38,807 nucleotides of DNA, taken from the NCBI RefSeq assembly GCF_000428045.1, contig NZ_KE386615.1:135-38941 (forward strand), given 5' to 3'. The notes beneath the pieces are model-generated. The model had not been told where the DNA came from. It worked only from the letters and a program-made list of their open reading frames with translations, and did not search any database. Origin of the DNA: Sedimenticola selenatireducens DSM 17993. Its GTDB lineage: Bacteria; Pseudomonadota; Gammaproteobacteria; Chromatiales; Chromatiaceae. Position numbers and translations under genes: made by a program. The first letter of the stretch is position 1. The number at the start of each line of letters is the position of its first letter. This document shows, piece after piece, positions 1 through 38,807 of this stretch.

Positions 1-220
1 GATAAGGACGGTATGTGCGCATGCTCATCAAGGCCAGAAGCCAAGAGTCGCTTCGATAACAGGCCGGATATATGGTAGCAACTTGTCCCTGCCATCGAGA
101 TCTAATGCCTTGCAAATGGGGAGGAGACCATATATGGGCCATGTCCGCCTACGGTGCCCGCGGGGCACCCAATGAGTGGTTTCCTGGGCGGGCTGGAAGG
201 TGTGAGGTTCGGGTTTTGCG
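1..220. other. Left-edge stretch without a recognised gene
   Basis: No convincing coding region is visible. The one clear structure is a perfect 7-bp hairpin with a 3-nt loop (arms GGTGCCC at 153-159 and GGGCACC at 163-169). It lies about 50 nt downstream of the cyaA stop codon when read on the minus strand, so it could act in 3'-end formation of the cyaA mRNA. It has no T-run on either side, so it is not a standard intrinsic terminator. Confidence 0.4.
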
Positions 221-3073
221 CTAGCGGGACAGTTTCATCAACGCCTGGTTGAGTCGTCCCTCCAGCCGCTTCTTGAATTTCAGCAGCTGGATGGTGGTGG
301 CGTTCTCCTCCGTACCGAAGCCGGCGAGTTCCAGGCTGGTCAGGTAGATGGGATAGGCCTTGTGGCCGATGCGCTGGTCCAGCAGATGCTGCGCGACCAC
401 GCTGTAGAGCTTCGCTCCATACTCCAGTGAGCTGAATTCGCGATCGCCGCAGACCAGCAGGTGGGGTGCCTGGTTCAGGTCCAGGCCTTCGCTGATCAAG
501 CGCAGCTCCATATAGCTGTCGGGCAGACGATGCCGCGGCGGGGTGCGCGGTTCCGCCAGATACTCACCATCCCGGTTGCGTTGCAGGTGGTAGAACTCCG
601 GCGCGTCCAGCAGATAGCGGTGGGCGGGCTGGTCGCCGGGCAGGCTCAGGCTGCGCAGCAGCAGCATCCCCTTGAGAAAGCGCTGCTGCTGCACCAGCAG
701 ATAGTGTTCATCTGCTTCCTGCATCTGTTGATGAAACAGCGCGCCATGCTCATCCAGGATGTAGAGCTCTGTCTGGCCTTTCCGGGTGCTATAGAAAACC
801 TGAATCGCGCCGGCCCGGTTCAGGCGCATGATACAGGGCAACGGGGTCGCGGCGAGGCTGAGGCTGTCGATGGTGGTGGGGCGGAAGCTGTGCTGGGGTT
901 CGGCCAGAATATCCAGCGCCTCCTGTTCGCCGGCGATCGGGAAGTAGGAGAACTTTTCATTCTGGTAATGGATCAGGTAGAAATCATCCTCGATCTGTTG
1001 TAAATAGCGGCTGTTGAGGCCGCTGCCCGCCGCGCTGAAGCAGTTCAGCACATCATTGAACAGCTTTTCGACCCGCCTGGCGGTGCTGCCGCCGCGTACC
1101 GAGTTAAAACAGTGTGCGGTGGCGCGGGGTGGCTGTTGGGCAGCGTTGCCTTGCAGCGCCATGCGCAGATAGTGGCACAGGCACTCCAGCAGTCCCCGGG
1201 TTCCCTGGTGGTAGGTGACCAGGGTCTCCCCCCAACTGGTGGTGATCAGCTGTTCCACCGTCTCCACCAGTGAGCTGTGTGCCGAACCAAAGCTGAGGGG
1301 GTCGCTGCGCTCGGTGGTGAGCTGTTTTCCGACCTTTGCCAGATAGGCCATCGGGTCGATGCCGGTGTTGAGAAACAGGGTGCAGGAGAGGGCATAGGGC
1401 GGCTGTTTCAGCCGTGCCATCGGTACCGGTACGGACTCATGCGGCTGATAGATATTGCTCAATGCCCCGAGTATGGCCCCCAGCTCCGCCTGACGGACCG
1501 GATTCTCCTGCGGATACAGGGTGACGATGGTCGTCAGATTGATTAACCGGTTCAGATGACACCAGGCCAGGATCTCGCTGAGACAGGCGGCGGTCTTCAG
1601 CGGGCTGGTGACCCGGGCTGCCTGCTCATTCACCTCGCCCAGGTAGAGGAACCAGGCGTATTGCTCGCCCTTGGTGCGGGCGTAGTGAAGTGAAATGCGC
1701 GCCTCGTAGAGGCTGCGGGTAATGCCGGGATTGATGCTGTCGATCTTTCCCGGGCGCTTCTCCAGGGCGGTGTAGAGCTTGCGCCCGAGCAGGCTGATCT
1801 CTTCCGGATCGATGGCTTCGGTGGAAGCGTATTCGCGGGCAAAGTCGGTCAGCAGTCGATAGCTGTAACTGAGCTCGCGCACCAGGTTGTTGCGCTCATC
1901 CATCACCTGGTCGATCTTCCAGCTGTGGCGTGAGTCGAGATTGACCAGTTCACCCTGGCGCCAGCCCCAGTCCTTTGTCAGTGCCTGCAACACCTCCCGC
2001 TTCCAGTCGTCCCGCGGACGCAACCGCTCCCGGCTCAGGGTCTGTTCGGATTTGAAATAGAGACAGCGCCGCGCCAGTTCCAGGCGCTCTTTTTCTCCCC
2101 GACCAAGCAGATACTGTTCGACCCGCTGGTACATCAGCACATAGGGATCCAGCTTGCGCAGATCGAAGTCGCCACTGTAGATGGCCTGTTTGGTCTCATG
2201 GCAGAGCCAGCGAATGTCGGGATAATCCCGGGCATAGGCCTCGGTCAGAAACAGTTTGAGTATGGTCTTGTAGGGTGACTCGATCCCCTTGAACAGCTGC
2301 CAGTGGGCGGCGCCCAGAAACTCCTCCACCGGGATCGCCTCCAGGCTGCCGAAGTCGAGGCAGTCGAGCGGATCGATAAAGCGCTTGTGGAACAGCATGC
2401 TGACGTACCGGGTGTAGTTCGCCTCCTCTTCGGGCGGGACCATCCACCAGACCGGATAGCGCCCGGCCAGCAGCACGCCGGTGCGATAGAACTCCTCCAG
2501 CAGCAGGTGCGGCTGGGTGGTGCCGCTGCTTTCATGGGACAGGGTGTCCAGCTTGCCGCCGCGAAAGGCGTCCACATCCATGAGAAAGAAGTGGACTTCC
2601 AGATTCAGCTCTTTGCCCCAGGCCTCGATCTTGCGTGCCTTGAGGCGCAACAGATCGCGCGCGGCTCGGTCCAGTTCCGGATCGTGGCAGAGCCAGATAT
2701 CGAAATCGCTGCCGCGGGTATGGGCAATGCTGCCGATACTGCCCATCAGGTAGAGCGCCTGGATGTGAAAGCGGCGGCGCGCACGCTTTTTATACTCGAA
2801 ACTGCGACTCAGCTTGCGGGCGAGTCGCAGCACCGCCTGGGTCGGGGCGTAGTCGGGAATGCCGATGGGTGTATCACTGCCGGCAAAGCCCGGCAGTGTG
2901 GGGTGGTTGATGTGGAACAGCAACGGCAACAGATCGATAAATATGCGCTGGTTCGGTGTCAGCTCCCGGGTGATTATCCGCAGCCGCTCACGGTGCAGGC
3001 CAAGGAAGCGCCGGCGCACAGTCAACAGCTGCTGGCGACCGATGCCGTCTTCGTATGACACTGCCTCGGCCAT
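221..3073 (-). CDS. cyaA: Class I adenylate cyclase
   Basis: Cytoplasmic enzyme that makes 3',5'-cyclic AMP from ATP. The 950-residue product has the class I layout: an N-terminal nucleotidyltransferase-fold catalytic half and a long C-terminal regulatory half. The catalytic signature is visible as G111-S112 followed by SDFD with D123 and D125, matching the GS...DxD metal-binding motif of this class. The protein is longer than the roughly 850-residue enterobacterial enzyme and closer to the long pseudomonad form. The ATG at 3073 has a GAGG element about 9 nt upstream. It begins 10 nt after the stop of the PAS/GGDEF-like gene on the same strand, so the two are probably co-transcribed. Identification is strong; regulation by the partner gene is inference. 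Confidence 0.95.
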   Translation of the reverse strand: MAEAVSYEDGIGRQQLLTVRRRFLGLHRERLRIITRELTPNQRIFIDLLPLLFHINHPTLPGFAGSDTPIGIPDYAPTQAVLRLARKLSRSFEYKKRARRRFHIQALYLMGSIGSIAHTRGSDFDIWLCHDPELDRAARDLLRLKARKIEAWGKELNLEVHFFLMDVDAFRGGKLDTLSHESSGTTQPHLLLEEFYRTGVLLAGRYPVWWMVPPEEEANYTRYVSMLFHKRFIDPLDCLDFGSLEAIPVEEFLGAAHWQLFKGIESPYKTILKLFLTEAYARDYPDIRWLCHETKQAIYSGDFDLRKLDPYVLMYQRVEQYLLGRGEKERLELARRCLYFKSEQTLSRERLRPRDDWKREVLQALTKDWGWRQGELVNLDSRHSWKIDQVMDERNNLVRELSYSYRLLTDFAREYASTEAIDPEEISLLGRKLYTALEKRPGKIDSINPGITRSLYEARISLHYARTKGEQYAWFLYLGEVNEQAARVTSPLKTAACLSEILAWCHLNRLINLTTIVTLYPQENPVRQAELGAILGALSNIYQPHESVPVPMARLKQPPYALSCTLFLNTGIDPMAYLAKVGKQLTTERSDPLSFGSAHSSLVETVEQLITTSWGETLVTYHQGTRGLLECLCHYLRMALQGNAAQQPPRATAHCFNSVRGGSTARRVEKLFNDVLNCFSAAGSGLNSRYLQQIEDDFYLIHYQNEKFSYFPIAGEQEALDILAEPQHSFRPTTIDSLSLAATPLPCIMRLNRAGAIQVFYSTRKGQTELYILDEHGALFHQQMQEADEHYLLVQQQRFLKGMLLLRSLSLPGDQPAHRYLLDAPEFYHLQRNRDGEYLAEPRTPPRHRLPDSYMELRLISEGLDLNQAPHLLVCGDREFSSLEYGAKLYSVVAQHLLDQRIGHKAYPIYLTSLELAGFGTEENATTIQLLKFKKRLEGRLNQALMKLSR

Positions 3074-3083
3074 GTCCCAAACC

Positions 3084-3917
3084 TCAGGCTTGGCCGCTGG
3101 CGGCTTCGTTTTCTGCCAGGTTAATGAGTGCCTGCTTCATCAGCAGACGGGCATCCTGACCTTTGTGCCACTCGGCCAGACCAAATAGCAGTTCCAGGGA
3201 GTCGCCCGCATACGGGGCGGGAAGCGGCACCTCGGAAAAGCCGGCCAGCACCTTGTCCATCAGGTCCTTGCCGTGCTGCAGGCTGGTCTCCGGCAGGATG
3301 ATGATGAACTGGCTGTGCTCCCAACGGGCAATCAGATCGACCCAGCGCAGGCGGTCACGCAGATAGCGGCTCACCTCCAGGATAATCTCATCCGGGATTG
3401 CTGTTTCGTCACGTTTGTCGAGCAGATGAATCACCGCCAGGCTGAGTGGATTCTGGTAGCGGCGGCTGCGGGCGACCTGGGTATTCAGGGTACGGGTGAG
3501 GGATTGGCGATTGGCCAGGCCGGTCAGTTCGTCGGTAATGGCCAGCTCCTCAACCTGCTGATTCAGCCGCTGGTTCTCTTCCCGTAGCCGCATCAGCTCG
3601 GTTACGTCCTGGAAATATTTAATGGTGTGAATTGCCGGCTCGGCGCCATCCCGGGTTTCAACAGTGCAGTGCAGCCAGCGCTCCTGCTCGACTCCCGTAC
3701 CGAACAGGTGCATCAGCCCCGTGCCCTTGAACAGCCCGCGATGGGTAGTGAAGGGAAACTGCTCCCGATTCTGTCCCACCAGTTGATCGGCCTTCAGGCC
3801 CAGCATGCTCTCCAGGGCCGGGTTGAGCCAGTTGATAGTGCCACTCTGATCGAAAATCAACACACCACAGGGGACATTCTGCAGTGCCTGGTAAATAATA
3901 CTGCTTGATTGAGTCAA
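3084..3917 (-). CDS. PAS domain protein with degenerate GGDEF domain
   Basis: The 277-residue product has an N-terminal PAS domain (about 8-110, containing the typical GxIxWxNPAxExxxG pattern), a short helical linker (about 108-125) and a C-terminal GGDEF-fold domain opening with ITDELTGLANR (127-137). The active-site signature that should read GGDEF is EHSQF (200-204), and the upstream metal/nucleotide motif (DxDxFKxxND in active enzymes) is also gone. Diguanylate cyclase activity is therefore very unlikely. The fold core, such as FIIILPETS, is kept, so it may sense a ligand through PAS and act by binding a nucleotide or a protein. It lies directly upstream of cyaA in the same orientation with a 10-nt gap. 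It could regulate cyclase synthesis or activity, but that is inference from position only. Confidence 0.85.
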   Translation of the reverse strand: MTQSSSIIYQALQNVPCGVLIFDQSGTINWLNPALESMLGLKADQLVGQNREQFPFTTHRGLFKGTGLMHLFGTGVEQERWLHCTVETRDGAEPAIHTIKYFQDVTELMRLREENQRLNQQVEELAITDELTGLANRQSLTRTLNTQVARSRRYQNPLSLAVIHLLDKRDETAIPDEIILEVSRYLRDRLRWVDLIARWEHSQFIIILPETSLQHGKDLMDKVLAGFSEVPLPAPYAGDSLELLFGLAEWHKGQDARLLMKQALINLAENEAASGQA

Positions 3918-4107
3918 AACTTAGATCCTCCGATCTGTATTCTCTGGTTGGCGGCCTGTCATCCCACTCTCCAGCGACTGTCGATGGAGACAAAAAAAAT
4001 TTCCCGTTAACAGACTATAGTGCGTCCGTTTATGCTTAAACTTTAGAACTCAACTTTCAGAATAGTCTATCTTTTTTAATAGAATTCCCGCTGACAGAGG
4101 AGGCCGG

Positions 4108-4518
4108 ATGGATTCGCGCAAGATCATGCCGGATGCCCGACTACACCCGGGAGATCCGCTTTGGCGGCGGGTGCCCACCGCAGACCGGGGTGGCCAGAAC
4201 CTGGTTGATTTTATGCTGCTGATTCCAGGGTTGAAGCGCTGGGCCCCGCACCGGCGGGAACAGCTGTATGGGGAGCTTCGGGAGCTGTTCAGCCAGCATT
4301 CGGACCGGGTGGTGTTCGCCGATCTGAACATGAAACTGAATCTGCTCTGGATCAGTCATCGCCAGGGCAAGGGGATCTCACTGACCCTGTTTGAGGCGAT
4401 TCGGGAGCGCGTTCCGGAGGCCGTGCTGGTGGCGAGCCAGGCCGAGGTTCAGTTGGGTCTGCGGGAACGGGCACGGCGGCGCTGGGGCATCCGGCTGCTG
4501 CTGGGTCGGGATGGGTGA
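4108..4518 (+). CDS. Conserved-looking hypothetical protein
   Basis: I do not recognise this 136-residue protein. The ATG at 4108 is preceded by AGAGGAGG at a good ribosome-binding distance, and codon use matches the neighbours, so it is likely a real gene. It is basic, lacks a signal peptide or membrane segment, and looks alpha/beta: a central segment reading VVFADLNMKLNLLWISH is followed by GISLTLFEAIRERVPEAVLVASQ and an Arg-rich C-terminus. The alternation of hydrophobic strands and helices suggests a small folded cytoplasmic protein. It is divergent from the PAS/GGDEF-like gene (190 nt between starts) and convergent with the mazG-like gene. No function is assigned. Confidence 0.7.
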   Translation: MDSRKIMPDARLHPGDPLWRRVPTADRGGQNLVDFMLLIPGLKRWAPHRREQLYGELRELFSQHSDRVVFADLNMKLNLLWISHRQGKGISLTLFEAIRERVPEAVLVASQAEVQLGLRERARRRWGIRLLLGRDG

Positions 4519-4606
4519 ACGGGCGGCTGAGTCATCTGGTGATGCGCCCACCGGGTTATCGGCCGTACAAAACTCACCATACCCTGTCGGTTTAAACTGT
4601 TACGCC

Positions 4607-4978
4607 CTATTCGTCGTCGTATTCATCAGCCCGGCGGGCATCGCCATACACCTTGTCAGCGGGATAGCGTGACTCATTGATGGCTATCTTGCGCTGGGCC
4701 GCGGCGATCAGGTCGATATCCAGCCGTTCTGCAGTACGGATCAGGTAAATCAGGATATCCGCCATCTCCAGGGCCACCTGTTCCCGTTTCTCCGGCGACA
4801 ACTGGTGGCTCTGCTCCTCGCTCAACCACTGGAAGTGCTCCACCAGCTCGGCGCACTCGGCGATCAGCGCCATGGCCAGATTCTTGGGCGAATGAAACTG
4901 TTCCCAGTCACGTTTCCGGGCAAAGTCCAGCAGTCGTGCGTTCAGTTGGGCCAGCGAGTCGGTTGTCTTTTCATTCAT
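4607..4978 (-). CDS. MazG-like nucleotide pyrophosphohydrolase
   Basis: All-alpha NTP pyrophosphatase of the MazG/RS21-C6 (dCTPase-like) type, predicted to hydrolyse non-canonical or excess (d)NTPs to the monophosphate and pyrophosphate. The 123-residue product carries the metal-binding acidic motif in helix form: LIAECAELVEHFQW followed by EMADILIYLI, that is ExxE...ExxD. The acidic C-terminus ends ADEYDDE. The start chosen is the ATG at 4978 (MNEKTTDS), because longer in-frame versions run into the upstream HIT gene. It overlaps the end of that gene by 8 nt, so translational coupling is likely. It is last in a three-gene leftward operon after a crotonase-fold gene and a HIT gene; substrate unknown. 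Confidence 0.85.
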   Translation of the reverse strand: MNEKTTDSLAQLNARLLDFARKRDWEQFHSPKNLAMALIAECAELVEHFQWLSEEQSHQLSPEKREQVALEMADILIYLIRTAERLDIDLIAAAQRKIAINESRYPADKVYGDARRADEYDDE

Positions 4979-5381
4979 CGGTAAACCACACCTGCAGTTC
5001 GGCGATACGTTGCTGCAGATCGGCCTCCGCGTAGGGCAGCCTTTCGCCGCAGCCCCAGACCGGTCCCGGCCAGCAGGTATCATCCTTTCGTCTTGCTACC
5101 ACATGCCAGTGCAGCTGGGGCACCAGATTGCCCAGGGCGCCCAGATTGATCTTGTCCGGCGCATAGCACTGTTCCAGGACCCGCGCGGCATGGCTGCTCT
5201 CGATCGTCAGCAAGCGCTGGTCGCTCTGCTCCAGCTGGTGAACCTCGGTCACCCCCGGCCGTTCGGGAACCAGGATCAGCCAGGGGAAGCGTCGGTCGTT
5301 CATCAACCGCACCTCACACAGGGTCAGGTGACAGATCGGCCGGGTGTCCGCCGCCAGCCGGGGATGGAGTTGGAACGTCAC
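4971..5381 (-). CDS. HIT domain protein, GTG start
   Basis: Histidine-triad nucleotide hydrolase/transferase family, 136 residues. The family motif appears as QLHWHVVAR (89-97), so the first triad position is Gln rather than His (Q89-L-H91-W-H93), a known variant of the superfamily. Upstream elements typical of the family include INLGALGNLVPQ, and the N-terminus FQLHPRLAADT also looks family-like, which favours the GTG start at 5381 over the internal ATG at 5303. The start lies 3 nt after the crotonase-fold gene stop, so it is translationally coupled. It overlaps the mazG-like gene by 8 nt. Substrate unknown; a housecleaning role for nucleotide derivatives fits the neighbour but is inference. 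Confidence 0.85.
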   Translation of the reverse strand: MTFQLHPRLAADTRPICHLTLCEVRLMNDRRFPWLILVPERPGVTEVHQLEQSDQRLLTIESSHAARVLEQCYAPDKINLGALGNLVPQLHWHVVARRKDDTCWPGPVWGCGERLPYAEADLQQRIAELQVWFTDE

Positions 5382-5384
5382 CGG

Positions 5385-6188
5385 CTAGCGGTCCCGCCAG
5401 TTGGGCGGGCGTTTCTCGGTAAAGGCGTCGATGCCTTCACCCACGTCCTCGAACATCATGTTGTCCGCCATCGCCTCGCTGGCGAACTGGTAGGCCTGCT
5501 CAACACCCATCTCAAGCTGCTTGTAATACATCGCCTTGCCGAGTGCGACCGAGGCGCTGGATTTGTCGCAGATGGTGCGGGCCAGTTTCAGTACTTCAGC
5601 GTCCAGCTGTTCCAGCGGCACGGCGCGGTTGATCAGGCCTTGCGCGGCGGCCTGCTGGGCCGGTATAAAGCCGCCGGTCAAGAGCATCTCCATCGCCTGC
5701 TTGCGGCCCACATTGCGCGACAGCGGAACGCTGGGGGTGCCACAGAACAGGCCCACATTGATGCCGGAGACGGCAAAGCGCGATCCCTCTTCGGCAATTG
5801 CCAGATCACAGGAGGCGACCAGCTGACAGCCGGCCGCGGTGGCGATGCCGTGTACCCGGGCAATCACCGGTTGTGGCAGGCTGCTGATACGGGTCATCAC
5901 CTGGCCGCAACGGGTGAACAGCTGCTGGAAGTAGGCGCGTTCGTTCTGGGTGCGCATCTGCTTCAGGTCATGTCCGGCACAGAAGGCGCGGCCGTTGCCG
6001 GCCAGCACCACCACGCGCACGCTTTTGTCCTCGGCGATGGCGTCCAGATTGGCCTGCAGGGCATCCAGCAGTTCCTCCGAGAGGGCGTTGAACTGGTTCG
6101 GACGATTCAGCGTCAGGTAGGCGATGCCGTCGCGGTCTTCGCGCAGCACCAAGGCGTCGTCTGCGGCGGTGGTGTTGGTTTGTGTCAT
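5385..6188 (-). CDS. Crotonase-fold protein (enoyl-CoA hydratase-like, ECHDC3 type)
   Basis: Member of the enoyl-CoA hydratase/isomerase superfamily, 267 residues. The oxyanion-hole and CoA-binding elements are visible: LNRPNQFNALS, AFCAGHDLKQM and GIATAAGCQLVASCDLAIA. The segment that carries the two catalytic glutamates in true hydratases reads GLFCGTPSVPLSRNVG, with neither Glu, as in the mammalian ECHDC3-like branch. Hydratase activity is therefore doubtful, and it may act on another acyl-CoA or thioester. The start is the ATG at 6188 (MTQTNTT), with AGGAGAGGAG just upstream; earlier in-frame ATGs lack such a site. It is first in an operon with the HIT and mazG-like genes. Confidence 0.85.
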   Translation of the reverse strand: MTQTNTTAADDALVLREDRDGIAYLTLNRPNQFNALSEELLDALQANLDAIAEDKSVRVVVLAGNGRAFCAGHDLKQMRTQNERAYFQQLFTRCGQVMTRISSLPQPVIARVHGIATAAGCQLVASCDLAIAEEGSRFAVSGINVGLFCGTPSVPLSRNVGRKQAMEMLLTGGFIPAQQAAAQGLINRAVPLEQLDAEVLKLARTICDKSSASVALGKAMYYKQLEMGVEQAYQFASEAMADNMMFEDVGEGIDAFTEKRPPNWRDR

Positions 6189-6282
6189 GGCTCCTCTCCT
6201 GTGGGTTACTGGGTAACTATACATGCTGCGGGCGGGAAAATGCAGGTTGACGGTGTCATGGCGCTTCAGCGACCGATCCACC

Positions 6283-6332
6283 TGTAGGAGCGGCGCCGCG
6301 CGGCGATTTCGGCCCGAGGCTGGCCTCCTACA
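6283..6332 (+). repeat. Dispersed palindromic repeat, family A, copy 1
   Basis: Starts TGTAGGAG (6283-6290) and ends with the exact reverse complement CTCCTACA (6325-6332). The inner part contains GCGGCG and a CGGCCCGAGG core. Near-identical elements occur at 15639-15689, 20088-20136 and, inverted, 29770-29820, always between genes. It resembles bacterial REP-type extragenic palindromes. Confidence 0.8.
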
Positions 6333-6384
6333 TGCCAGGCGTTAACCTGGGCAGGCGAGTACGGTGGGCACGTCTGTTTCCTCG

Positions 6385-6405
6385 TTCCCACGCTCTGCGT
6401 GGGAA
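6385..6405. repeat. Palindromic element, TTCCCACGC/GCGTGGGAA
   Basis: A perfect 9-bp stem with a 3-nt loop (arms 6385-6393 and 6397-6405). From general experience, this type of element (GTTCCCACGCTCTGCGTGGGAA) recurs between genes in many gammaproteobacteria. Only one copy is seen in this window. Confidence 0.65.
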
Positions 6406-6537
6406 TGCACATGGCCGCGCCCCGTGCGTGCACCTTAACCCACTGTTTGGCGGCTGCGGATCCGTCGGGTTACGCGGCGCTCGGGCATGGTCATTTTCTG
6501 AAAGCGTAGTGCCTTTACGCCGCTAGCCCCAACCTAC

Positions 6538-6587
6538 GGGCTACCTGTCATGGGTAGCCCGCATGGAGCACAGCGGAATCCGTGGAT
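6538..6587. repeat. Palindromic element, GGGCTACC/GGTAGCCC type
   Basis: Arms GGGCTACC (6538-6545) and GGTAGCCC (6553-6560) enclose a 7-nt loop. They are followed by a segment reading GCATGGAGCACAGCGGAATC, a pattern that accompanies GTAGCCC-type intergenic repeats in gammaproteobacteria. It sits just past the argH stop and may influence its 3' end. Confidence 0.55.
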
Positions 6588-6615
6588 TACTTGCTGCCAC
6601 CACGATAGCAGGCGT

Positions 6616-8001
6616 TTACTCACTGGCTAGCCGCTGGCGGGCGCGTGCAATGGCCGCCCGTACCTGGGCTGGCGCGGTACCGCCGATATGGTTGCGGGCG
6701 GCCACGGAACCCTCCAGGGTCAATACCTCGAATACATCGTCATCGATCTGGCTGGAGAAACTCCGCAGCTCCTCCAGGCTGAGATCGGCCAGGTCGCAGC
6801 CCTTGCTGACACCCAGCGCCACCGCTTTTCCCACCACTTCGTGGGCGTCGCGGAACGGGGTGCCCTTGCGCACCAGGTAGTCGGCCAGATCGGTGGCGGT
6901 GGCAAAACCCTTCATCGCCGCCTCGCGCATGCTCTGGGGTTTGCAGGTGATGGCCGGGATCATGTCGGCAAACACCTTGAGCGAGCCCTTCAGGTTGTCC
7001 ACGGTGTCGAACAGCGGCTCCTTGTCCTCCTGGTTGTCCTTGTTGTAGGCCAGTGGCTGGCCCTTCATCAGGGTCAGCAGACCGATCAGGTGACCGAAGA
7101 TACGGCCGGTCTTGCCGCGCACCAGTTCCGGCACGTCGGGGTTTTTCTTCTGCGGCATGATAGAGGAGCCGGTGCAGAAGCTGTCCGAGAGATCGACAAA
7201 ATTGAACTGGGCCGAGGACCAGATGATCAGCTCTTCCGACATGCGTGACAGGTGCATCATGATCAAGGCCGCGGCGGCACTGAACTCGATGGCGAAGTCC
7301 CGGTCGCTGACCGCGTCCAGGGAGTTTTCGCTCGGCCGCTCGAAGCCCAGCAGCTGGGCGGTGTAGTGGCGGTCGATGGGGTAGGTGGTGCCAGCCAGGG
7401 CGGCCGAACCGAGCGGCATGACGTTGACCCGCTTGTTGCAGTCGGCCAGACGTTCCCGATCCCGGTCCAGCATCTCGAACCAGGCCATGAGGTGATGGCC
7501 GAAGGTGACCGGTTGGGCGGTCTGCAGGTGGGTGAAGCCGGGCATGATGGTCTCCGCTTCCCGCTCCGCGGTATCCAGCAGGGCCTGTTGCAGGCGCAGG
7601 ATCTCGCTGCGGATAATCTCGATTTCATCGCGCAGATAGAGCCGGATATCGGTGGCCACCTGATCATTGCGCGAGCGCCCGGTATGCAGCTTCTTACCGG
7701 CATCACCGATGGCGCGGGTGAGGTGGGACTCCACGTTCATGTGCACATCTTCCAGCTCCACCGACCAGTCGAACTGACCGGATTCGATCCGGGCCTGGAT
7801 CCGCTCCAGCCCGGAGATGATGCTGTCACGCTCGGCCTCGGTCAGAATGCCGGACTTGGCCAGCATGGTGGCGTGGGCGATGGAGCCCTGGATATCATAG
7901 CGGTAGAGGCGCTGATCGAACTCCACCGAGGCGGTGAATGCCTCGACAAAGGCGTCGGTGGGTTCGCTGAAGCGGCCGGACCAGAGTTTTTTATCGCTCA
8001 T
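6616..8001 (-). CDS. argH: Argininosuccinate lyase
   Basis: Last step of arginine synthesis: cleaves argininosuccinate to arginine and fumarate as a cytoplasmic homotetramer. The 461-residue length is typical. The superfamily signature [11 protein letters not shown] starts at about residue 278 and supplies the mobile catalytic serine loop. Other family elements are [13 protein letters not shown] and [16 protein letters not shown]. The start is the ATG at 8001 ([12 protein letters not shown]), which matches the family N-terminus; the longer in-frame extension does not. It is divergent from algZ with 169 nt between starts, the same arrangement as in pseudomonads, so the two probably share a bidirectional promoter region. 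Confidence 0.97.
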
Positions 8002-8170
8002 GAGATAAATATTCCTGCGTGAGTGTGAAGCATTGGATAGATCGCCCGTTAAGAGAGTGTAAGATACTGGCTTGTGCCTGTGGCCCGCCAGGCCGCCCAT
8101 CCGCCAGAGCGGTGCAATTGTATCAGGATTCCGGGCAGCGTTAAGTCAAACAGGGGGAGATGCCAGGGCG

Positions 8171-9220
8171 ATGACGCAGAAAGGATCAAAGGGGCGGGTG
8201 CCGGAACGGCGCCAGACGGCCTATCTGCCGAACTTCTGTAGCATCCGGATGGTGTTCGGGGTGGTGATCTCGGCCGAACTGCTGGCGGTGATCCTCACCC
8301 TGGCATCGATCGGCTCGTTTCAGGAGTTTGCCGGTGAGCTGAGCCTGCGTTCGCTGTATATCCAGTGGATCGCACTGGTCGGCAGCGCACTGGTCTGCCT
8401 GCTGCGACCCTGGATCATTCATCTGCGGACCTGGCAGGTCGGCCTGATTATCTGGTGCAGCCTGATGGGCGTGACCCTGATAATCTCACTGCTGGCCATC
8501 TGGACCCTGGGGATGTCCGTTGGCGATGACTTTCTGCTCAAGAGCCTGGTGATCAGCGCCATTGTCTGCGCGGTGCTGATGCACTACCTCTCTGTCCAGT
8601 ATCGCTGGCGCCTCCAGGTGGAGGCCGAATCGAAGGCCCATCTGCAGGCGCTGCAGTCGCGCATCCGCCCGCATTTTCTGTTCAACAGCATGAACACCAT
8701 CGCCAGTCTGACCCGCACCGACCCGGCTCTGGCGGAAGAGGTGGTGTACGATCTGTCCGACCTGTTCCGCGCCTCGCTCGCCAATGCCCAGCGCATGTCC
8801 AGTCTGGGTGAGGAGATAGAGCTGTGCCGGGGTTATCTGCGCATCGAGGAACAGCGGCTCGGTGAACGTCTGCGGGTGACCTGGGATCTGGAAGCGCTGC
8901 CGCTGGATGCCGAACTGCCGGCACTGATCCTGCAGCCGCTGCTGGAGAACGCGATCTACCATGGCATTGAGCCGTCAACCGAACCGGGCCTGATCCATAT
9001 CACCGGACGCTATCGGCGCAAGCGGGTCAATATCAGCATTCGCAATACCCTGCCGGTGGCCGGCGCCAAGGCGCAGCGCTCGGGTAACCGCATGGCGCTG
9101 CAGAATATCCGCGAACGGCTGCAGGGCTTTTTCGATGAGGAGGCCTCCCTGAGCGTCAGTGAAGTGGATGGCGAACATCAGGTGCGGGTGGTTTTCCCCC
9201 ACCCCTGGAATGAACAGTGA
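8171..9220 (+). CDS. algZ: AlgZ/FimS-type sensor histidine kinase (LytS family)
   Basis: Inner-membrane sensor kinase of the His_kinase (PF06580) type, 349 residues. Four hydrophobic segments fill roughly residues 25-140. The phospho-acceptor region reads RIRPHFLFNSMNTIASL with His168, and the ATPase N-box reads LILQPLLENAIYHG. The G-box region (NISIRNTLPVAG...GNRMALQNIRERL) is present in the shortened form typical of this family. The start is the ATG at 8171 (MTQKGSK), with GGGGGAGA about 10 nt upstream; the longer reading begins inside the argH promoter. It is followed by algR and its partner is AlgR. The signal sensed is not known. In Pseudomonas this pair controls type IV pili and alginate; here the target set is unknown. 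Confidence 0.9.
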   Translation: MTQKGSKGRVPERRQTAYLPNFCSIRMVFGVVISAELLAVILTLASIGSFQEFAGELSLRSLYIQWIALVGSALVCLLRPWIIHLRTWQVGLIIWCSLMGVTLIISLLAIWTLGMSVGDDFLLKSLVISAIVCAVLMHYLSVQYRWRLQVEAESKAHLQALQSRIRPHFLFNSMNTIASLTRTDPALAEEVVYDLSDLFRASLANAQRMSSLGEEIELCRGYLRIEEQRLGERLRVTWDLEALPLDAELPALILQPLLENAIYHGIEPSTEPGLIHITGRYRRKRVNISIRNTLPVAGAKAQRSGNRMALQNIRERLQGFFDEEASLSVSEVDGEHQVRVVFPHPWNEQ

Positions 9221-9235
9221 AACGCGCAAATGATA

Positions 9236-9270
9236 TCCTGATGATCCATCCGGCCAATCCATGATCAGGA
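9236..9270. promoter_or_regulatory. Inverted repeat in the algZ-algR gap
   Basis: TCCTGAT (9236-9242) pairs with ATCAGGA (9264-9270) across a 21-nt spacer that also contains ATCCAT twice. A candidate extended -10 (TGTGTATAAAT) follows about 20 nt later, without a good -35. The 110-nt gap is large for a two-gene operon, so algR may have its own promoter or an attenuating hairpin. No experimental support is implied. Confidence 0.3.
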
Positions 9271-9330
9271 AAAATATTTGTTGTGTATAAATGGCAACGG
9301 ACACTCGCTGAGTCTGGTGGGTAATCAAGA

Positions 9331-10068
9331 ATGAAAATATTGATTGTTGATGATGAGGCCCATGCCCGGGCGCGCCTGCGCAGTCTGATCGACGAGATCG
9401 GGCCGCCCTGGCGCGTGGTGGGGGAAGCCGACAACGGGCAGGATGCCCTGCAGCGCGTTCGGCTGGGCGAAGTGGATCTGGTGCTGATGGATATCCGTAT
9501 GCCGGGGATGGATGGCCTGGAGGCGGCCGCCGTGCTGGCTGGGCTGGCGACCCCCCCGGCGGTGATTTTTGTCACCGCTTATGACGAACATGCCCTGGCG
9601 GCCTTCGAGCGCCATGCCGTGGATTATCTACTGAAACCGATACGCCGCGAGCGGCTGCAACGGGCGATCGAAAAGGCGGTCACCCTGAACCGGCCCCAAT
9701 TGCAGGCTCTCCAGGCGCTGCAGGAGCAACCGGACGATGCCTATATCAGCGTCAGCTTTCGTGGCGGACTGCAGCGTATCCCGATCAGCGAGGTGATCTA
9801 TTTCCAGGCCGACAACAAGTATGTGACGGTTTGCCATGCCGCCGGCGAGGCGCTGCTGGAGGAGTCGCTGAAGTCTCTGGAAGAGCGTTTCGTGCAGCGC
9901 CTGATTCGTATCCACCGGAATGCCCTGATCGTGCGGGAGCGCCTGCTCGGCCTGAAGCGTCTCGGCAACGGTGCCTGTGCGGTATCACTGGCAGGCAGTG
10001 TTGCCGAACTGGAGGTGAGTCGGCGGCACCTGCCGGAAGTGCGCAAGCTGCTGCGCGGCAGGATCTGA
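9331..10068 (+). CDS. algR: AlgR-type LytTR response regulator
   Basis: DNA-binding response regulator of 245 residues, with an N-terminal receiver domain (about 1-120) and a C-terminal LytTR domain (about 140-243). The receiver acidic pocket is D7-D8, the phospho-acceptor is D54 in VDLVLMDIRMPGMDG, and the conserved Thr and Lys occur in FVTAYDEH and LLKPIRRE. The LytTR part contains IPISEVIYFQADNKYVTV and RIHRNALI. It is the partner of the kinase encoded upstream. In Pseudomonas AlgR binds sites upstream of alginate, pilus and other genes; targets here are unknown. The next gene downstream faces the opposite way, which breaks the usual algR-hemC adjacency. Confidence 0.93.
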   Translation: MKILIVDDEAHARARLRSLIDEIGPPWRVVGEADNGQDALQRVRLGEVDLVLMDIRMPGMDGLEAAAVLAGLATPPAVIFVTAYDEHALAAFERHAVDYLLKPIRRERLQRAIEKAVTLNRPQLQALQALQEQPDDAYISVSFRGGLQRIPISEVIYFQADNKYVTVCHAAGEALLEESLKSLEERFVQRLIRIHRNALIVRERLLGLKRLGNGACAVSLAGSVAELEVSRRHLPEVRKLLRGRI

Positions 10069-10072
10069 CAAG

Positions 10073-10095
10073 CCGGTTCCAGTGGCCGGGACCGG
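10073..10095. terminator. Hairpin between convergent algR and diguanylate cyclase genes
   Basis: CCGGTTCC (10073-10080) pairs with GGGACCGG (10088-10095) with one G-T wobble and a 7-nt loop. The hairpin occupies most of the 33-nt space between two convergent stop codons. There is no T-run on either strand, so it could block transcription or RNA decay from both sides but is not a classical terminator. Confidence 0.35.
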
Positions 10096-10101
10096 GTGCG
10101 G

Positions 10102-10998
10102 CTATTCCGCCAGGACCGCCAGGCTGCCGGTTTTTTTCTTGGCCTGGTACATGGCCAGGTCGGTGCGCTTGATGAAAACCCCGGCAGGCTCGTCATCCTT
10201 GTATTCTGCAATCCCGATACTGAGCGCAACAGGATTGCCGTTCTGGGTGACTTCAACCAGATTGCTTGGCATATGCCGGCCGAAATAGTCGATCAGTCTC
10301 AGGGTGAGGCTGTCGGCCTTCTGTCGCGGGGTCTCCGGCAGCAGCACCATAAATTCGTCGCCGCCGTAGCGGAAACCGTAATCGCTGTTGCGCAGAATTG
10401 CGGAAATCGCCTCGCCGACGTAGCGCAACGCCAGATCCCCCTCCACATGGCCCAGGGTGTCATTGACCGATTTGAAGTTATCCAGGTCGATACAGATCAG
10501 GCTGAGCGGGTGGCTGTAGCGCCTGCTACGGGCGATTTCCTGGTTCAGCACGGTATGGAAGTGGCGCTGATTATAGAGCCCGGTCAGGCTGTCGGTGACC
10601 GACAGCAGCTTGAGTGAGCGTTCCAGCGCCAGGCGTTCGGTCAGGTCCCGAAAAAATCCGATACTGCCCACTTCCCGGCCCTGTTTTTCCACCAGGCTGG
10701 CAGAGAGCTGAATCGGGATCAGTGTACCGCTCTTGGATTGCAACTGGGTTTTGTGGCCGATAATCTGGCCCTGGATGCCGTTGTTTGTCTGATACATCAG
10801 GCGCTTTATCTCCCGGGCGCTTTCCCGGGAAGAGTAGAGTTTTGCAACCTGCATTTGTCCGACTACCTCCTCTCTGGAGTAACCGAGCAGATGCTCCGCG
10901 GCGGGATTGAACAGGGTGATGATACCGTCCCGATTAATGCCAATGACCGGATCGGGACAGATAAGCGCGAGTTCGTTGTTGATCAAGTTTATTGCCAT
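10102..10998 (-). CDS. PAS-GGDEF diguanylate cyclase
   Basis: Predicted soluble cytoplasmic enzyme making cyclic di-GMP from two GTP, 298 residues. The PAS domain spans about 5-125 (PDPVIGINRDGIITLFNPAAE, ending GFFRDLTER). The GGDEF domain begins at about residue 133 (SVTDSLTGLYNQRHF), contains the metal/nucleotide motif DLDNFKSVNDTLGH (171-184) and an intact GGDEF at 212-216. An RxxD inhibitory-site motif (RNSD, 203-206) lies exactly five residues before GGDEF, so product inhibition is expected. It is on the minus strand between algR and hemC, where pseudomonads have no such gene. Its start lies 174 nt from hemC, so that gap holds two outward promoters. Confidence 0.92.
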   Translation of the reverse strand: MAINLINNELALICPDPVIGINRDGIITLFNPAAEHLLGYSREEVVGQMQVAKLYSSRESAREIKRLMYQTNNGIQGQIIGHKTQLQSKSGTLIPIQLSASLVEKQGREVGSIGFFRDLTERLALERSLKLLSVTDSLTGLYNQRHFHTVLNQEIARSRRYSHPLSLICIDLDNFKSVNDTLGHVEGDLALRYVGEAISAILRNSDYGFRYGGDEFMVLLPETPRQKADSLTLRLIDYFGRHMPSNLVEVTQNGNPVALSIGIAEYKDDEPAGVFIKRTDLAMYQAKKKTGSLAVLAE

Positions 10999-11172
10999 GC
11001 AGTTGATAAGTCACTTGGGTGTCGGGCCACCCTATCGGCCGGGTTCGAATAACCTTGAGCTTTTATCAGGTATTGCATGTGTCGCTATAGCGGGAGGTTA
11101 AATAAGCGGTTGCTGTTTGCCTGTATCAGCCAGAGGTTATAGCATGCGCCTTTTTCCACCGAGAAAACCGTG

Positions 11173-12099
11173 ATGTCCCAATCCCTACGTATCGCCACTC
11201 GAAAATCTCCCCTGGCCATGTGGCAGGCAGAGCATGTCGCCAAGTTGCTGCGGCAGGCCCATCCCGGACTGCAGGTCGAGTTGATCGGTATGAGCACCCA
11301 GGGCGACAAAATCCTGGATACGCCGCTGGCAAAAATCGGCGGCAAGGGGCTGTTCGTCAAGGAGCTGGAACAGGGCATGCTGGAAGGGCGGGCGGATATC
11401 GCGGTTCATTCCATGAAGGATGTTCCTGTGGAACTGCCCGAGGGGCTGCATCTGGCGGTGATCATGGAGCGCGAAGACCCACGCGACGCCTTTGTCTCCA
11501 ATCGTTACAGCCGGTTGGAAGATCTGCCCGAAGGATCGGTGGTCGGCACATCCAGCCTGCGTCGCCAGTGCCAGTTGGCCGATCGCCGGCCGGACCTGAA
11601 GATCGCCCCCCTGCGGGGCAACGTGAACACCCGCCTGCGCAAACTGGATGAGGGAGAGTTTGATGCCATCATCCTGGCGACGGCCGGCCTCAAACGGCTG
11701 GGTTTTCAACAGCGTATCACTTCATATATAGAGAGCGGGGATAGTCTGCCGGCCATCGGCCAGGGGGCCATCGGCATCGAGTGCCGAAGTGACGATGAAC
11801 GGGTCAACGCCCTGATTCAGCCGCTGCATGATCCCGAGACTGCCTGCTGTGTGCTGGCGGAACGGGCCATGAATCACCGGTTGATGGGCGGTTGCCAGGT
11901 GCCGATTGCCGGCTTTGCGGTGCTCAACCATGGCAAGCTGTTCATGCGTGGCCTGGTGGGTGAGCCGGATGGCAGCCGCATCATGCGCGCCGAAATCAAT
12001 GGGCCGGCTGGTGAGGCCGAGGCGCTCGGCATTGCTGTGGCGGAGGATCTGCTCGGCCAGGGCGCGGATCAGGTGCTCAAACACCTTTACCAAAACTGA
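11173..12099 (+). CDS. hemC: Hydroxymethylbilane synthase (porphobilinogen deaminase)
   Basis: Polymerises four porphobilinogen units to hydroxymethylbilane in heme and tetrapyrrole synthesis. The 308-residue product has the usual three-domain length. The dipyrromethane cofactor is attached at the Cys in [11 protein letters not shown] (Cys241). Other conserved parts are [20 protein letters not shown] and [10 protein letters not shown]. The track allows a GTG at 11170, but the ATG at 11173 immediately follows and gives the family-like start [12 protein letters not shown]. No strong Shine-Dalgarno is visible, so the choice is not certain. hemD follows after 10 nt, so the two form an operon. Confidence 0.96.
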
Positions 12100-12109
12100 G
12101 TTTCAGGTC

Positions 12110-12898
12110 ATGTCCTTTATCACGTCTCCCACAGAGTGCAGTCTGTCCGGTCTCGGCGTGCTGGTCACCCGTGCCACACACCAGGCCGCCACCCTGTGTC
12201 GTCTGATTGGTGCCCGGGATGGTTTGCCCCTGCGTTTCCCAACCGTGGAAATCACCGATCCGCCCGACGTGGCGCAGGTCGCTGAACAGCTGTCGCACTT
12301 CGCCGACTACGATATGGCCATTTTTGTCAGCCCCAATGCGGTGCTCTGGGGCATCAAGTTGTCGCCGGAACAGAAGCTGCCGGCCGGCGTTGCCCTGGCG
12401 GCGGTCGGTAAGCGTACTGCCCAGACGCTGGCCGAGTCCGGTTATCCGGTGGATGTGGTGCCGGAATCCTCATTCGATAGCGAGGGCCTGCTGGAAACCC
12501 CTGAGCTGAAGGATGTCACCGGCAAGCGGATACTGATCCTGCGCGGCAACGGCGGCCGCGAATTGCTGGCCGAGGAGCTGGCCGAGCGCGGTGCGACGGT
12601 GGATTTTGCCGAAGTCTATCGACGCGCCTGTCCCACAACCGATCCTGCGCCGCTGATCCAGCGCTGGCGGGATGATGTGGATGTGGTCACGGTCACCAGC
12701 AACATCCTGCTGGACAATCTCTTCACCATGCTGGGTGAAGAGGGGCAGCCGCTGTTGCAACAGACGCCCATGATCGTAATCAGCGACCGCATGCGTCAGC
12801 GTGCCCGGGAGCTGGGTTGTCGCGAGGTCTACCTGGCGCGCAGCGCAGATGAGCAGGATCTGTTCGAGGCGATCTGTCTCTGGGCCAGCAACCGCTGA
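12110..12898 (+). CDS. hemD: Uroporphyrinogen-III synthase
   Basis: Cyclises hydroxymethylbilane to uroporphyrinogen III with inversion of ring D; cytoplasmic. The 262-residue product shows low-conservation family features in order: GVLVTRATHQA near the N-terminus, DYDMAIFVSPNAV, AVGKRTAQTLAESG, RILILRGNGGRELLAEEL and DVVTVTSNILLDNL. The start is the ATG at 12110, with CAGGTC-type weak SD spacing; an overlapping longer frame into hemC is a shadow. It lies 10 nt after hemC, and 244 nt separate it from hemX, unusually wide for this cluster. Confidence 0.92.
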   Translation: MSFITSPTECSLSGLGVLVTRATHQAATLCRLIGARDGLPLRFPTVEITDPPDVAQVAEQLSHFADYDMAIFVSPNAVLWGIKLSPEQKLPAGVALAAVGKRTAQTLAESGYPVDVVPESSFDSEGLLETPELKDVTGKRILILRGNGGRELLAEELAERGATVDFAEVYRRACPTTDPAPLIQRWRDDVDVVTVTSNILLDNLFTMLGEEGQPLLQQTPMIVISDRMRQRARELGCREVYLARSADEQDLFEAICLWASNR

Positions 12899-13142
12899 GT
12901 AATGATATAGTCTCCTGGCGCACTGGCGGTCGCGAGTTGCACGCAGTATTCCGCTTCGTGCCGCTTTGCTAGACTAGTTAAGGACTCCATGCGGTGATCT
13001 GTAGTCACCGAAAAACAGCCATCATCCGGCGCCACAAAAGGTGACCGCTGTTTGAGCAACCAGGGCGGACGGGCCAGGAGTCGGGCATTATCTACACCAA
13101 CCGGCCGGTCCGGTTGCAACACACAGCCAGACGGAAAAGTGA

Positions 13143-14324
13143 ATGAGCAATAAAGACGCGAAAGATCCAGGCAAGGATGAGGGAGCGGCGGCGCTGCAAC
13201 AGGCGTCGCAGATCGAGGATGCCGAAATCATTGAATCGACCCCGACCAAACAGGCGCCTTCCGGTACCAGCGCTTCACGCCTGCCCCAATTGTCCCTGGC
13301 ACTTTCACTCATTGCGCTGGTCCTGCTGTTTGGGGCGCTGGGTTACGGCTATCAATACTGGACCGGGCTGCAGGCATCACTGTTGCGGATGAACGAAGAG
13401 CTGGGCAAGGCGGATGCGCAGCAACAGGCGCTGCAAGGCAAACTGTCGGTCGTTGCCCAGGCGTTCGAACAGCAGAAGCAGGAGATCGAGAATCAGCGCA
13501 GCGCGCTGGAACTGCAGGAGCAGAAGCTGGTCAGCGAGCGTGAGCGGCTGAGTCAGCAGGCCAGTGAGATGCAGCAGTCACTGGAATCGGTTTACAGCCG
13601 GGTCGGTCGCAGCAGCAATGCCTGGATGGCAGCCGAGGCGGAGTACCTGATGCGGGTAGCGAATCACCGGCTCCAGCTGGCGGGAGATGTGGATACCGCG
13701 ATTCGGGCACTGGAGGCGGCGGATGGCCGTCTGCGCGACAGCGGCGACCCGGGTTGGATCGAGGTACGCGAGCTGCTGGCAAAGGAAATAGCCACCCTGA
13801 AAGGAGTGGGGCAGCTGGATCGGGTCGGTCTGGCAGCGAGACTGAATGGACTGAAGGAGCAGGTGAAGGCGCTGAAAATGCTCGGACTCAGTTACACACC
13901 CGCCAAGCCGGAGCAGGGCGACGGCCAGGCGGACAGCGCGCAACGCAGTGTGGAGACGCTGCTGAAGGATGGCTGGGAAGGCTTCAAGTCGGTCATGGTG
14001 ATCCGCCATCGCGACAAACCGGTCAGCGCCATGCTGCCGCCGGAACAGCAGTTTTTCGTCTACCAGAATCTGCAGCTTCAGCTGGAGGCGGCCCGCCTGG
14101 CGCTGCTGAAAGGGGATCAGCAACTGTATGGCTCCAGTCTCAAACAGGCGGCTGCCTGGATCGGTGAGTTTTTCGATGCCGATGCGACCGCCACCCAGGC
14201 CGCCCAGAAGGAGATCAGTGCGCTGCAATCGGTTGACGTGCATCCCCGGCTACCGGATATCTCAGTCTCCCTGGTGGCGCTGCAGGCACGCGTCAAGGCG
14301 ACCGGTGACGAGGGCGCCAGATGA
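13143..14324 (+). CDS. hemX: HemX-like membrane protein
   Basis: Single-pass inner-membrane protein of 393 residues. A charged cytoplasmic N-terminus (1-47) precedes a membrane helix (about 48-71, PQLSLALSLIALVLLFGALG), a coiled coil (about 80-160, rich in Gln, Glu and Leu) and a globular periplasmic domain. The family is sometimes annotated as uroporphyrinogen-III C-methyltransferase, but there is no methyltransferase fold here. Its role in tetrapyrrole metabolism is inferred from constant linkage to hemC, hemD and hemY. The stop overlaps the hemY start in an ATGA (14321-14324), so translation is coupled. The 244-nt gap upstream contains no gene and may hold a separate promoter. Confidence 0.9.
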   Translation: MSNKDAKDPGKDEGAAALQQASQIEDAEIIESTPTKQAPSGTSASRLPQLSLALSLIALVLLFGALGYGYQYWTGLQASLLRMNEELGKADAQQQALQGKLSVVAQAFEQQKQEIENQRSALELQEQKLVSERERLSQQASEMQQSLESVYSRVGRSSNAWMAAEAEYLMRVANHRLQLAGDVDTAIRALEAADGRLRDSGDPGWIEVRELLAKEIATLKGVGQLDRVGLAARLNGLKEQVKALKMLGLSYTPAKPEQGDGQADSAQRSVETLLKDGWEGFKSVMVIRHRDKPVSAMLPPEQQFFVYQNLQLQLEAARLALLKGDQQLYGSSLKQAAAWIGEFFDADATATQAAQKEISALQSVDVHPRLPDISVSLVALQARVKATGDEGAR

Positions 14325-15616
14325 GAATACTGATACTTGGATTGCTCGGGCTGGCCGCCTCTGTCTTGTTGGCGCTGGCCGTGAAAGAGGACAACGGCTA
14401 CATCCTGATCGGCTATGGTCAATGGACCGTGGAAGGGAGTCTGGCGTTCTTCCTGCTGATGAACCTGTTGCTGTTCGGCGCACTCTACCTGACCCTGCGA
14501 ATAATCTCACGGCTTGGCGCCACCCCCCGAAAATTGCACGACTGGCGTGAGCACCGCGGTGCCAAGCGCGCCCGCAAGGCCTTGACCCAGGGACTGGTGG
14601 AGTTGTCCGAAGGCAACTGGAAGCGGGCCGAGCGGGATCTGGTGCGCTTTGCCGGCAAATCGGAAACACCGCTGCTCAACTATCTGGCGGCGGCCCGTTC
14701 CGCCCAGCAACAGGACGCCCATGAACGGCGCGATCACTATCTGCAGCTGGCCCATGAAAGCATGCCGGAAGCCGATGTGGCGGTTGGCCTGACCCAGGCC
14801 GAGCTGCAGCTAGACCATGCCCAGCTGGAGCAGGCGCTGGCCACCCTCAAACATCTGCGTGAGATCGCCCCGCGCCATACCCATGTGCTGAAGCTGCTCA
14901 AGGAGTTGTACCAGCGGTTGGGTGACTGGCGGGAAATGGGCCAGCTTTTACCGGAGCTGAAGAAGCGCAAGGTGGTAGAACCGGATGAACTGCAGGCGCT
15001 GGAATTGCGGGTCTTCCAGAATCAGCTCACCGTGGCGGCTCAGGATGAGAATCTCACCCAGTTGCAGACAGTCTGGAACCGCATCCCCGCGGCTATCCGG
15101 TTCCGCGAGGAGATGGTCACTACCTATGTCAATCACCTGATGAACAGGGGCGAACACAATCAGGTTGAACGGGTTTTGCACGACGCCATCGACCGCCATT
15201 GGAGTGACGATCTGGTTGAGCTCTACGGCCGGGTCCCGGCGGATGACAGCGCCCGTCACTTGTCCATGGCCGAGGCATGGTTGAAGAACCGGCCACGCAG
15301 TCCTGTGCTGTTGCTGACCCTGGGTCAGCTCTGTCTGGGTAACAAGCTCTGGGGAAAGGCCCGCACCTATCTGGAGGCGAGTATCGGTATCGAGCCGAGC
15401 AGCGCCGCCTACCGGGCGCTGGGCGCGCTGCTGGAGAAAATGGATGAAAAAGAGAAGGCGCTGAGCTGCTTCAAGGCCGGTCTGGAACTGAGCAGCGAAC
15501 ATCCGGCGCCGATGGCACTGCCGGCCTCGCTCAAGCTGCCGGCCGCCAAGCCGGACAACGCCGAAGCCGGCAGTGCGGAGACGCGACCCAAGCTCGAGGT
15601 CGTCAACAAGCAGTAA
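14321..15616 (+). CDS. hemY: HemY-like TPR membrane protein
   Basis: Proteobacterial HemY family (unrelated to the Bacillus protoporphyrinogen oxidase of the same name), 431 residues. Two N-terminal membrane segments (about 1-20 and 41-62, LAFFLLMNLLLFGALYLTLRI) are followed by a long helical region with TPR-like repeats, for example LELSEGNWKRAERDLVRFAG-type and AYRALGALLEKMDEKEKALSCF. The function is not settled; association with late heme synthesis comes from gene linkage. It overlaps hemX by 4 nt and ends the hem operon. It is followed at 15639 by a family A palindromic repeat, which may serve as the 3' boundary. Confidence 0.9.
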   Translation: MRILILGLLGLAASVLLALAVKEDNGYILIGYGQWTVEGSLAFFLLMNLLLFGALYLTLRIISRLGATPRKLHDWREHRGAKRARKALTQGLVELSEGNWKRAERDLVRFAGKSETPLLNYLAAARSAQQQDAHERRDHYLQLAHESMPEADVAVGLTQAELQLDHAQLEQALATLKHLREIAPRHTHVLKLLKELYQRLGDWREMGQLLPELKKRKVVEPDELQALELRVFQNQLTVAAQDENLTQLQTVWNRIPAAIRFREEMVTTYVNHLMNRGEHNQVERVLHDAIDRHWSDDLVELYGRVPADDSARHLSMAEAWLKNRPRSPVLLLTLGQLCLGNKLWGKARTYLEASIGIEPSSAAYRALGALLEKMDEKEKALSCFKAGLELSSEHPAPMALPASLKLPAAKPDNAEAGSAETRPKLEVVNKQ

Positions 15617-15638
15617 GACATTTGAAGAGTAATCGACC

Positions 15639-15689
15639 TGTAGGAGCGGCGCCTCGCCGCGATAATCGGCCCGAGGCGGGCCTCCTACA
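15639..15689 (+). repeat. Dispersed palindromic repeat, family A, copy 2
   Basis: TGTAGGAG (15639-15646) and CTCCTACA (15682-15689) enclose a CGGCGCC...GGCCCGAGGCGGGC core nearly identical to the copies at 6283 and 20088. It lies 22 nt after the hemY stop, between convergent genes. Confidence 0.85.
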
Positions 15690-15727
15690 GGGTGCTTCGG
15701 CTCCTGATGCTCCCCGGACGCCGCCCG

Positions 15728-16741
15728 TCATTTATTCGGATTGTCCTGGGCCCACTCGAACACGTCTGAATACATCCGTTCCCGATCCAGACCGGCGCGG
15801 GCAAAGGCGTCACGGGCGGCGAAGATCATTACCGGCGGGCCGCTCATGTAGAGATCGTACGGGCTCATGTCCGGGTGGTCGCGCAGCACCGCCTCATGCA
15901 CAAAGCCCCGTTCACCCTGCCAGTCCGCATCCGGTTCCGAGAGCACCGCCTTGAAGCTGACCCGGGGATGCTCCCGCGCCCACTGTTCGGCCAGTTCCCC
16001 CAGGTAGAGATCCTGCTTGCTGCGTACCCCCCAGTAAAGGTGGATAGGACGCGGGTCCTGGATATGGAATGCGTGCTCGATCACCGCCTTGAGCGGGGCG
16101 AAGCCGGTGCCGCCGGCCATGAAGACCAGCGGCCGGTCGGAATCTTCCCGCAGATAGAAGCCGCCCATGGGTGCGGCTATCTCCTGGCGGTTGCCTACCC
16201 GCATCCGCTCGAAAACATAGTCGGTAAATTCGCCGCCGGGGACATGGCGAATATGCAGTTCAATCAACTCATCGTCGTGCGGGGCATTGGCCATGGAGAA
16301 TGCGCGGCGCCGACCATCTTCCAGGATAAAATCAAGATACTGGCCAGCCAGATATTGCAGCCGCTCATTCTCCGGCAGGCGCAGGAAGACACGCATCACG
16401 TCATGGGAGAGCTGGTCCATCTGCTCCACCGAACAGATCAGGTTACGAATCTCCTCGTCCGCCTCGGTCTCTATCTCGTGGGCGCGCAGGGTGATATCGC
16501 TGCTGGGTATCGCCTGGCAAGTCAGGCAGTAGTCATCCGGCCGGTCGCTGGTGATTATCTCGTCGTCATCCGGATAGATGACGCTGCCGGATACCAGGGT
16601 ACTCGCACAACTTCCACAGGCGCCGTTGCGGCAACCGTAAGGCAGGGAGACGCCATGGCGGTCGGCGGCCTCCAGGATGGTCTCGCCCCGTTCTGTGGTA
16701 AAACTGTGTCCACTGGGTTCTACTGTTACTACAAAACTCAT
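15728..16741 (-). CDS. 2Fe-2S ferredoxin/FAD/NAD(P)H oxidoreductase
   Basis: Three-domain electron-transfer flavoprotein, 337 residues: an N-terminal plant-type [2Fe-2S] ferredoxin (about 1-90), an FAD-binding domain and a C-terminal NAD(P)H-binding domain. Cluster ligands are in CRNGACGSC with the fourth Cys in DDYCLTCQ. The flavin motif is RRAFSMANAP, and the nucleotide motif FMAGGTGFAPLKAV is followed by LYWGVRS and YMSGPPVM. Family members are often annotated as CDP-6-deoxy-glucoseen reductase (AscD-like), but the substrate here is unknown. Good SD (GAAGGAA) before the ATG at 16741. It lies near ubiD; in E. coli the flavin reductase gene fre is next to ubiD, so a link to prenyl-FMN or quinone synthesis is possible. 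Confidence 0.88.
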   Translation of the reverse strand: MSFVVTVEPSGHSFTTERGETILEAADRHGVSLPYGCRNGACGSCASTLVSGSVIYPDDDEIITSDRPDDYCLTCQAIPSSDITLRAHEIETEADEEIRNLICSVEQMDQLSHDVMRVFLRLPENERLQYLAGQYLDFILEDGRRRAFSMANAPHDDELIELHIRHVPGGEFTDYVFERMRVGNRQEIAAPMGGFYLREDSDRPLVFMAGGTGFAPLKAVIEHAFHIQDPRPIHLYWGVRSKQDLYLGELAEQWAREHPRVSFKAVLSEPDADWQGERGFVHEAVLRDHPDMSPYDLYMSGPPVMIFAARDAFARAGLDRERMYSDVFEWAQDNPNK

Positions 16742-16809
16742 AAAATTCCTTCGCTTTTCATCAGGGTATCGGGAAATTCTCTACTATTTTACTGCGAAAT
16801 ACAAAGATC

Positions 16810-17673
16810 ATGACGCATAAAGTGATTATAGGCTGTGGCTATCTGGGACAACGGGTGGCACGGGCCTGTCTGCAACAGGGGCTGCCGGTGACCGGTGTGG
16901 TGCGAAGCACGGCGAGTGCCGGGGCCCTGCAAGCGGCGGGGTTGCAGGCCAGGGTGCTGGACCTGGATGTGCCGTCGGACAGCCTGCCTGCACTGCGGGA
17001 TACCGAACTGTTCTACTTCGCCCCGCCCCCCCGACAGGGGACGGAGGAGACACGGGTGCGCCGGTTGATCGCCGGTTTCGAACAATCCGGCCACCCGCGC
17101 AGGGTGGTCTATCTGAGCACCACCGGGGTGTATGGTGACTGTGCCGGTGCCTGGGTGGATGAGACGCGGCCGGCCAATCCCCAGGTGGGCCGGGCCAGGC
17201 GGCGCTGGAGTGGGGAGCAGCGGTTTCGTGCCTGGAGTCGCGCCAGTGCTGGCGAACTGGTGATCCTGCGGGTGGCGGGTATCTATGGCCCGGACAAGCT
17301 GCCGCTGGCACGGCTGAAACGGGCAGAGCCGACGGTGCGGGAGTCCGAGGCACCCTATACCAACCGCATCCATATCGACGACCTGGTACAGGTCTGTCTG
17401 GCGGCCATGGCCCGGGGTGGTAACGGCGAGATCTACAACGTGAGTGATGGCGCGCCCGGTAATATGACCGACTACTTCAACCGGGTGGCCGACTGGGCCG
17501 GGTTGCCGCGTCCGCCACAGATATCCCTGGCGGAGGCGCAGTTACAGCTCTCCGCCGGCATGCTCTCCTATCTGCAGGAGTCGCGGCGCCTGGATAGCGG
17601 CAAGCTGCAACGGGAATTGGGCGTGGAGTTGCGCTATCCGGATCTTCGCAGCGGCCTTGAGGCGTGTCGTTGA
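16810..17673 (+). CDS. NAD(P)-binding SDR/epimerase-like protein (YeeZ type)
   Basis: Atypical or extended short-chain dehydrogenase/epimerase, 287 residues, predicted soluble. The nucleotide-binding loop is IIGCGYLGQRVA near the N-terminus, followed by VVRS (cofactor-selecting region), VVYLSTTGVYGD and the epimerase-type end NRIHIDDLV...YNVSDG. The usual YxxxK catalytic pair is not found at its expected place after VYGD, where the sequence reads ARRRWSGEQRF. It may therefore be a binding or reductase protein rather than an epimerase. It is divergent from the 2Fe-2S oxidoreductase with 68 nt between starts. Substrate unknown. Confidence 0.85.
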   Translation: MTHKVIIGCGYLGQRVARACLQQGLPVTGVVRSTASAGALQAAGLQARVLDLDVPSDSLPALRDTELFYFAPPPRQGTEETRVRRLIAGFEQSGHPRRVVYLSTTGVYGDCAGAWVDETRPANPQVGRARRRWSGEQRFRAWSRASAGELVILRVAGIYGPDKLPLARLKRAEPTVRESEAPYTNRIHIDDLVQVCLAAMARGGNGEIYNVSDGAPGNMTDYFNRVADWAGLPRPPQISLAEAQLQLSAGMLSYLQESRRLDSGKLQRELGVELRYPDLRSGLEACR

Positions 17674-17721
17674 GGTCAGTCGCTTAGTTCGTGCCCACCC
17701 CACCAGGCTGGTATTACGATC

Positions 17722-17755
17722 TTGCCGCGAATCGGCTCGCGGGTGGGCCTCCTAA
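17722..17755 (+). repeat. Probable decayed family A repeat
   Basis: Contains GCCGCGAATCGGCTCGCGGG followed by TGGGCCTCCTAA, resembling the right half of the family A elements (GCCGCGA...CGGGCCTCCTACA), but the left arm is missing and the right end has diverged. Confidence 0.5.
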
Positions 17756-17778
17756 GATGGCATCGCACAAAAACGGCT

Positions 17779-17805
17779 GTTGGGATTCGTTCCACTCATC
17801 CCAAC
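17779..17805. repeat. Palindromic element, GTTGGGAT/ATCCCAAC
   Basis: An 8-bp perfect stem (17779-17786 and 17798-17805) with an 11-nt loop, followed by CTACG. It fits the GTTGGGATTCGTT...CCCAACCTACG type of intergenic repeat found in many gammaproteobacteria. It lies 14 nt beyond the stop of the ParA gene, between convergent genes. Confidence 0.6.
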
Positions 17806-17819
17806 CTACGCGCTGCACG

Positions 17820-18449
17820 CTAATGCTTCTCCAGCCACTCCAGAATCGGGTCCCACAGCTCGATGTCCTGCCACACCTGGGACGGGGCCATCTCGAAGAT
17901 TCCCAGACCCCGTTCGGCGGCGCGGATGTAGTTCTGGCTCTCCCGCAAGTGGGTCAGAAACGGCAGCTCCAGATGGGCCAGGTACTCCTCCAGTTGTCGG
18001 TAGATCAGGGTGTTCTCCCGGGTCCGGTTGGCAACGATGGCGATTTTGGTCTGCTTGCGTGACACCCTACCGCTGCTCAGCAGCTCTTCCAGAAAACGGC
18101 GGCAGGCGCGCATGTCGATGGGGGAGGGAAGCACCGGCACAATCAGTGACTGCACCTGCTTGAGCATCCTGTCGATCTCGGCGCCATGGGTACCGGCAGG
18201 GGCATCCATGATCAAAAAATCGGTGCCACGGGCCGGTTTCACCACGCCCTTCGTCGCATCAATCGCCTCGATGTCCGGAATGCCTTCGTAGTCCTTGCGG
18301 GCTTCCAGCCAGTCCAGCGAAGATCCCTGGGGATCGAAGTCGGCAAGTGCCACCGTTGCGCCCTCATCGGCAAACCAGGTGGCGATATTGGTCGCCAGTG
18401 TGGTCTTGCCGCAGCCCCCCTTGGCATTCATCAACATGATGGTGCGCAT
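17820..18449 (-). CDS. Orphan ParA-family ATPase
   Basis: Deviant Walker ATPase of 209 residues. The P-loop is KGGCGKTT (K10 to T17), with the signature lysine K10. The switch regions are DFDPQGSS and LIMDAPAGTH. The short length and absence of an N-terminal DNA-binding domain mark it as a type Ib/MipZ-like or cargo-positioning ParA rather than the chromosome-segregation ParA. No ParB gene or cargo gene is adjacent: ubiD is upstream on the same strand (65 nt). The start at 18449 has GAGGAGGAG at good distance; the longer in-frame start lacks it. The cargo is unknown. Confidence 0.88.
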   Translation of the reverse strand: MRTIMLMNAKGGCGKTTLATNIATWFADEGATVALADFDPQGSSLDWLEARKDYEGIPDIEAIDATKGVVKPARGTDFLIMDAPAGTHGAEIDRMLKQVQSLIVPVLPSPIDMRACRRFLEELLSSGRVSRKQTKIAIVANRTRENTLIYRQLEEYLAHLELPFLTHLRESQNYIRAAERGLGIFEMAPSQVWQDIELWDPILEWLEKH

Positions 18450-18514
18450 GGTCACTCCTCCTCGGTTCTTGTTTTCAATGGTCCGCAATTATAGCCATAG
18501 ACCGGTGTGACGAT

Positions 18515-19993
18515 TCAATCACCCGGGAGATTAATGTCCAGACTGCGCCAAATTTCATCCACCCGCTGTTGCACGGCCGCATCCATGGTGATGGGTCGGC
18601 CCCATTCGCGTTGTGTCTCGCCCGGCCACTTGTTGGTGGCGTCGAAACCGATCTTGGAGCCGAGGCCGGAGACCGGTGAGGCGAAATCGAGGTAGTCGAT
18701 CGGCGTGTTTTCGATCAGGGTGGTGTCGCGGGCCGGGTCCATACGGGTGGTCATGGCCCAGATCACGTCGTTCCAGTCGCGCACATTCACATCATCATCG
18801 GTGACGATGACAAACTTGGTGTACATGAACTGACGCAGAAAGGACCAGATGCCGAGCATCACCCGCTTGGCATGGCCCGGGTACTGCTTCTTCATCGACA
18901 CCACTGCCATGCGGTAGGAGCAACCCTCCGGCGGCAGGTAGAAGTCGGCAATCTCCGGGAACTGTTTCTGCAGGATCGGCACGAATACTTCGTTCAGGGC
19001 CACTCCCAGAATGGCCGGTTCGTCGGGCGGGCGACCGGTATAGGTGCTGTGGTAAATCGGCTCCCGTCGGTGGGTGATGCGCTCGATGGTGAACACCGGA
19101 AAGCTGTCCACCTCGTTGTAGTAGCCGGTGTGATCGCCAAAGGGTCCTTCAGGCGCCATATCATCAGGATAGAGATAGCCCTCCAGCACGAATTCGGCCG
19201 ACGCCGGGACCTGCAGTTCATTGGTCAGGCTGCGGGCCACCTCGGTGCGGCTGCCGCGCAGCAGACCGGCAAAGGCGTATTCGGACAGGCTGTCGGGTAC
19301 CGGGGTGACCGCAGCCAGGATGGTGGCCGGGTCGGCGCCCAGGGCGACGCTCACCGGGAACGGCTCGCCCGGATGGCGCTGCTGCCAGTCGCGGAAATCC
19401 AGCGCCCCACCCCGGTGTGACAGCCAGCGCATGATCACGCGGTTCCTGCCGATCACCTGCATGCGGTAGATGCCCAGGTTCTGCCGGCTCTTCTCCGGGC
19501 CTCGGGTGATCACCAGGCCCCAGGTGATGAGCGGGCCGGCATCGCCGGGCCAGCAGGTCTGGATCGGCAGTTGTGCCAGATCGATCTGATCCTGTTCCAG
19601 TACAATCGACTGACAGGCGGGGTGCTTGATCTCCTTGGGCGCCATGTCCAGCACCTTGCGGAATACCGGCAGCTTGGACCAGGCATCCTTCATCCCCTTG
19701 GGCGGTTCCGGCTCCTTGAGCATGGCCAGCAGCTTGCCCACCTCGCGCAGTGCCTCCACCGACTCCTCGCCCATGCCGAGGGCGACCCGGCGGGGCGTGC
19801 CGAACAGGTTGCCCAGCAGCGGGAAATCGGAGCCCTTGACCCGCTCGAACAGCAGCGCGGGGCCACCGGCACGCAGGGTGCGGTCACAGATCTCGGTCAC
19901 CTCCAGATAGGGATCCACCTCGATGCTGATCCGCTTCAGCTCCCCCAGGGCCTCCAGTTTTTCAATAAAGTCTCGCAGGTCCGAGTATTTCAT
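18515..19993 (-). CDS. ubiD: 4-hydroxy-3-polyprenylbenzoate decarboxylase
   Basis: Prenyl-FMN-dependent decarboxylase of ubiquinone synthesis, 492 residues, the usual length. Recognisable parts are the N-terminus [22 protein letters not shown] (first residues), [21 protein letters not shown], and the active-site region [18 protein letters not shown], which contains the catalytic acid. Cofactor-binding residues surround HRGGALDF. The cofactor is supplied by UbiX, which is not in this window. The gene is monocistronic or followed by the ParA gene. Only a weak purine-rich SD (AAGAAGAA) precedes the ATG. Confidence 0.96.
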
Positions 19994-20087
19994 ATTCTTC
20001 TTACCTGTTTACCCACCTGACCTGGCCAGGTGAGGGAAAAGTATTAGCCGCGAATGGATTTAATCCCGATCGTTGCAAAAATCAACC

Positions 20088-20136
20088 TGTAGGAGCGGCG
20101 CCTCGCTGCGAAATCGGCCCGGGCGGGCCTCCTACA
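20088..20136 (+). repeat. Dispersed palindromic repeat, family A, copy 3
   Basis: TGTAGGAG (20088-20095) and CTCCTACA (20129-20136) with core CGGCGCCTCGCTGCGAAATC and CGGCCCGGGCGGGC. It lies between the ubiD start and the SH3-domain gene stop, both on the minus strand, so it is in the ubiD promoter-side gap. Confidence 0.85.
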
Positions 20137-20175
20137 GGGTGCCATGCCGGACTCCGACCCCAGCGTCTTGGGCTG

Positions 20176-20982
20176 TCAGATACGGAAGCCGCCATAGCGT
20201 TTTGCCAGGCGGTAGTTTTTGAACGCCACGCCACCGATAAAGCTGAACAACATGGCCAGCAGCAACAGCGGCAGTTCCCAGGCCTTGAAGCGACTTGAGG
20301 ACTCCTCGGTCGCTGTCGTTGTTTCCATTGCACCGGCGAGCCGGGCGATCTGTTGCAGGCGCTGTTCGAGCTGCCGGTTGACCTGTTGGGCGGTTTCCAG
20401 TGCGCTGCTCTCCCGGGTCAGCTCCACCTCACTCGAGACGGTCTCCGCCAGCTGCTGCTCCAGTTCGACAATACGCTGGGCCAGCGCTTCACTGTCATTG
20501 CCGGCGCCGTTATCGGTAGACCGTTCATTTTTCAGCAGGGCGTTTTCCGCCTGGGCGTCTGCCAGCTGCCGTTTCAACGCGTTTAGTTCCGGGTCATCCC
20601 CGCTGCCGTTCCCGGCGGGCTGCTCCTTTCCCAGCGCCTTGAGCTGGCGCTCGGCATCGCGCAGCTGTTGCTGCAACTGGCTGTTTTTTGCCTGCAGCTC
20701 CAGCAGCATGATACGGGCCGGTTTCTCGTCGGTGATGAAGCGGCTCTCCACCCAGCCCTCGCTGCCGTCACCCAGTCGTACCCGGGTAAAATCACCGCGC
20801 TTTTCCAGTCGCTCCAGCGGGGTGTCGCTGGGTAGTACCCGGGTGGGCTTTCCGGTGCTGTCCGGGTCGGGGTAGAGGCCGGCCAGCAGCTTGTCGGTGA
20901 TGCGTGCCCCCTGGGCCATGCCGACTAATACCAAACTTATCAGCAGGGTCAGCAGCAAGCCCTTCCATCCGCTTCCCTTCAT
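20176..20982 (-). CDS. SH3-domain membrane protein (TIGR04211/YgiM-like)
   Basis: The 268-residue envelope protein has an N-terminal signal or anchor (about 7-24, GLLLTLLISLVLVGMAQGA), a bacterial SH3 domain (about 26-90, ITDKLLAGLYPDPDSTG...GWVESRFI), a long coiled coil (about 98-225, heptads of Leu, Gln, Glu) and a C-terminal membrane helix (about 236-255, LPLLLLAMLFSFIGGVAFKN) ending in basic residues. This order matches the gammaproteobacterial SH3-domain family that includes E. coli YgiM. The function is unknown; placement in the cell envelope is inferred from the layout. The start at 20982 overlaps the prlC stop by 4 nt, so it is translated with prlC. Confidence 0.88.
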   Translation of the reverse strand: MKGSGWKGLLLTLLISLVLVGMAQGARITDKLLAGLYPDPDSTGKPTRVLPSDTPLERLEKRGDFTRVRLGDGSEGWVESRFITDEKPARIMLLELQAKNSQLQQQLRDAERQLKALGKEQPAGNGSGDDPELNALKRQLADAQAENALLKNERSTDNGAGNDSEALAQRIVELEQQLAETVSSEVELTRESSALETAQQVNRQLEQRLQQIARLAGAMETTTATEESSSRFKAWELPLLLLAMLFSFIGGVAFKNYRLAKRYGGFRI

Positions 20983-23012
20983 GTGCTGATGCCGCTGTGG
21001 CGCAACAGGGCTTCGATCTGCGGCTCGCGACCGCGGAAGGCGACGAACAGCTCCATGGCATCCCTGGAGCCACCCTGTTCCAGGATGTTGTGCAAAAATG
21101 CTTGTCCGGTCGCCCGGTCGAAAATGCCGTGTTCCTCGAACAGGGAGAAGGCGTCGGCGGAGAGCACCTCGGCCCACTTGTAGCTGTAGTAGCCGGCCGC
21201 GTAACCGCCGGCGAAGATGTGCGAAAAGCCGTGGGCGAAGCGGTTGAACGGGGGCGGGATGATTACCGCCACCTGATCGCGCACTTCGCCGAGGATCTGA
21301 TAGATCCGGCCACCCTGTTGCGGGTCGTACTCGCGGTGCATGCGGAAGTCGAACAGGCTGAACTCCAGTTGCCGCACCATCTGCATGCCGGACTGAAAAT
21401 TCTTCGCCGCCATCATCTTTTCATACAGCACCTGGGGCAGCGGCTCGCCGCTCTCATAGTGGGCGGCGAACAGGTCCAGCGCCTCGCGCTCCCAGCACCA
21501 GTTCTCCATGAACTGGCTGGGTAGCTCCACAGCGTCCCAGGCGACGCCGTTAATGCCGGCCACTCCCGGATAGTCGACCCGGGTCAGCAGATGATGCAGG
21601 CCGTGGCCGAACTCGTGGAACAGGGTCTCCACCTCGTCATGGGTGAACAGGGCCGGCTTGTCGCCGACCGGTGGCGAGAAATTGCACACCAGGTAGGCGA
21701 CCGGTATCTGGTCGCAGCTGGGGGTGAACATGCGCACGATGCACTCGTCCATCCAGGCGCCACCGCGCTTGTTCTGGCGGGCATAGAGATCGAGATAGAA
21801 CTGGCCCTGCAGCTGGCCGTCGGTATCGCGGATCTCGAAGAAGCGCACCGTGGGGTGCCAGCCTTCAAATTCCGCGACCTCACTGATCTTGATGCCATAG
21901 AGTTTATGTACCACCGCGAACAGGCCGTTGAGCACCCGGTCCTCCGGGAAATAGGGTTTCAGCTCTTCCTGGGTGATGGCGTAGCGGTGCTGGCGCAGTT
22001 TCTCGCCGTAGTAGCCGATGTCCCACGCCTCCAGCTCTGTCACGCCGTGCTGCTCGCGGGCGAAGTCGGTGAGCTCCGTCAGCTCCTTCTGTGCCTGGGG
22101 GCGGGAACGCTCTGCCAGATCGGTTAGAAACTCGATCACCCGGTCGGTACCGGGCGCCATTTTGCGCGCCATGGAGCGCTCGGCGTAGTTGTCGAAGCCG
22201 AGGATCTGCGACTGCTCATGGCGTAGCCGCAGGATCTGCTCCATCACCGCGCTGTTGTCCCACTGCCCGGCATGTGGTCCCTGGTCCGAGGCGCGGGTGG
22301 CGTAGGCCTCGTACAGTTCCCGGCGCAGTGCCCGGTTGTCGGCATAGGTCATCACCGGCATGTAGGAGGGGAAGTCGAGGGTCAGTAGCCAGCCGTTTTC
22401 GCCGCGCTGTTCGGCGGTCTGCTTGGCCAGGCCCAGGGCGCTCTCCGGCAGGCCGGCCAGCTCGGTCGCATCGGCGATCAGCTTGCTCCAGGCGTTGGTG
22501 GCGTCCAGCACGTTCTCGCTGTACTTGCTGGTCAGACTGGAGAGCTCCTGGCTGATCTCCTTGAAACGCTGCTTTTTGTCGGCCGGCAGGTCGACACCGG
22601 AGAGGTGGAAGTCGCGCAGGGCGTTTTCCAGCAGCTTGCGCTGCGCGCCGTCCAGTGTGGCGTCGTTCTCATACACGGATTTGTAGGCATCGCAGAGCGC
22701 GGCGTTCTGGCCCATCTCGGTGCCGTAGTCGGAGAGTTTTGGCAGGCAGGCGTTATAGGCCTGGCGCAGCGCGTCGCTGTTGAGCACCGAGTTGAGATGG
22801 CTGACCGGGGACCAGGTGCGGTTGATACGGTCCTCCATGATTTCCAGTGGTTCCACCAGGTTGGCCCAGGTGAAGGGTGGTGTCTGAGCCAGCAGTCTCT
22901 CGGTCAGGGCGCGGCTCTCGGCCAGCAGTTGGTCCATGGCCGACTCCACATGCTCGGCGCGTATTTTGCTGAAGGGAGGCAGGCCCTCCAGGTGCAGCAG
23001 GGGGTTATCCAT
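20979..23012 (-). CDS. prlC: Oligopeptidase A (M3 metallopeptidase)
   Basis: Cytoplasmic zinc endopeptidase that degrades oligopeptides, including cleaved signal peptides. The 677-residue product matches family length. The zinc motif is HEFGH (H466, E467, H470) in LFHEFGHGLHHLL, with the third ligand Glu expected in VAWDAVELPSQFMENW. The start is the ATG at 23012 (MDNPLLHLEGLPPF), which matches the family N-terminus; GGAG lies about 13 nt upstream. A longer in-frame version begins 57 nt earlier but is not family-like. The stop overlaps the SH3-domain gene start (ATGA). Confidence 0.96.
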   Translation of the reverse strand: MDNPLLHLEGLPPFSKIRAEHVESAMDQLLAESRALTERLLAQTPPFTWANLVEPLEIMEDRINRTWSPVSHLNSVLNSDALRQAYNACLPKLSDYGTEMGQNAALCDAYKSVYENDATLDGAQRKLLENALRDFHLSGVDLPADKKQRFKEISQELSSLTSKYSENVLDATNAWSKLIADATELAGLPESALGLAKQTAEQRGENGWLLTLDFPSYMPVMTYADNRALRRELYEAYATRASDQGPHAGQWDNSAVMEQILRLRHEQSQILGFDNYAERSMARKMAPGTDRVIEFLTDLAERSRPQAQKELTELTDFAREQHGVTELEAWDIGYYGEKLRQHRYAITQEELKPYFPEDRVLNGLFAVVHKLYGIKISEVAEFEGWHPTVRFFEIRDTDGQLQGQFYLDLYARQNKRGGAWMDECIVRMFTPSCDQIPVAYLVCNFSPPVGDKPALFTHDEVETLFHEFGHGLHHLLTRVDYPGVAGINGVAWDAVELPSQFMENWCWEREALDLFAAHYESGEPLPQVLYEKMMAAKNFQSGMQMVRQLEFSLFDFRMHREYDPQQGGRIYQILGEVRDQVAVIIPPPFNRFAHGFSHIFAGGYAAGYYSYKWAEVLSADAFSLFEEHGIFDRATGQAFLHNILEQGGSRDAMELFVAFRGREPQIEALLRHSGIST

Positions 23013-23120
23013 GGTGTGCAGGTTCTCCAATGAGTACGGCTTTGGGTGGTTATTCTGACATAAATCCACCCACGGGGTGAGTGTGGTGCCCGCCGCCCAC
23101 GGGGCGCTCTGTCAGACGAA

Positions 23121-24077
23121 CTATTGGACCGGGCGCAGGCTGAGCAACCAGATGGCAGCACTGCCGGCAAAGAAAAACAGCGCGATGGCACCGAACGCCT
23201 TGAGCCGAAAACGCCGCACCAATTCAAAATCGGCCAGGGTGGAGAGCAGGAAGGGGTGGCGGCTGGAGTTGGGCGAGCGCAGCGTGTGCTGCACCAAATG
23301 GCGCTGCTGTTCGGCATGGGCCAGGCGTGCCTGGGTCTGTGCCGTCTGGCGTACCATATCCCACTCGCGCGTATCGATCTGACCATCGCGGTTCAGGTCG
23401 AAGCGGGCCAGCAGCTGCGCCCGGTCCTGTTTCCATTCGCGCAGCAGACCCCGCATCCACTCACTCTGGCTCCGCCGGTGATCCAGATCATCCAGGCTTT
23501 TGAACAGGCCGATGGCATAGAGCCGGTCGCCGGGGTAGAGGCGCTCTTCGGTATAGCGGTAACGTCCACTGCCGATCTCCTGGCTGAGGAATCGGGCCAG
23601 CTTCAGCAGTGGTGTCTGTTTCACCCGCTGCCGGCCGGGTGCGCGATTCACCGGGTAGCGCTCACTGCCATACCAGACACTGCGGTCGCTGGGGGTTACC
23701 TCGGCCCCCTCGGGATCGATCAGGCAGTGACCGGTCTCATCCTCCAGCAGGAACAGGGCGTCGCTGGTATCGCTCTCCACCGTGCGCCAGTTCTTGTCGC
23801 CGCTTTTCTCGATCTTATAGCGGTACCAGCAACAGTCGATACCGGTCAGTGGGGCAAACACCGGTTCACCCGCCATCAATCGGGCGTTGCCCACCAACTC
23901 CACATAGCCCTGATGGGCGGAGCGGATCCTCGCCGTGGGCGCATCCTCGATCAGACGGGCGCGACCCAGCCAGCGAAAGGCGTAATAGAGACCGGCCAGG
24001 GCGGCAACAGTACAGAACAGTTGCAGCGCCCAGAACTCAAAGTGAGATAGATGGATAAACTGTTCGCTCAGGCTCAT
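23121..24077 (-). CDS. GIDE-domain membrane protein with EF-hand
   Basis: The 318-residue protein has membrane helices near both ends (about 16-36 and 288-312). The region between resembles the GIDE (E3-ligase-like) domain known from MUL1/GIDE proteins and bacterial relatives, about 45-195: VGNARLMAGEPVFAPLTGIDCCWYRYKIE. No RING finger is present, so it is not a ubiquitin ligase. A canonical EF-hand loop follows (D227, N229, D231, G232, I234, D235, E238), predicting calcium binding. It overlaps the end of lemA by 4 nt (ATGA), so LemA and this protein are probably made together. The EF-hand appears to be an added module; function unknown. Confidence 0.8.
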   Translation of the reverse strand: MSLSEQFIHLSHFEFWALQLFCTVAALAGLYYAFRWLGRARLIEDAPTARIRSAHQGYVELVGNARLMAGEPVFAPLTGIDCCWYRYKIEKSGDKNWRTVESDTSDALFLLEDETGHCLIDPEGAEVTPSDRSVWYGSERYPVNRAPGRQRVKQTPLLKLARFLSQEIGSGRYRYTEERLYPGDRLYAIGLFKSLDDLDHRRSQSEWMRGLLREWKQDRAQLLARFDLNRDGQIDTREWDMVRQTAQTQARLAHAEQQRHLVQHTLRSPNSSRHPFLLSTLADFELVRRFRLKAFGAIALFFFAGSAAIWLLSLRPVQ

Positions 24078-24649
24078 CCGTTGAACAGGGATTTCAGGTC
24101 CACATCCTGTTTCTCCTCGGCGGAGAACTCTAGCAGCTCGGCGGCCTTGAAATTGAACATCCGGGCAATGATCAGGTCCGGGAACTGCTCGATGCGAACA
24201 TTGTTGTTATTGACGCTCTCGTTGTAGAACTCGCGGCGGTCGGCAATGCTGTTCTCCAGGCCGGAGATGCGGCTCTGCAGGTGCTGGAAGGTCTCGTTGG
24301 CCTTCAGCTCGGGATAGGCCTCGGCCACCGCGAACAGGTTGCCCAGTCCCAGGCGCAGCTGGTTCTCCGCGCCACCCAGGGCACCGATATCGCCCTGCTC
24401 CCGGGCACTGGAGACGGCGGCCCGCGCCTGCATTACCCGCTCCAGGGTCTCCTGCTCATACTGCATGTACTGCTTGCAGGTCTCGACCAGCTTGGGCAGT
24501 TCGTCGTGGCGCTGTTTCATCAGCACATCGATATTGGCCCACGCCTTGGTGACGCCGTGTTTCAGATTGACCAGGCCGTTGTAGATGGCGATGCCATAGA
24601 AGGCGATGACGACCAGAATCCCCAGCGTGACAAATGTACCTATCTCCAT
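24074..24649 (-). CDS. lemA: LemA family protein
   Basis: Membrane-anchored helical protein of 191 residues. An N-terminal helix (about 5-25, VTLGILVVIAFYGIAIYNGLV) anchors a mostly alpha-helical domain. The family signature is visible as GVTKAWANIDVLMKQRHDELPKLVETCKQY and NETFQHLQSRISGLENSIADRREFYNESVNNNN. The function is not established. The start at 24649 has GGAGAG at good distance. It is followed by a GIDE-domain gene overlapping by 4 nt, a pairing that suggests a joint membrane complex. Confidence 0.93.
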   Translation of the reverse strand: MEIGTFVTLGILVVIAFYGIAIYNGLVNLKHGVTKAWANIDVLMKQRHDELPKLVETCKQYMQYEQETLERVMQARAAVSSAREQGDIGALGGAENQLRLGLGNLFAVAEAYPELKANETFQHLQSRISGLENSIADRREFYNESVNNNNVRIEQFPDLIIARMFNFKAAELLEFSAEEKQDVDLKSLFNG

Positions 24650-24854
24650 AGTGGCTCTCCAGATGAGCGTTTTTTGTTATGCGGTCACTATACTATCCGC
24701 AGTCTGTTGGAAAATGCGCGGCCGAATTGAAAAGGGGTGCATTGGCTCACTTCCAGCTACATGCTATTTCACCCGCCACGGCGGCAGATGTTGGGTGCGC
24801 CTGGTACTGTGTCGGCCGGGGCGCTGAATGCTTTACAGGGGGTGCGGAGCGCTA

Positions 24855-25331
24855 CTATTCCCGTGTCAGCCGCTTGTCTATGCGCTTGCCCAGAAAGCGG
24901 CCCAGCAGCAGTTTGGAACGCTCCGCGATGGAGGCCTCACTGAGGCGCCGCTCCCGCAGCAGCAGCCGATCCATCAGGAAGGACTCCTGGTAGAGGATGT
25001 TCTCGACCGGCGGACTGTAGGGGGTGTCAATGGTGATGCGGGCGATACGCCCCAGGTTGATGCCCCGGCCGTCGTCCAGCAGGATCAGGTGCGGGGCCAG
25101 TCCCCGGGCCGGGTCGGGACGCGGGAACTCCAGTACGTCAATCAGTTCGAACGGGGTGTCCGAATAGCGGATGCCCATATGGATATCCTCCGGCTTCAGC
25201 TCCACCAGATAGATCTCGCTACCGATCGACCGCCGTAACCGCTCCACCTGCTGGCTGTAGTCGGCCGAGGGCCAGATCCGTTCCCGTTCCTGCCTCTCGA
25301 ACGCCATCCCACGGCAGTTGTCCCGCTCCAT
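24855..25331 (-). CDS. Hypothetical protein
   Basis: I do not recognise this 158-residue protein. The ATG at 25331 has a good SD (GGCGGAGG) five nucleotides upstream, and codon use matches its neighbours, so it is likely real. It is highly charged, with no signal peptide or membrane helix. The middle part (residues about 60-110: ELIDVLEFPRPDPARGLAPHLILLDDGRGINLGRIARITID) looks like beta strands of a small domain. The C-terminus is a basic helix (LLRERRLSEASIAERSKLLLGRFLGKR). It is divergent from the gamma-CA gene (150 nt) and upstream of lemA by 205 nt, a gap in which nothing is recognised. Confidence 0.65.
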   Translation of the reverse strand: MERDNCRGMAFERQERERIWPSADYSQQVERLRRSIGSEIYLVELKPEDIHMGIRYSDTPFELIDVLEFPRPDPARGLAPHLILLDDGRGINLGRIARITIDTPYSPPVENILYQESFLMDRLLLRERRLSEASIAERSKLLLGRFLGKRIDKRLTRE

Positions 25332-25481
25332 TCAGCCTCCGCCTGACATCAGTTTTACTGAACAGCATAGCTGTTTTGGATCAACGGCTAAAGTGCCGTT
25401 CAGCCGCCAAGGTTTTGTTCCGGCGGCAGACCCAGTAGACTACCCGCTCCGCGCAACTGAAGCCCGCAACAGGAGATCCTA

Positions 25482-26015
25482 ATGTCCAATATCCGCCCCT
25501 TCGACGGCATGGTACCCAAACTGGGTGAATCGGTCTGGGTTGATCCGAGTGCGGTGGTCATCGGCGATGTGGAGATTGGCGACCAGGCCTCGATCTGGCC
25601 GATGACAGCGATACGCGGTGACGTCAACAGCATCCGCATCGGTGAGCGCACCAATATCCAGGACGGCAGTGTGCTGCATGTCACTCACGCCAACCCCGCC
25701 TCGCCGGGCGGACACGCCCTGACCATTGGCAATGATGTGACGGCGGGACACAAGGTGCTGCTGCACGGCTGTACCATCGGCGATCGTTGCCTGATCGGCA
25801 TGGGCTCGATCGTGATGGACGGGGCGGTGCTGGAGTCCGACATCATCCTGGCGGCCGGTAGCCTGGTCACCGAGGGGAAGCGGCTGGAAAGCGGATATCT
25901 CTGGTGCGGCTCGCCCGCCAAGCGGCTGCGCAAACTGACCGACGAGGAGCTGGCCTTTCTGCCCTATGTGGCGGGCCACTATGTCAAGCTGGCGGAGAAA
26001 TACCGCGCCGGCTGA
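25482..26015 (+). CDS. Gamma-class carbonic anhydrase-like hexapeptide protein (YrdA type)
   Basis: Left-handed beta-helix protein, 177 residues, built from hexapeptide repeats (for example VVIGDVEIGDQASIWPMTAIRGD, ALTIGNDVTAGHK, CTIGDRCLIGMG). The family forms trimers with a metal site between subunits. The His residues in HVTHAN and AGHKVLLHGC are in the positions used for zinc or iron. Bacterial YrdA-type members often lack measurable carbonic anhydrase activity, so the reaction is uncertain. The SD AGGAGA precedes the ATG. In E. coli yrdA is near aroE and tsaC, and the same association is seen here (aroE next, tsaC about 3 kb away). Confidence 0.9.
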   Translation: MSNIRPFDGMVPKLGESVWVDPSAVVIGDVEIGDQASIWPMTAIRGDVNSIRIGERTNIQDGSVLHVTHANPASPGGHALTIGNDVTAGHKVLLHGCTIGDRCLIGMGSIVMDGAVLESDIILAAGSLVTEGKRLESGYLWCGSPAKRLRKLTDEELAFLPYVAGHYVKLAEKYRAG

Positions 26016-26049
26016 TGTTTCGGTGGTGAGGTAATATTTCGTTGAATCC

Positions 26050-26083
26050 GTAGGGTGGATGCGCCGATGCTTATCCACCCTAC
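26050..26083. repeat. Palindromic element, GTAGGGTGGAT/ATCCACCCTAC
   Basis: A perfect 11-bp stem (26050-26060, 26073-26083) with a 12-nt loop (GCGCCGATGCTT). It lies between convergent gamma-CA and aroE genes. It belongs to the GTAGGGTGGATAAGC-type intergenic repeats seen in many gammaproteobacteria. Confidence 0.7.
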
Positions 26084-26149
26084 AACTTTCCATCCGCTTC
26101 CGCCGCTTCCTCGGGCGAGTCGTTTCCCGTGGTCGGCCAACGGACGTAT

Positions 26150-26962
26150 TCAGCGCAGGCTGGCGATCACCGGAGCGGTGTCGGGACGCACCCCGCGCCA
26201 CAGGAGGAAGGATTCGGCGGCCTGCTCCACCAGCATGCCCAGGCCATCCAGCGCCTTGCCGGCCCGGTGACGCTGGCCCCAGCGCACGAAGGCGGTGGGT
26301 TCGCTGGCGTACACCATGTCGTAGGTCCAGCCGCCGGCTGTCAGGATACCGCTGGGTAGCGGCGGCACCTCGCCCTGCAGACCGGCCGCCGTGCCGTTAA
26401 TGATCAGATCAAACCGGTCACCCTCCAGTTCATCCAGCCCACAGCCCCGTATCGGACCCAGGGGTTGCAACGTGGCGGCCAGCCGGCGCGCCTTGTCGGC
26501 GGTGCGGTTGGCGATCACCAACTGTTCCGGGCCGCACTCCAGTAGCGGTCGCACCACCCCTTTCGAGGCACCCCCGGCCCCCAGCAGCAGGATACGGCAG
26601 CCGCTCAGCAGATAGCCGTGATTGACACTCAGGTCCCGTACCAGCCCGGCGCCGTCGGTGTTGTCACCGCGCAGGCGTCCAGCGTCCAGTGGGACCAGGG
26701 TGTTGACCGCCCCGGCGCTCCCGGCGCGGGGCGTGCGTTCATCCGCCAGCGCCCAGGCCTGCTCCTTGAACGGGACGGTGACATTGAGTCCACGCCCGCC
26801 GCCGGCGAAGAACTTCCGCACATCTTTGTCGAATCCATCCAGGCGGCCAAGCAGTCGCTCATAGGTCAGGTCCATGCCGGTCTGTTCGGCAAAGGCCCGG
26901 TGGATCAGTGGCGATTTGCTGTGTTCGATGGGGTTCCCGATGACGGCGTATCTATCGGTCAT
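26150..26962 (-). CDS. aroE: Shikimate dehydrogenase
   Basis: Reduces 3-dehydroshikimate to shikimate with NADPH in aromatic amino acid synthesis; cytoplasmic, 270 residues. The substrate site is visible in [17 protein letters not shown] and [12 protein letters not shown], including the catalytic Lys. The nucleotide loop is [12 protein letters not shown], with NRTADKA downstream selecting [18 protein letters not shown] lies near the C-terminus. The start at 26962 (MTDRYAVIG) matches the family; MQNQT five residues earlier is an alternative. It lies 58 nt after hemB on the same strand and may be co-transcribed. Confidence 0.96.
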
Positions 26963-27020
26963 GGTCTGGTTCTGCATTGGAAAAGGGGGCGGCGTCAGGC
27001 CCGACACCGCCCCCAGATGG

Positions 27021-28121
<1,101 letters not shown>

Positions 28122-28190
28122 TCAGAGTTGTCCGGATGTGCTATCTTTCCCGGGTTTTTGTCAGCAGATCGGTGGTACGTGGAGTCGGGT

Positions 28191-28532
28191 ATGCAAAAGT
28201 CACCCTATATATTTGATGTGGATGTCGAGGGGTTTGACCAGCAGGTGCTGGAGGCGTCGGAAAAGCGGCCGATCCTGGTGGATTTCTGGGCCGAGTGGTG
28301 TTCTCCCTGCCTGGCTCTGGCGCCCGCCCTGGAGCGGGTGATAGACGAGCGTGCGGGGGAGGTGTTGCTGGCCAAGGTGGAGGTGGATGACAACATGAAA
28401 CTGGCCGGTCATTTCCGCCTGCGGGGTTTCCCCACGGTAATCCTGTTTTATCGGAAACAGGAGTTGGGCCGTTTCAGTGGGGCGCGAGCCGTCCACTGGA
28501 TTGATGAGTGGATTGATCAGCATCTGGGCTAA
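28191..28532 (+). CDS. Thioredoxin-like protein
   Basis: Cytoplasmic thioredoxin-fold protein of 113 residues. The active site is WCSPC (C37, C40) in LVDFWAEWCSPCLALAP, with Ser instead of the usual Gly. The cis-proline segment is GFPTVILFY, and the C-terminal helix is present. It resembles the thioredoxin-domain (YbbN N-terminal-like) branch rather than TrxA. The ATG at 28191 is preceded by GGAG with 6 nt spacing; an earlier in-frame ATG at 28128 has no such site. It is divergent from hemB (156 nt). The partner is unknown. Confidence 0.85.
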   Translation: MQKSPYIFDVDVEGFDQQVLEASEKRPILVDFWAEWCSPCLALAPALERVIDERAGEVLLAKVEVDDNMKLAGHFRLRGFPTVILFYRKQELGRFSGARAVHWIDEWIDQHLG

Positions 28533-28643
28533 AAATTCCCGGGGCGGATTGCGATAATCCGGCTTTCTGAAAAATCCTACAGCTCTCTCGGGATAGTTGT
28601 GCAGGGGTGTTGGGGGCTACGGCTTACACTCTTCCCGTGGTAG

Positions 28644-28673
28644 TCGGCGCCTATCCGAAGCCGATTCTTTTTT
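28644..28673 (+). terminator. Weak terminator-like hairpin after the thioredoxin-like gene
   Basis: TCGGC (28644-28648) pairs with GCCGA (28660-28664), followed by TTCTTTTTT (28665-28673). The 5-bp stem with an 11-nt loop is weak, and it lies 110 nt past the stop codon. Nothing else recognised is found in the 269-nt gap before the mlaC-like gene. Confidence 0.35.
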
Positions 28674-28801
28674 CCGGAAAACGGCCCGGACACTCTCAAG
28701 AAAGTCAACGGATGTCCGCTACAGACTAGGTTGCCCACTTATCGGGACAGATTCTAATTAACCCTGGAAAGGGATCAACAGGGCCTACGGAGACAATAAC
28801 C

Positions 28802-29539
28802 ATGGGAAAAACAGCTCTGATTTCAGTTGCACGTCGTCAGTTTATTCTGTTGATGTTGCTTGTCTGCCTGCCACTCACTGTTGCCGCGACAGAGTTGGCC
28901 GGACCTCAGCAGGTGATTCAGCGTATCTCGGATCAACTGCAGCAGATTCTGATGAATAACCAGGAGCGGATGCTGGAGGATCCGGCATTTGTCTATCAAC
29001 TGGCCAATGAGGTGCTGATTCCCCATGTGGATTTCGGACATGTATCCAGCCTGGTGCTGGGAAAATACTGGCGCCGGGCCACGGATGAGCAGAAACAGGC
29101 GTTTTCTCTTCAGTTCCAGCGCCTGCTGGTCAGGACTTACTCCACTGCCTTCAAGGAATTCCAGGGTTGGGAGATCAGCTACACCCCACTGCGCATGAAT
29201 GAAGGGGACAGTGACGTGTCGGTACATACCCAGGTGAAGCGCACGGGTGCGCCGCCGGTGGATGTGGTCTATCGCATGCACATCCAGGACGGTGACTGGA
29301 AGGCGTATGACGTAAAGATCGAGGGGATCAGCCTGATCACCAATTACCGCTCCAGCTTTGCCAGAGAGGTGCGTCGCAGCGGTATGCACGGCCTGATCCA
29401 GCGAATTACCGAACTCAACGACAACCGGGTAAACAGGTGGCTGACAATAGTGCAATCTGAAGATTTGGACCTTGCACAAACAGCAGAAAGTCAAAAAAAC
29501 GCCTACAGTTTTATCAAGGATAGTCGCTATAACCAGTGA
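28802..29539 (+). CDS. MlaC/Ttg2D-type periplasmic phospholipid-binding protein
   Basis: The 245-residue product has a Sec signal peptide (hydrophobic 13-27, cleavage likely after the VAA near 29) and then the MlaC/Ttg2 fold: PQQVIQRISDQLQQIL, FVYQLANEVLIPHVDFGHVSSLVLGKYWRRATDEQKQAF, YSTAFKEFQGWEISYTPLR and VVYRMHIQDGDWKAYDVKIEGISLITNYRSSF. MlaC shuttles phospholipids between the outer-membrane MlaA complex and the inner-membrane MlaFEDB transporter. None of those partners is encoded here, so it stands alone. The C-terminal tail after RSSFA (about 45 residues) is longer than in many homologues. A good terminator follows. Confidence 0.88.
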   Translation: MGKTALISVARRQFILLMLLVCLPLTVAATELAGPQQVIQRISDQLQQILMNNQERMLEDPAFVYQLANEVLIPHVDFGHVSSLVLGKYWRRATDEQKQAFSLQFQRLLVRTYSTAFKEFQGWEISYTPLRMNEGDSDVSVHTQVKRTGAPPVDVVYRMHIQDGDWKAYDVKIEGISLITNYRSSFAREVRRSGMHGLIQRITELNDNRVNRWLTIVQSEDLDLAQTAESQKNAYSFIKDSRYNQ

Positions 29540-29659
29540 AGGTTTTGAAGATCGTCTCCAGGCTGAACCCAATGTTGCAAAGGGTACATCGTCGCATTAA
29601 GGGGGCTGTCATTTCAGCTCCTCAATGCAACTCCTCCGGCGCTTAAAACGGCGCTTTCG

Positions 29660-29695
29660 GGCTCATCCCCTTCCCAGATGAGTCCGTTTTTTTTT
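29660..29695 (+). terminator. Rho-independent terminator after the mlaC-like gene
   Basis: GGCTCAT (29660-29666) pairs with ATGAGTC (29678-29684), with one G-T wobble, and an 11-nt loop. A run of nine T follows at 29687-29695. It lies 120 nt after the stop codon; the convergent tsaC gene ends at 29882. The rest of the 342-nt gap contains only a palindromic repeat. Confidence 0.75.
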
Positions 29696-29769
29696 GTCTG
29701 TCCCGGTGACCTGCCGCATGAAGGGTGGCCTTTTTGTAGGAACGGCTGGCCGCCGGAGTGGGTTTGATC

Positions 29770-29820
29770 TGTAGGAGGCCCGCCCCGGGCCGAATTCGCG
29801 GCGAGGGCGCCGCTCCTACC
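29770..29820 (-). repeat. Dispersed palindromic repeat, family A, copy 4 (inverted)
   Basis: TGTAGGAG (29770-29777) and CTCCTACC (29813-29820), with the core in the opposite order to the other copies (GGCCCGCCCCGGGCCG then CGGCGAGGGCGCCG), so it is read on the minus strand. It lies between the convergent mlaC-like and tsaC genes. Confidence 0.8.
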
Positions 29821-29881
29821 AGACCACTCATCCGCGACATATTGTCCCTGACTTGGTGGGGCGTGATGCCCCTATGCGATA

Positions 29882-30448
29882 TTAACCGCGAATGATCCGG
29901 CCGGTGGCGCCGTCCCGGATGGTCGAGGGGGCGCGACTTTTTCCCAGCGGCGCATGGATGATGCAGTCCACGTGATTGCCCAGTCGCAGGCGCACCTGCA
30001 GCGCGGACCGGGCCGGATGCTGGCCGCTGCGGTTGGCGCTGGTGGACACGATGGGGGATTCGCAGGCCCGACACAGGGCAGCCGCCAGCGGATGGGCGGT
30101 GACCCTGACGGCGAGGGTGGCATGAATCCCGGTCAGCCAATATGGCAGATGGTCGGCGGCCGGCAGCAGCCAGGTGTTGGGTCCCGGCCAGCTGGCAAAG
30201 ATCCGGTTCATCAATGGCTCGGCCAGGGGTTTGATGAAGGGGCGGAGCTGGTTGAAATCGGAAGCGATCAGAATCACGCCCTTTGCAATCGGCCGCTGCT
30301 TCAATTTCAGCAGTCTCTCCATGGCCTGCTCGTTCAGGGGGTCGCAACCCAGGCCAAAGACCGCCTCGGTGGGGTAAGCGATGAGGCCGCCGCTGTGGAC
30401 ACAGCGTGCGGCCTCGCGCAGTTTCCAGGGGATGATCGGATGGCTCAT
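29882..30448 (-). CDS. tsaC: L-threonylcarbamoyladenylate synthase (YrdC/Sua5 family)
   Basis: Makes threonylcarbamoyl-AMP from threonine, bicarbonate and ATP for the t6A37 modification of ANN-decoding tRNAs; cytoplasmic, 188 residues, the short YrdC form without the Sua5 C-terminal domain. Family signatures are AYPTEAVFGLGCDP, LLKLKQRPIAKGVILIA (KxR motif with catalytic basic residues) and PIVSTSANRSG. It starts 12 nt after the purE stop on the same strand and so is probably co-transcribed with it. Confidence 0.94.
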   Translation of the reverse strand: MSHPIIPWKLREAARCVHSGGLIAYPTEAVFGLGCDPLNEQAMERLLKLKQRPIAKGVILIASDFNQLRPFIKPLAEPLMNRIFASWPGPNTWLLPAADHLPYWLTGIHATLAVRVTAHPLAAALCRACESPIVSTSANRSGQHPARSALQVRLRLGNHVDCIIHAPLGKSRAPSTIRDGATGRIIRG

Positions 30449-30460
30449 CCGTCGCCTGGT

Positions 30461-30961
30461 CTAGAGGGATGCCTGCAGTTTGGCGTCTTTCTCTATAACT
30501 CCGGCTGCGTTGGCCTCGCGGTCTGCCCTGATCCTGGTTGCCAGATCGGGGTCCGACAAGGCCAGAATCTGTGCCGCCAGATAGCCTGCATTCTTGGCGC
30601 CGGCCTTGCCCACCGCCACGGTGGCTACCGGAATGCCGCCGGGCATCTGTACGGTGGAGAGCAGTGCATCCATGCCCTGTAGCGGGCCGGCGTCCAGCGG
30701 GATGCCGATCACCGGTTTCAGGGTCAGGCCGGCCACGGTGCCGGCCAGGTGGGCGGCCAGTCCGGCGGCGCAGATAAAGGCGGCACAGCCCCGGGTGTCG
30801 GCGTCCTTCACGTAGCTGTGGGTGACGTCCGGGGTGCGGTGCGCCGAGGTGATTTTTGCCTCAAACGGGATGCCGAGGGACTTGAGAACATCCATCGTAG
30901 ACTGAAGAACCGGCAGGTCCGAGTCGGATCCCATCAGAACTGCGATAAAAGGTTTGCTCAT
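30461..30961 (-). CDS. purE: N5-carboxyaminoimidazole ribonucleotide mutase
   Basis: Class I PurE, which converts N5-CAIR to CAIR in purine synthesis; 166 residues, forms octamers. Signatures are [24 protein letters not shown] (catalytic His), [13 protein letters not shown] and IGIPLDAG...[22 protein letters not shown]. Class I PurE normally needs PurK to make its substrate. The adjacent gene is tsaC rather than purK, so purK must lie elsewhere or be absent. The divergent octaheme cytochrome gene starts 209 nt away. Confidence 0.96.
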
Positions 30962-31087
30962 GATTCACTACCCAAAATCAATTAAAAACGAGCAGGCAAC
31001 GATACCGGATTTTATTTTGCCAGGCTACGCCCCAACTCGATTTGTCAGGGAGAAAAGAATCACATTCTTTATGAATTATCAATGCAT

Positions 31088-31144
31088 TGAACAGGGTTTC
31101 TCTGTTCATATAGGAAAAATAGTGCAGGAGCTGGCTTCCTGCAC
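31088..31144 (+). promoter_or_regulatory. Two tandem dyads upstream of the octaheme cytochrome gene
   Basis: Dyad 1: TGAACAG (31088-31094) and CTGTTCA (31102-31108), loop of 7. Dyad 2: GTGCAGGA (31122-31129) and TCCTGCAC (31137-31144), loop of 7. Both are perfect. The second ends 15 nt before the AAGGAAG ribosome-binding site. The surrounding 209-nt intergenic region is markedly AT-rich compared with the genes. They may be operators or mRNA hairpins controlling the cytochrome operon. Confidence 0.55.
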
Positions 31145-31170
31145 TGGCTGATAAATCAAAGGAAGTGTCG

Positions 31171-32886
31171 ATGATGTATGCGAACAAGCGATTAGTCGAT
31201 CCGGCGGCCTGGTTGCTGGCGTTGCTGTTTCCCACTTTGCTTATCCTGGCGGATGCCCATGCGGCGGCGGAGATCGAGCGGGGTATTAACGAATATGCCG
31301 ATACCAGCCAGTCTCACCTGAAGTCGCCGGATGACCCTCCGGCCGTGGTCCGGGTCAGCAGTTCCACCGCCGATCACGCGGAGTTCAAGGAGCTGCAGGG
31401 ACCCTTCGGCAGTGGTCCGGAGGTGACCAAGGCGTGCCTGGGCTGCCATAACGAGGCGGGTCATCAGTTTATGAAAGGCATTCACTGGACCTGGGAATAC
31501 CAGCATCCGGTGACCGGCCAGACTCTGGGCAAGAAGCACCTGGTCAACAATTTCTGCACCAATGCTCGGGGCAACGAGGGGATGTGTGCCCAGTGTCACG
31601 CCGGTTATGGCTGGAAGGACGACAGCTTCGATTTCAGCGATCAGGGCAACATCGACTGTCTGGTCTGTCATGACGCCACCGGCAGCTATTACCGGACCCC
31701 CAACTCCCAGGGTAATGCCGCCTGCTCCGTCATGTTCGAGGGCAAGCAGCCAATTGATTGGGCCAAGGTGGCGCAGAGCGTGGCCCTGCCCGACCGCTCG
31801 AACTGCGGCACCTGCCACTTTTATGGGGGCGGTGGCGACGGGGTCAAGCATGGTGATATGGATTCATCGCTGAAGCATCCGGACAAGGCCCTGGATGTGC
31901 ACATGGACGCCCAGGGCCTCAATTTCAGCTGTACCGAGTGTCACCAGGGGGAGGGACACCAGTGGTCCGGCAGTCGCTACAACATGGATGCCAAGGACAG
32001 TGAGGGCACCGGCAAGCCGGGACAGCGTCGTCAGGTGGCCACTTGTGAAAGCTGCCACGGCGACACCCCCCATCCGGGCAACAACCTGAAAGCGGTCAAG
32101 CTTAACGGGCACACCGACCGGGTCGCCTGCCAGACCTGCCATATCCCCACCTTTGCGCGTGGCGGTGTCGCCACCAAGACCGACTGGGACTGGCGAACCG
32201 CCGGCAAGTTGAAGGACGGTGAAGGCTTCAAGCTGAAGGAGTACACCCAGGGCAACGGCGAACACCGCGCCACCTACAAATCGATTAAGGGTGATTTTAA
32301 ATACGGTGAAAACCTGAAGCCCAGCTACGCCTGGTTTGACGGTGTGATGAACTACACCACCATCGACACGAAATTCGACCCGCAAGCGGGCCCGGTAAAA
32401 ATCAACAGCTTCAACGGTGCCTACGATGACCCGGCATCCCGCATCTGGCCGTTCAAGCAGATGCACACCACCCAGCCCTACGACAAGGGCAACAACACCC
32501 TGGTCTACATGCACCTGTGGGGCGATGATCCGGACTCTTTCTGGGGCAACTACGATTTCGGCCGCGCCATCAAGGTGGGCATGGAGAGGAACGGCAAACC
32601 CTACTCCGGGGAGCACGGTTTTATCGACACTGTCTCCTATTGGCCCATCACCCACATGGTGGCCCCCAAGGAGCAGGCGCTGGCCTGCGCCGAGTGCCAC
32701 GCCAAAGAGGGTCGCCTGAGTGAGCTGAACGGCTTCTACATGCCGGGACGTGACGGCTTCGGCTGGCTCGACATACTCGGCTATATGGCCGTGATCGGTG
32801 CGTTGTTGGTGGCGCTTGGACACGGCATGGTGAGGATTGTGATGTGCAAGAAGCGGGTCACTGAACACTGCAAGGACGGGGAGTAA
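31171..32886 (+). CDS. Membrane-anchored octaheme cytochrome c, Otr (tetrathionate reductase) type
   Basis: The 571-residue secreted protein has a signal peptide (hydrophobic 12-27, cleavage near AHA at 31) and eight CxxCH heme sites: C89, C139, C163, C212, C254, C292, C320 and C506. A large heme-free segment of about 180 residues precedes the last site. This fits the octaheme tetrathionate reductase (Otr) family, whose Shewanella member reduces tetrathionate, nitrite and hydroxylamine in vitro; the physiological substrate is open. A C-terminal membrane helix (about 532-557, LDILGYMAVIGALLVALGHGMV) anchors it, which the soluble Shewanella protein lacks. The ATG at 31171 has AAGGAAG upstream; a GTG at 31165 and an ATG at 31174 are alternatives. 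A cytochrome b gene follows after 5 nt. Confidence 0.9.
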   Translation: MMYANKRLVDPAAWLLALLFPTLLILADAHAAAEIERGINEYADTSQSHLKSPDDPPAVVRVSSSTADHAEFKELQGPFGSGPEVTKACLGCHNEAGHQFMKGIHWTWEYQHPVTGQTLGKKHLVNNFCTNARGNEGMCAQCHAGYGWKDDSFDFSDQGNIDCLVCHDATGSYYRTPNSQGNAACSVMFEGKQPIDWAKVAQSVALPDRSNCGTCHFYGGGGDGVKHGDMDSSLKHPDKALDVHMDAQGLNFSCTECHQGEGHQWSGSRYNMDAKDSEGTGKPGQRRQVATCESCHGDTPHPGNNLKAVKLNGHTDRVACQTCHIPTFARGGVATKTDWDWRTAGKLKDGEGFKLKEYTQGNGEHRATYKSIKGDFKYGENLKPSYAWFDGVMNYTTIDTKFDPQAGPVKINSFNGAYDDPASRIWPFKQMHTTQPYDKGNNTLVYMHLWGDDPDSFWGNYDFGRAIKVGMERNGKPYSGEHGFIDTVSYWPITHMVAPKEQALACAECHAKEGRLSELNGFYMPGRDGFGWLDILGYMAVIGALLVALGHGMVRIVMCKKRVTEHCKDGE

Positions 32887-32891
32887 TCGAC

Positions 32892-33557
32892 ATGGCAAAA
32901 CGAGAGAAACATGCAGTAACCATCTATACCCGTTATGAACGCTTCTGGCACTGGACCCAGGCCCTGCTGATTTTCCTGCTGGCGTTCACCGGTTTCGGCC
33001 TGCACGGTACCCACCATCTGCTGCCGTTTTCCAAGGCGGTGATGCTGCACACCTTCGCTGCCATTGCACTGATCCTGCTGTGGATCTTTACCACATTCTG
33101 GAATTTCACCACCGGCAACTGGCGCCAGTTCCTGCCCAACACCAAAGGGTTGTTCGCGGTCATCCGCTACTACGCCTGGGGTATCCTGTTTGGTGAGGAT
33201 CATCCCCACAAAAAGACCCTGCGGCGCAAACAGAATGCCCTGCAGGGGCTGGCCTATCTCACCTTCATGGTGCTGATCGGTCCGGCGCTCTGGCTCACCG
33301 GCATTATTTACCTGCTGTACGATCTCTGGAACGAGATCCCCGGCGCTGCCAATGGCCTGTTCGTGGTCGCCTTTCTGCATACCGCAGCGGCGTTCCTGAT
33401 GGTCACCTTCGTCATTATCCACATCTACATGACCACCACCGGCAAGACCCCGCTGCACTACATCAAGACCATGATCAGCGGCGTCGAGCGCGTCGAGTTG
33501 ACCGAGGTGGAGCGCGCCTATCTGGCCGAGGAGCATCCGGAACGGCTGAAGGAGTAA
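32892..33557 (+). CDS. Membrane cytochrome b subunit (PhsC/HydC-like)
   Basis: Di-heme b-type integral membrane protein of 221 residues with four strongly hydrophobic segments (about 18-37, 53-75, 110-135, 157-180). Likely heme ligands are His in RFWHWTQALL, MLHTFAA and FLHTAAAFLMVTFVIIHIY. The family transfers electrons between the quinone pool and periplasmic partners (thiosulfate reductase, hydrogenase, formate dehydrogenase). It lies 5 nt after the octaheme cytochrome gene, with its SD (GGGGAG) overlapping that stop, so the two form a unit. The expected flow is quinol to cytochrome b to octaheme cytochrome; the reverse cannot be excluded. Confidence 0.92.
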   Translation: MAKREKHAVTIYTRYERFWHWTQALLIFLLAFTGFGLHGTHHLLPFSKAVMLHTFAAIALILLWIFTTFWNFTTGNWRQFLPNTKGLFAVIRYYAWGILFGEDHPHKKTLRRKQNALQGLAYLTFMVLIGPALWLTGIIYLLYDLWNEIPGAANGLFVVAFLHTAAAFLMVTFVIIHIYMTTTGKTPLHYIKTMISGVERVELTEVERAYLAEEHPERLKE

Positions 33558-33643
33558 CGGATGGGCGTGTATTGGTAGTGATTGATGCGGTTGACCGATA
33601 CAAGCCGGGTGCCAGCTCTCCCTTACGATGGTCGCACCCGTAG

Positions 33644-33703
33644 GGCGCCCCGTGGGCGCCATCGATCGATTCGGTTAACAGCCATGGGCCGAGTCATCGG
33701 CCC
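33644..33703. repeat. Two adjacent hairpins after the cytochrome b gene
   Basis: GGCGCCC/GGGCGCC (33644-33650, 33654-33660, loop CGT) and GGGCCG/CGGCCC (33686-33691, 33698-33703, loop of 6). They occupy the middle of the 198-nt gap between the cytochrome b and VOC genes. They look like further extragenic palindromes. No T-run follows. Confidence 0.5.
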
Positions 33704-33755
33704 GCCTGCTACGGACTATGCTTAAGAAGCAGTCTGTCAGTTAGAGGTGATGGCG

Positions 33756-34130
33756 ATGGATAACACCGATCAGCGGCCCCCGCTCTGGGTGGGTCATATT
33801 TTCCTGGCGACCAACCGGCTGGCTCAGACCGCCGGGTTCATGCGGCAGATTGGTATGCGCCCGGTGACCCAGGGCGATGAATACGCGGTTTTTGAACTGC
33901 GCGGCGGTACTCACCTGGTCCTCTCTCTGGTAAAACAGCTCACCCCGGCCGAGGCCGATTTTGATCTGATGGTGGATGACCTGGAGGCGACTCATCGCCG
34001 GTTTGCCGAACTCGGACTGAATCCCTCACCCATCGAACCGGGTAAAATCCATGCCAGCTTCAATATCCAGGAGCCGGCCGGCAACCGCATTCGGGTACTC
34101 TCCAGCCACGTGGGGAAGAATCCGGTATAA
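33756..34130 (+). CDS. VOC (glyoxalase/dioxygenase-fold) protein
   Basis: Small vicinal-oxygen-chelate-fold protein of 124 residues. The pattern is WVGHIFLATNRLAQTAGFMRQIGMRPV near the N-terminus, then YAVFELRGGTHLVLSL, DFDLMVDDLEATHRRFAELGL and a C-terminal FNIQEPAGNRIRVLSSH. The metal ligands expected in active enzymes would be the His in VGHIF, a residue near THLVL and a Glu in IQEPAGN, so metal binding is plausible. The ATG at 33756 is chosen because AGAGGTGA lies 5 nt upstream; GTG 33747 and ATG 33750 overlap that site. It is followed 25 nt later by a 2OG-oxygenase-like gene. Substrate unknown. Confidence 0.82.
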   Translation: MDNTDQRPPLWVGHIFLATNRLAQTAGFMRQIGMRPVTQGDEYAVFELRGGTHLVLSLVKQLTPAEADFDLMVDDLEATHRRFAELGLNPSPIEPGKIHASFNIQEPAGNRIRVLSSHVGKNPV

Positions 34131-34155
34131 CCCCCGGGGGCATCCGGAGGGGCGC

Positions 34156-34818
34156 ATGAAAGAAGGCCCAGGGATCAAAAATCGGCCGCCAGCCTGGATG
34201 GCGAAGGTGGAACAGCTCGGCCTGTTCCCGACCCCGGTCTGGACATTCCATCTGACCACGGAGGCCCGGGAGCGGGTAAGCGGCGAGCTTGTCCCGCTGC
34301 TCGACCGGCTCCGCCCCGCGCCCGCGGAACGGGCAACGGACCGGGGTTGGCAGTCGCCACAGGATCTGCACCGGCAGCAGGAGTGCGCCACCCTGATAGG
34401 CTGCATCAATGAGAGTATTGCGAGTGTCCTGCGCTATCTGAAGATTGGCTATGACGTGTTCGAGATCACCGGTTGCTGGGCCAACGTGAACCCTCCGGGC
34501 GCGGCCCACCGCAGCCACAGCCACCCCAACAACTACCTCAGTGGCGTCTATTATCTGCGCGTCCCCGCGGGTGCCGACACCATCAACTTCCACGATCCCC
34601 GGGTACAGACCGCTATCATCCGTCCGCCTGTCACAGCGCTGACCGCAGCCAATACCGATCAGGTCGTGGTGCGGGTAGAACCCGGGAGCCTGTTGCTCTT
34701 TCCCGCCTGGCTGGAACACTCGGTCGATGCCAACGGCAGTGACAGCGAGCGTATCAGTATCAGCTTCAACATGATGTTTTCCGCCTTTGCCGAACAGCTG
34801 GGCAAGCCCTTGTGGTGA
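34156..34818 (+). CDS. Putative 2OG-Fe(II) oxygenase (TIGR02466-like)
   Basis: Cupin-like double-stranded beta-helix protein of 220 residues. The N-terminus contains LGLFPTPVWTFHL, a family hallmark. The core reads CWANVNPPGAAHRSHSHPNNYLSGVYYLRVP, then TINFHDPR and GSLLLFPAWLEHSV. The HSHPN segment and the distal H in LEHSV are the likely iron ligands, and the following Arg in SERISISFN may bind 2-oxoglutarate. The start at 34156 has CCGGAGG upstream; the longer in-frame version overlaps the VOC gene. It is probably co-transcribed with the VOC gene. The substrate is unknown. Confidence 0.82.
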   Translation: MKEGPGIKNRPPAWMAKVEQLGLFPTPVWTFHLTTEARERVSGELVPLLDRLRPAPAERATDRGWQSPQDLHRQQECATLIGCINESIASVLRYLKIGYDVFEITGCWANVNPPGAAHRSHSHPNNYLSGVYYLRVPAGADTINFHDPRVQTAIIRPPVTALTAANTDQVVVRVEPGSLLLFPAWLEHSVDANGSDSERISISFNMMFSAFAEQLGKPLW

Positions 34819-34912
34819 ATGGCGGGAGCGGATTTCCCAGGCGGGTTGCCAATACATCATGTCCCGGTCATGCCAACCAGCCCCGACACTGTTTTCCCTG
34901 TTTGGGCGTGGC

Positions 34913-34940
34913 TTGACTGGACACCCTTGGCGTGTACAAA
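34913..34940 (+). promoter_or_regulatory. Candidate sigma-70 promoter for the MBL-fold gene
   Basis: TTGACT (34913-34918) and TACAAA (34935-34940) are separated by 16 nt. They lie 50 nt upstream of the ATG at 34990. The match is moderate; no Shine-Dalgarno stronger than AAAGG is seen before the ATG. Confidence 0.4.
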
Positions 34941-34989
34941 TGGATCGACCCATACCCGGGTGTAGTCAGTAAAAGGTCAAAAAAATTAT

Positions 34990-35913
34990 ATGAAAATTAT
35001 CCGTATCCTCCTCCCAGTCATGCTGTTCATGTTAACCAGCCCGTCAAGCGCGGCGGATGACTTGGCACTGCAGAAGATTGCCGACAATGTCTATGCAATT
35101 GTCGGTGAGCTGGGGAACCGCACACCGGAGAACCTGGGCAACAATGCCACCTTTGGCTTTGTCGTCACCTCGGCCGGTGTTGTGCTGATCGACTCCGGCG
35201 GTACCTTCCAGGGGGCGCAGCGACTCCATCGGGTGATCAAGAGTGTCACCGATAAACCCGTTGTCACGGTGATCAACAGCGGCGGTCAGGACCACCGCTG
35301 GATGGGTAACGGTTATTTCAAACAGCAGGGCGCCCAGGTCCTGGCCAGTGCGGATGCGGTGGCTGACCAGCGGGCCCGCAGTCGGGACCAGTTCATCCTG
35401 CTGGGCAACCTGGTCGGCCAGGAGGGGCTGGCGGGAACCGAGGCGAATTATGCAGACCAGACCTTCGGCGATAAAACCCGGTTTGAGACCGGTGGCGTGG
35501 CGTTTGAAATCTACCATGCCGGGCAGGCGCACACGCCGGGTGACAGCTATATCTGGCTGCCCGAACAGCAGGTGATGTTCACCGGCGATATCGTCTATAC
35601 CGAGCGCATGCTGGGCGTGGGCGGCCAGTCCAACAGCAAAAGCTGGATCAAGGTCTATGAATCCATGGCGGCCTTTGCACCCGATGTGGTAGTGCCCGGC
35701 CATGGCCACCCCACCACACTCGAAAAGGCTGATGCAGATACCTACGGCTACCTGAAGTTCTTACGCAACAGCGTGGCGGAGTTTTTTGGCAACGGCGGGG
35801 ACATTTCAAAAATCGGTACCGTCGACCAGTCCCGCTACAATTACCTGCTCAATTTTGAAACCCTGGCGGGAAGAAACGCCCAACAGGTATACACCGAGCT
35901 GGAATGGGAGTAG
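34990..35913 (+). CDS. Secreted metallo-beta-lactamase-fold protein with altered metal site
   Basis: Periplasmic MBL-fold protein of 307 residues with a signal peptide (hydrophobic 5-16, cleavage near SSA-A at 22). The fold is evident: NVYAIVGELG, GFVVTSAGVVLIDSGG, HAGQAHTPGDSYIWLP (H181), VMFTGDIVY (D200) and VVPGHGHP (H238). The HxHxDH signature reads S97-G-G99-Q-D101-H102, so two of the three Zn1 histidines are missing, while Zn2 ligands D101, H102, D200 and H238 remain. It may bind one metal. It stands alone between a VOC/2OG pair and a convergent DNA ligase gene, so its role is unknown. Confidence 0.88.
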   Translation: MKIIRILLPVMLFMLTSPSSAADDLALQKIADNVYAIVGELGNRTPENLGNNATFGFVVTSAGVVLIDSGGTFQGAQRLHRVIKSVTDKPVVTVINSGGQDHRWMGNGYFKQQGAQVLASADAVADQRARSRDQFILLGNLVGQEGLAGTEANYADQTFGDKTRFETGGVAFEIYHAGQAHTPGDSYIWLPEQQVMFTGDIVYTERMLGVGGQSNSKSWIKVYESMAAFAPDVVVPGHGHPTTLEKADADTYGYLKFLRNSVAEFFGNGGDISKIGTVDQSRYNYLLNFETLAGRNAQQVYTELEWE

Positions 35914-35932
35914 CTGGGAGGCGAATAACCCT

Positions 35933-36784
35933 CTAGCGGGCCACGCCGCGAATGCGCCAGAACACCGGAAAACGCGGCTTGCCATGGCGGGTCCAGCCGT
36001 GGTGCTTAAAGGTAATGGTGCTGCCGATAGAAGGCGGGTCGCGCCGTTCGGCATCACTCAATCCCGAGCCGACGGCAAAGCGGGTGCCGTCCGGCAGTTC
36101 CACTTTGAGTGAACCCACCATCCCTGTGTACTTACCCTTGCCGGGGTTGTAACCCACCACCTTTGCCTCGGTGTCGTCAAAGCGCTTGTACTTGCGCAGA
36201 TGCTCGCTGCGTCCCGACTGGTAGGGGGAGGCGGCAGCGCGCAGCATGACCCCCTCGCCATCCTGCGCCTCAATGGTATCCAGCACCTGTTCCAAATGCG
36301 TCCGTCCCGTACAGCGGGTCTGTGTTGCTATCCTGACGGAGGAAGGTGGCTGTTGCGCCAACCACTGCTCGATCACCTTAATGCGCTCCTCAAATGGTCC
36401 CGCCTGTCCCGGCGCATCGAAAATCAGGTAGCGGACCTCCTTCCAGCCCGGACCGGGTTTGCGGTCACGCACGGTCGCCAGCGTCACCGCGAAGCGGCCA
36501 CGCCCGGCCCATAGCTCACCGTCAACCGGGAATGGCGGCAGGCTGGTACGGAAAGTTACCGGTAGCGCAAGGGCCTCACCGCCCCGGCTCAGCATCCGCG
36601 TGCCGTCCCAGTAGCCGCGCACCCCGTCGTACTTCTCGCTCAGCCACCAGCCGGTCGGGTCATCGCCTGGATGCCAGACCGTCGCCAGCATCAGTTTGGG
36701 CGCATCAGCGTTGACAGGACTGCCGGGAAAGAACAGACCAATCAGGCACAGCATTAAAAAAGAGAAATGAAGAGAGAGTCTCAT
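35933..36784 (-). CDS. ligE: Secreted ATP-dependent DNA ligase (Lig E type)
   Basis: Minimal ATP-dependent DNA ligase of 283 residues with a signal peptide (hydrophobic 7-20, cleavage near VNA at 26), the form named Lig E, reported as periplasmic in other bacteria. Motif I is EKYDGVRG with the adenylated Lys51; motif III is FPVDGELW, IIIa YLIFDAPG, IV GEGVMLR, and V LRKYKRFDDTEAKVVGY. An OB-fold domain follows. There is no helical DNA-binding insert. The start at 36784 (MRLSLHF) precedes the signal peptide; the longer reading does not fit. Lig E is linked in the literature to DNA uptake and biofilm DNA. The CRISPR array begins 145 nt upstream of this start. Confidence 0.92.
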   Translation of the reverse strand: MRLSLHFSFLMLCLIGLFFPGSPVNADAPKLMLATVWHPGDDPTGWWLSEKYDGVRGYWDGTRMLSRGGEALALPVTFRTSLPPFPVDGELWAGRGRFAVTLATVRDRKPGPGWKEVRYLIFDAPGQAGPFEERIKVIEQWLAQQPPSSVRIATQTRCTGRTHLEQVLDTIEAQDGEGVMLRAAASPYQSGRSEHLRKYKRFDDTEAKVVGYNPGKGKYTGMVGSLKVELPDGTRFAVGSGLSDAERRDPPSIGSTITFKHHGWTRHGKPRFPVFWRIRGVAR

Positions 36785-36894
36785 GGCGTAACAAGCTCCT
36801 TTTGTTGCGCAATGTAGCAATGGGTGAATTTTATGCGGTATCCGGAACCAGCGGTTCGACTAACCGGGGCCTTCACTCTCAACAGTTTAGGCGA

Positions 36895-36924
36895 ACCACA
36901 TCGCACACGCTAACGCGGTGTGGT
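36895..36924. other. Hairpin at the left end of the CRISPR array
   Basis: ACCACATCGC (36895-36904) and GCGGTGTGGT (36915-36924) pair over 10 bp with one wobble and a 10-nt loop, ending 4 nt before the first repeat. If the array is transcribed leftward, the hairpin would close the 3' end of the precursor crRNA. No T-run follows. Confidence 0.5.
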
Positions 36925-36928
36925 AGTT

Positions 36929-38807
36929 ATTTCAATCCGCGCCCCCGCGTGGGGGGCGACCAGCTATCGCTTCCGGATGCAACAGCAGGGAGAGGTTTCA
37001 ATCCGCGCCCCCGCGTGGGGGGCGACAATCGCCCGCCGTGGCTACGCTGGGGATAATCTCGTTTCAATCCGCGCCCCCGCGTGGGGGGCGACGGCCCTCG
37101 AGGAGAGGGGGTAACGAGCGATGTGTGTTTCAATCCGCGCCCCCGCGTGGGGGGCGACCCATCGTCTCCTCGGCGGACCCCTCGCCCCGGTAGTTTCAAT
37201 CCGCGCCCCCGCGTGGGGGGCGACGTTTGCCCAGCATCCCAGCAAGGGCCTGACCCCGGTTTCAATCCGCGCCCCCGCGTGGGGGGCGACACAAGTGGCA
37301 GCAGGCACGCGTTGGATTTCTCAGGTTTCAATCCGCGCCCCCGCGTGGGGGGCGACAAGGCACGGAACTGGCGCCACCGTTCCTGCCAGGTTTCAATCCG
37401 CGCCCCCGCGTGGGGGGCGACATCCGCCTCCATGCTTTCAATTTCGGCCTCGATGTTTCAATCCGCGCCCCCGCGTGGGGGGCGACGCATCCAGTTGCGC
37501 GAGGCCCCGCGTCGGTTTTTTGTTTCAATCCGCGCCCCCGCGTGGGGGGCGACGTAAGTGGCGCGATGTTGATTCACCGTTTCGGCAGTTTCAATCCGCG
37601 CCCCCGCGTGGGGGGCGACTGCCCAGAAGCGCACTCAGCAATTCGGGTCATCTGGTTTCAATCCGCGCCCCCGCGTGGGGGCGACCTATTCATCGTGGCC
37701 AGTCAAGGCAAGGCATCATTGTTTCAATCCGCGCCCCCGCGTGGGGGGCGACAGATTTGTTATGCGAGGAGTTTGATATGTGGGTGTTTCAATCCGCGCC
37801 CCCGCGTGGGGGGCGACGATCACGGTGCCGTCATCCTCGAAGATCAGGTCCGTTTCAATCCGCGCCCCCGCGTGGGGGGCGACGTTTGAGTATTTGCTTA
37901 CTGTGATAAACGGCCCTGTTTCAATCCGCGCCCCCGCGTGGGGGGCGACGGCACCATGCAACAGCCGGTCTACACCGTCCAGGGTTTCAATCCGCGCCCC
38001 CGCGTGGGGGGCGACCATGACCAACAGCTGTTGCGATTATTGGGAGTCGTTTCAATCCGCGCCCCCGCGTGGGGGGCGACAGGGCCATGCAATGACGGGT
38101 GAGGCTATCAACGTGTTTCAATCCGCGCCCCCGCGTGGGGGGCGACGGTTCGCGGGCATGCGCCGATCCGCGTAGCCTGGTTTCAATCCGCGCCCCCGCG
38201 TGGGGGGCGACCGGTTTTGGTGATCTGATAGATACGGGCGTTTTTGTTTCAATCCGCGCCCCCGCGTGGGGGGCGACATAAGGACGAGCCCGTCAACGTG
38301 ACGGCTATTGAAGTTTCAATCCGCGCCCCCGCGTGGGGGGCGACATACCACGAATGGGAAAAGGTGCGAGATAGAAACGTTTCAATCCGCGCCCCCGCGT
38401 GGGGGGCGACTAATAGGCCTTGACCGGCACACCGCCACGCCAGTGTTTCAATCCGCGCCCCCGCGTGGGGGGCGACCCGTTGACAGGGTGATAGAAAACC
38501 ATCTTAATAGGTTTCAATCCGCGCCCCCGCGTGGGGGGCGACGCGTATTACGGCCCGCTCCTGGCTGCGTGACGGTGTTTCAATCCGCGCCCCCGCGTGG
38601 GGGGCGACACGATCGAGGCCAAGGTTTACGCGACACTCGCGCTGTTTCAATCCGCGCCCCCGCGTGGGGGGCGACAGCATGCGGCCGGGCACATCTCGAC
38701 TATTAAGAGGTTTCAATCCGCGCCCCCGCGTGGGGGGCGACTGTAGGACCATTGGGCCTATAGTATTTATCAAGGGTTTCAATCCGCGCCCCCGCGTGGG
38801 GGGCGAC
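36929..38807 (-). CRISPR. CRISPR array, type I-C-like repeat, 29 repeats and 28 spacers
   Basis: The 32-nt repeat begins GTTTCAATCC and ends GGGGGGCGAC on the plus strand. Spacers are 33-35 nt (18 of 34, five of 33, five of 35) and all appear distinct. The array reaches the window's last base, exactly at a repeat end, so it continues outside. The reverse complement begins GTCGCCCCC and ends GGATTGAAAC, the form of type I-C repeats, where Cas5 leaves an 11-nt handle ending ATTGAAAC. Transcription is thus predicted leftward, with leader and cas genes beyond the right edge. The first repeat (36929) has A for G at its first base, as expected at a trailer end. Repeat 12 (37655-37685) lacks one G and is 31 nt. 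The repeat's 7-bp stem is CGCCCCC/GGGGGCG. Confidence 0.98.

Follow-up and report, generated by a model that had tools for sequence, protein, structure and literature searches.

The soluble Otr protein of Shewanella is described, in the portions of PMC4484225 drawn on here, as reducing tetrathionate, nitrite and hydroxylamine in vitro, as having heme II for its catalytic heme, and as being fed by the soluble STC, which docks to it. Family members in other bacteria have been reported in the company of a cytochrome b. In Thermosulfurimonas dismutans (TDIS_1882/1883), a neighbouring cytochrome b connects Otr with the membrane and tetrathionate reduction is proposed, as far as the relevant passage of PMC4911364 goes, while excerpts from PMC6374484 describe an Otr and cytochrome b pair in Chromatium okenii (CXB77_RS01240/01235) and state that the homologues of the pair in Allochromatium vinosum rise on sulfide. 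The available part of a Caldithrix paper places Otr near an uptake hydrogenase and suggests tetrathionate reduction with H2. Roles in the nitrogen cycle also appear in partial texts: Otr is put forward as a possible nitrite reductase in ammonifying bacteria that lack NrfA (PMC5276818), and an octaheme gene that is not among the known nitrite reductases, and that is not equated here with Otr, is strongly raised in ammonifying cells (PMC12142623).

The gene pair considered here lies at 31171-33557 on the forward strand of a 38,807-nucleotide stretch of DNA from Sedimenticola selenatireducens DSM 17993 (the window), exactly where the original prediction, made from the letters of the window, had placed it. 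The genus Sedimenticola, as GTDB draws it, includes sulfur oxidisers. The pair is a further example of an already published arrangement, the same two-gene arrangement that the passages on T. dismutans and C. okenii describe, with no demonstrated difference from either; what is added is the likeness of its membrane part to FdnI and FdnH, and a clade of relatives with receiver fusions. The original prediction had said that it would fail if the homologues turned out to be a known, characterised quinone-linked enzyme, and in the parts of the literature searched no biochemically characterised homologue was met other than the soluble Shewanella Otr. The pair concerns a probable quinone-linked enzyme of many sulfur-oxidising and other Proteobacteria which is named after the reductase activity of a soluble Shewanella relative, and if the reaction runs in the direction of oxidation, databases label a step of sulfur oxidation as tetrathionate reduction.

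The octaheme protein

The octaheme gene lies in an open frame at 31165-32886 on the forward strand, with the ATG at 31171, which has AGGAAG ahead of it, as the preferred start and with a stop at 32886; its product (31171..32886, 571 amino acids) carries eight CxxCH sites. The Otr-like layout that had been claimed for these sites is borne out by comparisons of family, sequence and fold. The protein scores 616 bits (E 4e-185) against TIGR04315, above the curated cut-off of 375, matches PF11783, finds the solved Otr structure 1sp3 with phmmer at E 2.4e-109 as its sole match, and gives an AlphaFold model that aligns with 1sp3 at a TM-score of 0.83 by target length (Foldseek, E 6e-42). No sequence or fold match to the NrfA or HAO families beats Otr, and Foldseek at E <= 0.001 returns 1sp3 only; a profile search with the octaheme family adds 5ze8, a cytochrome c552, at E 3e-4, of which no single stretch passes alone. 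The second CxxCH site, at residues 139-143 (31585..31599), aligns in 1sp3 with heme II, the catalytic heme of Otr in the same portions of PMC4484225. The other sites, identified by sequence and by invariant columns, are at residues 89-93 (31435..31449), 163-167 (31657..31671), 212-216 (31804..31818), 254-258 (31930..31944), 292-296 (32044..32058), 320-324 (32128..32142) and 506-510 (32686..32700), all on the forward strand.

Kyte-Doolittle analysis gives an N-terminal hydrophobic segment at residues 8-26 counted from the ATG (10-28 from a GTG at 31165) and a single hydrophobic segment past the last heme at 531-549 (533-551 from the GTG), and the AlphaFold model has helices at both, at 11-26 and 531-566. 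The first is a predicted signal region (31171..31263, forward strand) whose end is approximate, with AHA at residues 29-31. The second agrees with the membrane helix claimed earlier for the C-terminus, an anchor helix of residues 531-566 (32761..32868, forward strand) with H551 (32821-32823) and R555 towards its end. The protein and Shewanella oneidensis Otr (1sp3) thus have in common the fold, the eight CxxCH sites, a lysine (K226 and K153, respectively) and seven aligned non-motif histidines, whereas the chain in 1sp3 (443 residues) stops 28 residues past its last CxxCH, has no anchor and is fed by soluble STC, in place of the anchor and cytochrome b found here.

A protein search of the organism's own genome (4.59 Mb, with the pair on contig C9) finds one Otr gene, and a second TIGR04315 match, on another contig, reaches 22 bits, far under the cut-off. 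An Otr paralogue in a genome of the same genus (G002) is identical over its last 480 residues to the locus of Sedimenticola selenatireducens BK-1 (NZ_VMNH01000022.1). Upstream of the octaheme gene, at 31121-31145, there is an inverted repeat, AGTGCAGGA...TCCTGCACT, which is terminator-like on the reverse strand; a promoter scan, for which 1.1 matches were expected, found none.

Predicted heme ligands and the catalytic lysine position

The residue K153 of Otr is reportedly the ligand of heme II (Mowat, in 2004). In the alignment with 1sp3, K226 of the window protein (31846..31848, forward strand) meets this lysine when counted by hand, and seven non-motif histidines, H105, H227, H244, H263, H301, H314 and H495, meet histidines of Otr by eye, with H69 outside the alignment. 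Conservation was evaluated over 46 sequences, consisting of the window protein and those of 45 named loci. No variation occurs among the 46 at K226 or at the motif histidines of hemes 2 to 8, and the single exceptions elsewhere are one K at heme 1, one gap at H69, one Y at H105 and one M at H301; beyond this alignment, the relative L007 has CAQCN rather than CxxCH at heme 2, the catalytic heme. The segment HF-GGGG...KHGD around the heme II lysine is also conserved. The alignment therefore supports the retention of the catalytic lysine position of Otr, with ligation predicted. The original prediction had named loss of this ligand as the outcome that would count against it and structure prediction as the means of finding out; the alignment speaks for the lysine in 46 of 46 sequences, but the AlphaFold model is weak at this place, with pLDDT below 50 at residues 217-226.

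The same residues bear on the proposal that the pair is a quinone-linked conduit which exchanges electrons with other cytochromes of the periplasm or outer membrane, rather than an enzyme with a substrate, for which inner-membrane cytochromes of the CbcL/ImcH type offer a comparison. Such a conduit, which we consider very unlikely, would make sense of an eight-heme chain set on a b-type quinone module, of the docking of STC to Shewanella Otr described in part of PMC4484225, and of the multiheme genes that adjoin ten loci of a sister clade (see below); the conserved heme II lysine and its surrounding segment nevertheless point to retained catalysis, and there is no gene with at least four CxxCH sites near the pair in the window (L001).

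The cytochrome b partner and its likeness to FdnI

The second gene (32892..33557, forward strand, 221 amino acids) starts at an ATG with GGGGAG just ahead of it, 5 nt past the octaheme stop, as had been stated. Its product also conforms to the quinone-type cytochrome b that was predicted: it matches PF01292 with E 7e-23 and 81.7 bits (gathering threshold 30.1), its model has a mean pLDDT of 94.8, and its top solved fold is FdnI (1kqf_C; E 1.8e-4, TM 0.63), followed by hydrogenase-1 cytochrome b, which is found with the profile as well (4gd3, E 5e-5). In an alignment with the K-12 record of FdnI, H20, H53, H163 and H177 correspond to H18, H57, H155 and H169, which we take to be heme ligands, and N115 and Q118 correspond to N110 and Q113, presumably residues of the quinone site. 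All six are invariant in the 40 aligned cytochromes b, so that by its four ligand histidines the protein would be a diheme cytochrome b of the FdnI type. The likeness extends to the partner protein: H551 and R555 of the anchor are invariant in 46 of 46 octaheme sequences, and the tail helix of FdnH has a histidine, at 275, in a similar place to H551 (counted by hand), which we take as a likeness of design and not as proof that the anchors are homologous.

Compared with formate dehydrogenase-N of Escherichia coli (1kqf), the pair has the same b-subunit fold, the four ligand histidines, the counterparts of N110 and Q113, and a histidine in the tail helix of the partner, but its catalytic part is an octaheme cytochrome where that of formate dehydrogenase-N is FdnG/FdnH, and its cytochrome b scores 37.1 bits against TIGR01583, the model for the formate dehydrogenase gamma subunit, under the cut-off of 115.85. 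The best NCBIfam match is the PhsC model PRK15006, at 106.4 bits against a cut-off of 204. PhsC and hydrogenase-1 cytochrome b have the PF01292 family in common with this protein, but it lies under the equivalog cut-offs and their partners are unrelated to the octaheme protein. By analogy, the octaheme and cytochrome b unit looks like a formate dehydrogenase-N with the octaheme protein as its catalytic part.

With slightly better than even confidence, the gene pair is interpreted here as encoding one membrane complex of the FdnI type in which oxidation of a small sulfur (or sulfur/nitrogen) compound in the periplasm is coupled to quinone reduction on the cytoplasmic side. In such a complex the octaheme domain would be exported to the periplasm, and its single C-terminal helix would pack against the cytochrome b, which would contain two hemes b. 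The membrane part would be built like FdnI with the anchor of FdnH, the octaheme protein replacing the catalytic subunits. The catalytic centre would be the heme II of the Otr fold, on its lysine side, from which electrons taken from the sulfur (or S/N) compound could pass along the octaheme chain to the periplasmic heme b, then to the cytoplasmic heme b, and finally to quinone, which would probably be reduced on the cytoplasmic side.

Distribution, fusions and clades

A scan of named genomes found at least 576 relatives, of which the best 80 were kept, and distant, perhaps soluble, members are therefore under-sampled. The carriers among these best 80 include the purple sulfur bacteria Thiocystis, Thiocapsa, Chromatium, Imhoffiella and Thiospirillum, tubeworm, lucinid and other sulfur symbionts, Rhodobacteraceae, Dechloromonas, Thauera, Mariprofundaceae and others; the C. 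okenii locus with the pair is L052, which was not matched to the locus tags of the published description. An excerpt from PMC11237559 gives otr a soxYZ neighbour in a lucinid symbiont. Two further samples were drawn, one of relatives, in which the protein was matched in 26 of 55 genomes (G020 and G047 by fragments only), and one across the phylum, in which the family was matched in 41 of 150 genomes, 24 of them above the TIGR04315 cut-off. From 140 pooled loci a profile search took 132, leaving aside two fragments (L025, L026) and six distant loci (L135-L140), and since five of the 132 repeat another (identical last 480 residues), 127 distinct octaheme proteins remained.

How common the pair is, which had been put forward as a check, can be answered from these 127: a cytochrome b gene is adjacent in 122 (113 plain and 9 with a receiver domain on the cytochrome b), octaheme protein, cytochrome b and receiver share one frame in 3, and in the last 2 the contig breaks off. 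The C-terminal anchor is found in 125 of 125 at a hydropathy of 1.3 (94 of 99 at 1.6, in an earlier set of loci), a call that is trivial in the 3 fused loci because the helices of the b subunit come next. The anchor with a cytochrome b is thus the rule in this sample and soluble Shewanella Otr the exception, and the suggestion that the anchored pair is unusual finds no support, because 125 of 127 distinct relatives carry it, the other two being at contig ends, and because the pairing is already in print.

The coupling of the two proteins is strengthened by the three natural fusions, L125, L127 and the N-terminally truncated L134, in which octaheme protein, cytochrome b and a CheY-like receiver form one open frame. 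In L120, L122, L123 and L128-L133 the cytochrome b and receiver share a frame and the octaheme gene is separate, which makes 12 receiver loci among the 127; in all 5 of these scanned with Pfam, PF00072 follows PF01292. A receiver placed after the end of the cytochrome b would fit a cytoplasmic C-terminus, and the full fusions would place signal transduction and respiration on a single polypeptide.

In a midpoint-rooted FastTree of the 127 cores, the window falls in a clade of 79 tips (support 1.0), in which no locus has another gene with at least four CxxCH sites within 5 kb, where flanks are often only about 1.5 kb long. Ten loci with adjoining multiheme genes fall in a 20-tip sister clade (support 0.95), where L079, L083, L085 and L094 have penta-, octa- and tetraheme genes nearby. 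At L079, the only locus scanned, the octaheme neighbour resembles 4qo5 (E 2.5e-34) as well as hydroxylamine oxidoreductase, and the tetraheme neighbour resembles NapC/NirT, which suggests a role in the nitrogen cycle for that sister clade. The 12 receiver loci belong to a 13-tip clade (support 1.0) whose thirteenth member, by tip order, is L124, where the contig ends inside the cytochrome b. Clustering of the neighbours within 7 kb at 99 loci found no conserved third gene accompanying the clade of the window as a whole; besides the pair itself, the clusters were one at 23 loci that is the cytochrome b gene's antisense shadow, one in scattered positions (13), a pentaheme gene directly upstream (8), and others of at most 7.

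The neighbours at L079 are one reason to consider that the pair could encode a quinol-linked nitrite or hydroxylamine reductase, serving ammonification or detoxification, or else a hydroxylamine or NO dehydrogenase. The nitrite and hydroxylamine reduction by Shewanella Otr (PMC4484225, in part) and the candidacy of Otr in ammonifiers without NrfA (PMC5276818, likewise) agree with this, as does the finding of nrfA above cut-off in none of the 24 Otr-positive genomes of the phylum draw, where NrfA accordingly does not fill the nitrite-reducing role. Against it, nrfA is rare in any case (4 of 150 genomes above cut-off), and the clade of the window shows no other multiheme gene within 5 kb, many flanks being about 1.5 kb; an enzyme of nitrogen compounds is judged unlikely here.

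The distant loci L135-L140 encode an octaheme protein of 713-728 amino acids with the cytochrome b gene upstream, and L135 scores 76 bits against TIGR04315; from sequence these are perhaps a related second family. A TIGR04315 protein containing Sec is listed in the part of PMC13188914 consulted. Selenocysteine was considered for the TGA in the L027 match and rejected, the TGA being an ordinary stop past the anchor that the aligner read through.

Metabolic associations and the direction of the reaction

On the metabolism that the pair tracks, which the original prediction had left to be found, an association was seen with dsrA. This gene is present in 17 of 24 Otr-positive and 19 of 126 Otr-negative genomes of the phylum draw (Fisher p 1e-7), and in 21 of 24 versus 12 of 31 genomes of the relatives draw (p 3e-4), with kinship ignored in both and with oxidative and reductive kinds of dsrA pooled; the relatives draw has three carriers with no dsrA above cut-off, namely G009 and two genomes with pieces at contig ends, G010 and G032. 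The association with soxB is weak (6 of 24 versus 11 of 126, p 0.03, phylum draw).

Where catalysis is periplasmic and quinone is handled at the cytoplasmic side, oxidation makes proton-motive force and reduction costs it, as formate dehydrogenase-N and thiosulfate reductase illustrate, so that reduction of quinone at that side would add to the proton-motive force. The original prediction had offered three options: reduction of tetrathionate, reduction of a nitrogen oxide, or oxidation of a sulfur compound. In view of the FdnI-like residues at the quinone site and of the lineages in which the pair occurs, oxidation is ranked first here, and oxidation of a reduced sulfur compound is our first choice, above respiration of tetrathionate or nitrite, because of this bioenergetic logic, the purple sulfur carriers, the rise of the A. 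vinosum homologues on sulfide (PMC6374484, in excerpt) and the association with dsrA.

The same complex might also run in reverse, with quinol oxidation at the cytoplasmic side driving the reduction, in the periplasm, of tetrathionate or of a sulfur compound related to it. Its fold and lysine are those of Otr, a tetrathionate reducer in the portions of PMC4484225 used, tetrathionate reduction has been proposed for the T. dismutans Otr and cytochrome b (passage in PMC4911364) and, with H2, for the Caldithrix Otr near its uptake hydrogenase (from part of that paper), and the nearest NCBIfam b subunit is that of thiosulfate reductase, PhsC. A cytoplasmic quinol site combined with a periplasmic acceptor would, however, spend proton-motive force, and phototrophic purple sulfur bacteria would have scant use for tetrathionate respiration; this reverse direction is judged improbable.

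Several observations tell against the preferred oxidising, quinone-reducing complex. Shewanella Otr is a reductase in vitro (PMC4484225, as excerpted), and the closest NCBIfam match of the cytochrome b, PhsC, serves a reductase, if under its cut-off (106 bits against 204). Neither dsrA nor soxB is above cut-off in 7 of the 24 Otr-positive genomes of the phylum draw, and many carriers among the best 80 relatives are Rhodobacteraceae, Dechloromonas and Thauera. The HAO-like and NapC/NirT-like neighbours in the sister clade point to nitrogen chemistry, and to the weakness of the soxB association may be added that, according to a portion of PMC11267869, the A. vinosum cytochromes with 7 and 8 hemes are up on pyrite versus sulfide and the cytochrome B561 Alvin_1079 is down, none of these being equated here with the pair.

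A wider generalisation, which is possible but doubtful, is that outside Shewanella the Otr family consists of quinone reductases that make proton-motive force, each an octaheme dehydrogenase on a formate-dehydrogenase-N module, which would serve purple sulfur bacteria and sulfur symbionts in oxidising sulfur, the receiver branch itself taking part in two-component signalling.

The genome of the window (G000) has two dsrA genes above the curated cut-off, with 543 and 537 bits, at C36:23731-24930 and C1:316173-317378, and two are also found in G001, G002, G003, G006 and G008 of the same genus. At 34990-35913, some 1.4 kb beyond the downstream end of the pair, the window encodes a SoxH-related protein resembling a metallo-hydrolase (TIGR04559, 147 bits, under the cut-off of 280), and the protein encoded at 23121-24077 combines a GIDE-type (E3 ubiquitin ligase) domain with a weak EF hand.
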